Made by a program: the position numbers and the translations under genes. From Corynespora cassiicola (lineage: Eukaryota > Ascomycota > Dothideomycetes > Pleosporales > Corynesporascaceae), in NCBI GenBank assembly GCA_022059125.1, contig JAEUWY010000020.1, forward strand, positions 310,001 through 374,000: a stretch of 64,000 bases of DNA. The letters are read 5' to 3'. The notes beneath the pieces are model-generated. The model ran no database searches, was not told the DNA's origin, and worked only from the letters and a program-made list of their open reading frames with translations. Position 1 is the first letter of the stretch. Each line of letters begins with the position of its first letter. Positions 1-64,000 of this stretch are shown here, piece by piece.

Positions 1-3000
1 TCGCTTCTCCTCTGGACACGCATGCCTGCTTATCGTGATTTTGATGAACAAGGTGCCAGTCGTCTCTGGTGCATTGGAAGATTGGAGGACTGCGTTGGGT
101 TGGGGTCGTTTGCTCACTTGCGCGCTCGCAATTTCGAGGCCCGATCTGGCCTGACAATCCATCTGCCTGCTCCCCTCCCCCAGTCCGGAAAGGAGGACGC
201 AGGGTGATTTGCAGCGATGGAAGTGGAGGTGGCCAAGCGAATGGGATCAGAACCGGTGGGTTGGGACCGGAATCCGACATGTCGACAGGCCCAGCATGTC
301 GCCGGGGGGCCGTACAGCAAGGCTAGCCCAGTGCGATGTCCACCATCTACCGCGATCACACGTCTTGGCTAAGCGATAGAGCATGATATGTGTCTAATTC
401 GAAGACCAAAAGTTGCGTACGCGTCGCTCGCTCATTCTTGGAATAGGTAATGCTGCTGCCTGGGGCTTTTTGGGTTCCGGTTGGCTTTTGTGGAGATGTC
501 ATCCCCCCTCTCCGTGTTTTGGGGGTTGAATTCCTACCGTTACGAGGGGGCCGAGGCGTCCTCTCCACCTTGGCCACTCTGTTGCACTTTGTTAGCTGCG
601 ACGGGCGCGCTAGAATTGTCATTGGTCACATGATGCATTGCCCCCTCGAGGCTTGGAATAACCACCAATGTGCAGAGGAGTTGGCAGGCCTGTTACGCCC
701 CAGGGGGCGTTTTGTCACGTGTATGGCTGACTGCAGCCCCAAACCACCCGGGCAGGCTTCGAGCTTGTGCACGCTTGAATCCCGGGCTTTGCAATGCGAT
801 TTGCGGGATTGCAGGATCGGGCGGAGGCGTAGCAGGCAGAGCAGGCGGGCGCAATGCAATGCGATGGAGACAAGTGTGGCTAATGAGACAGTGTAGATCA
901 CCAGGCGTAACTTCGGCTCCCCATGGCGCCAGATTTTACTCCATGGGGAATGACCCTCAAGCGCGCTTGAAGTACAAGATGGTCTCGCAATGGCGCAGCG
1001 GCAGGATGAGACGGTATGACGGCAGACGGGCGGGCGGGAGGTGAGAGCCTTGAAACATGGCATGGCAAGGAGCCGTTGAGAGGATCAGTTGAGGAATGAG
1101 TCAAAGCCATGTGTGGCGGCGAACAAAGTGTGTGGAGAATGCGATCGGAGCGGGCCGTTGCGGCACTTGACGATGAGCGTGCTGGGGAGATGATGCTAGA
1201 GAGCTTGGACATGGTTCATCTACAGATCTCGGTCCTGTAATTCAGAATGCGGGCCTTTCAACACAGAGGTCGGCGAAGAATATCCTGAAGGCCTCTGCAC
1301 TGAGAAGCGTTTAGGAGACATATGCTTGAGCTCAGTAAGCATAGACGCTTTTGACTGCTCGACTCCAAGACCCCTCCCTCAGAGCATAAATAAAACATCG
1401 AGTACGAAGTTCTATCACGGCTACCTGGCACCAGACCACAAACTCCGGTCTTTCAATACTATGGGCTCATGGTGAAGAGTGCACGTGTGTACACTCGCCG
1501 GGGCTGGGCTCTGCGCTTGGATTTTGTGCTACGTAGTGCAAGTCAACTTGATATGGATACTTGTTCGCAAATTATATACCCAGTCAGATCATAAGATGGT
1601 TCAATGAGAACGGGTCCAAGCCATTTGACAAGACCACGGTGAAGTTGGTACTGACAAACAAAGGGGGGGGGGGCGTATATCCCCCCCTAGTTTGGCATTG
1701 CAAGTTCCGTGGCCATCTCGGTGTTGCATTGGTAGCCGAGGGGAGGCGCCCGTGATAGAATTTGTCATTGCAGTGCAAAGTTGGACCTTGGATCTGTGCA
1801 ACCACGATGACATTTGCGAAGAGTGAAACCTGCAGAGGGAACGTGAGCCAGGGGGTGTATGACGAATGAAAGGCCGGGATGTTTGCGCGAACCAAATTTG
1901 GCGATGAGGAATCGGCTGGCGAAGTGCAAAAAGACATCAGTTTGCTGCGGCTGCAGCGGAGTCGGTAATGAACCCTATTTCCGATCAATCGACATGTTTA
2001 CTTGGCATGGACAGACGGTGCCGGACTAGCCTTGCTGCACGTCGCCACGATCGGTCCGCGAATGTTCGCATTCCATTCCGGTGAACGCTTTGCGCCCGTG
2101 GCTAGCCTTCTTGGGGGCAAGATGTGGTGCTGCACTGCGTTGTGGTATGTCAAACAGGGACATCGAGATCCATGATCACGGTGAGCCAGAGAACAAAGGG
2201 GGAAACGAAAGGCAGTGCAAGCAACTCAAATCCGGTGGCCTCGGCATGCATGTTCGCTCCGTAAATTGCCACATCGAGTAAACGGACAGCTAAGGTGCGA
2301 GCGAATCTGTTTCCTTGCAATGGGGAAGTGGGCATCCGTCGTCTCCCAGCCCATGGAACAGGCGGGACGGAATGCACTCGGATGTGGCCGCCAGCGAGTA
2401 ATGATGAACTAGGCCAGGCCGGGAAGTAGACTTGCCAATCCCAGACGCTAGCCTTGCTGGTGGGCCAGTCTTGCATCGGAAGCACGACGAGGCTGTCGGT
2501 AAGGCTGATGAGCGGCTCGGGGCCTCCGGGCGCATCTTGTGTCTTCGTAAAGAAGTGCCGTTCTGGGCTTCGCGTGGAGACGCTTCTGCGAAGAGGGCTA
2601 AATGCAAAAGTTCGGGTGGAAGCTGTACTGCAAGCAGGGTGCGGACGAGTGCACATTGGCAGCGCGGAGAGGGGCTCGCTTCGCGGAGCAGCCACTGCAC
2701 GGGGACAGCTGCAGGCGGAATGGAATGGCATGGGTGGTGACGAGGGACTCGCTGTGCAACATGGCACCAACCTGGTCCCTTTCGTCTCAGGCTACTTGAG
2801 CATGGTGTTTTTGGCCTAGGTCAGTCGTGCGCGACCCAGACAGAGCGAAGGCAGAGCGAAAAGCCGATTGAAGACGCGTTCGCAGATGCGCAGAGACTCT
2901 GGGCAAGGCGGCTTGCTAAGCACACTGCGCAGTGGCAGCAATGGCAACCACGAGGGAGATGGGAGGACTCTGACGGAAATAGTAGCGTGAAACTGGGGCG

Positions 3001-4213
3001 GCTAACGCTATCGGTGGGCTTGCTGTGCGATGAGGCCATCCAAACGAAGAACGAGCACGCAGGGTGCTGCTAACCAGAGGACTCGTGGGGGAATAGGTGG
3101 TAGGACAGGAGTGGTTTCGAAAGGCGACTATCCAAAAAGGCGACTGATTCAGCGAGGTTTCCCAAAGTGGCAACATCAAAGGCCCAAAATTAGCCCCCGT
3201 CGAGGCCATCTGGGAAGCTAACGGGACAGAAAGCGCCAGTTGGAGGGAAAAGCAGCGGCTGACGTGCATAATTATAGCTAATAGTGAAGGTCGCTATCCA
3301 ATGGCGCGCTCAGCTGGTAAGGACAGAAGTAACTGGATCGAGCAAATGGCGCTGAGGTAATGGAGCGGCACAGCCATGAGGTCAGCCCTACGCAGGGGCT
3401 CGTGTGTGTGTGTGTGGACGGCAGGCAGTCTAAGCGCGGCTATCGCGTCTAGCAGATCGGGGCACTCACTATTTTTGGGGCCCCGGCGCATCATGGCGTG
3501 TGGGTGCAAGCCAAGTTGATGGGCCAAAGGGTTCCTGCAGCTGCGGCCTCTTCGTCGGGACTGCGACACGTGTGGTGATTAGATGGGTTGCTGATGATGA
3601 TGACGATGATGACGATGGCCATGAACAGGAGTTTGGTCGGCGGGAGGGTCGCGGGAAGCGTGCTTGCAAAGGGCGTCGCAGCCGCAGCCGCAGCCGCATT
3701 CGCAGTTGCAGTCGATTCTCGAGGCAATACACCGTGGCATCCCGGGACAAAGACACGACGATAAAGGCAGGTTGACAGCGGGAGGCTCGATTGCCCGACG
3801 AGGCATTCTCCACTGCAGGTGGTCGTCATGTGCAGGGCACTTCTCGCCCCCAAAGATAGCATACTCAGGGGCTCGCAGAATGGAGTGTATCACAATGGGC
3901 ATGCTCCCCCCCAAGACGGCGGGATAGGCCGTGCATGCGGCAAGCAATTCACCTCGTGGCATGCGGTAGCACAGACAAGGCTCAATCCCGAGTGCTGGGA
4001 TGGAGCGGCTTCGGTGGAATGAGGTGAGAGGGCCAGGGACCATGACAGCGGGCAGGGAGCGATATTATCCTGCGGCAGGTGAGGTGGACGGGGGGCAGCA
4101 GGCTCCACATGGGAACAAGAGGGGCGCCCACGATTGGAGGGCCGTCAGAGCAGTCGTTGTGCGGGGCCGTGCGCGCCTAGAGCAGGTGGTAGGTGGTGGG
4201 TTGAGATAATTTT
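1..4213. other. Long region without a recognisable gene
   Basis: Mixed-composition DNA of roughly 50% GC with only short, overlapping open frames on both strands. None has a recognisable domain, a convincing start context or flanking splice signals. Frames at 2150-2770 (minus) and 450-896 (plus) are the longest and have low-complexity translations. Short homopolymer runs occur, such as a G tract near 1664-1673. It may be the far upstream region of the transcript starting near 5600, or hold an unannotated non-coding RNA. Nothing visible decides between these. Confidence 0.5.
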
Positions 4214-5190
4214 GGGGGGGGGGGGGGGGGGGTGCGCGATTGGGAGATTGCGAGGATGCGGGCATTGGCAACGAGGCGGCAAAGGCAACGAGGCTTTTCC
4301 TGATGGTTCGAGTTTCGAGAGGCAGCGGGTTCAGCAGGTTCAGCAGGTTCAGCAGGTTCGGCAGGTTCAGCAGGCCCAGCAGGTTCGGCAGAGGCAGGGC
4401 AGGACCAATGTCGAGATTGGGCGAGGTGGTGTAGCTCGAGTTGCGACCAAGGGCGGCAGCCATTCCGAAGCGGGCGGGCGCCGAGGCGGTTGGCAGCTGG
4501 CCAGCAGCTGGCAGCTGAGGGCACAACGGCCGGCGCTCCGCCCACGCCCTGGCCCTGGCCCTGGCCCTGGCCCTGGCGCCCTGGCGCCCTGGCTTGCACT
4601 GCACTGCACTGCACTGCACTGTGTTCCCCATGATTGTCACGATTGTCATGATGGACACGGTGCGGCTGCTGCAGGGTGCGAGGCGGCCCCCCGAGACGGG
4701 TGCGCGGTGCTGCAGCGTCGGCTCGACGAAAAGGCTCCGCACGGGCAGTGATTGAAGCAGAGCATCCGGTGCGACGAGGTCCTGGGCGGCAAGAGAGCAG
4801 AGTGGGGGGGGAGGGAGGCAGAGAAGCAGATGGCAGAGGGAGGTCGAGGTCAAGGTCGAGGTCGAGGTCGGGGAGCAGATGATGGGTATGACTGTACCGC
4901 GCATATCTCAGCACGGCCAATCGCACGCCAGCACGCGCTTGTCCCGACCTCTCACTGCCTTCACATGGCCTCTCTGCACACCCCACGCTTTTGACCCCGA
5001 CGGCCCACACGATGCGATGCTACTACGGTTGCTGCTGGCAGACGGCCGGCGAGCGAGCAGGCAGCAGCCCGCCGACGGGGCCTCGTGCTGCACGCCCTGG
5101 GACCGCCGTCGCGCGCCCGTCTACGCTTGCGCTGCGTCGTCTGCGTCTTCTGCATCGTCTGCGTCTTCTGCATCGTCTGCTCTCCTGCAC
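4214..5190. repeat. Cluster of unrelated simple-sequence tracts
   Basis: Seen directly: a 19-G run (4214-4232); a 9-bp tandem based on GGTTCAGCA (about 4328-4392); a CCCTGG hexamer tandem (about 4547-4592) running into a GCACT pentamer tandem (about 4595-4620); a GGTCGA hexamer tandem (about 4841-4872); and an 18-bp unit based on GCGTCTTCTGCATCGTCT (about 5135-5183). Reading frames through these tracts give long but purely repetitive translations, which I regard as spurious. The cluster lies 0.4-1.4 kb upstream of the TATA box of the micro-ORF transcript. Confidence 0.8.
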
Positions 5191-5569
5191 CGGCGGAAGG
5201 GTCCATCAGCCGCGCGCAGGATTCACAGCCCTGGCCGCTGCAGCGCGCGGAGCACGTAGCGTGCAGCCGTGCAGCCACCAGCGTACCCGGCCCTGGATGG
5301 CAGCCCTCGAGGTTGGCCCTGGAGGCTAGCCCGTGCGCCCATTGCGGCTCCCGTCCATCATCACTGCCACACCCCCCCAGCTAGGCCCCGTTGCACCCAC
5401 ACCAGCCCGCGGGTTATTCCTGTCTGCCAGCAGCCCTCTCCCGACGGGCCCAGGGTGCTGCCCGCGAGATGACTAGATGCCTGACCGTGGCTAGCCCGGG
5501 GCGTCGAGCCCGCTGCCCTGGGTTGCGACACCCTGGTCCCTCGACCCTCGACCCTCGACTGCCCGCCGT

Positions 5570-5575
5570 TATAAA
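5570..5575 (+). promoter_or_regulatory. TATA box of the micro-ORF transcript
   Basis: A TATAAA hexamer after a run of CCCTCGA repeats (about 5538-5558), followed by a C/T-rich stretch with repeated TCCTATCC-like motifs, typical of the start region of strongly expressed fungal genes. Transcription probably starts near 5600-5620. No ATG occurs between 5580 and 5848, so the first AUG of such an RNA would open the first MGRGGYN ORF. The start site is inferred. Confidence 0.6.
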
Positions 5576-5847
5576 GATGCCTGGCCGAGCTCAAGGCACA
5601 GTCACTCTACAGCCTATCCTATCCTGTCCTATCCCACCCCATCCAGTCATTCGCCTGCGCCTTCTCTACCTTTTGCCTTTCCTCGTTGCATTTGTTTAAA
5701 GTCTGCTTTGCCGTTCTGACTCAGTCCCTCCATTCCACCGTCTTCCACACACTGCCCGCCTCTCGTCGACGACTACTTATAATCCTCGACTCGTCCCGTC
5801 TCACTCCAAACAACTACCCTCAATCCCTCCACCTGTCTGCCATCCAA

Positions 5848-5871
5848 ATGGGCCGCGGCGGTTACAACTAA
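5848..5871 (+). CDS. Micro-ORF 1 encoding MGRGGYN
   Basis: Eight codons including the TAA stop, encoding MGRGGYN. It is the first ATG after the TATA box at 5570, in a pyrimidine-rich leader free of other ATGs. The start context is moderate (C at -3, G at +4). The same peptide is encoded twice more downstream (5933 and 6053) with different synonymous codons, and the DNA around the copies is not similar, so this is not a simple tandem duplication. It could be a translated regulatory or signalling peptide, or a leader controlling initiation at the downstream ORF. I know no family for it. Too short for normal gene finders. Confidence 0.6.
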   Translation: MGRGGYN

Positions 5872-5932
5872 GCTCATCGCACCTCCGCCTGCACTGGCAC
5901 TTCGACTCTCTCTAATCGCCGTCACTTTCTCC

Positions 5933-5956
5933 ATGGGACGCGGAGGCTACAACTAA
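5933..5956 (+). CDS. Micro-ORF 2 encoding MGRGGYN
   Basis: Second copy of the heptapeptide, 85 nt downstream of the first start and in another frame. Relative to copy 1 it differs only at third positions of Gly codons (GGA for GGC at codons 2 and 4, GGC for GGT at codon 5), so the peptide is unchanged. T lies at -3 and G at +4, a weaker start context than copy 3. No ATG lies between the stop of copy 1 and this start. Synonymous-only change points to selection on the peptide. Function unknown. Confidence 0.6.
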   Translation: MGRGGYN

Positions 5957-6052
5957 GGCCCCTTCTCCTTCCTCCATTACCACACACAAACGCACACCAT
6001 ATCCAGCCAAGAGGCGCCCTACTGTCCCACCACAATCAACCTCGCCGTCACC

Positions 6053-6076
6053 ATGGGCCGCGGCGGATACAACTAA
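6053..6076 (+). CDS. Micro-ORF 3 encoding MGRGGYN
   Basis: Third copy of the heptapeptide, 120 nt after the second start. The context is strong (CACC before ATG, G at +4). It differs from copy 1 only at codon 5 (GGA for GGT). No ATG separates it from copy 2. Context strength rises across the array (weak in copies 1 and 2, strong in copy 3 and the following 43-codon ORF), as expected if ribosomes scan or reinitiate through it. The function of the peptide is unknown. Confidence 0.6.
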   Translation: MGRGGYN

Positions 6077-6117
6077 ACTCGTGCGGTGCTCCCGCCGTCC
6101 ATCTCTTCACCACCACC

Positions 6118-6249
6118 ATGGCCACACACCTCGACGCCACCATCAAGCGCCATCACCGTCCGCGGTCAGCCTTCAAGACGCTCCGCAAGCAACGTCTCGA
6201 ACGATGGCGGCCCGTCCCGCCGGCCCTCGCCACCCCTTCGTCTGATTAA
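6118..6249 (+). CDS. 43-residue basic small protein, fourth ORF of the micro-ORF array
   Basis: The fourth ATG of the inferred transcript, in strong context (CCACC before ATG, G at +4). It encodes 43 residues with a very basic middle (KRHHRPR, then LRKQRLERWRP) and a Pro/Ala/Thr/Ser tail. No signal peptide, membrane segment or known domain is visible. The basic stretch could bind nucleic acid or direct nuclear import, but that is inference. It may be the main product, with the three heptapeptide ORFs acting as upstream ORFs, or merely a chance ORF. A splice event joining it to something downstream cannot be excluded, although I saw no convincing donor. Confidence 0.4.
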   Translation: MATHLDATIKRHHRPRSAFKTLRKQRLERWRPVPPALATPSSD

Positions 6250-7013
6250 GTCGTCCGCCTCTCTTATTCAGCAGCTGTACAACTACCCTCCGTCCGTCGC
6301 ATTGCATTTTCAGCCAACCGAGCCCATGTACTTTTATCGCCTCATATCCCATCATTCGTCTCTTCCTCTTTCCTCCTTTTTTCTTCCTTTCTTGTTTTTC
6401 CTTCACCTTCGTTTCGCTTCCTCGTTTGATTTTGCCAATTTCCAAGCATGCCTTCAACATTTGTCAGCGTTCCAGCGAGCAAGCGAGTTCAGCATGTACA
6501 TGTATAGGATTACGGGTCATGGTCATGGTTACAGGCATATGGGTTATGGGATACGGCATCGGGTCACATGGATCTAGGATAACGGCGTTTTTCCCTTTTT
6601 CTTTTTTCCTTTCCCCTTCTCTTTCCTTATCATCCATTATAGACGGTGGGATTCACGCTCTTCAATGAGCCATGGCATGGGTACCGGGGCACCAGCGTTT
6701 GGCGTTTTTGATCCCTTTCCTTGTCTTTTCCGGGTTAATTTCTTCTTGCAATTCTACAATTCTTCCTCATCTTCGTCCATTCGCTTTGTCTGCTTTGCCT
6801 TCTTCTCGATTTTGTCGTCTGGCTGGTCCGCATGGCATTCTCTCCACCCATACCACAGCAGGATCCATTGGCGCTTGCAGCCAAACCCAACGTTATACAG
6901 CCCCATCAATATCATCTGTCAACCACCACACATTCACCTTGCCTGTTGCATGCATCGCTTCGCTTCGCTGATCGCCCCATGGCATACCAGGGAACAAAGA
7001 AATAGGGAGAGAA
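6250..7013. other. Probable 3' untranslated and convergent intergenic sequence
   Basis: Pyrimidine-rich DNA with long T/C runs (about 6358-6420 and 6590-6640) and no convincing coding frame on either strand. It separates the plus-strand micro-ORF transcript from the minus-strand GTPase gene ending at 7014, so the two genes converge here. Open frames present (for example 6665-7036 plus) look like chance. Confidence 0.5.
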
Positions 7014-9117
7014 CTATTTACCCACGCAGAATCTAGAAGACGCACATTGTCAGCTTCGGCCCCACAAAAGAGCGACATGCCTGGCAGTGGGCCGACAACC
7101 ATGCGGCGCGCGCAGCTCGGGTGGCATGGGCAACTACCCGCATTTCGAGTCGAGCTCGAACTCACGAGCCGAACGGACTGTGCCGCCAACATGGCAGAGC
7201 TCGCAGCAGTGTCAGAACCTATAACGGTTGTGGCTTGTCGTCGTTACGGCGCAGGCCCGTAGCGTCCAGGCACCCAAGCTGGAGCGCGAGGGTTCGGTCC
7301 AACGGGGCCCTGCCACTGGCCAATGACTTGGATGAGACTCACTTTTCGAATACGACGCCTAGCACTTCCTCGACATCGCCGCTCTCCCCACGGCCAGTAA
7401 TCCTGGCCAACGTGTCTGCTCCGAGGCGTAGTGACTCGGCCGCAACCACAATGTCGACATCAATGTCGACCTCGCCATCGTCGTCACCATTGTCTCTCGC
7501 TTCATGCGGCACCGCCTGGTCTGAACCTCGCACGGCGCGAACAAATTCGTCCAGGTGGGAAAGACATTCTGTGAGTAAAAGTCGCTGACGCTCGGTTGCC
7601 CCGAGAGACTCTTGCCATATTGAGGGGTCCGGCTCTGAGTCTGGTACCAGTGCAGTGGTCATGTCTTTGAAGATTTTCACGAGACCTTGGAGGAAGGATT
7701 GGATGTTGCCCGCATCTTTCTCTGGTGATGCCAACGGATCAAGGGTCGCTTCCTTGCAGGAGATGAAGAAGATGTGCTCGGCGGAGATGCCCAAATCAGT
7801 ACCCAGCCGGGCCATCCATTCTTCCTGGGCTGAAGCACTGGCGGGGAGTTGATCAATCTTGTTGATGGCCACAACGACCTGGGTGCCTTGATCAACGCAC
7901 TGCTTTGCCGTTTCAGCGACGTCTGGATCCATGTCGGCTGTGGCATCCTGGACGACGATCAATACGTCCGACTCGAGCGCTCGCTGCTTGGCACGCTTGA
8001 TGCCTTCCTGCTCAATGGCACCAACAGCATCCGAGCCCACCAGCCCGGCCCTCCTCAGTCCAGCCATATCGCCAATCCTGACGAGCCACCCACTCAGGTC
8101 TATCCCGACATCCACCACATCTCTTGTGGTGCCGGCCTCGTGTGAGACAATGGCCGCCTCGCGGCCGACGATGCGGTTAAGGAGGCTACTTTTCCCCGCA
8201 TTGGGGGCGCCGAGGAGAGCGACGCTGATGCCGCTGCGGAGCAGTTCTCCCCGGACGGCATTCGCTTGGTGGGCCTCGATCTGCGAGGCCAGCTTGCGCA
8301 CCTGCTGGGCAACAGATGCGCAGAGCGTGGCTGGCGATTCGTCGAAATGCTGGTCTTCGGAGAAGTCGATCAAAGCCTCGAGTTCGCCCCGGGCCTGGAG
8401 CAGTTGATGGCGCCATTGCTCGTATCGCACAGCCAGCGACGATGTTGTTCCGCGAACAGACAGCTTGCGCTGCTGCTCAGTGGAGGCCGACAGGGTCTCG
8501 CCCAGCGATTCGATCTGGGGCAGATCCATGCGATTGTTGGCAAATGCACGGCGGGTGAACTCGCCTGGCTCGGCATATCTAACTTGGGCAGCACATTGTG
8601 GTATAGCAGCAAGAAGGGCGCGAACAATGGCCGGCCCGCCGTGTACATGCAGTTCGAGCACATCTTCACCCGTCACCGTCTTGGGGGCGGGGAAGAACAG
8701 CACGAGGGCGCCCGAGTCGAGCAAGGTGGACGGCGAGGGCGGCTGGTTGGGCGCGTACAGCCTTCGGAGCGTAGCATATCGCGGCTTTGGCATTGGCGTC
8801 GAAGGACACAGGCCTTGGTAGATGCGGGCACAGGCGGGGCCCGAGACGCGAATGACAGCAATGGCAGCCTTGCCGGGGGCAGTCGAGAGGGCGTAGATGG
8901 TCGGCTCATGGTGAGGAATGGAGTCGGCGTGGAAGCCCCGATTCTGTCGCAAGCTCAATGGCCCCCGGGGGGGACTGAAGGACTGGTGGTGGCCGGTGTA
9001 GCAGACATGGCGGCGAAGCAGGGCGGGCGGAGGTAGACGAGACGGCGGGCGGGCGGGGAGCAGGCTAGCTGGGGCGCGACGACGAAGGGCCCTCGACTGG
9101 GCGATGGAGGCCTTCAT
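7014..9117 (-). CDS. MSS1: Mitochondrial tRNA-modification GTPase, MnmE/MSS1 family
   Basis: Orthologue of bacterial MnmE and yeast Mss1. With the Mto1/MnmG partner it installs the 5-taurinomethyl or carboxymethylaminomethyl group on wobble U34 of mitochondrial tRNAs. Two exons: 9117-7343 and 7032-7014, joined across a 310 bp intron (GTGAGT donor, CTTCTAG acceptor). Unspliced, the frame stops just past the donor; splicing adds the family's FC(I/V)GK end as FCVGK. The 597-aa protein has an Arg-rich presequence (about 1-65), the N-terminal tetrahydrofolate-binding domain (from about 73), and a helical domain with an inserted G domain: P-loop GAPNAGKSS (about 303), TTRD (about 330), DMAG (about 350) and NKID (about 419). 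The start at 9117 was chosen because the frame further upstream runs into the divergent MAK16 gene and lacks targeting character. It shares a 241 bp promoter with MAK16. Confidence 0.93.
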
Positions 9118-9358
9118 TCCTGGAGACGGGCAGGGCGCGCATGATGGATGGCGTGGGTCGAGGATGGGGTGGGGAGTGGAATTGCGAGGGTCCGCACTGG
9201 CTCGCGCTGGCTCGCACTGGCCCGCCCGCCCCACTGAATTTCCGCGCCGGCGCCAAGATTTCGAGCCCTCAGAGAAAAAAGTCGCCCGCCGCTGCCAGCC
9301 CTTCACCACCACCACCAAGCCAGATCCCCCGCTTGATCCTCGCCCACGCTGCACTGCA
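9118..9358. promoter_or_regulatory. Bidirectional promoter of MSS1 and MAK16
   Basis: Only 241 bp separates the two start codons, so both genes must use this segment. It contains a repeated CTCGC(A/G)CTGG motif near 9198-9220 and a C/A-rich stretch just before the MAK16 ATG. No TATA box is evident in either direction, as usual for housekeeping genes. Pairing a mitochondrial tRNA modifier with a 60S assembly factor suggests growth-linked co-expression, which is inference. Confidence 0.6.
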
Positions 9359-10506
9359 ATGGCTTCCGACGACCTCGTGTGGAAGTAAGTCCGCCCGCCG
9401 CCTTCCTCGCCGCTGAAACTGACCGCCCTCGCCAGCGTCATTGGCACCGACTTCTGCTCCTTCAAGCTCAAGACCACCAAGGACCAGACCTTCTGCCGCA
9501 ACGAGCATAATGTCTCGGGCTTCTGCTCGCGCCAGAGCTGCCCCCTAGCCAACTCGCGGTATGCCACCATCCGCGCCGACCCCGCCACCGGAAACCTCTA
9601 CCTCTACATCAAGGCCATCGAGCGGTCGCATCTGCCCTCCAAGTGGTGGGAGCGCATCAAACTCTCCAAGAACTACACCAAGGCCCTGGAGCAAGTCGTA
9701 TGCATTGCCCTGCCTTGTCCCCGAGTCTCGTCTGCTAACCCCCCTCGCAGGACCAGCAGCTGCAGTTTTTCCCAAAGTTTCTCGTACACAAGAACAAGCA
9801 GAGATTGACACGCCTGACCCAGGTCAATCTGCGCATCCGGAAGCTTGCCAAGGAGGAAGAACGCCTGGGGGAGAAGCTCGTCCCGCGTCTCGCGCCCAAG
9901 GTTCGCAGGAGGGAGGAAGGCCGAGAGAGAAAGGCGCTCGCCGCAGCCAAGGTCGAGCGCGCCATTGAGAGGGTACTTATCGACCGTCTCCGAAGCGGCG
10001 CCTATGGCGACCGGCCCATCAACGTCGAACCAAATGTCTGGAAGCGCGTCATGCGTGGCCTGGAGAAGGAAGGGCAGGCTGTCAAGGACGAAGACCGCGA
10101 CCTGGAGGACGAGGAGGAATACGAGGAGGAATACGAGAACGGCGTGGGTGACGTCGAGTATGTCTCGGACATTGAAGGCGAATCTGATGACGACATGGAG
10201 GACTTTGAGGATTGGGTTGGTGGTGATAGCCCCGATGACGACGATGACGACGACGACGATGATGAAGACGATGAGGACGATAACGAGGCCCCAAGCGGCA
10301 GTGACAAGGAAGGCGAAGAAGACGAGCCGGCAGATGACGACACTGAAGCACTCAAGAAGACGCTTGCCAGCCTCAAGCGAAAGCGACCCGCCGGTCCTCC
10401 ACCGCAGGCCAAGAAAAAGCCGTCGAAAGACTCCAAGGGACCGCGCCGGAGGATCGAATACGAAACCGAACGGGAACCTGCCGCGAGGCAAGTGTACGGC
10501 ATGTGA
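9359..10506 (+). CDS. MAK16: Ribosome-biogenesis protein Mak16
   Basis: Nucleolar factor needed for 60S ribosomal subunit assembly, acting on early 66S pre-ribosomes. Three exons: 9359-9384, 9436-9697 and 9751-10506. The introns are 51 and 53 bp, with GTAAGT and GTATGC donors and a CTAAC branch site in the second. The product is 347 aa. The N-terminus ([12 protein letters not shown], then FCSFK) and the Cys-rich segment [19 protein letters not shown] match the L28e/Mak16 fold, followed by the [12 protein letters not shown] and [12 protein letters not shown] segments. The C-terminal third is highly acidic (a run of ten Asp near residues 265-275) and ends in a Lys/Arg-rich tail, typical of nucleolar proteins. 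Length and layout match fungal orthologues. Confidence 0.95.
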
Positions 10507-10723
10507 TGTCTTTGTGCATTTCACGGCCTGGCGTTATCAATGGAGCCTGGGGGAGGTTTTTTTTTCTACTGCAGGGGTCATGGTCCAGCCATATGTCTTA
10601 GCCTCTTCACATGGCTGCAAAATTCTCAATAGATCTACGTCAAATTTTCTATGCTAATCAACACGAATCCCATCTGTTTTAGCAGTCATTCTATATAACT
10701 TCAATTCGAAACAGCGTATGGAC

Positions 10724-11311
10724 TTAGTCATCGTCCTGCGCCCACACATTCTTTTCCACCGCGACGGCCTCTAGTGCTGTGGCCATCACATCCCCCTCGA
10801 TTTTTTCTTCCAGCGGCTTCATAGAATCCCCAGGCGCATCTCTCTTTAGCCCTGCCTCCATATCAAGCCTTCGCTGGGTATAGTTATTCTGAACAAGCTT
10901 AGTAATTGCAATTATGTTACTCAGCTCTTCTCCATGCTGTAGTGCATCGATGCTCTCCCACAGCGAATTCTTCATGCCGCTTGCTCGCAATGTAGCTAAC
11001 TCCCAGCCAGAGAAGAACTTTCCAGTCAATTCCGAGGCGTTATACATCTTGGAGCGGCGTTTGGTGCTCGTTTTCTCTTCCAGTGGTATCAGCCTATCCT
11101 TTTCGTCTTCCAGGCCCTGGATGTATACAGGCTGTTTCAAAGGGTCCATTTCCCCTGATACTACCGTCTGAGGAAAAGCTTCAAGCTCCAATGTTGGATC
11201 GGGTGTCGCAAAGTCGCCAAAGTCCATGTCATCTTCAAAGGTTCCTTGTTGCTTGTATGGAGTGGCTGTCGGGTTGGCGCTGACACTGTCAGCCCAAACG
11301 TTGATATCCAT
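10724..11311 (-). CDS. Conserved-looking acidic protein of unknown function with a DFGDF motif
   Basis: A 195-aa product from a single exon. I chose the ATG at 11311 (MDINVWADSV) because the 23 residues upstream in frame are AT-rich and look like leader. No signal peptide or membrane segment is present. Residues about 24-36 contain EDDMDFGDFATPD, and FGDF fits the short motif bound by gamma-adaptin/GGA ear domains (aromatic-Gly-acidic-aromatic); this is suggestive only. A central KRRSKMYNASELTGKFFSGWELATLR segment, split by short gaps, looks like a folded or helical core, and the acidic C-terminus ends in QDDD. It could be an endosomal trafficking accessory protein, but I do not recognise the family. 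Confidence 0.6.
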   Translation of the reverse strand: MDINVWADSVSANPTATPYKQQGTFEDDMDFGDFATPDPTLELEAFPQTVVSGEMDPLKQPVYIQGLEDEKDRLIPLEEKTSTKRRSKMYNASELTGKFFSGWELATLRASGMKNSLWESIDALQHGEELSNIIAITKLVQNNYTQRRLDMEAGLKRDAPGDSMKPLEEKIEGDVMATALEAVAVEKNVWAQDDD

Positions 11312-12297
11312 AGTTGAACCTCTACTCCGTGTTGTAAAGGGAAAAGTTACGGTTATTTGGTAGGATAGGATTGTTTGCATATATAATCTACAGAATAGTA
11401 GTATCTTACGCTTTGCACAATGCGGCGGATCCAGTGCTAGGCAGCTTTGTAAGTGTGCTGATTGTTTACAAGTAATGCACCAACACCTGTCAATGTCATC
11501 TCACAACTTCTTGAACATCATATTCACCACCATTGTGCCAAGTTTTTGACTTGTTACGTGTACAGGGATATCGAAGCATAATCACTTGGAAACCATAGTA
11601 AATAAAGCATCGCGATAGATGAGATACCCTAAGCAGTCATACCGAGCGTTTCTGTGGATGTATACATGCGGTGTCAGAACTATATTAGCATTATTTATGG
11701 TGATCTTGACATTAGTTGAAACTTTATAGACGTGAAGAAATGCCTCGTTCTGGCGGTGCAGATAGTTAAATGATTTTTGTATCACTAATATGACACTAAC
11801 CCCAGCCCTTGGTTTCTATTGACAATATGAGTGACTTCAAGTTCCTTTACTTAGGTACTTTAGCAGCTCTAACACTTTTTTTGTTTTACTGTTATCTTCG
11901 TCTATAATGCAGCTACTTATTGTCTCAGTCATATATATATTTTTTTAATGAAGATCCTAAGTGGATGCCTTAAGACGTAAGCAAGTTACTTTTTATCACA
12001 TTCTTGATTGGTATTATTACTGTCTGTACTTATTATTTAATCCTGGCCTAGTAAAGCTGAGAAAAAGAGACTTCTGCAGCTCTTTGGAAAATGTAAGCAA
12101 ATTATTGCTTTTCTACATAACCACAGCTAGACACCTAGAAACTAATCCATCAAATAAAGGACAGGAGGACAGCGGACTGATTATTAACTCGCATGTCATA
12201 GTACATGTAATATAAAATACACAGAACGCACTAGAGTAAAAAGTGCAGTTTCTCTCTCGCCAGAGCCCCCAACCATCCGTGTATAGTGCTTCAGTAT
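11312..12297. other. AT-rich intergenic stretch
   Basis: About 1 kb with visibly lower GC than its flanks and many short A/T runs, including TATATATATTTTTTTAAT near 11930. No coding frame, RNA gene or terminal repeat could be identified. It may be an old mutated repeat, but nothing in it matches the LTRs or inverted repeats found beyond 39 kb. Confidence 0.4.
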
Positions 12298-14507
12298 TCA
12301 GCCTTCCTTGTGTTCCTGCACAGCCTTCTGGACATCCTGCGCGGCAACAGAACTTCTCCTTCGTTCCGCATATATCATTGCTTCTTCTGTCTGATCGTAC
12401 GCGATGAGAAGGTTTCCGTTCTTATCGTAACGGTGGGGCATCTCGTGGGCGATCTTGACGACATTGAATGGGTTGGTGGTCTTGTGGAAGATTTCATCCA
12501 TCTAGAACATGAATTAGCCATTCTGTGTGGTAAATCAAGATGATGTGAGTAGAAAACATACCTCTTCAAGAGAACGATAGGCCGTCTCTGGGAAAAAAAG
12601 ATATACGCATGGAACCATGGCAGTGTTGATGACGGCGAAGATGATGTAGGTTTTGTAACCGATGTTGGCAAATGCCACTGGAGTCACCATGACGACCATG
12701 AACTACAGCGTCATTAGGAATGTGAATCTAATGCTGGATCTGTTATCTTACATTGAAAATCCAGTTTGCAGTTGTAGAGATAGCATTCGCCGGTGCTCGA
12801 ATGCTCAAAGGTGTGATTTCGGCTGGATAAAGCCTGCAGTCTATCAGAAAGCGTCCTCAAAGTCCAACATATTACACATACCAGGTCATCCCAAGCCATC
12901 CAATAGCAAAGAACGAGTTGAAGACGAACAGAAAGACGGCAGCGGTGATGCCCAAGCCGGTAGAGACACGAGATGTCGTTCCAGCTAGCACCGCCATTGA
13001 CGCGGCTTGGCCGGCAGCGCCAAACATCATCAGCGATCGGCGGCCGAATTTTTCGATTGTGAAGATGGCGATCCAAGAAGCCATGAAATATTCGGTGCCG
13101 TTACATGCGGCTAGCAGACGACTAAGAAAGCCGGACAATCCTATGTTTTGCTCGAAAATCGTTGCTGCATAGTACGTAATGATATTGATCCCGGATATCT
13201 TCGGATGGTCAGCATAAAAGCTCCGCCGTAAAACATGACCCAAAGAATGGCTCGATTACCTGCTGAAACATCTGGTTGACATAGGCAAGCGCTGTCCGAT
13301 GAAAGTTGCGGTTTCGATTCATCCTGAAACAATCCCTGAAACCCCCTTTTGACATTTCGAAGACAGTGTCTTTGACGGCTTGGAACTCGCTTTGTATCTT
13401 CTTGTCTTCGGGTGGCAAATCGCTGAGGGCGCAGAGGACCTGCAGTGCGTCATCTTCGCGGTTCTTTAGCACCAACCATCGAGGAGATTCAGGGAGTCCA
13501 GGTATAGTGACGAGAATGAAGACGGCCAAGACAATCTGGAAAGCTATGGGGAATCGCCAAGAGATGGTGGATGGTTCCAAGAATGAAAAGCCAAGGTCGA
13601 TCCAATAGCTTAGCATGACACCAAAGACGATGAGCGAGCCCTGGTCGATTTAGATTGGGGTCGTAGGGAGAGATTCTAAGGTGCTACCCACCTCTATCAT
13701 GACCATCTGTCCTCGCCTATGGGATTTCGAAGTCTCTGCTTGCCAGCTGCGTCATCACTTAGCAGATATTCGAGGCGGAGTGGGCAGTACTTACGTGGGC
13801 ACAGTGGATGTGTTCATGCCGTTGCCAAAGCCAGTTATCCAGCGGCCTACAATGAGCTGTGGCAGACCGAATGATGCAGCTTGAAGAATGGCGCCGACGA
13901 CCATGATGGCACTCCCGGTGAAAATTGTGCGTTTGCGGCCGAGTATGTTTCCCAACCAGATGGTTGCAACGGCGCCGAAGAAGCAACCCAGGGTATAGGA
14001 ACCGACGGTTATTCTGCGTGCGACGCGATCAGACTGGGTGGTAGTGATGGTAGTGAGGAAAATAGTTACCCTTGTATGTTTGATGCATGGCTGGGATTGC
14101 TTTCGAAGAGTCAGTGAGGAGAAGACATAAGCCAGACAAATCCACGGGTTGCGAGAAACGACAGTTGAGAGAAGTTGGTGTAAGACTGTGTGTCAAGTTG
14201 CTGATAAAAGACATGCACACACCTTCCTTCAGGCGGATTCACAACATCAATCTCTGGAAAATGATGCAAGAAGGACGGGAGCGTAAGCAGGCCGCCCATG
14301 ACTGTCGGAAATGTTAATTTGCGGAGACATCCAGGCTGTCGGCGATGTCAAAACCTACCACCCTGGTCTACCTATCGTCAGCCTTCAACATAACATGGGA
14401 TAACAACGATGGAACATACCATAACCAAACAATGCAAAGTCAGTGCCTGCGACTACGGCAATGGCAATATTGAGCTTCAGGCCCGTCAGGCCGTAAAACT
14501 TCTTCAT
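12298..14507 (-). CDS. MFS sugar transporter (sugar porter family), 11 exons
   Basis: Plasma-membrane proton-coupled or facilitative sugar transporter of the Sugar_tr group. Exons (5' to 3'): 14507-14420, 14367-14359 (9 nt), 14301-14223, 14090-14070 (21 nt), 14013-13795, 13746-13692, 13640-13260, 13198-12882, 12833-12752, 12702-12562, 12501-12298. All ten introns begin GT and end AG, and the phases join cleanly into 531 aa. Family signatures appear across the junctions: GYDQGVMGGLLT, SHASNIQGI, LGRKR, VGRWITGFGNGMN, PESPRWL, QQISGINIITYY, FGRRS, WLYPAEITPL, FPETAYRSLEE. Twelve membrane segments are expected. The tail after residue about 465 is cytoplasmic and charged. The substrate cannot be read from sequence. 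The match of every junction to conserved motifs makes the model strong despite the tiny exons. Confidence 0.92.
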
Positions 14508-15384
14508 TGCGTTCGGTTGAGGTGACGATGAGGTTCGGATCGGCAGATTGGGGGGAAAAAGCAGACCACAGGTTGCGATGGCCAATTGCTCCCACAGACA
14601 CTGCACAGTGAAGAGGTCTTCAGGAAGGAAAGGCTGCGCTGCTGACTGGAGAAAACATGGGCCTGGAGCGGACCATGTAGGGATTTATGAGAATCATGGC
14701 GGTTGGCGGAGATGCCGACAGGGCCAGTACGACACGGAGGCAATGAGCGAGCATCCCATGATGACGTTGCACGCTTGAGCCGCGTGCGGGGATAAACTGG
14801 ACGATGCGCCCCTGCGACGGCCGAGCTACCAGCCCCGTGGGGAAAGTAGCGCGCTTCTCGTGATTTGGCCAGCCAGCGGCATTATGATAGATACAGGCCG
14901 GAATTGCCTGTTGGGGTGCATCCGAGCCTGTCAGTCAAAGTGAACGGCTTCCAGATCGTGGAGGCGGCCCCGAGGAAGGGCCGCTGACGGCGCCACCCTG
15001 CGTGCGCGCGCCGCCATCCAGTGAGGCCACGTCCCAGATCAGGCATTCCGGGAAACGTCGTTGTAGATTGAGTTTGCCGGAGCCCGCATATTCCTCAGCA
15101 ATTTCTCCAAGCAGCAGCAGAGACTGCAGGTGCGGGAACGAAGAGGAGCTTCTACAGCCCTTCCAGAACAGTGGCGGATTCGCACATGCGGAGAAGAAGC
15201 GGGCCTCCCCTCCTTAGCATATCACCCGATACTCTTGGCCGAGTCTTGATCTCACTTCCGAGGTCTTCGTCATGGCATGGTTCGTCATGGTTAAGCGCTG
15301 CCGACTCGCTCTTCTCCGCACGCATTGGCACTATATTCTGCTAAGCACTGGGCGGTTTGCCATTCGCAGACAAGCCGCAGTGAA

Positions 15385-15422
<38 letters not shown>

Positions 15423-15504
15423 ACATATACACCTTCTAGTGCCTCCAGTGCAAAGACCTGGCCATGACGGCGGCGCATATCGGTACACGTAAAAAAACCA
15501 CAAG
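14508..15504. other. Upstream region of the sugar transporter
   Basis: Intergenic DNA of moderate GC with no convincing gene. It contains a CA microsatellite (15386-15419, listed separately). The first few hundred bases left of 14900 should hold the transporter promoter, but I see no clear TATA box. Confidence 0.4.
15386..15419 (+). repeat. CA dinucleotide microsatellite
   Basis: An uninterrupted run of about 17 CA units. It lies between the transporter promoter and a stretch that is open on both strands. Confidence 0.95.
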
Positions 15505-16283
15505 ATGTTGCTCCGGAAAAGCCACTGGATTGTTCATTCCATCACCTGCTTCGTGCCGCAATACAATGCCACACAACGAAGGAGAAACCTGCCCACTAGT
15601 GCTTATCCAGTCGAGAAGGTGACTTCGGTCGTCGTCGTCTTTACAATCCTCATCTCGTCAATTCCAACTTCTCCAGTCTCGATTCCCTCTTTGTTTAATC
15701 CGCGGATGCTACTATTGCCTTCGTGGAGTGCCTCGCCCCTCGTGACACTGACCGCATATAGACTCTGCGACGCCATGGCCGACTTAATGCCCCAACCAGC
15801 CAAATTTCGATTTCTGGAAATCGGCCACCCCTCTCTGTCCGACGAGTTCGCTCTCTCTGTACAGCTCCAGGACCCATTTAATTTCGATGTAATCCGCTTT
15901 CCATGTCGCTGTGCGAATGACGGCGCTGGCCTCTTCACATATGGGTCGCATTCGAGCATAGGCTCATGGTTGTCCTTAGGAAAGCACGCAGCTTGTGGGC
16001 GAACAAAGAAGAGGCTCGGAAATGCGACATGCGATAGGGTGGGACTATGTGGCTCACTAAAGTCATGCGAGCTAGAGCCAGAGACAGGGGCTATTGCACA
16101 GTATGTTGTAGCCAATCTCGCGAGATGGTTTCCAAGGCTTGTAAAGAGAGATCTTATAGATGAAATACAAGCGACTATTAGACCGGATACCATGTCGATA
16201 CCGAGAGCATATATGCTTTGGCTCTTTGTTATTTGCTGATGCTCTTTAGACTGTGGCACGGACAAGGTGTGAGAGGGAATCAT
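15505..16283. other. Stretch open in both directions, gene status unclear
   Basis: A plus-strand frame (15505-16239, 244 codons) and a minus-strand frame (15603-16283, 226 codons) overlap almost completely. Neither translation shows a domain, signal peptide or motif I recognise, and neither has obvious splice signals extending it. One could be an orphan gene, or both could be chance. Transcript evidence would be needed to call either. Confidence 0.25.
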
Positions 16284-19120
16284 CTGTCAAGCTTGATTCT
16301 GACTGCGGAGAATTTTGGGAGCCAGGCGATTCTGAGTCTTCCTCGACCCTCATATAAAGCACGTGCATCGGCAGTTGAATGTCACGGCGCCATGGGGCGC
16401 GTGTGTCCACATGCAACACTGTCCTACGGCGTGGACCCTTGTATTCAGAGAGGCCCGGCAAGGTCGACAAAGCATGACTGAGGACGGACAACAGGACACT
16501 ACAGTCAAAGGAAGAGCAAAAATAGCGCTTCGTTACAAACACTGTCAGTGACTCTATCTACCGGGCAATCTATTACTTCTTAGAACGCTGTACGGCTAAT
16601 CCATCTTAATATTCGCAGTCACCTACTCGAATCAACCTTTGGTTCCAACTAAACTTTTCGATTCAAATTAGCCAAAAAAAAAAAGCATCTGCTGCGCATG
16701 CGCTGTGCAACTCTTTTTCAGAGCATCAACGGTGTAACTGTGCGACATGCGCAGAAAAACTCGGTATCAAAAGCAAATAGGAGAGGGATATTCGCTGGTG
16801 GGCCTAACGCTATCGTTCTCACTGCTTACAGGGAGGTGATAGAGTCCGGCCATTAGCGGAGCCATACATCTCATCTACAAGCAAAATCCTAATGGGTGTG
16901 CCTTTTTTCTTCATCTGCATCGATTGTGCTGAATTTCAGGTACTTGAAGTGTGCAATACACCGATAAGAGCAAAAAAAAGCCACGGGACTCTGAGTCTCT
17001 GGCAGTCATGTGGTTGAAAAAAATCTATTTAATATATCCAAAGACAATTGACAGTGGAGGCTACTGAGTACATGGACATATCTTATATATCCTCTGATCT
17101 GTAGCAAAAACCTAAGGAGAAACTGTAAATTATGCCCTTGACGCATAGTTTGGAAGAAGGCATAGATGAAGGGGACTCTATAAGATTTAGTCCAAGGTCG
17201 TTGAGGAATCTATAAGTTTGCAGCATATTAGGGAAACTGTGAAATCCAAAATAGAAATGACTTTTTATTTCTAAAGGTATAGACTGCTGTTCTTTCTGTG
17301 CTACGTTGCTACATAGCGGGTCGGCTTTAGTGATTAGCTCGATGATATCTGTCTCTACTTCATGTAGCCGAGAAAGAAGAAATGTTCTAATCCCAATGAA
17401 CTTGAACTTTTTTGTAATAATATCCTGGGCAACACTAACCTGCTTCAGGTACTTGAACCAATATGTAGGGGACTAAGAACCCTAACTGGGGATGCATGAA
17501 GGGCCTCGCATTCTGATTAAACTGTTATAAGATATCCAAGTACTCTACTCTGAGACTAAAAGTGTTGTGGTCATGGTTTGGCTATACTCTCATTTGTATG
17601 CAACACAGACGACTGGGAAAGGATGGTATTGTATCGCAATACATTTCTTGGAAGAAATCTCTGCTCTCCTCTCCCTACGTGCGCCTGGCTCTGATATGAC
17701 GGTAGCTATGCAAAAATTAACAGGTGGAAATGACTGAGAGCTCGAGTATAGTAAAAAGTCATTAGGGGATGAATGCGTCATAGCAGAGAAAGGCTATTAT
17801 TCCCCAGCAGCTGATAGCCTATGTCCTTGGCCCCATTCCGTGCGTTTGAGTAGTATGATATTCGGTAATCTGTGACATTGCTCCTTGTCGTCAAACCTGC
17901 TGAGACGAGATTGTACTACACTTTTCATGTCCCGGTCGTCCAGGGGGTTGCTGGCAATCCACGAGCGAAGGATGCGGTAAAATATGAAAAAAAAGAAGTA
18001 TTCCAAAGTATCACATGCTTTCTGGCGTCTTACACTGTATTTTTTTTGCAGGAAATACCTACAGAGCGCATGTCTACGGTATGTCCAGAGTGCAGTGGCT
18101 CACCGCACTTCATCGGTATTCCAGCGCTTCAGCCGCTTGCGGAATATGTGCTACTCGGATTGTATCAGCCACAATTCGGATATCAGCTTTCGCATACCAG
18201 CTTGGGGGCTCAGCTTAAGCTAATGTTCAGCCTTTTGTAAAAGTTGTGTGCCTTATGGCTCCAATACACATAGGGTTTTCTTTTCGGAGGTTCATCGCGA
18301 TTCCCCCTGACATGCTTTTCTCCCGGCGAAAAGAACCCAACTTTATGACTGGGTGATGGACAAGATGCAAACTCCAGACTGGTAATGTTTGAGTTGGCGC
18401 TCAGCGGTATCTAAGAATAGTGGCCAGGGGAGGCCAAGACGTCCTAGCGAGCCTAGCCTTCACCGGATCCAGCCACCAGTTTTCTACGCTGTTCCACTTC
18501 GTCACGTTCCAGCTGATGCACAGTATGAAATTGAATGGTATTGGTCGATAAAGTTTGAACTATCGCTTCTTCTTCTTCTTCTTGTTCTTGTTCTTGCCAG
18601 CGAATATATTAGGCACTTACATCATAGGTCTCGCACATTTGCATGTGGTCGTCCAGAACGCCGCTTATTTGCGCACACATGTTGTCAGGCAACCGTCGCC
18701 TTCAAGCCACGAACTCGTACTCTCAGTTCAGCCGCATATCCTTTCTGTCCAAAGATATCCTTTCGGACCGTGGCTTCAGGCGCCCTAAGCTTCACGCGGT
18801 AGTCCTTAGCGTCAAGGGTTCAGCTCAGCTTGGCAGCCCCCATCACGCTGCAGTCCTACCTCATTCGTCCTATCATGTCTGCAATTTGCCGTGGCAGTGT
18901 ACTACAACGCGGATCTTCGCGCCAAAGTCCGCTGCATGTAGTTTTCAGCCTCGTGGAGGTATATTAAAATTGCAGTCCCCCGCGATTGTACCTTTTTGTG
19001 ACTTCGTGATCGCGCCTCGCTCTTTGGGCCTTTTTTTTTTTTTGTCGCAGCTAGGTTTCTTCGTTGCGAAGGATCGCGAACGCCGACCGACGTGGAGTTG
19101 AATGCCTTTTTCTCTTAGCC
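16284..19120. other. Gene-poor intergenic stretch
   Basis: About 2.8 kb, with AT-rich patches between 16600 and 18250 and a TTC/TTG-rich run near 18568-18597. Only short frames occur and none is convincing. No tRNA-like fold, terminal repeat or LTR-like sequence was recognised. The final part should contain the promoter of the protease gene at 19121. Confidence 0.4.
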
Positions 19121-21487
19121 ATGCTTTTCGATTTGTTCGTCGTGAGCACCGCCATTCTGCTCTTTGACAAGAGAGCGGCGGCACAGCGGGACAAGACGCC
19201 ATGTCAGTCGGTGAGCTCGATGTCTGCGGCGTTCGTGTCGCTATATCCGGAAGCAACACAAGCCTTGGTACCAGCCCAAGTCGCTGAGGATTGCTTGAAA
19301 TCGGTCCCAATAAACAAAGAGGAGGACCTAGCTCTGATTGAGGAGATGGGATACTACATTAGTTGGCAGTCCAATCTTGCCTATCTGGTTGAGCCTCCAG
19401 AAGGGTATACCGGGGAGCGTGTCGACACGCTGGAGGAAATCCAAAAGATTTACGATGACCTGGAGAACGACAAGTACAAAGACGAATACACGCTAATGTT
19501 TGATTTATCTTCGGTCTTGACAAAATCTTACGATTTCCATTTTGCATTCGCAGCGGATATCCTGGGGGTTTTTCGCTTTCGGAGGGGGAACATTGGCCGT
19601 GGGCTCTTGGACGAGTTTGCCGTCATCTCTGTATCCACTGACGGCAAGGAAGTACCGAAGTTATACAACTACTGTAAGTAAAATCTACCATGTTCGGGGG
19701 GTAAGAAGTATCAATTGGTTGACGGTCATAGATGATGTCATGGTTAGCACAGAGGAGGGATGGACGCCATCTCCAATCACTCAAATCAATAACCAGTCGG
19801 CTGAAGAGTACTTGCAAGATTGGAGCACCAACTTCGTATATCATGAAGACCATGCTCGATATAACCGCTTGTTTCCTAATCAAGCGCAAGACTCTATGGG
19901 GATACCCGTTAATCAATTCGGCAGGAGTAGTGTGCCCGACGGAGCACATACGACGGTAGAGCACGAAAACGGAACCATTTTTCAATACATCAACAATGCC
20001 ATCATTGATTTGGACGCTTTTGACGGGGTCGAAGACGGCAAGAGCTTCTTTGCCCGATTCTGCAACCAGGGCCCGCCGACTCAGACTCGCAAGCGCGGCG
20101 CAATGAAGCTCTCGCGGCCAGCCTCAAAGGTCAAGCGTCAGACGACGGAGCCTACAGCGACAGGCTTTCCCACGCCGGCGATTCTGCACTCAGAGGGTGT
20201 GATTGGGGGTTACTACCTGGATGGCGCAGGTTACGACGACGTTGCTGTGTTCAGCGTTCCCTCGTTCAGCCCAGAGACGCAAGAGGGACCGGAGGAATTC
20301 CAGAACCTAATCAGCGTTTTCCTCAAGGATGCAAAGGACACAGGAAAGAAGAGGCTGGTAATCGACCTGCGCGGGAATGGAGGAGGTCGCGTGTTCCTGG
20401 GCTACGATCTGTTCAAGCAGGTATGTCTATTCACGGCTTCGTGGGACCAATAGTCTGCTAACTTGGTCAGCTTTTCCCCAAGGAAGATCCGTATGGCGCG
20501 TCCCAGTTCCGAGCAAACGAGGCCTTTGACATTACTGGCCAGTTCATGACGGAGGCCTTGAGCTCCGTCACGTACGAGGATGCGCTGGCAGACTTCCGGC
20601 TCAACGGCGAGGAGAGCAAACTCGGACTGGCATGGCAGTCCATCTTCAACTACCGTCTCCCTCTGACGGTCGACAACAAGAACTTCTCGTCATGGGAGGA
20701 ATACTTTGGCCCTCACGTGCGCAACAATGACAACTTCACAACCATATCGCGCAAAGATCTCAACAATGCCTTCTCGGACGACTTGAGCATGGACGTGACG
20801 GGCTATGGCACGCGAGCGGCCAACCTGGACGAGAACCAGGCCTTCGATGCCGACAACATGGTGCTCCTGCAGGACGGTGGGTGCGGATCGACATGTGCTG
20901 TCTTCTCCGAGTTTATGAAGTCGCAGGGAGGTGTCCACCAAGTAGTTGTGGGTGGCAAGCCCGAGACGGGGCCCATGCAAGGCGTAGCCGGAAGCAAAGG
21001 CTCCCAAGTGTATACGTGGACGCAGGTTTGGACCGAGGCGTTCAGGGCGTATAGCAACCTCGCAGAATACCAGGAGGAGCTCAACAGGACGGAGCTCGGG
21101 GCCCTGGTGTTTGCTGAGCGGCCACTCCAGCGCACGGCATACCAGCAGAACGGGATGAGCCAGTCAGTCATAAATCTAAGGGACAACATGAGGAAGAACG
21201 ACGACAGCGGGGTCCCGCTCGAGTTCCAGTACGAGGCGGCTGACTGCAGGCTCTTCTACACGGCAGGCATGGTGCGGGACGTGCAGGAGGTGTGGAAGAA
21301 GACGGTCGACGCGCGCTGGGGCGACGCGAATCAGGTGTGCGTCGAGGGCAGCGTGGGCCATGAGTCGTCGTTGTCCGGAGGAGCGCCGACGGCCGAGGGC
21401 AGCAGGAAGAGTGGCGCGACAAAGACGAGCAGCGGGGCTGCCATGGCCGTGGCAGTGGGTCTATTTGCAGCGGTGGTGGTTTTGTAG
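19121..21487 (+). CDS. Secreted, probably GPI-anchored S41 family (CPAF-like) serine protease
   Basis: Three exons (19121-19673, 19732-20420, 20471-21487; introns 58 and 50 bp) encode 752 aa. An N-terminal signal peptide (MLFDLFVVSTAILLF, cleavage near residue 21) and a C-terminal Ser/Thr-rich tract followed by a hydrophobic end (AMAVAVGLFAAVVVL) predict export and GPI anchoring. The core has the tail-specific protease signatures: RLVIDLRGNGGGR (about residue 400) and the nucleophile region DGGCGSTCAVFSE with the candidate catalytic Ser at residue 554. An in-frame ATG at 19064 gives a poorer signal peptide, so I preferred 19121. Fungal CPAF-like proteins include UstP of the ustiloxin pathway, but no RiPP precursor or UstYa-like gene is visible nearby, so a biosynthetic role is not supported. 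Substrate unknown. Confidence 0.85.
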
Positions 21488-21982
21488 ACGGTCATGGCGT
21501 CGGCGTTGGTCTTTGGGGTTGGTGGGCCTAGACAGCTGGAGTGCAACCCATTCGATACGGCCGTTTGACTCTCGCTGTTGACATGTGGGTGCTATCTGAC
21601 TCGAAGTGGTGTGCATGTCGTGTCGCATCGCCGCCTGCCGGGCAAGGGTCCGGGTGATGGCCCCTTTCCCCCGAGGATTTGCCGGCCAGTAGAGCAGATG
21701 GTCAATGCACGGGGCCACGCTATTCCCGGGCATTCTTGTAGAATAATAGACAGAATCGCACGCGGAACTGGGGTCCTAGATCACTCACAAACACACCGGG
21801 GCTGCCCCCAACAATGCCCGGAGACGCAAAGAGCGCGGGAGCTCTCACACAAAAACGCAGATACTCCCGGGTATACATACACTACATTACTCAGCCATCA
21901 GAGTTACATTATCCGTCATCATCCATGAGCGCTGCCATCATCATCGTAACCACCCACCCGCATCCATAGATGCGCAATGCCA
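21488..21982. other. Convergent intergenic region
   Basis: A 495 bp gap between the plus-strand protease and the minus-strand arrestin-like gene, so it holds both 3' ends. No coding potential or RNA gene seen. Confidence 0.5.
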
Positions 21983-23575
21983 TCATGACTTGTCCACCTC
22001 GACTCCCGCCACGGCCACCATGGTCTGCGCCACCTCCAGACTGTCCGCCTCGTCCTCTCGCTCCATCTCGCTCCTAGCCAAGTCGACCTTGGTCTCGACC
22101 GCCCCCTCGGGCCGCGCCACCACGTTCAAGTCGCTCTGCGTGCGGCTAGTGACCTCCTTGCCGGCCACGGTGAAGGTCACGTCGCACTCGAGCCGATAGC
22201 TCCGCCAGAAGTTGTACGTCCTGAAGCTGGGCACTAGCGTGTGCGGAAGTCGGAGCGTCACGATGCACGACTGCCTATTGAAGTTGCCCTGCCGGGGCTT
22301 GAAGGCGGCCCCGGGCGGCGAGCGCGACGTACGCAGCTCCGTCGCCTTGAACGTATGGGCCTTCATCTGTGCAGGCTTGTCGGGCGAGGACAGGTCCGGT
22401 GCCCGCAGCACGCGCACGCCCGTGTGGGAGCGTAGGCGGAACTTGAGGCACGTGACGGCAATGTCAGGCACGGGGAAGTTGTACAGCTTCCCCGGCGGTG
22501 GCGGGAGCACGTGGAGCGACAAGATCACCTTGACATCTGCTCCAGGCACAGAGAGCTTGGGCGTCGTCACCGTGTTGGAGAAGTAAAAGTTGGGCGCGGA
22601 GCTGCTGAAGGCGTCGCGCAGCTGTTCACAGAGAGACAGGCGGCGGTCCTTGGAGAGCTGTGCCGTCTGCACCGTCAGTGCTGCAGTGGCCGTGCTGGGC
22701 TGGCCCATCAGCTCTCGCACCTTGGAAAGCGGGAGGCGCCGGCTCGTGATTCGTATTGGCACCTGACAGCTTGCTTCGGGAACGAGCCTCCCAGTGGTGG
22801 GGTTGAGGCTCGAGCGGACGGCAATGATCTTGTATTCGATGTAGCCACGGCCGGAGCCTCGGGCGCTGAGGCTGATTGATGACCGCGGCACCATGGCCAT
22901 GGAAGGCGGCAGAGCATGGCCTGGCTGACACTCGAACGGATCGTGTCCAGGCCAGTCGTGCGTCCAGTACTTTTCAAAGTTGTAGTCTTTGGGAACATAA
23001 TCATCGAGCCGTTCGAGATCATCGGCCGTTGTGTCCGGGATGGTGACGGCGAAGCGAGGCACCATGCCATATTGATCGGGCTTGAGGTGTGTCACTTGGT
23101 ACAGAAGTGGAGACTGGTCGACGTACTCTGTATCGCAGAGGTCGCCGCGTAGGCACGTCTTCGCACGGCCTTCGAGTATGACGTGCACATGGGTTGGGTT
23201 CCGAGCAGATTGGTTCCAGCCGGAAATGTAGCCAGTCACCGTGTCCTGGGGCGCATAGAGCTTCGAGGGGTCATCGAGATGGAGCTGCAGATCCGTGGGA
23301 CTGAAGGAATCTCGCGGACGTGGGGGGAAGTGGATTGCAATGTCCTCCTTCTCAAAGTCCTTGTCGGTAGGGCTGGCATAGAGGGAGTCGTAGTCGTCGT
23401 CATCATCATCATCATCATCATCATGGCGGGACAGTCCGACTTGGATGTAGCCAAAGTCGGGGGCGCGAGAGGCGGGGCTACGCTGCATAGCCCCCCTCGA
23501 GTCTGGTGTGGGGAGGTTAGACAGAGGGCGGGGAAAAGTGGAGAGTAAACGTTGATCCCTTGTTGAGACGGCCAT
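21983..23575 (-). CDS. Arrestin-like (alpha-arrestin family) protein
   Basis: A single-exon 530-aa protein. The middle matches the fungal arrestin N-terminal-like fold: LQLHLDDPSKLYAPQDTVTGYI, where the family has a polarity and strand pattern before a conserved GYI/V, then VHVILEGRAKTCL. This is followed by a C-terminal half with beta-rich segments (CIVTLRLPHTLVPSFRTYNF and YRLECDVTFTVAG). Residues 52-61 are a run of ten Asp encoded by a GAT/ATC repeat. A disordered acidic tail follows residue about 490. Proteins of this type act as adaptors, often between membrane cargo and ubiquitin ligases; no PPxY motif was obvious, so that role is not assured. The first in-frame ATG was chosen; Met30 is an alternative start. 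Confidence 0.75.
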   Translation of the reverse strand: MAVSTRDQRLLSTFPRPLSNLPTPDSRGAMQRSPASRAPDFGYIQVGLSRHDDDDDDDDDDYDSLYASPTDKDFEKEDIAIHFPPRPRDSFSPTDLQLHLDDPSKLYAPQDTVTGYISGWNQSARNPTHVHVILEGRAKTCLRGDLCDTEYVDQSPLLYQVTHLKPDQYGMVPRFAVTIPDTTADDLERLDDYVPKDYNFEKYWTHDWPGHDPFECQPGHALPPSMAMVPRSSISLSARGSGRGYIEYKIIAVRSSLNPTTGRLVPEASCQVPIRITSRRLPLSKVRELMGQPSTATAALTVQTAQLSKDRRLSLCEQLRDAFSSSAPNFYFSNTVTTPKLSVPGADVKVILSLHVLPPPPGKLYNFPVPDIAVTCLKFRLRSHTGVRVLRAPDLSSPDKPAQMKAHTFKATELRTSRSPPGAAFKPRQGNFNRQSCIVTLRLPHTLVPSFRTYNFWRSYRLECDVTFTVAGKEVTSRTQSDLNVVARPEGAVETKVDLARSEMEREDEADSLEVAQTMVAVAGVEVDKS

Positions 23576-24075
23576 CTGATGTCGTCAGATACCGCGGTGG
23601 CTGGAGGGTCGTGTATGGAGACCAGTAGGGGAGCCAGTAGGGTGATGGATTTGCCGAGTTCAGCAGGGGAGTGTTACGATGGTCGTCTGAGAGATATTGT
23701 TGTTGCCGAGCAAGGCTACATTCACTGAAACGCCGAGGGGGCGGGTGCCAATGTGATGTTAATTTTCCAAGGCTAAGCTGCGTTGTACGGAACAAGAAGA
23801 AGAAGAAGACGAAGACGACAGTTGAAAGAGGAAATTGCAGAAGAGAGCACACAACAGGGCCGCGGCCGATACATGTACCCGGCCATGGCCCTCGGAATCG
23901 CAGGCGCATCGCATTGAGTTTCAAGGTGGTCCTTGTTTCGACAAATTGCCAATGGCCTATAACAAGGTGACAACGCATAACAAACCCATCCAAGCCAAAT
24001 CTTAACCCCCTTTTCAGGTTTTCACGGGCCAGTGCCGTGGACGTCAAAGACATGCCGCTGAACAATGCGCGGGTG
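23576..24075. other. Intergenic spacer between two minus-strand genes
   Basis: A 500 bp spacer that should carry the arrestin-like promoter and the 3' end of the DUF1275 gene. It contains an AAG/ACG-rich run near 23790-23822. No gene seen. Confidence 0.45.
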
Positions 24076-24993
24076 CTAGGCGTGGGAGTCCGCCTTCCAG
24101 AAGAGCCAGGCACCCACAGCGACAGCCTTTAGGGCAACGGCGGTCCACAGGGCGCCGGCCAAGCCCACAGGGCTATGGGCCCACAGGCCGCCGAACATGG
24201 CGCCAATCAGGAGCAGGATGGGAGCAGCGGTCCGCCGGTTCCGCTCGACGTTGGCGAGGGCCGTCAGGTTGGGGTCGGAGAATAAATCGCAGTAGTTGCT
24301 TGTCAAGACGACGCTGGTGAGGCCGCCATACTGGAGGACGCGCGAGGTGACGGCCTGGCCGCTCGACTGGAAGGCGACGGCGGCGAGGGGCACGAGGACC
24401 TGCCAGCGCAGGCCGTCGGAGGCGCGGGGCCAGAGGGTGACGATGAGGGCCGCGAGCACGATGAGCAGCAGCTGGAGCGAGTACGAGACGACCAGCACCC
24501 AGCGCCGTCTCGGGGACAGGTAGCGGTGGAAACGACTGAAGAAGAAGGAGCCGAGGCAGAAGAAGGAGATGGACGTCAGGGCCTTGACCCAGCGGATGCC
24601 GTCCGAGGGGGCCACGAGCCCCAGGCCCAGGTAGACTGTATTGCCTGGAGGGGGTTAGGGGCGGGCGCTGACTGGCTGTACCTGGGCACCTAGGCACCTA
24701 GGCACCTAGGCCAACGGGACCTAGGCCAACGGCAGGGCTTACTCACCCGTCTGCATGCTCACAAAGGAGCCCCAGATGGCCGTGGCGGAGCTGTCCAGCA
24801 GGCCCGTGATGATGTAGCAGAAGAGCAGGACGGCGTCGGCCCAGTCCTTGCTCACGTCGGCGGCCATGTACGCCTTGAGCTGCTGACTCCGCGCCCGACA
24901 GACGGCCGAGGGTTTGCCGGGGCGCGCGAGCAGCGGCGTGTGCTCGTCGGGCGGGATACTGCCGGCAACTGGGGGCGCATGGGAGCTGTCCAT
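24076..24993 (-). CDS. DUF1275 (YoaK-like) membrane protein
   Basis: Two exons (24993-24747 and 24644-24076) around a 102 bp intron (GTGAGT donor, CCAG acceptor) encode 271 aa. The N-terminus is cytosolic and Pro-rich with an EHTPLL segment. It is followed by the family's opening helix (ADAVLLFCYIITGLLDSSA), the conserved SMQTGNTVYLGLG segment exactly across the splice junction, and five or six further hydrophobic helices. NLTALANVERNRR (an acidic/Arg loop) matches the usual DUF1275 pattern. The biochemical function of the family is not established to my knowledge. The intron carries short direct repeats (GGCACCTA and CCTAGGCCAACGG). The gene is divergent from the oxalate decarboxylase gene. 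Confidence 0.85.
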
Positions 24994-25456
24994 GTTGGGG
25001 AGGGGGAGGGGGGGAGGCAGATGGTGCGTCGTGCAGGATCCAGACAGAGGGCGAGGCGTGCAATTGATGAAATACTTGCCGGTGGAGACGGATCACCGGC
25101 ATGGGGGACGGGGAGATCGCCAGGGACGCTGCGGCCGCGCGCCGGCAATCGCAGGATAGCCGTGGCACGCCAGCCGCGCAGGCTGCGGGGTCTGGAGCGC
25201 TGATGCCGTGAAGGTTTGGAGATGAGGTTTTGGGTGTTTATTCATCCCGGGGGCGTGTTTAGAGCGGGCGACGCTCAGCCAGTGGCCTGCCGCGGCCGTG
25301 ACGACATGCGGACGGGGGGGGGGGGCGGCCAGCAGCACGTCAAAAGGGCTGCGTGCGCGCCCTCGCCGTCCTGCCTCTCCAGCCCATTCCCATTGCCCGT
25401 TGCCCATTGCCCATTGTCCACTGCAGTCTGTTGCAGTCAATTGAAGCTCGGCCGCC
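24994..25456. promoter_or_regulatory. Divergent promoter of the DUF1275 and oxalate decarboxylase genes
   Basis: 463 bp between start codons, GC-rich, with a G run at 25314-25325 and repeated CCCATTGCC/CCATTGTCC motifs at about 25388-25420, just before the decarboxylase ATG. No clear TATA box. Shared regulation of a membrane protein and an acid-detoxifying secreted enzyme is plausible but not shown. Confidence 0.5.
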
Positions 25457-26866
25457 ATGCGTTTCTCTCCCCTCTTGGCCCTGGGCATCTGCAGCCGCGC
25501 CTGGGCTGCGCCCGTAGACCAGCAGCCGCTAGCCACGCCGGGCCGCCATACTGGCCCCCATGGCGACAGCGGCCCCAGCGGCCCCAGCGGCCCCAGTGGC
25601 CCCAGTGCCCCCCCCTACACGCCCGACCACCGCGATCCGTACGATGGCCGCATCGACTCGACCAAGGACAGGCTCCAGCCGCTGCCGTGGAGGAACGGCG
25701 ACGGCGCAGACATGCTGGGCCCGCGCAACAAGCCGCGCGAGAGGCAGAACCCCGACCTGGTGCGCCCGCCGTCGACCGACCACGGCAACATGCCCAACAT
25801 GCGCTGGAGCTTTGCCGACTCGCACATCCGCATCGAGGAGGGCGGCTGGACCCGCCAGACCACCATTCGCGAGCTCCCCACCAGCAAGGAGCTGGCCGGC
25901 GTCAACATGCGCCTGGACCAGGGCGTCATCCGCGAGCTCCACTGGCACAAGGAGGCCGAGTGGGCCTACGTGCTCGAGGGCGAGGTCCGCATCACCGCCC
26001 TGGACGTCGAGGGCGGCTCCTTTGTCGACGACCTCAAGAAGGGCGACCTGTGGTACTTCCCCTCCGGCCACCCCCACTCCCTCCAGGGCCTGAGCCCCAA
26101 CGGCACCGAGTTCTTGCTCATCTTCGACGACGGCAACTTCTCCGAGGACTCGACCTTTCTGCTGACCGACTGGGTCGCCCGCACCCCCAAGGAGGTTCTT
26201 GCCGAGAACTTCCGCGTCGCCCCCGACGTCTTCAGGGCCATCCCGGACAAGGAGAAGTACATCTTCCAGGGCTCCAACCCAGACTCCATCGACAAGGAGA
26301 TCCCCAAGAGCAAGGGCTACAAGAAGTCGAAGCTCCAATTTACCCACAAGATGCTCGACCAGGAGCCGCTCAACACCACCGGCGGCCAGGTTCGCATCAC
26401 CGACTCCACCGTCTTCCCCATCTCCAAGACGGTCGCTGCAGCCCATCTCGACATCCACCCCGGAGCCTTGAGGGAGATGCACTGGCACCCCAATGCCGAC
26501 GAGTGGTCCTTCTTCATCAAGGGCCGCGCCCGCGTCACCATCTTTGCCGCAGAGGGCACCGCCAGGACCTTTGACTACCAGGCTGGCGACGTCGGCATCG
26601 TCCCCAAGAACATGGGCCACTTCATCGAGAACCTGAGCGATGACGAGCCGCTCGAGGTCCTGGAAATCTTCCGCGCCCCAAAGTTCGAGGACTTTTCTCT
26701 CTTCCAATGGCTGGGCGAGACCCCGAGGCGCATGGTCAAGGAGCACCTGTTCGCCAACGACCCGGAGTCTGGCAAGAAGTTCGAGGAGGCCGTCTGGGAT
26801 GCCGAGAAGGATCCTCTCAAGGAGAGAGTCGACTTGGACATTGAGGAGGAGAAGGCCGAGTTGTGA
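25457..26866 (+). CDS. Secreted bicupin oxalate decarboxylase
   Basis: Single-exon, 469 aa. It converts oxalate to formate and CO2 using Mn. An 18-residue signal peptide (MRFSPLLALGICSRAWAA) precedes a Gly-Pro-Ser repeat linker (about 39-50). Cupin 1 has HWHKEAE with His162, His164, Glu168 and His207 as metal ligands; cupin 2 has HWHPNADE with His341, His343, Glu348 and His387. The lid between them reads FSEDST; Glu230 is in the position of the lid Glu that distinguishes decarboxylases from oxalate oxidases, supporting decarboxylase over oxidase. Length and two-cupin layout match fungal OxdC. Likely roles are acid or pH control and disposal of self- or host-made oxalate. A long antisense frame over this gene is a GC-codon artefact. 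Confidence 0.93.
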   Translation: MRFSPLLALGICSRAWAAPVDQQPLATPGRHTGPHGDSGPSGPSGPSGPSAPPYTPDHRDPYDGRIDSTKDRLQPLPWRNGDGADMLGPRNKPRERQNPDLVRPPSTDHGNMPNMRWSFADSHIRIEEGGWTRQTTIRELPTSKELAGVNMRLDQGVIRELHWHKEAEWAYVLEGEVRITALDVEGGSFVDDLKKGDLWYFPSGHPHSLQGLSPNGTEFLLIFDDGNFSEDSTFLLTDWVARTPKEVLAENFRVAPDVFRAIPDKEKYIFQGSNPDSIDKEIPKSKGYKKSKLQFTHKMLDQEPLNTTGGQVRITDSTVFPISKTVAAAHLDIHPGALREMHWHPNADEWSFFIKGRARVTIFAAEGTARTFDYQAGDVGIVPKNMGHFIENLSDDEPLEVLEIFRAPKFEDFSLFQWLGETPRRMVKEHLFANDPESGKKFEEAVWDAEKDPLKERVDLDIEEEKAEL

Positions 26867-27599
26867 AGGGTTGCCTCCACCGACGTTGGCGTTTCTTGTG
26901 AATTTGTAGTAATATCCAGGGTGCACGTGCCACTCATCCACCTCCTCGTATACATCATCTCTAGTCTGCGTCAGTTTTGGTCCACAATATATTCCACCTT
27001 TTCTCTCTCCCAAAAGCTCACCCCAAAAAGACATTCCATCATAAGACACAATCGTTTGTGAAGCATATGACGTTAGCTGCACGAAACATTGGCGCTGTCA
27101 GCATGGCTGCGGGGTAGCTTCTTCATGGCAGTCCCCCCCCCCTCCTCCTCAACATCCAACACCCATCATCTCATTGACGGGCAGCACGATCTAGCTCGCT
27201 TAAGAACACATGTCACTTCCTGCTCGTTTATCGGATGTTTGATTCCATACATGGCAAGTTTATCGCAACTTTTGAAGAAATGGAGGGAAATCTTGCCTGT
27301 GGATCGGAGAGCAATGCATCCTATTATGTTCTCCAGGCAACACTTGGCCATGCCAGCGCAAAAGCCAAACCCAGACTGGGGTACGAGAACGAGTGGTCGT
27401 AATTGGATGCCTTTCTTACTCCGCCTGGGTCTACATATGCCATGCAGTGGCTCACCGGAATTTGGCCCAATGACACCCTTGCATCTTCAGCCCTCCTAGT
27501 TTCTCGCAAATCTGTATTCATCGGCGAGAATGGAACGAGATGATCAGAAATGTTATACACAAAGACTTCAGCCGCTCTGAGACACAAGTGTGATTTCCT
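26867..27599. other. Intergenic region downstream of oxalate decarboxylase
   Basis: 733 bp containing the decarboxylase 3' end and the promoter of the gene at 27600. A 136-codon plus frame (27089-27499) has no recognisable feature and I treat it as chance. Confidence 0.45.
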
Positions 27600-29644
27600 G
27601 TGGTGATTCAGTTTCTCGCTGTGACTATGCCAAAACCCAGCCTTGCAAGTCCAGCCTATCTAGTTCAGCCTTTCCAAGAGAGCCTTGTAGGGATGCCGCC
27701 CACTCTCGGGGCAGAAAAGCGCCAATATACCTGGTACTGCTGCAGCTGCTCAGATGGACCTCTCTCGACCAGCAATCATGCCGCCTGCGTAATATGCAGG
27801 GAACAACACGAGCTGTGTAACCAGTGCGTCATCGAAGCTACTCCGAACCTAGCGCAGATATCGGAAGCTCAGCCTCTCACGGTCGAAAAAGTCCGTCGTT
27901 CGGATCTGTTGGAATCACGTGAAATCCACGAGACAGTTCCAGTTTTCCTATCAGAGGTTACTCAGAATGATGAACGCTACCACAAAAGTAGCTCTGCAGT
28001 GGTCACTCAGAAACACACTACAGTTCCTCTTTCATCCTTGAGTATTGACGAGACTGACGACTCGGACTCGGACTCGGGTTCGGATTGTGATAGCGATTTC
28101 GGCTCACTCATTTCCTACGACAGCAAAGACGATTCCGAGAGCGGGGATTGGCGCCACGGTCCAAGGGAGGCAGTACATCCTGAAATAAATACCGAGGGAG
28201 ACTACAGGGCCCCGCGGCCGTGCGACAGCACTGATCCGGATCAAACCAGGGTCCGAGGCTTTCCTAGTCAACATGTCAGCCATGCACCTGTATCACACTC
28301 ATCAACACGCGGGAACAGAGATACAACAGTTGTCCGCCTTGAGAACAAATTCCGGCAAAACTCTAGGAGCCAAACACGGGGAAGGAGCAAACGCAAGAGG
28401 CAAGACTCGGACGAAGAGGAAAATGAAGGCCAGCAAAGTTCATCACATTCGCTGAAGCGACAATCCGAGCCCGGCGCCAGGTGGCTTTGCCCTTACTACA
28501 AGGACAACCCATTTCGACACGTTGCTTGTGAAGACAGCGAGTTTAGGGACCTATCCAGGGTGAGGTTAGTCAGAGCATCACGTTCTTCTTCCTTGGGCAT
28601 GCACTCACCGAATGGCACAGGGAGCACTTGAAACGGGTGCATACCATTGACGCGTGTGGATATTGCCCTTCGCCCCGGACGCAAGCTTGCCCGGTAGAAG
28701 GGGTAACGTTTCTTATGCTGAACCAAATCAAGGGCCGAACAGGCCCGCAAAGGTCCAGCAAGACAAAACAATGGGACATATTGTGTGAGGTGCTATTTGG
28801 GCGCTCTGGCATCAACCCTCGTACGTCAGTAAAACCATGAGGCCTCGAACCATACTCACAATACCAAGGTCGTGAACCCAATGACCATGTCCGCAGTATC
28901 GATGACGGGCTGCGTCATGATACCCGATCTCTTCTACAGGCAGAGTTCAAACACGGACTCCCCGATGACATGAGGAAGAAGAGAAGGGACATGTACTGGA
29001 AAAGCTCCTATCGCCTGGACAGCATCTTCTTCGGAAGTTTTCCCGGCGAAGTGAGTAGGTGGCCAGAGCCTGCGCTGACCACCAATACGACCACAGCTCC
29101 CTCTTCTCCGAGCCAGGGGGTTTTCCACTCGACCACGGCTGATCCAAAGCCCAGTGGCGGCGGAATCTCCACCTGGACAGACGAATCCATGGATCCGTGG
29201 GCATCCACCAACATTGATGTTGCTGGTTTGAACGAAGGCACCGACAACATGGACATGAATTTTCCTGGTTCGACGGCTTTCAACCCGGGGCTTGCATTCC
29301 AGCCAGACAGCTTCGGCTCGGTGGATTGTGGCCCATACAGCCTCACGCCCAGCATGACGGGCAATGGCTATTCTCTTGGTGAATTGCAGACGTCCTTTGA
29401 GGACTTCAGCGGCGCAGAAATGGCCGGGCAGTCTTCAGCGCATCATGGCACATGGGAAGAAGAGCAGAAACGGCTGGAAGGGGCGGCAGACGGAGAATGG
29501 GCCCGTGACCATGCAAGACAGGATTCAAACCACGGCCACTTTTCGGACCCACTGGGAGAGCCATGTTTGAGTGTGCCATCTCAGATGTACGGCTTCGAGC
29601 AGATGCTGTGGGATGGATCAAGATACGGTGATGTGGGTTTTTGA
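27600..29644 (+). CDS. Fungal C2H2-type zinc-finger-like nuclear protein
   Basis: Three exons (27600-28564, 28621-28820, 28869-29644) give about 646 aa. The junctions restore RVREHLKRVH across intron 1; the third exon's acceptor is the least certain. The N-terminus has WYCCSCSDGPLS with further Cys pairs (CVIC, LCNQCV), a small Cys cluster also seen in this fungal family. An acidic DSDSDSGSDCDSD tract and an Arg/Lys-rich segment (RGRSKRKRQDSDEEE) lie in the middle. The conserved block is CPYYKDNPFRH, then a Cys, then RVREHLKRVH, the degenerate C2H2 unit of many ascomycete proteins, followed by a region with KQWDILCEVLFG. The last third is low-complexity and possibly activating. The target is unknown; nuclear regulation is inferred. 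ATGs at 27627 and 27693 are alternative starts. Confidence 0.75.
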
Positions 29645-31351
29645 GGGCATGTAGATGTTTCCCCACGACGAGGTGGATGAAGGCAGTTTGGGGGCGGTTT
29701 TACAGCGGCTGCTGTGAGCATGGGCCCAGGCTCGCTGCACAGAGGCGGAGAAGCGGGACTGAGCAGCATCGCAGGAGACGCACGCGGCGGGGCGACCAAG
29801 GACAGCAGAAGGGCGGGAGGAGAGGACGGCGGCCAGGCCATGCCACGACTGTGTGAGGAAGCGGAGTGCGGCACGGGACGTGTGCTGGCAGTCTTGTCTT
29901 GGATGCCATGGAGTCTGTCGGCCGTCGCGCCACCGTCGCAATGGCTCTGGCTGGGGGGTGGAGGAGAGGAGTGGCAGCAGGGGTGGAGGTGCCCAGGTGG
30001 AGGTGCCCAGGTGGCAGCCGCCGCCCCGTCCGCCCGCCTTAACCCGCTTAAGTAACCCAAGGTTCGGCTCCCCTCGAAAATCTCCGGAGCCGACTCGACG
30101 CTCCACCGCCGTCTGCCGCGCCCTGCTGCGACCCGCTGCGACCCGCTGCGACCTGCAGTGCCTCTTCCAATGCATGCCACGCCATTGGACTCCTCCCACG
30201 TTGATGTCGATGCCGCAGGCTGCCCGTCTCGATAGCGCCACGCCGTTTGGTCCCTGAGTTTCGAGTCCAAGGAGAAAAGCAAACACGGTCTTCTATTTTT
30301 GACGTCGTCAAGCGACTTGGAGGCGGTCCCAAGATATTGGACGCCGCCCGCATCTTGTGGCCCAATGCCCGCGCAGCCAAAGTAAGCCTGTCTGTGTGTG
30401 GCCCGCATGTTGCGAGCTCAGCCCTACTGCGCCGACGCCCATGGCCGCCTGGACTGCAGTGCCCCCGGACCGGGACCAGGGAGCCGTCTCCTCGGCTGCC
30501 TCCCTCCTTGATTGGCGCTTCCACCTCCCACGAAAAGCTTCTCTGCGCCTCCGCTGCGTAGATTGATGAGGAGCCTCCGTGGGGCCGTGGCGATCGTCGC
30601 TGTGGAGCCACCCCTCTCCCACCATCGTCCACCATCGTCCACCATCGCGAACTGATACCGGCGGGCCCCCCCTCGACCACCAAGAGCTCCCCTTTCCCCT
30701 GTTTGACCACCGCCTAGGCCAATTCCAAGGCCACTCTCCAGGCGTGCTGCTGCCCGCTTCTGGACGCAGGTGAGATGTTGCTGAGTAGAGCTCCGCCGAG
30801 CCCCATGTGGCAGCCAGTCTCGCTTCCATGGCCCCCGTGGACCGCAACACGCCCGCGGGAGCGCCTCACGCAGCTAGCTGCTGGCTCTGCAGCTGCAATA
30901 TTCTTGCTTGTACACAGCCTGCCGCATCCGGCGAGTGCAGCTTTGCTGTGCACCGCGCTGGGGGTGCGATCAGCAGGCATGGCTTCCTGTCATCCCCCTA
31001 GCACATGCAGCCATGACAACAGCCCGACGCATCTTGGCCCGCCATGGCCACTTTGTAGTGTGCTCGGGCCAATCTCTTCACTATGCCTGCACCATGACAG
31101 TTGCCAGTCATGGCCATCTCAGCATCGCTAGCTTGTCCAGGTGCTCCTCAGATCTCTGCCCCGTGGCCTCGGACCACCCGGCGGATGGCTATTTTTGTTT
31201 GCCATCTGCTCTCTCGACCGGCTGTATAAAGACCATGCCCATCTCCCGGCACCAGATGACCAGCAAGACGTTCACTTCGATCCATCCCAGCCCGCCGCCT
31301 CGGTAATAGTAGGACAGTCCTTCTCTCTTCCACATCATTACACGCTGCATA
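29645..31351. other. Intergenic region with short tandem repeats upstream of the peroxidase
   Basis: 1.7 kb, GC-rich, with overlapping open frames on both strands that have no domain and low-complexity translations. Short repeats: GGTGGAGGTGCCCAG-like units (about 29980-30012), CGACCCGCTG units (about 30127-30155) and CACCATCGTC units (about 30620-30646). A TATAAA lies at 31225-31230, 122 bp before the peroxidase ATG, and probably sets its start site. Confidence 0.5.
31225..31230 (+). promoter_or_regulatory. TATA box of the class II peroxidase gene
   Basis: TATAAA in a C/G context, 122 bp upstream of the start codon, consistent with an inducible secreted enzyme. The start site near 31255-31260 is inferred. 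Confidence 0.55.
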
Positions 31352-32342
31352 ATGTATATTTCCAACCTCTTCGTCTCCCTCCTTGCTGCCTCCAGCACCG
31401 CGACCGCTCTCCAATTCTCCCATGTCTCCGAGGCTGCCTCGGACGCAAAGCGTGGCCTGCACGATGCACTCAAGAACCTGTTCGGCCGTCAGGGGACATG
31501 CCCACCCGTGTGGAAGGAGATATCCACCACCCTGACAGCTCAGTTCCTGGCCGATGGCCAGTGCACGGATGCTGCTCGTGCCGCAATCCGAGCTGCCTTC
31601 CACGACTGCTTCAACGGGGCCTGCGATGGATCTCTGATCCTTGCCAACGAATGCTCCAACTCCGAGAACAGAGGTCTCGAGCGTCTCTGTGGAAACTTGG
31701 CTACTGTTGCCAATGATAACAAAGTTGGAGTTGCCGATCTAATCCAGTTCGCTGCCGGTATGTTCGCTTTTGCCGCGCCCTGCATGTGCACATCATTAAC
31801 CTTATTCAGCCCACGCTATCAAGACCTGCCCTGGCGGTCCCACCGTGCCTGTCAAGGTCGGCCGCAAGGACTCGAGCACCGCCAACCCCACCGGCATCCT
31901 GCCCAGCGGCAATGCAGACGGCGGAGACCTTGTCAAGCTATTCGCATCCAAGGGCTTCTCGCCCGTCGACCTTGCTGCTCTCATCGGGGCACACACTGCT
32001 GCCAAGCAGTTTACCACCGACCCTTCCCGTGCTGGGGCATCCATGGACTCTACCCCTGGCCAGTGGGACAACAAGTACTACTCTGAGACCATCAGCGGCA
32101 AGGCACCCTTCACCCTTCAATCCGACAAGAATATCGCCAGCAACTTGCTCACTGCCGCTCCCTTCAAGTCCTTTGCCGCCAGCCAGGGTCTGTGGGCGGC
32201 TGCCTTTGTGCCCGCCATGACCAAGATGAGCATGATGGGCGTCGACTCCAAAGGTCTTGTTGACTGCACCTCTGCTCTCCCCGGAGGCAGCCGCAAGCGT
32301 GATGTCAAGAGCTCGCCTCTTTTCGACCGTTTGGGCTGGTAA
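31352..32342 (+). CDS. Secreted class II (ligninolytic-type) heme peroxidase, ascomycete form
   Basis: Two exons (31352-31757 and 31810-32342; 52 bp intron) encode 312 aa. A signal peptide (cleavage near residue 19) is followed by a short propeptide ending at a dibasic KR (33-34). The heme peroxidase core has distal Arg80 and His84 in AAIRAAFHDCF, CDGSL after it, the substrate-channel segment VGRKDSS, and proximal His197 in LAALIGAHTAAKQF. The residue four before distal Arg is Ala, where manganese peroxidases carry Glu, so a classical Mn(II) site is not supported. An oxidase for phenols or dyes (generic peroxidase type) is more likely. It ends in a dibasic-containing tail (RKRDVKSS). Role in lignin or host-phenol oxidation is inferred. 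Confidence 0.9.
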
Positions 32343-34529
32343 TTTTTAATGCTCCTTCTCCTTCTCCTTCTCATTTCTCATTCTAATGATATCCGATTAA
32401 TGTCTGCATTCTCTCATCTCTATGTGGGGTCTTTGGCGTTTGGTAACATACATGGGCTAGCGGATAAGGCGCTGTCTTCCCAAGATTATACTTTGCGAAT
32501 GGCGCAACGCACATGTCAGGGATTACTCAAGAGTTTAAATTTTCGGCACTGTAATAAAACTATAATAGACCTTGGAATTATTCCTTAGCATTATATCTAT
32601 GCATATACCGACAAGAACTGCAGACAATCATATCCCAGCGCCCTGGTGTTCCGTGCTTGTGACCCTTGTTGCAGATCCTTACAGCCAATCTGGGGTCCAG
32701 GCCTCGGAAGCACAATCGCAACACTTTGATGAAGGGCCACCTTATCAACCCACCTTTATCCGAGTGGGATATTCTTTGCCAGTTTCCATCTATAGAAATG
32801 ATTTGACCGCAAAGTCAAATCCAAGAAATGCCAAAATCATTTCTCGCAGCTACAACTCCCTAATCTAGAATGTAGACTAGGCATAAATGTCATTTCGTGA
32901 GTGACGAGCGAATGCCACACACAAGTGCCTTTTCTATTCCAAATTGCACCCCAAGAAGTGTACATGACAGTGTCGCAAGCAGACTGTAGGTGCATCAGGA
33001 ACCCTCTACCATTGGCAGTACCTTTGAGCACCGCCATCTGGCCCTTGCCCGAGTCTACAACACAAAAGGCAACTCAAAGCCCCCCCTTCAACTTCCATGC
33101 CGTGGAACTTCTCAAGAGATATGATTTTCATTGTACCGTCTGAACAATATGTACATGCGCTTTATCGATCCTTCCGCCAGTGTGGTATTTATCCGGTCCC
33201 GGGCGCTTGACGATCCAAAAAAAATCAAGCTTTCCCGACAAAAAGAATCGAGTGTTACACCCATCCGCAATGTACTGTGGTCTGCATAGCTTCATGCAAG
33301 AGACTTTATCCGCACATCCCTGTAAGTATACATAAGCCATCGCAACACGCGGGAAACGCCTCCCAACGCCACCGCAATACCTGGCCGTTCCTCGTTACAA
33401 TGGAGGGAACAAAAACAAACTAGGATTCAAAAGGTCGTCAATCAATAAAGGCATACCAATTCGGTATAAATGTGTAATTTATGCTATTAGAAACAATGTG
33501 CGTGAGTGCGTGGGTGCTTTACTTCTTGCGCACTTCGGGCTTCGGAAGCGGAGGCGAACGTGGCTGATATGATTGGCCCGGACTACCCTCCGCGACAACC
33601 CTTCCAGCTCTCCTTGTCACCTCATGACATGCGGCTGTTCAGACGGATCCTACCGGTAGCTTTTAGGCGTTCCGGGTGTTGGAGGGACGTTGAGATGGTG
33701 AGACTAGGGTCGCGTGGGGGTGGCAGTGGCGTGGAGCAGTTCGTGGCGAGGACTAGGCAGTCTGACATGAGAGCCATGGTTTGCTAGTATATAAATAGAT
33801 GGCTTAGACAGTGCAAGTCAATTGCGGTGGATTACTAGGCTCGGTTTAGTGGTTGTGAACCAGCTGTGCGCCAAAAGGATGATGGATTCCTCTAGAAGTC
33901 AGACGAGCTGTGAGAGCTTCCAAAGCCGCCATCGCGCACCCTTTGTTCTTTGTACATGCTCTGATCGAGAAACCGCAGAAGCTAGATGTCTGTAGGTTAC
34001 TCTCATGGAAGAGAATATTGTTTGTGAGTCCAATAAATCTGAGAAACTGACACCCTTCACCAACAATGAACCAAAGTAAGCCATCAGGCGATAGCCGGCT
34101 AAATATCTTTCGAAGAAAAATCAAAAGTTTACAATTCTCTCCACCTTTGTGACTATCAGGAAAATAAAACATACATTTAAGATCCAAGTTATCCAACAAG
34201 AAAATAGTACATGTGTGCGTGTGAGGATATTGAGAACACATAGTTCAAGGTCTCATAAGAAAAACGGTGGGTAGTACATGGGCCAATGCGGTCTACTCGC
34301 GCGTATCTAGATAGTTTTCCTCCGCATAAATGACAACAAAGTCCTTGTTAGCTACCTGGCCCCTTTAGAAGCATTTCCGAATTCTGCGAACCGTAAAACG
34401 CGTAATTTTATGCAAAACTGGAGAACAGATTAGGACTATGGCAGTATTCTGAGCCATTTTTATTCCTTTGAGTCCTGCTTCCTTGAAATGTATCCAACAA
34501 GGTATATATTAATCCGGGTGCTGATATCT
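32343..34529. other. Gene-poor intergenic stretch
   Basis: 2.2 kb of progressively AT-richer DNA. A 131-codon minus frame (33846-34241) and a 93-codon plus frame (33506-33787) lack signal peptides and known motifs. A C/T-rich run follows the peroxidase stop (32350-32373), as is common in fungal 3' ends. Confidence 0.45.
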
Positions 34530-34895
34530 TTAGGTAGCCATGGATGCTCCGGCTCCGTTTTTCTTGCAATAGTGGTTCAGCTCGTCGCCGCCGATATGCC
34601 ATGCCTCGGAAGAGCAGACATCGAGCTCACCGATATTTTTCTTCACAATAGTCAGCCTGGTGTTGTGTTCCCCACATTGAGTGGCTGTACGAACCATGGT
34701 GCAGTCTGGGCATTGATCCCATTGCTTGCTTCCAGTATTTCTGGCAAGATAATCTCGGCATGCTGCCTGTGTTGCATTTGAATTGTAAACAGTTGTTTTG
34801 CCCTTGTGGTCGACACATATCCCAACGTTGTGCAAATCGGCTGCCACGAGTGGAGCGAGGAGCACTGAAAATAGAATGGCCAATTTGGTGTACAT
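34530..34895 (-). CDS. Small secreted cysteine-rich protein, effector candidate
   Basis: Single-exon, 121 aa. A strong signal peptide (MYTKLAILFSVLLAPLVAA, about 19 residues) precedes a mature chain of about 100 residues with seven Cys (27, 46, 62, 65, 74, 94, 110), including a CPDC pair, and one N-glycosylation sequon near residue 40. Seven is odd, so one Cys may be unpaired or used in dimer formation. I recognise no family. Small size, export and Cys content fit the generic profile of a fungal secreted effector or antimicrobial protein, and the gene lies about 4 kb from the repeat block. Function is not assigned. Confidence 0.65.
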   Translation of the reverse strand: MYTKLAILFSVLLAPLVAADLHNVGICVDHKGKTTVYNSNATQAACRDYLARNTGSKQWDQCPDCTMVRTATQCGEHNTRLTIVKKNIGELDVCSSEAWHIGGDELNHYCKKNGAGASMAT

Positions 34896-35830
34896 GGTGG
34901 AAAATGGGTTGGCAGAAGCTCAATATAGTCAATAGACAAAAGCAAATAAGTGAATGAATGCGGTGAGGAGTGCTGCGGTGAATTGATGACCTTTCAGACG
35001 GAGGACCTTGCGGTAAATATCACTCTCGAGCTTGATTCTCCCACAAATACTGCATATTGGAATGCAGCTTAGTGATCCAGCTAAGCTAAATAAGATTAAA
35101 ATCCGGCATCTATTCTTAGTTTGAAACAGGAATGATCCTTCAGCTCTTGGGGTCTTCACCGTCAATTTTTCATAAAGCATGACTCGATCGAAGATTCGTC
35201 CGAACCTCCTTTTCTCCGGAATGACTATACCGGTAATCATCTATGGAAAGTAGTGAAAAAGAGGCAAATGTACCAATGGGAGCACATGTCCGAAATTCCC
35301 AGTGGTCCTTATATTGAAACACCCAAGACTCTTGCGCCCCCAAGGTGGATATGTCGTCAGGCAACCCCTAAGCTGCTTGGAAGCCTCTTTGGGCATACTA
35401 GACGGTCGAGACTGTCATGCACCGCGGCCCAATAAGCTTATTTGGTCTCTTGAAACACTTTGTAGAACATTCAGCCAATAGAGTGGGGCACTAAACGCTA
35501 CACAACTCATGCGCTTCGGCCCGATGAGCTTGTTCAATCTCTAAACGACTCTCACATCCGATCCTCTGACACATAGTACGAGGACCCTCCACGCCCCGGT
35601 TGTCATCACGCCAATAACTCAGGTACCCATAGTAGAAAACAAATTTTAGTACCGAGCTAGCTACATCTGCTAAAGGTCCTACCAATCGGCACTGGATCGC
35701 TTATCGGTCTTACTTTTCGGCGTGTGCCGAGCAGTATAGCACCATGCTCTGGTCTCCGCGTAAGACACCGTGCTAATCAAGGACAAGATTTATGAGTTGA
35801 CTTGAATCGTATATCAAAGGGGGTGCGTAG
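34896..35830. other. Intergenic region between two secreted-protein genes
   Basis: 935 bp of AT-rich DNA, without a convincing frame. It should contain the promoters of both flanking secreted-protein genes, which are divergent. Confidence 0.45.
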
Positions 35831-35838
35831 TATAAATA
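35831..35838 (+). promoter_or_regulatory. TATA box of the effector-like gene at 35999
   Basis: TATAAATA, 161-168 bp upstream of the ATG and followed by a C/T- and A-rich leader, a typical arrangement for an inducible fungal gene. No ATG between about 35865 and 35999 competes with the chosen start. Confidence 0.6.
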
Positions 35839-35998
35839 TGTGCCGTTACCATCCTGAACCAATCGCCACAGCACTCATTCTTTTACTATTCAAGTCTCTA
35901 CTATTCTACAAGGTCTTCATAGACCTTTTTACACTCGTTGATACGTTATAACGCACACTCGTTCGCCAAAAATCTATAACTCCATAAATCACTCCAAC

Positions 35999-36775
35999 AT
36001 GCAGCTTACTTCCGCATTCGCACTTGCCTCAAGTCTTGCGCTTGTCTCTGCATTCCCAACTCCAGACGGTGCTTCAAAACCAATCACCGTCCGTCACGAT
36101 GACGTCGTTCTTGTAGGAGAAGGCAGATTTGAGGTCATGAAACGTTCCGAGTTTGCCGAACTCGAGCAACTCCGCAAGTCAAGCATTCCGCCACCCGCAC
36201 CTGGCCACTTCAACGCATCTCTCAAAAGCTATTCGGGGCCTGAACTCGGCCATGCGATCTCGGAAAGCAACACAAGCTCACACACCAAGCGGAAAAATCA
36301 GAACATCATCATCCCGAATGAACCTCAGAGGTTCTTGGGGTGGGATGTCCTGATGAGCCAGGTGGTAAAGGGCGCGCCTACGACCATCTACGTGGGAACT
36401 GGATATGAAATCTCAAACGAGATCAGTGTGGGTGTCGGTTTGGAGGTAGGCCTCATCTCGGATTTCTTGAGTGTGAGCACTTCGGTCGATTATTCCAACA
36501 GTTGGACGTCGACGCAATCCCAGGAGCTGGAGGCCGAGGTTCCCGAAGGCATGTATGGAGCCTTTGTAATTAATCCATGGACGAACCGGCAGAGCGGGTA
36601 TGTTTGGACCGGCGATATGGGCAAATTGGGCGCAGGGGGGAGTCGGACTTACTGGCAGGCGGATTCCTTCGAATCGAGGAAGTACGGGGATCTCGCCTGG
36701 GTGGATGGTTTGATCACCCTTTGCACTGGCGCCGAGTTTCCTCTTAAGAGATGTATGGGAGAGGGAACTTTGTAA
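35999..36775 (+). CDS. Secreted effector-like protein of 258 aa
   Basis: Single exon. It has a signal peptide (MQLTSAFALASSLALVSA), then a segment VRHDDVVLVGEGRFEVMKR that reminds me of proteins annotated as Celp0028-like effectors in plant-associated fungi; that is from memory and unverified. A dibasic TKRK site near residue 96 could allow Kex2-type cleavage between two parts. The C-terminal part has long alternating Ser/Thr/hydrophobic stretches (ISVGVGLEVGLISDFL, then SVSTSVDYSNSWTST), like the beta-hairpin region of aerolysin-type pore formers. This is only a resemblance in pattern. Two Cys near the C-terminus could form a disulfide. No function is claimed. Confidence 0.65.
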   Translation: MQLTSAFALASSLALVSAFPTPDGASKPITVRHDDVVLVGEGRFEVMKRSEFAELEQLRKSSIPPPAPGHFNASLKSYSGPELGHAISESNTSSHTKRKNQNIIIPNEPQRFLGWDVLMSQVVKGAPTTIYVGTGYEISNEISVGVGLEVGLISDFLSVSTSVDYSNSWTSTQSQELEAEVPEGMYGAFVINPWTNRQSGYVWTGDMGKLGAGGSRTYWQADSFESRKYGDLAWVDGLITLCTGAEFPLKRCMGEGTL

Positions 36776-36880
36776 GATACATGTGCTTGGATAGACGACG
36801 TTTTATTGTTATGTTAGACGCAGGTATATTGTGCTATTTTCTTTCCACGACTTTCCGGGTACATATCTCCAGTGCAAGGT

Positions 36881-38363
36881 CTAGCGTCTACTGGTCGAAT
36901 TACTTGTAGACTCAAGGCCGACAGATATCTCCGCAATCATCGACCTCCATTCATCCCACATGAAGTCAGCAAAGGTTTCATTCTGGAGAACTTGTATTCC
37001 TGTCAATGCAAGTATCTTTGCGGTTTTAATTGCCTGATCATGAGCAAAGTCCTGAATAATTCAGTATGGGTTACAATCATATGGTCATGTTTCAAACTTA
37101 CAGTTCCAGCTTGTTCGCGGAAGCCCGCATTGTGCACAGGAGCCGATCCCCCCACGGGAAAGTTGACCTGAATGGATGGCAGAAACCACGAGACGTTACC
37201 CTGGTCAGAAGAGGCTGATGCTTCATCGCTGGCATCTTCTGGCGCCACCACAGTAAAGTTGGACGTCTCGGGATCTTGGGATGGATCAAGATGCTCCATT
37301 TGAAGCTTGTAGAATTCGTTTGCCAATGAAAAGCTAGGGTTTTGATCCCAGTAGTCTTGGAATGGAGCGATCTCGATAGAAGTATTGGTTGCGTTGGAAG
37401 AGGCGTAAAGTATGTTGTAAAGCTGTTGTCTGACGTGCTCGGCGCGAGGCCTAGAGGAGCCTCTTACTCCCCAGACAGAGTCCACGAAGTCCGGGATGAT
37501 GTTTGCTACCATGTCACTCTGACCTTGAACAATATGGTGGATACGATCAGTGCCCATGAGTTGCTGGCGGAGCATTCCTGTCATCGAGTATGCAGAAACA
37601 AACCCATCCAGTGCATTGCGTCCTAACCAAGGAGCAGCAGCAGCATGTGACGCTTCGCCCGTCCAAGTGACATTTGCCCGCCAAGAGGCCAAAGTCTTGC
37701 TCCATGATCCATAGACATTGTTTCCAGGATGAGCCATTAGGCTGCAATCAAGGTTTTCATACGCTCCCGCTTCGAGCAGCCTGACTTTTCCACCTGCAGA
37801 TTCCTCTGCCGGCGTACCAATGAGTCTGGCAAGATTAGCAACCTCGTTGATAATATTCTACACGCAATGATAGCTTACACTACTTTACCGCTGATACCCT
37901 GGTTTTCCAATGCTTCCTTGACTCCTATGGCAGCTGCCACCCCGACAGTCGCTATGAGATTATGGCCACAAGCATGTCCAATGCCAGGCAGCGCATCGTA
38001 TTCTGAATTAAAAGACACTGCACGCCCTTCGCCGCTTTGAAACTCAGCGCGGAAAGCTGTACTGATGTTATGCGCGCTTCGCGTTACGTTGAAGCCTTGC
38101 TCTTCAAGGAATTCCGTCAGCGTATCGTGCGCTTGAACTTCCTCATAGGCTATTTCCGGGTTCTCCCATATCTAGCCTTCCGATTAGCCATGGAAATCAT
38201 TTCACATTTGATTTGAAGGTTGACTTGCCTTCCGGTTGACTTCTCTAAGACCGTCGTTATTTTTGTCGATTGCAGCAAACACTTCATCTGTAAGTCCATA
38301 GACTTGTGGAATTCCTATCAGAGTGCTCGCGCTAAAAAGCAGTCGAGCGGTAGATGACTTCAT
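36881..38363 (-). CDS. Secreted M20 family metallopeptidase/amidohydrolase
   Basis: Four exons (38363-38229, 38171-37879, 37825-37102, 37051-36881) encode 440 aa. Intron 1 uses a GC donor (AAG then GCAAGT) with a TAG acceptor; the others are GT-AG. A hydrophobic N-terminus (MKSSTARLLFSASTLIGIP) suggests export. M20 metal-site signatures: FNSEYDALPGIGHACGHN (about 99-116) and GTPAEES (about 146-152, with the catalytic and metal Glu pair). A dimerisation-domain region follows (SWRANVTWTGEASHAAAAP, where the family has a GxxxHAxxP pattern). This is closest in layout to the aminoacylase-1-like/PM20D2 group, which cleaves amide or dipeptide bonds; the substrate is unknown. It is the last gene before the AT-rich block. 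Confidence 0.88.
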
Positions 38364-39106
38364 TGTATATGATCAGGTACTGGGCGCCTGAGACTTCTAA
38401 ATTCACCTCCAAGGGGGGTGGGGTTATATAGGCAAATCGACTGTCCTATCACCTCTCTACCAGCACAAAGCTGTTGCTTGTCAACTCGCGCAGAGTAGAT
38501 AGCTAGCCTTAGCTTTCTCCACCCTTATCGGCAACATTTTCGGCGTACACTAGCCGAAGAGCATCAAGACTTCCTATTCCAGAACTGCCGATATCGCTCT
38601 TCGGTTCGGAAGAAGGAGCGGGTATGTCCATTAAGATAAGACCGCAATTACAACGCTACGCTATTACAAACTTATGCGACAGATCAGAGTATTTTGAATA
38701 AGATAGAGTGAACTGCGAGTAGTGTATACGAACATCTAGAGTGCTAAGCAACTTGACCTTGACCTTGCATACAAGAGTATAGAAGAGCCAAGTCCCTGTC
38801 TCACGGCGCCCATTATGCCTAGAGCTCGATTATAAGTCAAGTAAGTTATCGCGGCTCTGTGCATTTTAAACGATAGTTACTATGCTTGAAGCAGTCCATG
38901 TTGCCGCGGCTGATTCCCGTTCGACCTTCCAAGAGTCTTGGCTGCGGGGCATAGACGCTTTGTCTTAGCTACCTGCCTATTTAAATAAGCAACACCGGCA
39001 GTTAAAAAGTCTACTATCTGAAGAGCTGTAGGAGTCCTTTTCTCTCAGCTTTGCTGGGCCAGGACTAAACGATAAGTATAGACAATATGTATAAACAGTA
39101 ATAACG
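38364..39106. other. Transition from gene-bearing DNA to the AT-rich block
   Basis: Composition falls from about half GC to below a quarter within this interval. It includes the promoter of the M20 gene and otherwise no gene. Some GC-containing motifs remain up to about 39060. Confidence 0.6.
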
Positions 39107-39215
39107 GGTTAAGGCTGTGCTACAGACTATAAGCGAGACTAGAAAGCAAGTAGCTGCTTAGATTAATTTTTAAAAATAAGTACTAGTAAATATTACGTAA
39201 GTAAAATAATGTATC
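39107..39215 (-). repeat. LTR fragment of the A/B Gypsy family
   Basis: About 110 bp matching the first part of the family's LTR as read on the plus strand (GCTGTGCTACAG, then CTATAAGCGAGACTAGAAAG). It is truncated after AAAATAATGTA. It is the least mutated LTR start in the block and sits at the edge of the gene-bearing DNA. Confidence 0.7.
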
Positions 39216-39216
39216 T

Positions 39217-39450
39217 AAAAAGTTGTAAAAGTTTTTTTTTTTAATTTTACTAAACTAAAACTAAATATAGTAAAGTATTATAAGCGTTAACTAAAAAGCA
39301 AATATAAAATAATAAACTTTAGATTATACTCTGTATTATTTAACTATACTAAAATAAAAAAATTAAAAAATATAGAAAATATTTAGCTTTTTATTTAAAA
39401 AGCTATAAAAGTTTTTTTTTTTAGCTTTACTAAGCTAAAACTAAATAATA
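39217..39450 (+). repeat. Direct repeat of about 50 bp
   Basis: Two similar units, about 39217-39268 and 39395-39452, each AAAAAG, then a TATAAAAGTTTT-like run with a long T tract, then TTTACTAA(A/G)CTAAAACTAAATA. They are spaced about 180 bp apart. Nature unknown; possibly LTR-derived. Confidence 0.5.
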
Positions 39451-39764
39451 AATATAAATAATAAATATAATTAGTAATAAATTATAAATTTAAAAAAGTA
39501 GACGGCGCAGGCAACGCTTTTAAAAAATAGCTAATAATAAATATTAATAGTAAATACTTATTACTCTGCTAAGTTAAAATAAATTATATAATAGTTTTAT
39601 AAAAATATTAACGCTAAATAAAGTTTAGTATAAATTTTTTTAAAATTTATAACTTAATATTTTATAAATTTTATAGTTTTATAAAAATAGATTTATAAAT
39701 TTTAGTATATATATAGTCTATATAATTATATTTTATAATTATATTTACTTTATTAGCAAATTTA

Positions 39765-40237
39765 TATTAAAGCTGTGCTACAGGCTATAAGCGAGGCTAG
39801 AAAGTAAGTAGCTGCTTAAATTAATTCTTAGAAATAAATATAAGTAGAGTTATAGAAGTAAAATAATATATAATATACTGTACAGATTTCTGTATTAGTA
39901 ATAAAGCATAATAAGTTAATAGTTAATTCTAAATAATAAATTTATTAATAAAATAAATATAATTATAAAGTATAATTATGCGAACTATATATCTATTAAA
40001 TTTTTTAAATTTTATAGTTCTATAAAACTATTTTTATAAAACTATAAAATTTATAAAACGCTAAATTATAAGTTTTAAAAATCTTATACTAAACTTTTTT
40101 TAGTATTATTATTTTTATAGAACTATTACGTAACTTGTTTTAGCTTAGCAGAGTAATAAATATTTATTATTAATATTTATTATTAGCTATTTTTTAAAAG
40201 CGTTGTCTGCGCTGTCTACTTTTTTAAATTTATAATA
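39765..40237 (-). repeat. Left LTR (3' LTR) of Gypsy copy A
   Basis: 473 bp, matching the right LTR over its whole length with many transition-type differences. Confidence 0.85.
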
Positions 40238-43059
40238 CTATTTTTTTTTTTTTAGTTTAATATTTTTATAGGCTAATTTAATATTATTACGCAGTACCGC
40301 TTATCGTTACACTTATAAAAATTATATTAATACTTAAAATATTATTATAATAGTTACTTATAAATGTTATATAAAAAATAATTTAACTTATAAACTATTA
40401 TTATTAAATAAAAAGTATAGAAATTATAAGTATGCGGGCTGTTAGTTATATATACTAATTAATATTTTACTTTCTAATTTTTTTAAAATTAATTCTAAAA
40501 TAAATAAGCTAGAAAAAAAAGCAACTAAAGCTATTTTAAAAAAAAAAATATTTAGCTAAAGCTGTTTTAGCACAAATACGCGATACACGTTCTAAATTAA
40601 AATATTTATAAAAATAAAAAAAGTTTTTTTAAAAAAAAAAAGTAAAAGTTATTTAACATAGATTTAAAAACTATAAAAAAACTAAAATAGTTAAAAGCAC
40701 TAAAAACGCTAAACTAAAAAATAGTTTTAATAAATTTTAAAGCTTTTACTAGTACTGCAGCCGTAAACTAGTTTATTTTTTAATTTTTTAAATTTTTTAA
40801 TAGTTGTTTTATATTATTAGATTTTTAATTACTTTTAGAAAATAAACTTTTTTTTTATAAATAAGTTCTTTTATTCTAACTCTGTATAATAGTAAATAAT
40901 ATATTTTTTTTAATATTTTTTTAGCAGTTGCTAACAATTTTATAAATTTTTTTTTAGTTTTTAAGTATTTTTTAAATTAAAATATTTTTTTATTTAACTA
41001 GAAATTTTTAAATAAACTATTTATTTTAAAAAAATTTTTGCTTAATTTTACAGTAGTTTAGCAGTACTTTAACTTTAAATTTAACTTTTTTTTCTATTTT
41101 ATAATAGAAATGTTTTTAAACTAGTATTTTAGCGTTAGCAGATTCTAATAGTAATACGTAAAATACTAAATATATTCTAGTATTAGTAGAAAGTTAAAGT
41201 TTATAGTTAACTAGTTTTTTTTATTTTAGAATTAAAAATAGTCTAATCTTAACGTAATCTAATTTTTTACTTAGTTATATTATTTAAAAGTTTTTTATAA
41301 AAATATATATATATATATATATGTATATTTTTAGCTGAAGTGCTATTTTTTGTTTCTAGTTAATATAAAAACTAGTCTTATATTATACTGTTTTAATATT
41401 TTTCTGTAATTATTTATAAAGTTTTTATAATTTTTTTAATTTATCTATTACTTAACTTATAACTAGCTTAATTTTTTTTTTTTTAATTTTTAGTAATAAA
41501 AAATTTAAATATATTCTGTGTAATACGTAATAAAAAAATTATTTTATTATTACTAATTTTCTATTATTAAATACTAGTTATACTATAAATAGTAGTAATA
41601 TCTAATTATTCTGTTTTTAGTTGCTATATATCCGTAGATATATCTTTATAATTTAGTTTATTTTTTTTATTTAACTGTTTATCTGTAGATAATATACTAT
41701 TAATAATTTTTTTTTTAATTTTAATAGCTAATATTAGTGTTATCTAGTAGTTTAATATAAAAAATTTATTTTTATTACTAATAATTAATTAAAATAATTT
41801 ATAATACTTAACTACGCGATTTAAAATAATTTATACTAATTTTAACGTAGTATAGTTATTTTTAAATAAAATTATTTTTACGTATTTTATAAATTTATTT
41901 ATAACTACTAGAATAGTATTATAAAGTATTTTAAAAACTAGATTTTAAAACGTTAGTAGTCTAATAATAAAGTTTATAATAATATTTGTTTAGAGTTTAT
42001 TTAGTATTTCTACAGTTTATAGCTTTCTATACTAAGTATATATACTATATTTATTTTTTTAATATATTATATATTTTTTAGTAAACTTTACTATTTTTTT
42101 TTTAATTTAGAAATATTATACGTCTGTTGTATTAGTTTAATCGTCTATTTAGTATCTAAGTATTTATATAATAAATTTTTATAATACTGCTAAATAATAG
42201 TTTAATAAAAATTTTTTAGTACTTATTAATATATTATTATAATAAAATTAATACTGCGTGCTAGTTTTAAAATACTATCTAGCACTTACTTAAAAATAGC
42301 AGCTTTGTTTATTAACTTAGTTTTTATAATATTTATCTTTTAGCTTAAAACGTCTACTTTTCTATTTTCTTTATCTAGTATATAAATAATTTTAAATTTA
42401 TATTATTTTAATTTTTTATTTTATTTAATATATCGTCGGTCTAATAGTTTAGTTATTATAAATATTATTAGATTTTTATAATTTAAATATACTGTAAGTT
42501 CTAAACAGCTTTTTACATAAATTCTCTAGTATTTAAAAAAGTTTATAATAGTAAGTAGTTTTTTATTATAAATATTATAGTTTTTTTTAGCTCTGCTAAA
42601 CTTTTTTAAATAATAAATAATTAAATACTTTTTTTTTTTTTAGTTAATATATACTTCTATTACTAAGTTTAATATATCTGTTTCTATACGTAAAAGTTTT
42701 TTACTAGTAAAAAATATAAAAACTAGTAGTAATATGCTTGCTTTTTTAAGTATTTTAAAAACTTATTACTAGTTTATATTTTACTTAAATAGTATATTTT
42801 TTTTTATTAACTTTATAAGTAGTAGTGTTTTTTTTAAGTAGTAATTAATAAACTGCCTATTAAAATTCTAAAATTCTAAAAGAAATTATATATTTTTAAC
42901 GTTTTTTAGCGTTAGCCAGTTTTTAACTACTTTAATTTTTTTTAAACTAATTTTAACTCTGTATTTTTCTATAATATATTCTAAAAATTTAACTTTTTTT
43001 TTATAGAATTTATATTTTTTTAGTTTAAGTTATAGTTCTGCTTTTTTTAAATATTTTAG

Positions 43060-43520
43060 TACTATTTATATATATTAAATATATTTTTTAAAGTTTTTAA
43101 AAAAAACTAAAATATTATTTAAATATATAATAATAAATATATCTAAATATACTTTTAATATATTATTAATAAGTGCTTAATATGTCGCAGATACGTTAGT
43201 AAAACTAAATAGTATTATAAAATATTTATAGTACTTATACCGCGTTTAAAATATTGTTTTTTATTTTTTACTTTTTTTTATATATATTAAGTTATATATG
43301 TTTTAAAAATCTAAAACTATAAATATCTATACTTTAAATAGCTTATTTTTAAGCTTTTAAATATTTAGTAGTAGATATCTATTTTTAATTATAATATTAT
43401 TAAATTTTTTAAAATCTATATATAACTGTAAAAATCTATTTTTTTTAAAAATAAAAATAATTAAATATTCTGCTTCTAACGTTAATTCGCGTATAAATTT
43501 TTTTTTAAAATTTTTATTAA
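43060..43520 (-). pseudogene. Reverse transcriptase remnant of Gypsy copy A
   Basis: On the minus strand, 43114-43125 encodes YLNN followed by a hydrophobic ILVF segment, where the Ty3/Gypsy polymerase active site has YLDD; both Asp codons show the G-to-A change expected of RIP. Many in-frame stops flank it. The surrounding region aligns with copy B at about 53.0-53.5 kb. Confidence 0.8.
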
Positions 43521-45290
43521 AATATATTTATAACGCTATAAGTTTTTTTTTAATAAACTATAAATAGATTTAAAAATTAGATATTTTTTTTTCTAAAAAA
43601 CTATTTTACAGTTCTAAAACTAATACTTAAATAACACTCTATTATTTACTTTTTTTTAAAAAAATAGTTTTTATTTACTATATTTTTTAGAAATTCTAGA
43701 AGTTACGTAAGTTATTTCTAAAACTTTTATTTTTTTATTTAGTAGCTTTTTATTAAATTTAGTAAAATTAATTTTTTTTTTTAAAAGCGTTTTAGTTAAT
43801 TTTTTACTGCCTATATTATTTAGCGTAATTTTATTTACTATTAAATACTACTAATATATAAATTCTAATATAATAGCGTAATCGCATTTTATAAACAAAA
43901 ATTTTTTTTTTACCTAATTAATATATAAATTATACTTTTTAAACTATAAAAGTTTTAAAATAACGTTATAAATAGCTGTATTTATAATATTAAAAAAAAT
44001 CTCTTTTTAGTGTTTTTAGATATCTATAATAATTATAGCTTTTTAATTTATTAATACTTTTTTTAGTATTTTTCTTTTAGTAGCTGTATAAAAAAAATAG
44101 AATTATTTATAAATATACGTTTTTATTTTACTATATTTTATAGTCTGCTGTAAAAAATAGTTACGCTAAACTTTTATATTTAATAATATTTTTATTTAAT
44201 ATTTATTAAGCTTAATAAGTAGTTTAACTAAGTTTTCTAAGTTAGTAGCGTATAATACTTTAAATTAATTCTAAATACTAAGTACTGTTTTAAAAAAAAC
44301 TTATTACTAAATTTATATAAGCGTTTTTTATTTTAATAACGTTTGTAATTATTATATAGGCAGATTTACTAAAAATTTTACGTATATTTTTTATTAATTA
44401 GTATATTTATTATAAGTTTTTCAGCTTTATTTATTTTAAAAAAATATTATAATTATTATTTATTTTATAGATAAGTGTTGTATACGTATATCTTACAGTT
44501 AAACTATTAATATATATTTATATAGTTTAAATAAAAACTAGTTTACAGCTATTTTATCTAAATAGTAAATTTAATATTAGTTTTTTTAATAAAAAGTCTA
44601 TAAATAAATTACGTGCTTTAAATTTTTTAAATTTAAATAGTATTACAGTTTTTACGTATTTTAGCTTTATAAAAAATTTAAAACTATATTTAGTTTGCTG
44701 TTAAAGTTTAGTAGAACTTCTAACTTAATTTTTAAATTTTTTTAATTAATTTATTTTTATGTTTTAGAACTGTGTTGTTATCAGCGTTTCTCTAAATTTT
44801 AATTTTTTTTATTTAAATTATTATGCTTTTTTAACTGTTTACGCGTTATAAATAATTTTTTTTACTATATAAATATTTTTATTAAATTTTTTCTATTTTT
44901 TTTACAAATTTTAGCTAATTTTTATTTTTATTCTAAGTTTTTATTAACTTAAAATTTAGTAAGTTTTTTTAATTTATACTTACAGCTATAGTCGCTTAAA
45001 TATTTTTTATAATTATATATATTATAAAAAACTTTTTTTTTATAGCTAAGTTTTTTAAACTTAATTTTTTTAAAAATACTTCTAAGCTCTGTCTAAGTAC
45101 CTTTATTTTAATACTAAATATAATTAAAAATTTTTTTTATTTTTTTATATTGCAGTAGTTCGCTGTTATAAATAAATTTTATTTTATAAAATTTATTTAT
45201 AATAACTTTTTATTTATTATCTGCGTCAGATTTATTATACAGAATAATTTATAATATATTTAGTTATTAAATAACTTTATTTTTTAATTA

Positions 45291-45332
45291 ATAGTTTTTT
45301 ATAATATAGCCTGTTTTTCTATACACGTAGCA
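45291..45332 (-). pseudogene. Gag CCHC zinc knuckle remnant of copy A
   Basis: The 14-codon spacing C-x2-C-x4-H-x4-C is kept on the minus strand, but the four ligand positions read Cys, Tyr, Tyr, Tyr. Each Tyr codon (TAT) is one transition from the expected Cys or His codon. A stop follows directly. Confidence 0.8.
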
Positions 45333-46212
45333 AGTTATAGCTTTATTTTTAAACTTATTATTTTTTTTTATTATTTTTTTATCCCGCTTTCTAAATATTA
45401 CTAAAAACTATTAGTTTATTACTATAGATGTTGCGAGTAAAATGCGTTATTTTATATTTAACTTATTTACTAGTATTAATATTATAGTACTTTCTGCTAT
45501 AGTTTAGTTTAATACGTTATTAGTATTATAAATTTTAGTTTTAGTGTAATTTTATTTGTAGTTTATACAGTTTCTAATTAATATTAATAAATTTATTTAT
45601 AAGTTATTTAAGTATTTTAAGCTGAGCTTCTAAGCGTATAAGTTTTTTTTTAATATTAAATTTAAGTTTTTAACAGTATATTATTATAAGTATTTTATTA
45701 TTTTATTTAGTAAAAATTAATAGTTATTAAAATTTATTAGTATAGTTAGCAGCTGAAGCCTGTTATTTAAAATATTAAATATTTTATTTAGTAATTATAT
45801 TTTTATTAGTAATTTTAAAAACTTATTTAATTTTTTTTTTAAACTTATTAAAATTCTCTATTTATTTATTAACGTTATTATTAGTTTTACCGTTTTTATA
45901 CTTAATAAAAACTAGTTTAATCTATTAAAATATTTTATTTTTTATATATATAGCTGCAAATATAACGCGTTTTTTTTTTTTAATATTTCTACTTTAGAAG
46001 TTAAAAAATAAGTTAAGCTGTAAGAGCTAGTTTTTAAACTTATTTTATTTTTTATAATAAAAGTTAAGTATTATTATTTTAATAGAATTATTATCTGCTG
46101 TGTTAGATTATATAATTATATTAGTAGTAGCTTTAGTACTAATAGTACTACTAGTTAAAGTTAAAAGTACGCGTAATTCTAAAGTAGTACTTATTTTAAA
46201 AAGTATTTATAA

Positions 46213-46685
46213 TATTAAAGCTGTGCTACAGACTATAAATAAAACTAAAAAGTAAATAGCTACTTAAGTTAATTTTTAAAAATAAATATAAATAAAATTA
46301 TAAAAGTAAAATAATATGTAATATACTATACAGATCTCTGCATTAGCAATAGAGTATAATAAATTAACAGTTAATTTTAAATAATAAATTTACTAATAAA
46401 ATAAATATAATTATAAAATATAATTATACGAACTATATACTTATTAAATTCTATAAAATTTTATAGTTTTATAAAACTATTTTTATAAAACTGTAAAACT
46501 TATAAAACGCTAAATTATAAGTTCTAAAAATCTTATACTAAGCTTTTTTTAGTATTATTATTTTATAAAACTGTTACGTAACTTGTTTTAGCTTAGCAGA
46601 GTAATAAATACTTACTATTAGTACTTATTATTAGCTATTTTTTAAAAGCGTCGCCTGCGCCGCCTACTTTCTCAGATTCGTAATA
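46213..46685 (-). repeat. Right LTR (5' LTR) of Gypsy copy A
   Basis: 473 bp. It retains more GC than the left LTR in its final part (GCGTCGCCTGCGCCGCCTAC), so it is the better reference for the family's U3 region. Confidence 0.85.
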
Positions 46686-46893
46686 ATCTACTATTTAAAA
46701 TTAACTATTAATTTATTATACTCTATTACTAATACAGATATCTGTATAGTATATTATATATTATTTTATTTATATAATTTTACTAGTATTTATTTTTAAA
46801 AATAAATTTAAACAGCTATTTACTTTTTAGTTTTATTTATAATTTATAGTATAGTTTTAATATTATAAATATTTTTTTAAAATAAATACTATA

Positions 46894-46985
46894 TTAAAGC
46901 TAATTATAGGCTATAAGCGAAGCTAGAAAGTAAATAGCTGTTTAAATTAATTTTTAAAGATAAATACTAATAAAATTTTATAAAT
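46894..46985 (-). repeat. LTR fragment of the A/B Gypsy family
   Basis: Starts TATTAAAGCTAATTATAGG and follows the family LTR for about 90 bp, then switches to unrelated AT-rich sequence containing AACGTGG near 46988. Remnant of another insertion. Confidence 0.6.
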
Positions 46986-47121
46986 AACGTGGTTTTTAAG
47001 CGAATAGCTAATCTAAATTAGTAGCTAATTTTTAACCTGCGTATTAAATATATAATAATATTATATACTAATAATAATATTTATTAATAATTATAGTAAG
47101 CTAATTTATTTTTTAAATTTA

Positions 47122-48635
47122 TATTAAGACTGTGCTATAGGCTATAAATAAAACTAAAAAGTAAATAGCTACTTAAATTAATTTTTAGAAATAAATACTA
47201 GTAAAGTTATATAAGTAAAATAATATACGATATACTATATAAGTTTCTGTATTAATAATAAAGTATAATAAATTAATAGTTAATTTTAAATAATAAATTT
47301 ACTAATAAAGTAAATATAGTTATAAAATATAATTATAACGTAAAGAATAAGCGAGTCGGCCGGATAAGCGAGTCGGCCACTCAATGCCAAGCATTTATAT
47401 AAAACTTTAAAGCTTAATAACCTTTTTATTATAATAGCTATTAAAATAAAAATTTAATATTTATAAAATTAAAGTTTATAGCTTTTTATAAAGATAAAAA
47501 ATCTATTTATAAGTTTACTAATAAAAAGGTTAGTTAGTTTTAAAGTTTATATAAAGTAATATTAGTTTAGTTAATATAATAACTTTAAAATAGCTATAAT
47601 ATATTAGAATATTTTTTTTATAAGTAAAATAAATATAAATTAGTATATTAAATTTATTAATATAGCGTGCAGTACTTATTTTAGTATAGTTTATTTGGTT
47701 TATTTAATAATATTATTTAAAAAGTTATATAATTAAACTTTTAAAAAATAGTAACTTTTTTAAAAATTCTAAGCTTATTATAAACTAATTAATGTATATT
47801 ATTATTAGAAATATAATATTTTAGAATAATAAATATTAAAATTAAATATTAAAATTAAATTATATTTTAGTAATATGTATTTACTTATATAAAACGCTAA
47901 ATTTAACTTTTTTTAAAAAGGTTTTTACTAAAATAGATTTCAAGTATAATAAATATTAAACTAAAAGTTTTTAAAAAGTTTTAAATTAAATATATAGTAT
48001 ATAAATTTAAAAAATAATTTTTTTTAATATTACTTAAATAAACCAAATAAACTATACTAAAATAAGTACTGCACGCTATATTAATAAATTTAATATACTA
48101 ATTTATATTTATTTTACTTATAAAAAAAATATTCTAATATATTATAGCTATTTTAAAGTTATTATATTAACTAAACTAATATTACTTTATATAAACTTTA
48201 AAACTAACTAACCTTTTTATTAGTAAACTTATAAATAGATTTTTTATCTTTATAAAAAGCTATAAACTTTAATTTTATAAATATTAAATTTTTATTTGAA
48301 TAGCTATTATAATAAAAAAGTTATTAAGCTTTAAAGTTTTATATAAATGCTTGGCATTGAGTGGCCGACTCGCTTATCCGGCCGACTCGCTTATCCTTTA
48401 CGTTATAAACTATATATATATATATTAAGTTTTATAAAATTATAAAATTTTTAAAACGTTAAGTTATAAATTCTATAAATTTTATACTAAATTTTTTTTA
48501 ATATTAATGCTTTTATAGAACTATTACGTAACTTATTTTAGCTTAATAAAATAATAAATATTTACTATTAGTATTTATTATTAGTTATTTTTTAAAAGTG
48601 TTACCTGCGCTGTCTACTTTTTTAAATTTATAATA
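47122..48635 (-). repeat. Gypsy LTR interrupted by the foldback element
   Basis: LTR parts 47122-47337 and 48406-48635 join to a full-length LTR of the A type, with the 1066-bp inverted-repeat element between them. It is followed by about 200 bp matching the region inside the left LTR of copy A (40238-40440), so it is the 3' end of a further truncated copy. Confidence 0.75.
47338..48403. mobile_element. 1066-bp foldback (long inverted repeat) DNA element
   Basis: Begins ACGTAAAGAATAAGCGAG and ends with its reverse complement, flanked by TA on both sides. The arms (about 47338-47715 and 48030-48403) are near-perfect inverted copies of about 370 bp, with a centre of about 310 bp and no coding frame. 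Within each end a 16-bp unit based on ATAAGCGAGTCGGCC is present twice. The ends match those of the pogo-like elements at 61720 and 63871, so it is probably a non-autonomous element mobilised by a related transposase. Confidence 0.85.
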
Positions 48636-49780
48636 CTACTTTTTTTTAGCTTAATATTTTTATAAACTAATCTAATATTATTACGTAGTACTATTTATTA
48701 TTATATTTATAAAAATTATATTAATATTTAAAGTATTATTTTAATAGTTATTTATAAATATTACGTAAATAATAATTTAACTTATAAACTATTATTATTA
48801 AATAAAAAATATAAAAATTATAAGTACGCAGGCTGTTAATATAAAAATTCTAGCTTTAGATAATAGTACTTGCTTTATACTAGAATTAATAACAAAAAAA
48901 TAGCTTAAATAATATATTAATAGTAGTTTTAAAAATAATATTTGTCGCGTTTAAAGCGTGCGCTAAATATAAATTTTATATAATTTATTTATTCAGCACG
49001 CTAATATAAATATAAAATAGCTAAAGTTTTATAATATTTATAAAGAATTATTTTTTTAGCTACAGTTTTTAGTAGTAATCTATTAGTTTTAATAAAAAAT
49101 CTTACTTTTATTTTTTTTTAAAAAAAAAAGTATTTAAAAATATATTTTATGTTTACGTTTCTAACGCGCTTTACGCATATATTATATATAATATATTTAA
49201 TTTTATAATATTTATTATATTAGAATAAAGTTTATTTACTGTTTTATATTCTAAAATATAAGCTTATTATTTTTATTATAGTTTATTATTTTAACTTTAA
49301 ATATATTAAAAAAACGTATTTCTATAATACGCGTTTTTTTATATAGTTTAATACTAAAAAACGTATAAATATTATTATAATATATATAATATATATGCGT
49401 TGCGCGTAGAACGTTATAAAATAAATAAAATTTTATAAAATATTTAAATACTATTAGTATAAGTATTATATTAAAAGTAATTATAGTAGTTATACAGCTG
49501 TAAGTACTTTTAATATTATATATTTTAAATATATTTTAGTTAATATTTATAAATTTTTTAAAAATTTAATAGTTATTTAAATTATTTATACAGACTTTAT
49601 ACACGCTATAATACTACTATTACTACTACTACTATATTTAAAACTAATACTGCTATAATTATAGCTAGTATTAAGCTTACGCGTTACTAACACTAATTTA
49701 ATTTTAAATTTATTAACTACTACTATATTATTATTTATAGTAGTATACTTTTAAAAATTACTATTTAAATATCTACTATA
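48636..49780. other. Gypsy 3' internal fragment and unassigned AT-rich DNA
   Basis: 48636-48838 matches copy A internal sequence just inside its left LTR. From 48839 the similarity ends, and the rest (about 940 bp) is AT-rich with ACGCGTT- and GCGCG-containing patches and some palindromic ATAT runs near 49170 and 49390. I recognise nothing in it. Confidence 0.5.
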
Positions 49781-50154
49781 TGTTAAGACTGTGCTACAGG
49801 CTATAAGCGAGGCTAAAAAGTAAGTAGCTGCTTAAGTTAATTTTTAGAAATAAGTACTAATAGAGTTACGTAAGTAAAATAATATGTAATATACTATATA
49901 GGTATCTGTATTAGTAATAGAGTATAATAGATTAATAGTTAATTCTAAATAATAAATTTACTAATAAAGTAAATATAATTATAAAGTATAATTGTGCGAA
50001 CTATATATATATATATATCTAAAACTACTGCTTAGTTATACTTAGTTACTTAGTACTGCTAAGTAGACTAATTAACTAAGTAAGTTACGTAACTGGCTAT
50101 AGCGGTACAACTTTTATTAGCCCCGTTATTAGCTTATATTTATAGCTTATAATA
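49781..50154 (-). repeat. Left LTR (3' LTR) of Gypsy copy B
   Basis: 374 bp, starting TGTTAAGACTGTGCTACAGG. The 4-bp length difference from the right LTR lies in a TA run near 50005-50018. Confidence 0.85.
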
Positions 50155-53029
50155 CTATTTTTTTTTTAGTCTAGCTTAGTTTTTTAAGTTAATATATAAC
50201 GTGCGAGTTTTTTTTATTACTGCCTACTTTTATAATAATATCTAAAATACTAACAGTTTTTAGTACTGTCTGCTGTTATTATTTAGCTAATTTTATTAAA
50301 GCTGTAAAAAAAGTTATAGTTTAAAAGTATTTAACTTATATAAAGTATAAATAAATATATAAAGTGTATATTTATTTTAAAAAATATAATAAATATTTAT
50401 ATTACAGATAGCGGTGCAATATTCGCGTTACTTAGTTTAAGTTTTAGTATTTTACTAAAAAAAAAAATTATAATAGTAGATAAAAGAGTTGTATAAAGCG
50501 CAGAATACAGCTGTAAAAATATATAAAAAAGTTTTAAAAAACTTATAAATAGCAAAAGCTAAAAAAAAGCAGCTTTATTAATAGATAGATTTAATTAATT
50601 ATTATGTAGAAAAGGCTATATCTGTAGAAAAATAAAATTTAAAAAAATAAAAGTAATAAAAACGTAAAGTGCTGTTTAAAGTTTTTATTTTTAATAGTTT
50701 TTTTAAAAATTTTATTTTTATTTTTTTTTTAAGCACTTAAAGCGCTATTAAAAAGTTTTCTAATAACTTTTAGAAAGTATCTGTGTTATCTACTAGTTTT
50801 TAAATATTTAGTTATATATAATATATTTTTTTTTTAAGTATATTTTTTTTAATTACTTTTATATAGTAGTAGAAGTAGTTTTGTTTTTAGCTTTTTTTGA
50901 ATAGTTACTAACAGTTTTATAAGTTTTATTTTAGTTTTTAAATATTTTCTAATTTTAAGTATTTTTTTTATTTTACTAACTATTTCTGTGCGAAATAGTT
51001 ATTATAGAATTTATTTTATTTTATTTTATAGTAGCTTATTAGCGTTTCTACTTTAAATTTAGCTTTTTTTTCTATTTTATAATAGAAGTGTTTTTAAATT
51101 AGTATTTCAGCGTCAGCAAATTCTAATAGTAATATCTAAAATATTAAATATATTTTAGTATTAGCAGGAAGTTAGAGTTTATAGTTAACTAGTTTTTTTT
51201 ATTTTAAAATTAAAAATAGTCTGATTTTAACATAATCTAATTTTTTACTTAGTTATATTATTTAAAAAAAATTTATAAAAAAATATATTTTATTTATTTT
51301 TTTTAGCTAAAGTGCTATTTTTTATTTTTAGTTAATATAAAAAAAAGTTTTACGTTATGCTGTTTTAATATTTTTTTATAATTATTTATAAAGTTTTTAT
51401 AATTTTTCTAATTTATCTATTACTTAACTTATAACTAGCTTAATTTTTTTTTTTAATTTTTAGTAATAGAAAATTTAGATATATCCCGTATAATACGTAA
51501 TAAGAAAATTATTTTATTATTATTAATTTTTTATTATTAAATACGAGTTGTGCTATAAGTAGTAATAATATCTAATTATTCTGTTTTTAGTTACTATATA
51601 TCTGTAAATATATTTTTATAGTCTAGTTTATTTTTTTTATTTAACTATCTGTTTATAAATAGTATACTATTAATAATTTTTTTTAATTTTAATAGCTAAT
51701 ATTAATATTATTTAATAGTTTAATATAAAAAGTTTGTCTCTGTTACTAATAATTAATTAAAATAATCTGTAATACTTAACTATGCGATTTAAAATAATCT
51801 ATACTAATTTTAATATAATATAGTTATTTTTAAATAGAATTATTTTTATATATTTTATAAATCTGTTTATAACTACTAAAATAACAGTATAAAATACTTT
51901 AAAAACTAAATTCTAAAACGTTAGTAGTCTAGTAATAAAATTTATAGTAATATTTATCTAAAGTTTATTTAGTATTTTTATAGTTTATAGTTTTCTGTAC
52001 TAAGCGTGTATACTATACTTATTTTTTAAATATATTATATATTTTTTAATAAACTTTATTATTTTATTTTTTAATCTAGAAATGTTGTACGTCTGTTATA
52101 TTAGTTTAATTATCTATTTAATATTTAAATATTTATATAATAGATTTTTATAATACTGCTAAATAATAGTTTAATAAAAAATTTTTAGTATTTATTAATA
52201 TACTGTTATAATAAGATTAATACTGCGTGCTAGTTTTAAAATACTATTTAGCGCTTACTTAAAAATAGTAGCTTTATTTATTAACTTAGTTTTTATAATA
52301 TCTGTTTTTTAACTTAAAATATCTATTTTTCTGTTTTTTTTACATAGTGTATAAATAATTTTAAATTTATACTATTTTAGTTTTTTACTTTATTTAGTAT
52401 ATTATTAGTTTAATAATTTAGTTATTGTAAATATTATTAGATTTTTATAATTTAAATATACTATAAGTTTTAAACAGCTTTCTGCGTAAATTCTTTAGTA
52501 CTTAAAAAAATTTATAATAGTAAGTAATTTTTTATTATAAATATTATAGTTTTTTTTAGCTTCGCTAAATTTTTTTAAGTAATAAATAATTAAATACTAT
52601 TTACTTTTTTTTTAACTAATATATATTTTTATTACTAAGTTTAATACGTCTGTCTTTATACGCAAAAGTTTTCTACTAATAAAAAATATAAAAACTAGTA
52701 GTAATATGCTTGCTTTTTTAAATATTTTAAAAACTTATTACTAATTTATATTCTACTTAAATAGTATATTTTTTTTTATTAACTTTATAAGTAGTAGTGC
52801 TTTTTTTAAATAGTAATTAATAAACTGTTTGTTAAAGTTACAGAATTTTAAAAAAAATTATATATTTTTAATATTTTTTAGTGTTAGCTAGTTTTTAACT
52901 ACTTTAATTTTTTTTAAACTAATTTTAACTTTATATTTTTCTATAATATATTCTAAAAATTTAACTTTTTTTTTATAGAATTTATATTTCTTTAGTTTAA
53001 GTCGTAGTTTTACTTTTTTTAAATATTTT

Positions 53030-53480
53030 AGTACTGTTTATACGTACTAGATATGTTTTTTAAAGTTTTTAAAAAAAACTAAAATATTATCTAAATATAT
53101 AATAATAAATATATTTAAATATATTTTTAATATATTATTAATAAGTGTTTAATATGTTATAGGTGCGTTAGTAAAACTAAATAGTATTATAAAATATTTA
53201 TAGTACTTATACTACGTCCGGAATACTGTTTTCTATTTTTTATTTTTTTTTATATATATTAGATTTTACGCGCCTTAAAAATTTAAAACTATAAATATTT
53301 ATATTTTAAATAGTCTATTTTTAAGTTTTTAAATATTTAGTAGTAAATATTTATTTTTAATTATAATATTATTAAGTTTTTTAAAATCTATATATAACTG
53401 TAGAGATCTATCTTTTTTAAAAATAAAAATAATTAGATATTCTGCTTCTAACGTTAATTCGCGTATAAATTCTTTTTTAA
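53030..53480 (-). pseudogene. Reverse transcriptase remnant of Gypsy copy B
   Basis: 53086-53097 on the minus strand encodes YLDN, one residue changed from the functional YLDD, so this copy is slightly less damaged here than copy A. Stops occur on both sides. Confidence 0.8.
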
Positions 53481-55271
53481 AATTTTTATTAAAGTATACT
53501 TATAATAATATAAGTTTTTTTCTTATTAAACTGTAGATAGATTTAAAAATTAAAATTTTTTTTTTTAAAAAGCTATTTTACAGTTTTAAAGCTAATACTT
53601 AAATAACGCTTTATTATTATTTTTTTTAAAAAAAGTAGTTTTTATTTACTATATTTTTTAGAAATTCTAAAAGTTACGTAAGTTATTTTTAAAACTTTTA
53701 TTTTTTTATTTAGTAGCTTTTTATTAGATTTAGTAGAGTTAACTTTTCTTTTTAAAAGCGTTTTAGTTAATTTTTTACTGTTTATATTATTCAGCGTAAT
53801 TTTATCTACTATTAAATACTATTAATATATAGATTCTAATATAATAGCGTAATCACATTTTATAAATAAAAGCTTCTTTCTTACTTAGTTAATATATAAA
53901 TTATATTTTCTAAATTATAGAAGTTTTAGAATAACGTTGTAGATAGCTGTGTCTATAATATTAAAAAAAAAAATTTCTAATATTTTTAAATATCTATAAT
54001 AGTTATAGCTTTTTAATTTATTAATATTTTTTTTAGTTACTATATAAAAGAAATAAAGTTACTTATAAGTATATGTTTTTGCTTTACTACGCTTTACAGC
54101 CTGCTATAAAAAATAGTTATACTAAGCTTCTATATTTAATAATACTTTTATTTAATATTTATTAAGCTTAATAAATAGTTTAACTAAGTTTTCTAAGTTA
54201 GTAGCGTATAATACTTTAAATTAATTCTAAGCGTTAAATACTGTTCTAAAAAAAACTTATTACTAAATCTATATAAGCGTTTTTTATTCTAGTAACGTTT
54301 ATAATTTTTATATAGATATATTTATTAGAAATTTTATTTATATTTTTTATTAACTAGCATATTTATTATAAGTTTTTTATTTTTATTTATTTTAAAAAAG
54401 TATTATATTTATTATTTATTTTATAGGTAAGTATTATATATATGTGTTTCGCAGTTAAACTACTATTACATATATTTATATAGTTTTTTTAAAAATTATT
54501 CTACTAATACTTTATTTAAGTAGTAGATTTAGTATTAATTTTTTCTATAGAACGTTTATAAGTAGCTTACGTACTTTAAATTTTTTAAATTTAAGTAGTA
54601 TTATAATTTTTACGTATTTTAGTTTTATAAAAAGTTTAAAACTGTATTTAGTTTACTGTTAAAATCTAATAAAACTTTTAATTTAATTTCTAAATCTAGT
54701 TAATTAATTTATTTTTATATTTTAGAACTGCGTTATTATCAGCGTTTCTCTAAATTTTAATTTTTTTTTATTTAAGTTATAGTACTTTTTTAACTATTTA
54801 CGTGTTATAGGTAATTTTTTCTACTATATAAATATTTTTATTAAATTTTTTCTATTTTTTTTATAAGTTTTTATTACTTTTTATTTTTATGTAAAGTTTT
54901 TATTAATTTTAAACTAAGTAAGTTTAGATAGTATACTGCTATTACTATTTTATTTAAATTTATAACTAGCGTTACTTAAATATTTTTCGTTTTCGTGTGC
55001 GTTACAAAAAACTTTTTTTTTTTATAGCTAGGTTTTTTAAACTTAACTTCTTTAAAAATACTTTTAAACTCTATTTAAATGCTTTTATTTTAATTTTAAA
55101 TATAATTAAAAAAAATTCTGTTTTTTTATGTCGCAGTAGTTTACTATTATAAATAAATTTTATTTTATAGAATCTATTTATAATAATTTTTTATTTATTA
55201 TCTGCGTCGGTTTTGTTATTTAAAATAATTTATAATATATTTAGCTATTAAATAACTTTGTTCTTTAATTA

Positions 55272-55313
55272 ATAGTTTTTTATAATATAGTCTGTTTTTC
55301 CACACACGTAGTA
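55272..55313 (-). pseudogene. Gag CCHC zinc knuckle remnant of copy B
   Basis: The same 14-codon knuckle as in copy A, with ligand positions reading Tyr, Cys, Tyr, Tyr. Copy A keeps the first Cys and copy B the second, so the two copies were mutated independently. Confidence 0.8.
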
Positions 55314-56191
55314 AGTTATAGCTTTACTTTTAAACTTATTATTTTTTTATTACTTTTTTATTTTAATTTTTAGATATTACTAAAAACTATTAGTTTATTA
55401 CTATAAGTATTATAAATAAAATACGTTACCTTGCGTTTAATTTGTTTACTAGTATTAACGTTATAGTACTTTTTACTATAGCTTAGTTTAGTATATTATT
55501 TATATTTTAAGTTTTAGTTTTAGCGTAATTCTATACATAGTTTATATAGTTTTTAATTAATATTAATAGATTTATTTATAAGCTGTTTAAGCGTATTAAG
55601 CTAAACTCTAAAATATATAAGTTTTTTTTTAATATTAGGTTTAAGTCCTTAACAGTATATTATTATAAATACTTTATTATTTTATTTAGTAAAAATTAAT
55701 AGTTATTAAAATTTATTAGTATAGTCAGCCGCTAAAGCCTGTTACTTAAAATATTAAATAGCTTATTTAGTAATTATATTTTTATTAGAAATTTTAAAAA
55801 CTTATTTAATTTTTTTCTTAAATTTATTAAAATTTTTTATTTATTTATTAACGTTATTGTTAGCTTCGCTGTTTTTATACTTAATAAAAACTAGTTTAAT
55901 TTATTAAAGTATTTTATTTTTTATATACGTGACTGTAAATATAACGCGTTTTTTTTTTTTAATATTTTTATTTTAAAAGTTAAAAAATAAGTTAAGCTGT
56001 AAAAGCTAGTCTTTAAACTTATTTTAGTTTTTATAATAAAAATTAAGTATTATTATTTTAATAGAATTATTATCTGCTATATTAGATTATATAATTATAT
56101 TAGTAGTAGCTTTAGTACTAATAGTACTACTAGTTAAAGTTAAAAGTACGCGTAATTCTAAAGTAGTACTTATTTTAAAAAGTATTTATAA

Positions 56192-56561
56192 TATTAAAGC
56201 TATATTATAAGCTATAAGCGAGGCTAGAGAGCGAATAGCTGTTTAAATTAATTTTTAAAAATAAATACTAGTAAAGTTACGTAAATAAAATAATATACAA
56301 TATACTATACAGATATTTATATTAGTAATAAAGCATAATAAGTTAATAGTTAATTCTAAATAATAGATTTGCTAATAAAGTAAATATAATTATAAAGTAT
56401 AATTATGCGAACTATATATATATACCTAAAGCTGCTGCTAAGTTGTGCTTAGTTACTTAGTACTGCTAAGCAGACTAATTAACTAAGTAAGTCACGTGAC
56501 TAGCTATAGCGGTACGACTTTTATCGGCCCTGTTATTAGCTTACGTTTGTGGCTTATAACA
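56192..56561 (-). repeat. Right LTR (5' LTR) of Gypsy copy B
   Basis: 370 bp, ending in GGCTTATAACA before the CTATA duplication. A CACGTG palindrome lies at 56493-56498, in the U3 part that copy A lacks. Confidence 0.85.
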
Positions 56562-56566
56562 CTATA

Positions 56567-56968
56567 TTAGTATAAATTTTTAAATTAATTTTAATTAAAT
56601 AGCGTCGCATTACAAATACGCTTAAATAAATTATTAGCTATTTAATCTATATAGTAAGTTCGCGTTTTTAATATATTTATAGTATATATTAATATATTTA
56701 TAAAGTAGTAGTACTAGTAGTAAACTTAATAAATCTAATTCTAAGTCTAAAAACAACTTTAAAAAAAAATAGTTTATTTAACAGAAAAATAAATAAATAA
56801 AAAGTAATAATCTGCGTTTTAGCGGGTACAGTACTAGTTTAGTACTATTTTTATATATAGTATTTATAAGCTTTAGACTAGTAATTTTTTACTATTTTAA
56901 CTTATAATTTTAGTGTAATTTTTATACAATTTATATATATATATTTATATATAAGAATTTTAGTTCTA
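56567..56968. other. AT-rich spacer between copy B and a pogo-like element
   Basis: About 400 bp. The part near 56890-56925 weakly resembles the gag region of copies A and B, so it may be a remnant of a related element. Otherwise unassigned. Confidence 0.35.
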
Positions 56969-58819
56969 ATGTATTCTACAAGCGAGCAGCGCACACAAGC
57001 AAGCAGCGTATTTTCTAACTACCTCAGCACCTACGCAACTACCTACTTAACTACCTTAAAAAAATACTATAATACCTTAATACAATAAGTAACTATAGTA
57101 GTTATACTGTTATTTTATATATATAAAAATTATATTTTTACTTTTTATAGTGCGTGCAGCGCGCTTTTAACTGCTAGCTGCTACTAAAGTAAGCTACTTT
57201 TTTATATCTTTTTTTATTTAATTACTTTTTAACGTTTTTTTAAGCTATAATTTCAGCTTTTTTAGTTTTTATTAGAGTTTTTTATTATTAAATTTATTTT
57301 TTATTTCGCTATTTACGCTGCGTAGCAGCTTTATTAGCTTTTTTAAAATTTTTAATTTAGCTCTAAAGCAACGCAGCTAAATAAGCTATTATTTTAGCTT
57401 TTTTCTTAAACTAACTAAAAGCTTTAATAATAGAAGTAGATAATAAATTTTTATAACTTCTAATTCTATCGCAAATTAATATTAATTAAGCTTTTAGCTC
57501 GTACGCGTTACTTAGTATTCTAACTTTTTACTAAATAGTTTTAGAAAAAGCTAATATAAACGTATATAGCTTTACGTTAAACTTTAATAGTACTATTTTT
57601 AAATTATATAAAACTATTTTTACTTTTTAAAAGTTTACGCGTATATTATTTTCTGTAAAAAATTATTTAAAAGTTTTTTTAAAAGCTAGTAAAAAAGTAA
57701 TTTTATTAATATAGTTAATATAATTATGTGCTAAGCTAAAGATTTTATTACTGTACGCCCGCTTTAAAAATAAAAAGCACTCTATATTAAAAAGCTAGAA
57801 AAAGTATAATAAATGCGGGGGTATATAAAAAGTAATAATCTTACTCGCTTTATAGAAGTTTTAAAAAGCTAAAAAGTTATAGTTTTTATAGCTGTTAATA
57901 ATAAGTAGTTAGTACGTTTCTACTATACAGCTTTGTATATAAATATTAAAATATTTTAGTTAATGTATTTCTAGCTAATTTATTGTTCAGCCTGTCTTAC
58001 TAAGTAATATATACTAACTAAATAAAATATTATTATTTTTGTACTATATAGAGAAATAGTGCTTACCCGTAAAAATAATAAAAAAAAAAATTATTTAGCT
58101 GTACACGTTAATTTTCTAAATTACTATAATCTACTTATAATTATTTAGCTAAGTATTTTTAGATTAATTCTATCTTTTTAAAGTTATAACTACTAATTAA
58201 GCTAAAATTATATTTATTATAAAGCCTGTCTTATCGAAGTTATACATATTTTTATTAATAATACTATACTTTTTTTTTATATAATACAGCAACTTAAACT
58301 AAAAGCTAATAATTTTAAAATTTTTATATAGAATCTGCTAGCGATTCTGCTAGTAAGTTAATTAAACTTAAAAATTTAGCTAACGCTTAATAAAGTTACT
58401 AAACTAGTTAATACTAATATAGCCCGCCTCTTACGCAGTAAGTAATTAATTAGCTATATTATATATAGTATTTAGTATAAGTATAAATTTTTATAAATCT
58501 AGCTTAAAAATATAAGTAATAATTACTTTCTTTTTAATTTTAGTTAGCTATTTTAAGTTAAGCTAGTAATTATATCGCGTGGGTTATCCAGCGCGTTAAT
58601 AACAGACTATAGCTTCTAAAACTTTATAGGCCTCAGCAGCGCGTCGTACGCTTTAAATTAAGTAATTATTAATAGCTAAAAAAGTAAGAACTACAGAAGC
58701 CTCTTTGTAAGTTAATTGGGATTCTTTTAGTAGTAGTATTATAAGTATAAGTAGTATGTGCTGGGGCAGTTAGAAGGTGCGCCGCTCGCTTGTGTGCGCC
58801 GCTCGCTTGTAAAATACGT
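56969..58819 (-). mobile_element. Pogo/Fot1-like DNA transposon (1,851 bp), RIP-degraded
   Basis: Inverted ends (ACGTATTTTACAAGCGAGC type) flanked by TA on both sides (56967-56968, 58820-58821). Each end contains two copies of a unit with the core AAGCGAGCGGCGC, best kept at the right end. The minus strand has the DDE_1 motif read as YNFDKTGF (about 58222-58250), where intact pogo-type transposases have Asp-Glu; the Glu-to-Lys change is a G-to-A transition. Length is normal for the Fot1 group. Stops throughout. Confidence 0.85.
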
Positions 58820-61719
58820 TAATTTATAGTTACAAACTATATTTTTTATATTTTTAAAATTTAAAACTAAAGTTTATATATTTTAAAAATTATTATACTT
58901 TTTCTAGCGGAGTAAATATTATAGTTAACTTTTTTTTAAACGTTTTTTAAAAAAAAATTTTACTTTCTAAATTTTTTTCTTTTTTAGTATAATATCAGAG
59001 AGGTATATATATATATATTTAGTTTTAGTTTCTATCGCTTTAATAGAAAAATATAAAATATATTATAAATATAATATAAAAATAGTAGAAGTAAGCGGTA
59101 TGCCTGCGATCTAACTATATTTTAAATTCTAAATAAATTAATAAATTTACTAGTAAGCTTTCTGCTTAGTTATTATACTAAATTTATATATTTAGTATTA
59201 AGTAGTATTTAATTTTTTAAGCAGAAAGTTTTATATTTATATTTTTAGTTATAATACTAACTTTAATATTTTTATATTTTTTTTAAATGCTCTGTAAACG
59301 CTGTTTTTACACTATATATATATTTAATTTTATTAATTATATTTAGTATTTTTTTTTTTAGTTTACTGTTTTAAAAAAGTTTAGTAAATAAAAATTTTTA
59401 CTATAAACCGCGTAAAAAAGCGTAGTTTTTATAAATTTATATACTAAATTATTATAAGCAAATTATACTATTAGTAAAAATTATATCTAATTATTTTAAA
59501 ATAATAAAGTAAATATTTAAAAATATTATTTTAGTATTTAATTTTAGTATTTAGTTTATCTGTCTGTCTGCAGATAAAAAACAGTACTTAATTTATATTT
59601 TATTTATAGTTAGTAGTATATTTCTGTTTAAAACTTAAAAGTAAAAATAACTTTTCTATTTAATATAACATTTTTTTATATTTTAAACTTTAATATAATA
59701 TTAATAAAGTAAGTTTCTGTAAACTGTTTTACGTTCTATATTTTTAAAACTAGTATATAAAAAGCTATTTTTAAAAAGTAGTATACTATTATAAAAATTA
59801 TATTAAACGCGTTTTTTAAAAAATTCTTTATAAAAAATAAACTAGTAATAAAGTTTAGTATTATTTTTTTAAAAATATTTTTAAATACTAACAGCAGTAA
59901 TAGTTTTTTATATTTATTATATTTTAAAGTTTTGCTTTTTTAGTATATAGCGTAAGTTTTTATATAATTTTAAATATTTTTACTAATAAAAAACTAATAA
60001 TAAATTTTTTTAATTAGTTTTAGCGTTCTATATACGCTAAAATAGCCTGCTATATATATATTATAGTTTTAAAATAAAATTTTTTATTTAATAGCTAGTT
60101 TATTTAGAACGTATACTCTACTATTATATTTTAAAAAATTTTTTTATTTATGTGCTAAACGTGCGCTTTACTACGTTTTTAAATACTATTTTTACTATAG
60201 CTAATACAGAGTTTAAATAAATAATTAAAATTTTATTTTTACAGATTTACTGCTAATTAGTATTTTAGCTAATAAATATAGTACGTATAGTATATATTTT
60301 ATAGTACTAATAGTAAAAATTTAACTAGTTCTATAAATAGAAACAATATATATTTTATATATATTTAATAAGCTGTATTTATTCGCAGATTCTTTTACTT
60401 TACTAACTATATTTTTTACTAATAATTTATTTTATAAAGTAAATAATAATTAGATTAGTAGTAGATTTTTCTGTATATAATCTACTTTTTATAAAAAAAC
60501 TATTTATAAAGTTTATTTTTTTTAAATAATATTTTAATTTAAAATTAAATACTACTAAATATATTATTTGTTTTATTTACTATAAATTAAGTTTTTATAC
60601 TACACGTATACCGCGCAGATTATTATAATTACTTAATATTTATATAGTATACTAAGTGCTTTTAAAATAGTATTATTACTATTTAAAATTATATATAATA
60701 GCTAAAAGCTTGAAATTATAGATTTTGTAGTTTAGCTCTATAGTCTATAATTTTTTTAATATAAAAATAATTAAATACTATTTATAATTTTTAAATAGTT
60801 AAAAAAAAAATTTAATATAGTAAAAGTTAACGCGTCTATTTCTACGCGGATTAAATAAATAAAATTATAATAATATAAAATAAATATATTTAAAAAATAA
60901 GTTTTTAGTTTTTTAAAAAAATTATATACAGTTTTGTTTTAGTAAAAATTCTAATTTTTTTAAAATAAATTTATAAAAAAAATAGTTTTTTTTATATATT
61001 TTTTAATAAAGCGTTAGTAGAAGTGAATTAATAAATAGTTTTATTTTTTATAGTAATTTAAGTACTATATATACAGCGCGCTAGTAAAACGTAAAGTTAT
61101 TACTACTAATATAAATAAAAATATTATTTAGATAGACTACGTAAATATAGTTTAAATATTTAATAAAATTTTTATTAATATAAACTTAAAAGCTTACAGA
61201 AGTATTTATTAATTTAAATAGTATTATAAAATATTTAAAGTAGCTGTAGCGGGTTCTAAAAGCGGTTTTTTACTTATTACTTATTTTAATTTAAAGTTTA
61301 TAATAAATATTTTAAAAGTTTAAAATTATATAGTAATATACGTCTAATAAGTAGTTTAACGTTTTTTTAATTAAAAAAAAATAAATATTAATTTTTAATA
61401 GTAATAGAGTTTAAGTTTTTATAGTTTATATAGAAGCGGAGAGTTCTGTTTTTTTTAAAAATAAATAAAATTAAAACTCTAGTAAAATTTATACTACATT
61501 ATATTTCGCTATTTTATAGTATTTGTTTTAAGTATTTACGTAGCATTTTAAACTTATATAAAAAAAATTATAAAATAAATTATAAAGCAGTTTTTTTTTA
61601 TTAAAAAAATTATATAATTTAATAATTTAAAATTAAAAAATGTAGCTGCGGTTTTTTTTATTAAATATATTAGTATAGTTTTGTAATACTTTTAGTACGC
61701 GTGTTATATATATTATATA
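58820..61719 (-). pseudogene. Second Ty3/Gypsy lineage, pol remnant
   Basis: On the minus strand near 61430-61500 the residues KKNRTLRFYINYKNLNSIT follow the RT pattern of a Lys-Lys-Asp-Gly block and an Asp-Tyr-Arg-x-Leu-Asn block. Near 61241-61275 lies YKTAFRTRY, and 61123-61134 encodes YLNN at the active site. The sequence differs clearly from copies A and B. The lower-coordinate part (58.8-61.0 kb) should hold RNase H and integrase but is too degraded to assign. Its upstream part is cut by the pogo-like element at 61720. Confidence 0.7.
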
Positions 61720-63561
61720 ACGTAAAGAATAAGTGAGCCGATCGGACAAGCGAGCTGATTAGCTCTCTAACTGCTCTAACGCGAGCTATCTACACCTATA
61801 ATACTTTTACTAAATAATTTTTAATTAACTTATAACGAAGTCTGTATAACTTTAGCTTTTATAGTAATTTAAAATAATTTAATTTTAAGTATATAATACG
61901 CTGCGAAAGCTTATAAAGTTTTATTTACTACGCTATATAATTAACGCGCTAAATAATTTATAAAACGTAATTACTAGCCTAATTTAAAATAACTAACTAA
62001 GCTTTAAAAAAGTAATTATTATTTATATTTTTAAGTTAAATTTATAAAAATTTGCGTCTACGCTAACTACTGTATATAATATAGCTAATTAGTTACTTAC
62101 TACGTAAAAAGTAAGCTTTATTAGTATTAAATAGTTTAATAACTTTATTAAATATTAGCTAAATTTTTAAGTTTAATTAATTTATTAGCAGAATCGCCAG
62201 CGTATTCTATATAAAAATTTTAAAATTATTAGCTTTTAGTTTAAACTGCTGTATTATATAAAAGTAAAATATAGTATTATTAATAAAAATACGTATAACT
62301 TTGACGAAACAGGCTTTATAATAAATATAATATTAGCTTAGTTAGTAGTTATAGTATTAAAAAAACAAAATTAACTTAAAAATATTTAGCTAAATAATTA
62401 TAAATAAGTTATAGTAATTTAAAAAATTAACGTGTGTAGCTAGGTAATTTTTTTTTTATTATTTTTACAGGTAAGTACTATTTTTATATATAGTTTAAAA
62501 GTAAAAATATTTTATTTAATTAGTATATATTATTTAGCGAAACAGGCTAGACAATAAATAAGCTAAAAGTATATTAGTTAAAGTATTTTAACGTCTATAC
62601 GCAGAGCTGTATAGTAAATATATACTAATTACTATTTATTAATAGCTATAAAAGCTATAACTTTTTTACTTTTTAAAACTTCTGTATAAAAAATAAAATT
62701 ATTACTTTTTATATACTTCTATATTTATTATATTTTTTTAGTTTTTTAATATAAAGTGTTTTTCGTCTTTAAAGCGCGCGTATAGTAATAAAATTTCTAG
62801 CTTAGTACGTAATTATATTAACTATATTAATAAAATTACTTTTCTACTAGTTTTTAAAAAAACTTTTAAATAATTTTTTATAAAAAGTAATATACGCGCG
62901 AGCTTCTAAAAAATAAAAATAATTTTTTATAACTTAAAAATAGTACTGTTAAAGTTTAATATAAAACTATATATATCTACGCTAGTTTTTTTTAAAACTA
63001 TTTAGTAAAAAATTAAAATACTAAGTAACGCGTATGAGCTAAAAGTTTAATTAATATTAATTTATAATAGAATTAGAAAATATAAAAATTTATTATCTGT
63101 TTTTGTTTTTACAGCTATTAATTAGCTTAAAAAAAAAGCTGCAGTAATACTTTATACAGCTGTATTATTTAAAAGCTAAAATAAAAATTTTAAAAAAGCT
63201 AATAAAACCGCTACGCAGCGTATAAAGTAAAAAAAAAATCTAATATAAAAAAACTTTAGTAAAAGCTAAAAAAGCTGAAATTATAGCTTAAAAAAACGTT
63301 AAAAAGTAATTAAATAAAAAAGGCGTAAGAAAATAGCTTATTTTAGTAGCAGCTAGTAGTTAAAAGCGCGCTGCACACGCTGCAGAAAATAAAAATATAA
63401 TTTTTATACGTATAAAATAATAGTATAACTACTATAGTTACTTTTTATATTAAGTTATTATAGTATTTTATTAAGATAGTTAAGTAGGTAGTTGCGTAGG
63501 TGCTGGGGCAGTTAAAAACTAATTAGCTCGCTTGTCTAATCGGCTCGTTTATTCTTTATAT
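61720..63561 (+). mobile_element. Pogo/Fot1-like DNA transposon (1,842 bp), RIP-degraded
   Basis: Ends ACGTAAAGAATAAGTGAGCC (left) and a mutated inverse copy (right), flanked by TA (61718-61719 and 63562-63563). The terminal repeat has two copies of an AAGCGAGC(C/T)GAT-type unit. The plus strand retains YNFDETGF at 62294-62317, the first catalytic-Asp motif of DDE_1 transposases (Asp codon 62303-62305). Other frames carry stops. It interrupts the pol region of the second Gypsy lineage just before RT. Confidence 0.87.
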
Positions 63562-63563
63562 TA

Positions 63564-63870
63564 TACTTTAAAAATACACGCTTTGTATTTTTTATTATTA
63601 CTTATAATCTAAAAAATATTTAGAAAAAAAAAGTTAGAATTAGTTTTTTCTATTTTTTTTTCTAATTTTTTAATAGTAATTAGCTAAATATTTACGCTAG
63701 TATAGTTTTAACGCTATATTTAAACTTTACAGTTAAAATAAATATACTTTTTTTTTAAAAAATTTTTTTTTAATAATAAAAGTGTTTTTTTTTATTAACG
63801 CTATAAATAGTAGTTTATATTTTTTATTCTGCGTTTATATTATCTGCTAAACGTATTTAAATTATATATA
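63564..63870. other. AT-rich spacer between two TA-flanked elements
   Basis: About 300 bp, probably a continuation of the interrupted second Gypsy lineage, but too degraded for a protein match. Confidence 0.4.
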
Positions 63871-64000
63871 ACGTAAAGAATAAGCGAGTCGCCAGGACAA
63901 GCGAGTCGCCGCCTTCTAACTGCTCTAATACTTTCTAACTATACCTACTATATCTCTACTAAAATTCTTTTAATTATTAAATAACGAGAGATTTATAATT
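63871..64000. mobile_element. Left end of a further pogo-like or related element, cut by the window
   Basis: Preceded by TA, starts ACGTAAAGAATAAGCGAG and contains two copies of AAGCGAGTCGCC separated by AGGAC. This matches the ends of the elements at 47338 and 61720, with a different repeat unit. Only 130 bp lie in the window, so the rest is unknown. Confidence 0.75.

What the first reader, a model, noticed from the sequence alone, without database searches (positions are those of the whole stretch)
5848..6076. Three successive micro-ORFs encode the identical heptapeptide MGRGGYN with only synonymous differences
Seen directly: 24-nt ORFs at 5848, 5933 and 6053, each Met-Gly-Arg-Gly-Gly-Tyr-Asn-stop. 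Codons 2, 4 and 5 vary only at third positions, and the sequences between copies are not alike. Chance or recent duplication would not give identical peptides with synonymous change and unrelated spacers, so selection on the peptide is the simplest reading. Established comparison: the Drosophila tal/pri transcript is polycistronic for short related peptides. I know of no described fungal counterpart. The peptide could be a signal, a ribosome-stalling leader, or a small RNA- or protein-binding ligand.
Basis: partly seen in the sequence, partly recalled or inferred. Interest (0 to 1): 0.92.

Follow-up and report, generated by a model that had tools for sequence, protein, structure and literature searches.

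The report
Fungal gene with three identical heptapeptides
A plant-infecting fungus carries, in a row, three tiny reading frames that spell the same seven-amino-acid peptide with different silent spellings, which looks like a gene whose product is a very short peptide, a gene type best known from insects.

Summary
ORFs 5848-5871, 5933-5956 and 6053-6076 (+) each read MGRGGYN-stop. They are the only hits in the 44.35 Mb own genome, also with 2 mismatches; 0.0015 single copies are expected by base composition. The copies differ at three sites, all fourfold-degenerate (P = 0.002). Identity is 88-96% inside the ORFs and 29-43% outside, where 28-32% is expected. Neighbouring MSS1 matches Corynespora cassiicola at 100%. 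I read this as an unspliced mRNA, starting after a TATA box at 5570, that makes one heptapeptide from three cistrons by leaky scanning or reinitiation, probably acting in trans. A basic 43-codon ORF (6118-6249) follows, so the layout resembles insect tal/pri/mlpt, without its LDPTGXY motif. The main rival is a triple uORF controlling that ORF, whose coding status is unresolved. Transcription, translation and conservation in other fungi could not be tested. No paper in the held library contains MGRGGYN. I file it as a new variant of a known kind.

The parts
5570..5576 (+). TATAAAG, candidate TATA box; transcription start inferred some 30 nt downstream, near 5600
   Evidence: read directly; function inferred
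5600..5847 (+). inferred 5' leader, pyrimidine-rich, without any ATG
5848..5871 (+). micro-ORF 1, MGRGGYN-TAA, start context CCAA ATG G (C at -3)
5933..5956 (+). micro-ORF 2, MGRGGYN-TAA, start context CTCC ATG G (T at -3)
6053..6076 (+). micro-ORF 3, MGRGGYN-TAA, start context CACC ATG G (A at -3)
6118..6249 (+). ORF4, 43 codons plus stop, basic (pI 11.9), A at -3 of its start, 41 nt after the stop of ORF 3; coding status unresolved
   Evidence: no homologue, no Pfam match, no second copy in the genome
6250..7338 (+). inferred 3' untranslated and intergenic stretch up to the end of convergent MSS1; ORFs 6326-6574 and 6665-7036 in it have no Pfam match
   Evidence: 3' end not determined

Best explanation
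The locus is a small gene that encodes a heptapeptide, MGRGGYN (GRGGYN if the initiator Met is removed). Shown: three separate stop-terminated ORFs with the same peptide, alike within the ORFs and not in their flanks. Inferred: one unspliced mRNA starts near 5600. Scanning ribosomes meet no ATG before the first micro-ORF and none in the spacers. The first two starts lack a purine at -3 and the third has A, so some ribosomes pass or reinitiate and all three cistrons are translated, which triples the yield of one very short peptide. The most likely role of the peptide is as a trans-acting ligand of a protein or RNA, as Pri peptides act on Ubr3. ORF4 may be a fourth, different cistron.
For: Three identical peptides with variation only at fourfold sites, P 0.002. 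Identity 0.88-0.96 inside ATG..TAA against 0.29-0.43 in flanks, expected 0.28-0.32. No other copy found in 44.35 Mb. 0 ATG in the 446 nt of leader plus spacers, expected 2.4, P 0.073, suggestive only. No strict splice donor paired with branch point and acceptor in 5561-7340. Tyr TAC, Asn AAC and Arg CGC are kept in all three copies and are the commonest codons for their residues in seven neighbouring open frames. Not a structured RNA: 17 of 20 shuffles fold at least as well. No clear main ORF follows on the + strand before convergent MSS1.
Against: No RNA, ribosome-profiling or peptide data were available. No second species was examined, so age and constancy of the peptide are unknown. The lack of ATG is not significant: P 0.073, and 455 of 10,056 stretches of 248 nt in the sample are ATG-free; of 8 composition-matched 446-nt windows none was. 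Seven codons give little coding signal on their own. Purifying selection is inferred from only three copies and three variable sites. One flank pair (downstream of copies 2 and 3) is more alike than shuffles, P 0.01 of nine tests.
Confidence: 0.6

Rival explanations
1. The three ORFs are uORFs in the leader of ORF4. The nascent MGRGGYN peptide, or termination after it, stalls ribosomes and so sets the translation of the 43-aa protein, with three copies making repression tight; it acts in cis, like the hexapeptide uORF of mammalian SAMDC or the fungal arginine attenuator (both recalled).
For: ORF4 follows 41 nt after the third stop with A at -3 of its start. Its codon score exceeds 90 of 90 random ORFs when the background is not composition-matched, and 3.2% of its own base shuffles reach it. 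A peptide-dependent stall would also be selected at the peptide level.
Against: With the composition-controlled score ORF4 (z 1.9) is reached by 17 of 119 random ORFs. No homologue found (both need shared 5-residue words) and no Pfam family. The leader peptides I recall are single copies.
Confidence: 0.22
2. A repeated DNA or RNA binding motif, untranslated, happens to read as an ORF.
For: 24-nt units repeated in a probable leader could be protein sites.
Against: The variable sites are only fourfold ones; the unit runs from ATG to TAA; copies 1 and 3 hold the palindrome GCCGCGGC, which copy 2 breaks without changing the peptide (sequences); no copies elsewhere; no unusual fold.
Confidence: 0.08
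3. Neutral short duplication or gene conversion copied a 24-nt piece twice.
For: Copies 1 and 3 differ at one base of 24; copies 2 and 3 have the nearest flanks (60 nt upstream identity 0.43 against 0.30 expected; 60 nt downstream P 0.01).
Against: Identity falls off at the start and stop codons; fourfold-only variation, P 0.002; in the only other same-peptide pair in 284 kb the likeness runs on past the stop, as a plain duplication should.
Confidence: 0.06
4. Chance.
For: None found.
Against: Expected single copies in the genome 0.0015, expected triples within 250 nt about 1e-20 under a simple base-composition model.
Confidence: 0.001

Closest known systems
tarsal-less / polished rice / mille-pattes (tal/pri/mlpt) of insects
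   Same: Several short separate ORFs in one gene that repeat one peptide motif, followed by a longer ORF. Clogmia Ca-tal has repeats of 11, 10, 11 and 29 aa spaced 111, 126 and 334 nt, then a 39-aa peptide; tal C-terminal peptides carry GREETSSCRRRR (PMC6124123, passages). Here there are three 7-aa repeats spaced 61 and 96 nt, then a basic 43-aa ORF.
   Different: No LDPTGXY, and no GREETSSCRRRR in ORF4 by reading. Here the whole peptide is identical in all copies, not just a core. Fungal; transcript not shown.
GCN4 / cpc-1 type uORF leaders of fungi
   Same: Several very short ORFs in a leader, with reinitiation after short ORFs (PMC5972666, passages).
   Different: No recognisable main ORF follows. 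The repeated identical peptide is not a feature I recall for those uORFs.
Peptide-dependent leader uORFs (arginine attenuator of arg-2/CPA1; MAGDIS of SAMDC; recalled)
   Same: A short peptide conserved in sequence.
   Different: Single copy, with a well-defined downstream enzyme gene (recalled); here three copies and no clear main ORF.
Kex2-processed repeat precursors (alpha-type pheromone, dikaritin-like RiPPs; recalled)
   Same: Repetition of one short peptide in a fungal gene.
   Different: Those are one secreted ORF cut by proteases; here each copy has its own ATG and stop.

Membership tests
tal/pri/mlpt | several separate short ORFs repeating one peptide motif | tested here: met
   three MGRGGYN ORFs
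tal/pri/mlpt | LDPTGXY motif in the repeated peptides (PMC6124123; LDPTGQY in PMC8435736; passages) | tested here: not met
   the peptide is MGRGGYN
tal/pri/mlpt | C-terminal peptide with GREETSSCRRRR (PMC6124123, passage) | tested here: not met
   ORF4 is basic but lacks it by direct reading of the translation
tal/pri/mlpt | one polycistronic transcript | not testable with these tools
   no RNA data; TATA box, lack of introns and ATG-free leader are only consistent with it
tal/pri/mlpt | peptides bind Ubr3 and trigger processing of the Svb transcription factor (PMC8435736, passage) | not testable with these tools
   needs experiment
GCN4/cpc-1 uORF control | downstream ORF for a bZIP activator on the same strand | tested here: not met
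   no Pfam match in ORFs 6118, 6326 and 6665; the next gene, MSS1, is on the other strand
peptide-dependent leader uORF | a functional main ORF downstream | tested here: inconclusive
   ORF4 coding score above 90 of 90 null ORFs but reached by 17 of 119
Kex2-processed repeat precursor | copies within one continuous ORF | tested here: not met
   each copy ends in TAA; by its coordinates ORF 1 lies in another frame than ORFs 2 and 3

The most novel reading that the evidence does not exclude
This is a fungal polycistronic micropeptide gene, unrelated to tal/pri, in which three cistrons make one identical heptapeptide that acts in trans as a regulator, with a fourth basic cistron: an independent origin of the tal/pri architecture outside animals, and among the shortest genetically encoded eukaryotic peptides I can recall.
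Probability: 0.48. Interest if true: 0.9.

Novelty: new variant of a known kind. Interest (0 to 1): 0.76.

Why it matters
Gene finders as a rule discard ORFs this short, so genes whose only product is a heptapeptide would be invisible in fungal annotations. If true, the tal/pri design (repeat one tiny ORF on one mRNA) arose independently in fungi, and internal repetition with synonymous change gives a simple way to find such genes without expression data. The alternative reading, three copies of one leader peptide, would also be an unusual translational control.

Tried and rejected
Relatives: the pattern in IMG/VR gave 3 loci, each with a single match, and in GTDB prokaryote contigs 3 loci, each with a single match. 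Only 1 of 3 in each set has the full GRGGYN codons (L005, L008); the other four must use the serine codons that my loose pattern let through. I take these as chance. MSS1 in IMG/VR found 3 pattern matches and no relative, so no other fungal DNA was reached. ORF4 gave no candidate at 43 aa, and the 125-aa open frame holding it gave 28 candidates, none with E <= 1. Rfam at E <= 1 on 4500-8000 gave one match, to a microRNA family at 4600-4679, 22.4 bits against a gathering score of 75: rejected. The bacterial promoter and terminator scan is not informative for a fungus. RNA folding: rejected as an explanation. ORFs 6326 (83 codons) and 6665 (123 codons) as main ORFs: no Pfam match; 22.6% and 5.0% of their base shuffles score as high, so the second is not excluded by codon use.

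Literature: ten searches, of which I saw listings only: searches gave 0 papers; one gave 2; one gave 3; one gave 7; one gave 18; 8 gave 55 (20 listed); 46 gave 30 (12 listed). No listed title or abstract start describes a fungal counterpart; the unlisted 35 and 18 were not seen. Of three of the listed papers I then saw passages. The 7 hold GRGGYN or MGRGGY; by title they concern phase separation, RNA regulation, nuclear import and delivery. Subscription papers and bioRxiv are not in the library.

Full report
Where it is. The window is G000:C20:310001-374000 of a 44.35 Mb genome in 23 contigs. The convergent neighbour at 7339-9570 (-) is MSS1/MnmE (Pfam TrmE_N, MnmE_helical). Its best database match is 100% identical over 81% of the searched part to the protein of Corynespora cassiicola Philippines; the other 119 hits listed (of 6705) are 64-77% identical, and those with names I know are mostly Pleosporales (taxonomy recalled). 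The organism is therefore C. cassiicola or very near it. Beyond MSS1 lies a Mak16-like gene (9739-10503). To the left, outside the window, are open frames matching Hus1 (ending at about -1251 in window coordinates), peptidase A4, an SNF-type transporter and a diaphanous formin, and one with a weak arrestin match below the Pfam cut-off. Between the Hus1-like frame and the TATA box at 5570 are about 6.8 kb; the two ORFs there that I gave to Pfam (2150-2731 and 4065-4904, both -) matched nothing, and I did not test the rest.

What is there. Three ORFs of seven sense codons and TAA stand at 5848, 5933 and 6053, + strand, by coordinates in frames 1, 2 and 2. Their peptide is MGRGGYN. The spellings differ at the third base of Gly2, Gly4 and Gly5 only. 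Three variable sites of 24 all falling on the four fourfold-degenerate sites has probability 4/2024 = 0.002; all falling on any third base has 0.028.

Is it chance or a repeat? The degenerate pattern has no other match in the genome at 0 or up to 2 mismatches, and 5560-6700 has no second copy (the tool skips simple repeats). A base-composition model expects 0.0015 single occurrences. Gapless identity of copy pairs 1-2, 1-3 and 2-3 is 0.88, 0.96 and 0.88 inside the ORF, 0.32, 0.30 and 0.43 in the 60 nt before, and 0.32, 0.29 and 0.33 in the 76 nt after; 0.28-0.32 is expected from composition. Of nine local alignments of flanks or spacers against shuffles, eight gave P of 0.13 or more and one (downstream of copies 2 and 3) 0.01. 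So an old tandem origin is possible, but what is kept is the ORF. As a control, 4,018 micro-ORFs of 5-30 aa in 284 kb gave one other pair with the same peptide within 500 nt, and there the likeness continues past the stop.

Transcript anatomy (inferred). TATAAAG stands at 5570-5576. From 5600 to the first micro-ORF there is no ATG; in leader plus spacers (446 nt) there are 0, where dinucleotide shuffles expect 2.4 (P 0.073). That is suggestive, not significant: 455 of 10,056 stretches of 248 nt in the sample also lack ATG. For comparison 6250-7338 has 21 ATG (expected 13), 4500-5560 has 13 (expected 14), and the reverse strand of 5600-6117 has 11. All ATGs on the + strand from 5600 to 6300 are the three micro-ORFs, ORF4 at 6118 and one inside ORF4 at 6204. 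The base at -3 is C, T, A and A for ORFs 1-4, so by the scanning model the early starts are leakier. No strict donor paired with branch point and acceptor was found in 5561-7340. The RNA 5600-6260 folds no better than shuffles (z +1.23; 17 of 20 fold at least as well).

ORF4. It encodes 43 residues, 13 of them K, R or H and 3 D or E, pI 11.9. Its codon score beats 90 of 90 random ORFs against a local trinucleotide background. When composition is controlled its z is 1.9: 17 of 119 random ORFs score as high (their mean 0.7), and 43-codon pieces of four known genes average 1.4 to 4.1. No homologue, no Pfam match and no second copy in the genome. I call it unresolved.

Mechanism. I favour a gene whose product is the heptapeptide, translated three times from one mRNA by leaky scanning and reinitiation. 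Reinitiation after very short ORFs is established in eukaryotes (PMC5972666, passages). A trans role is preferred over a cis role because no clear main ORF follows and three identical copies multiply product. The cis reading, a triple leader peptide acting on ORF4, stays open at about one in five. RNA binding or arginine methylation of the RGG-like core is speculation from the letters alone.

Comparison. The closest design is tal/pri/mlpt. In flies pri makes four peptides of 11-32 aa, all with LDPTGQY (PMC8435736, passages); in Clogmia four short repeats precede a 39-aa C-terminal peptide, of the type that carries GREETSSCRRRR (PMC6124123, passages). The layout here is alike, the sequences are not, so it may work like that family but is not a member.

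Novelty. MGRGGYN occurs in 0 papers of the held library; searches for fungal polycistronic micropeptides listed no counterpart among the entries shown (two searches showed 20 of 55 and 12 of 30). The library lacks most subscription papers and bioRxiv, so this is weak evidence of absence.

Noticed in passing
window 40001-64000: G+C falls from about 0.5 to 0.14-0.22 for some 24 kb, with 0.33 at 38001-40000, as in AT-rich, RIP-like blocks of some ascomycete genomes (recalled).
   Followed up: no
L014 about 762-876 (- strand): Two micro-ORFs MLSLRHRP 88 nt apart (start to start) whose DNA likeness continues some 20 nt past the stop; useful as a contrast to the MGRGGYN copies.
   Followed up: partly
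window 7339-9570 (-): The MSS1 open frame runs 743 codons from its first ATG, while the matching deposited C. cassiicola protein has 484 aa; which start is used is not settled.
   Followed up: no
L005 7381-7404 (-); L008 7361-7384 (-): Single MGRGGYN-stop matches in a 223 kb IMG/VR contig and in Spirosoma telluris, taken as chance.
   Followed up: partly
window 4546-4620 and 5140-5180: Short tandem runs (CCTGGC, GCACT and CTGCGTCTTCTGCATCGT units, read by eye) in the stretch upstream of the micro-ORFs.
   Followed up: no
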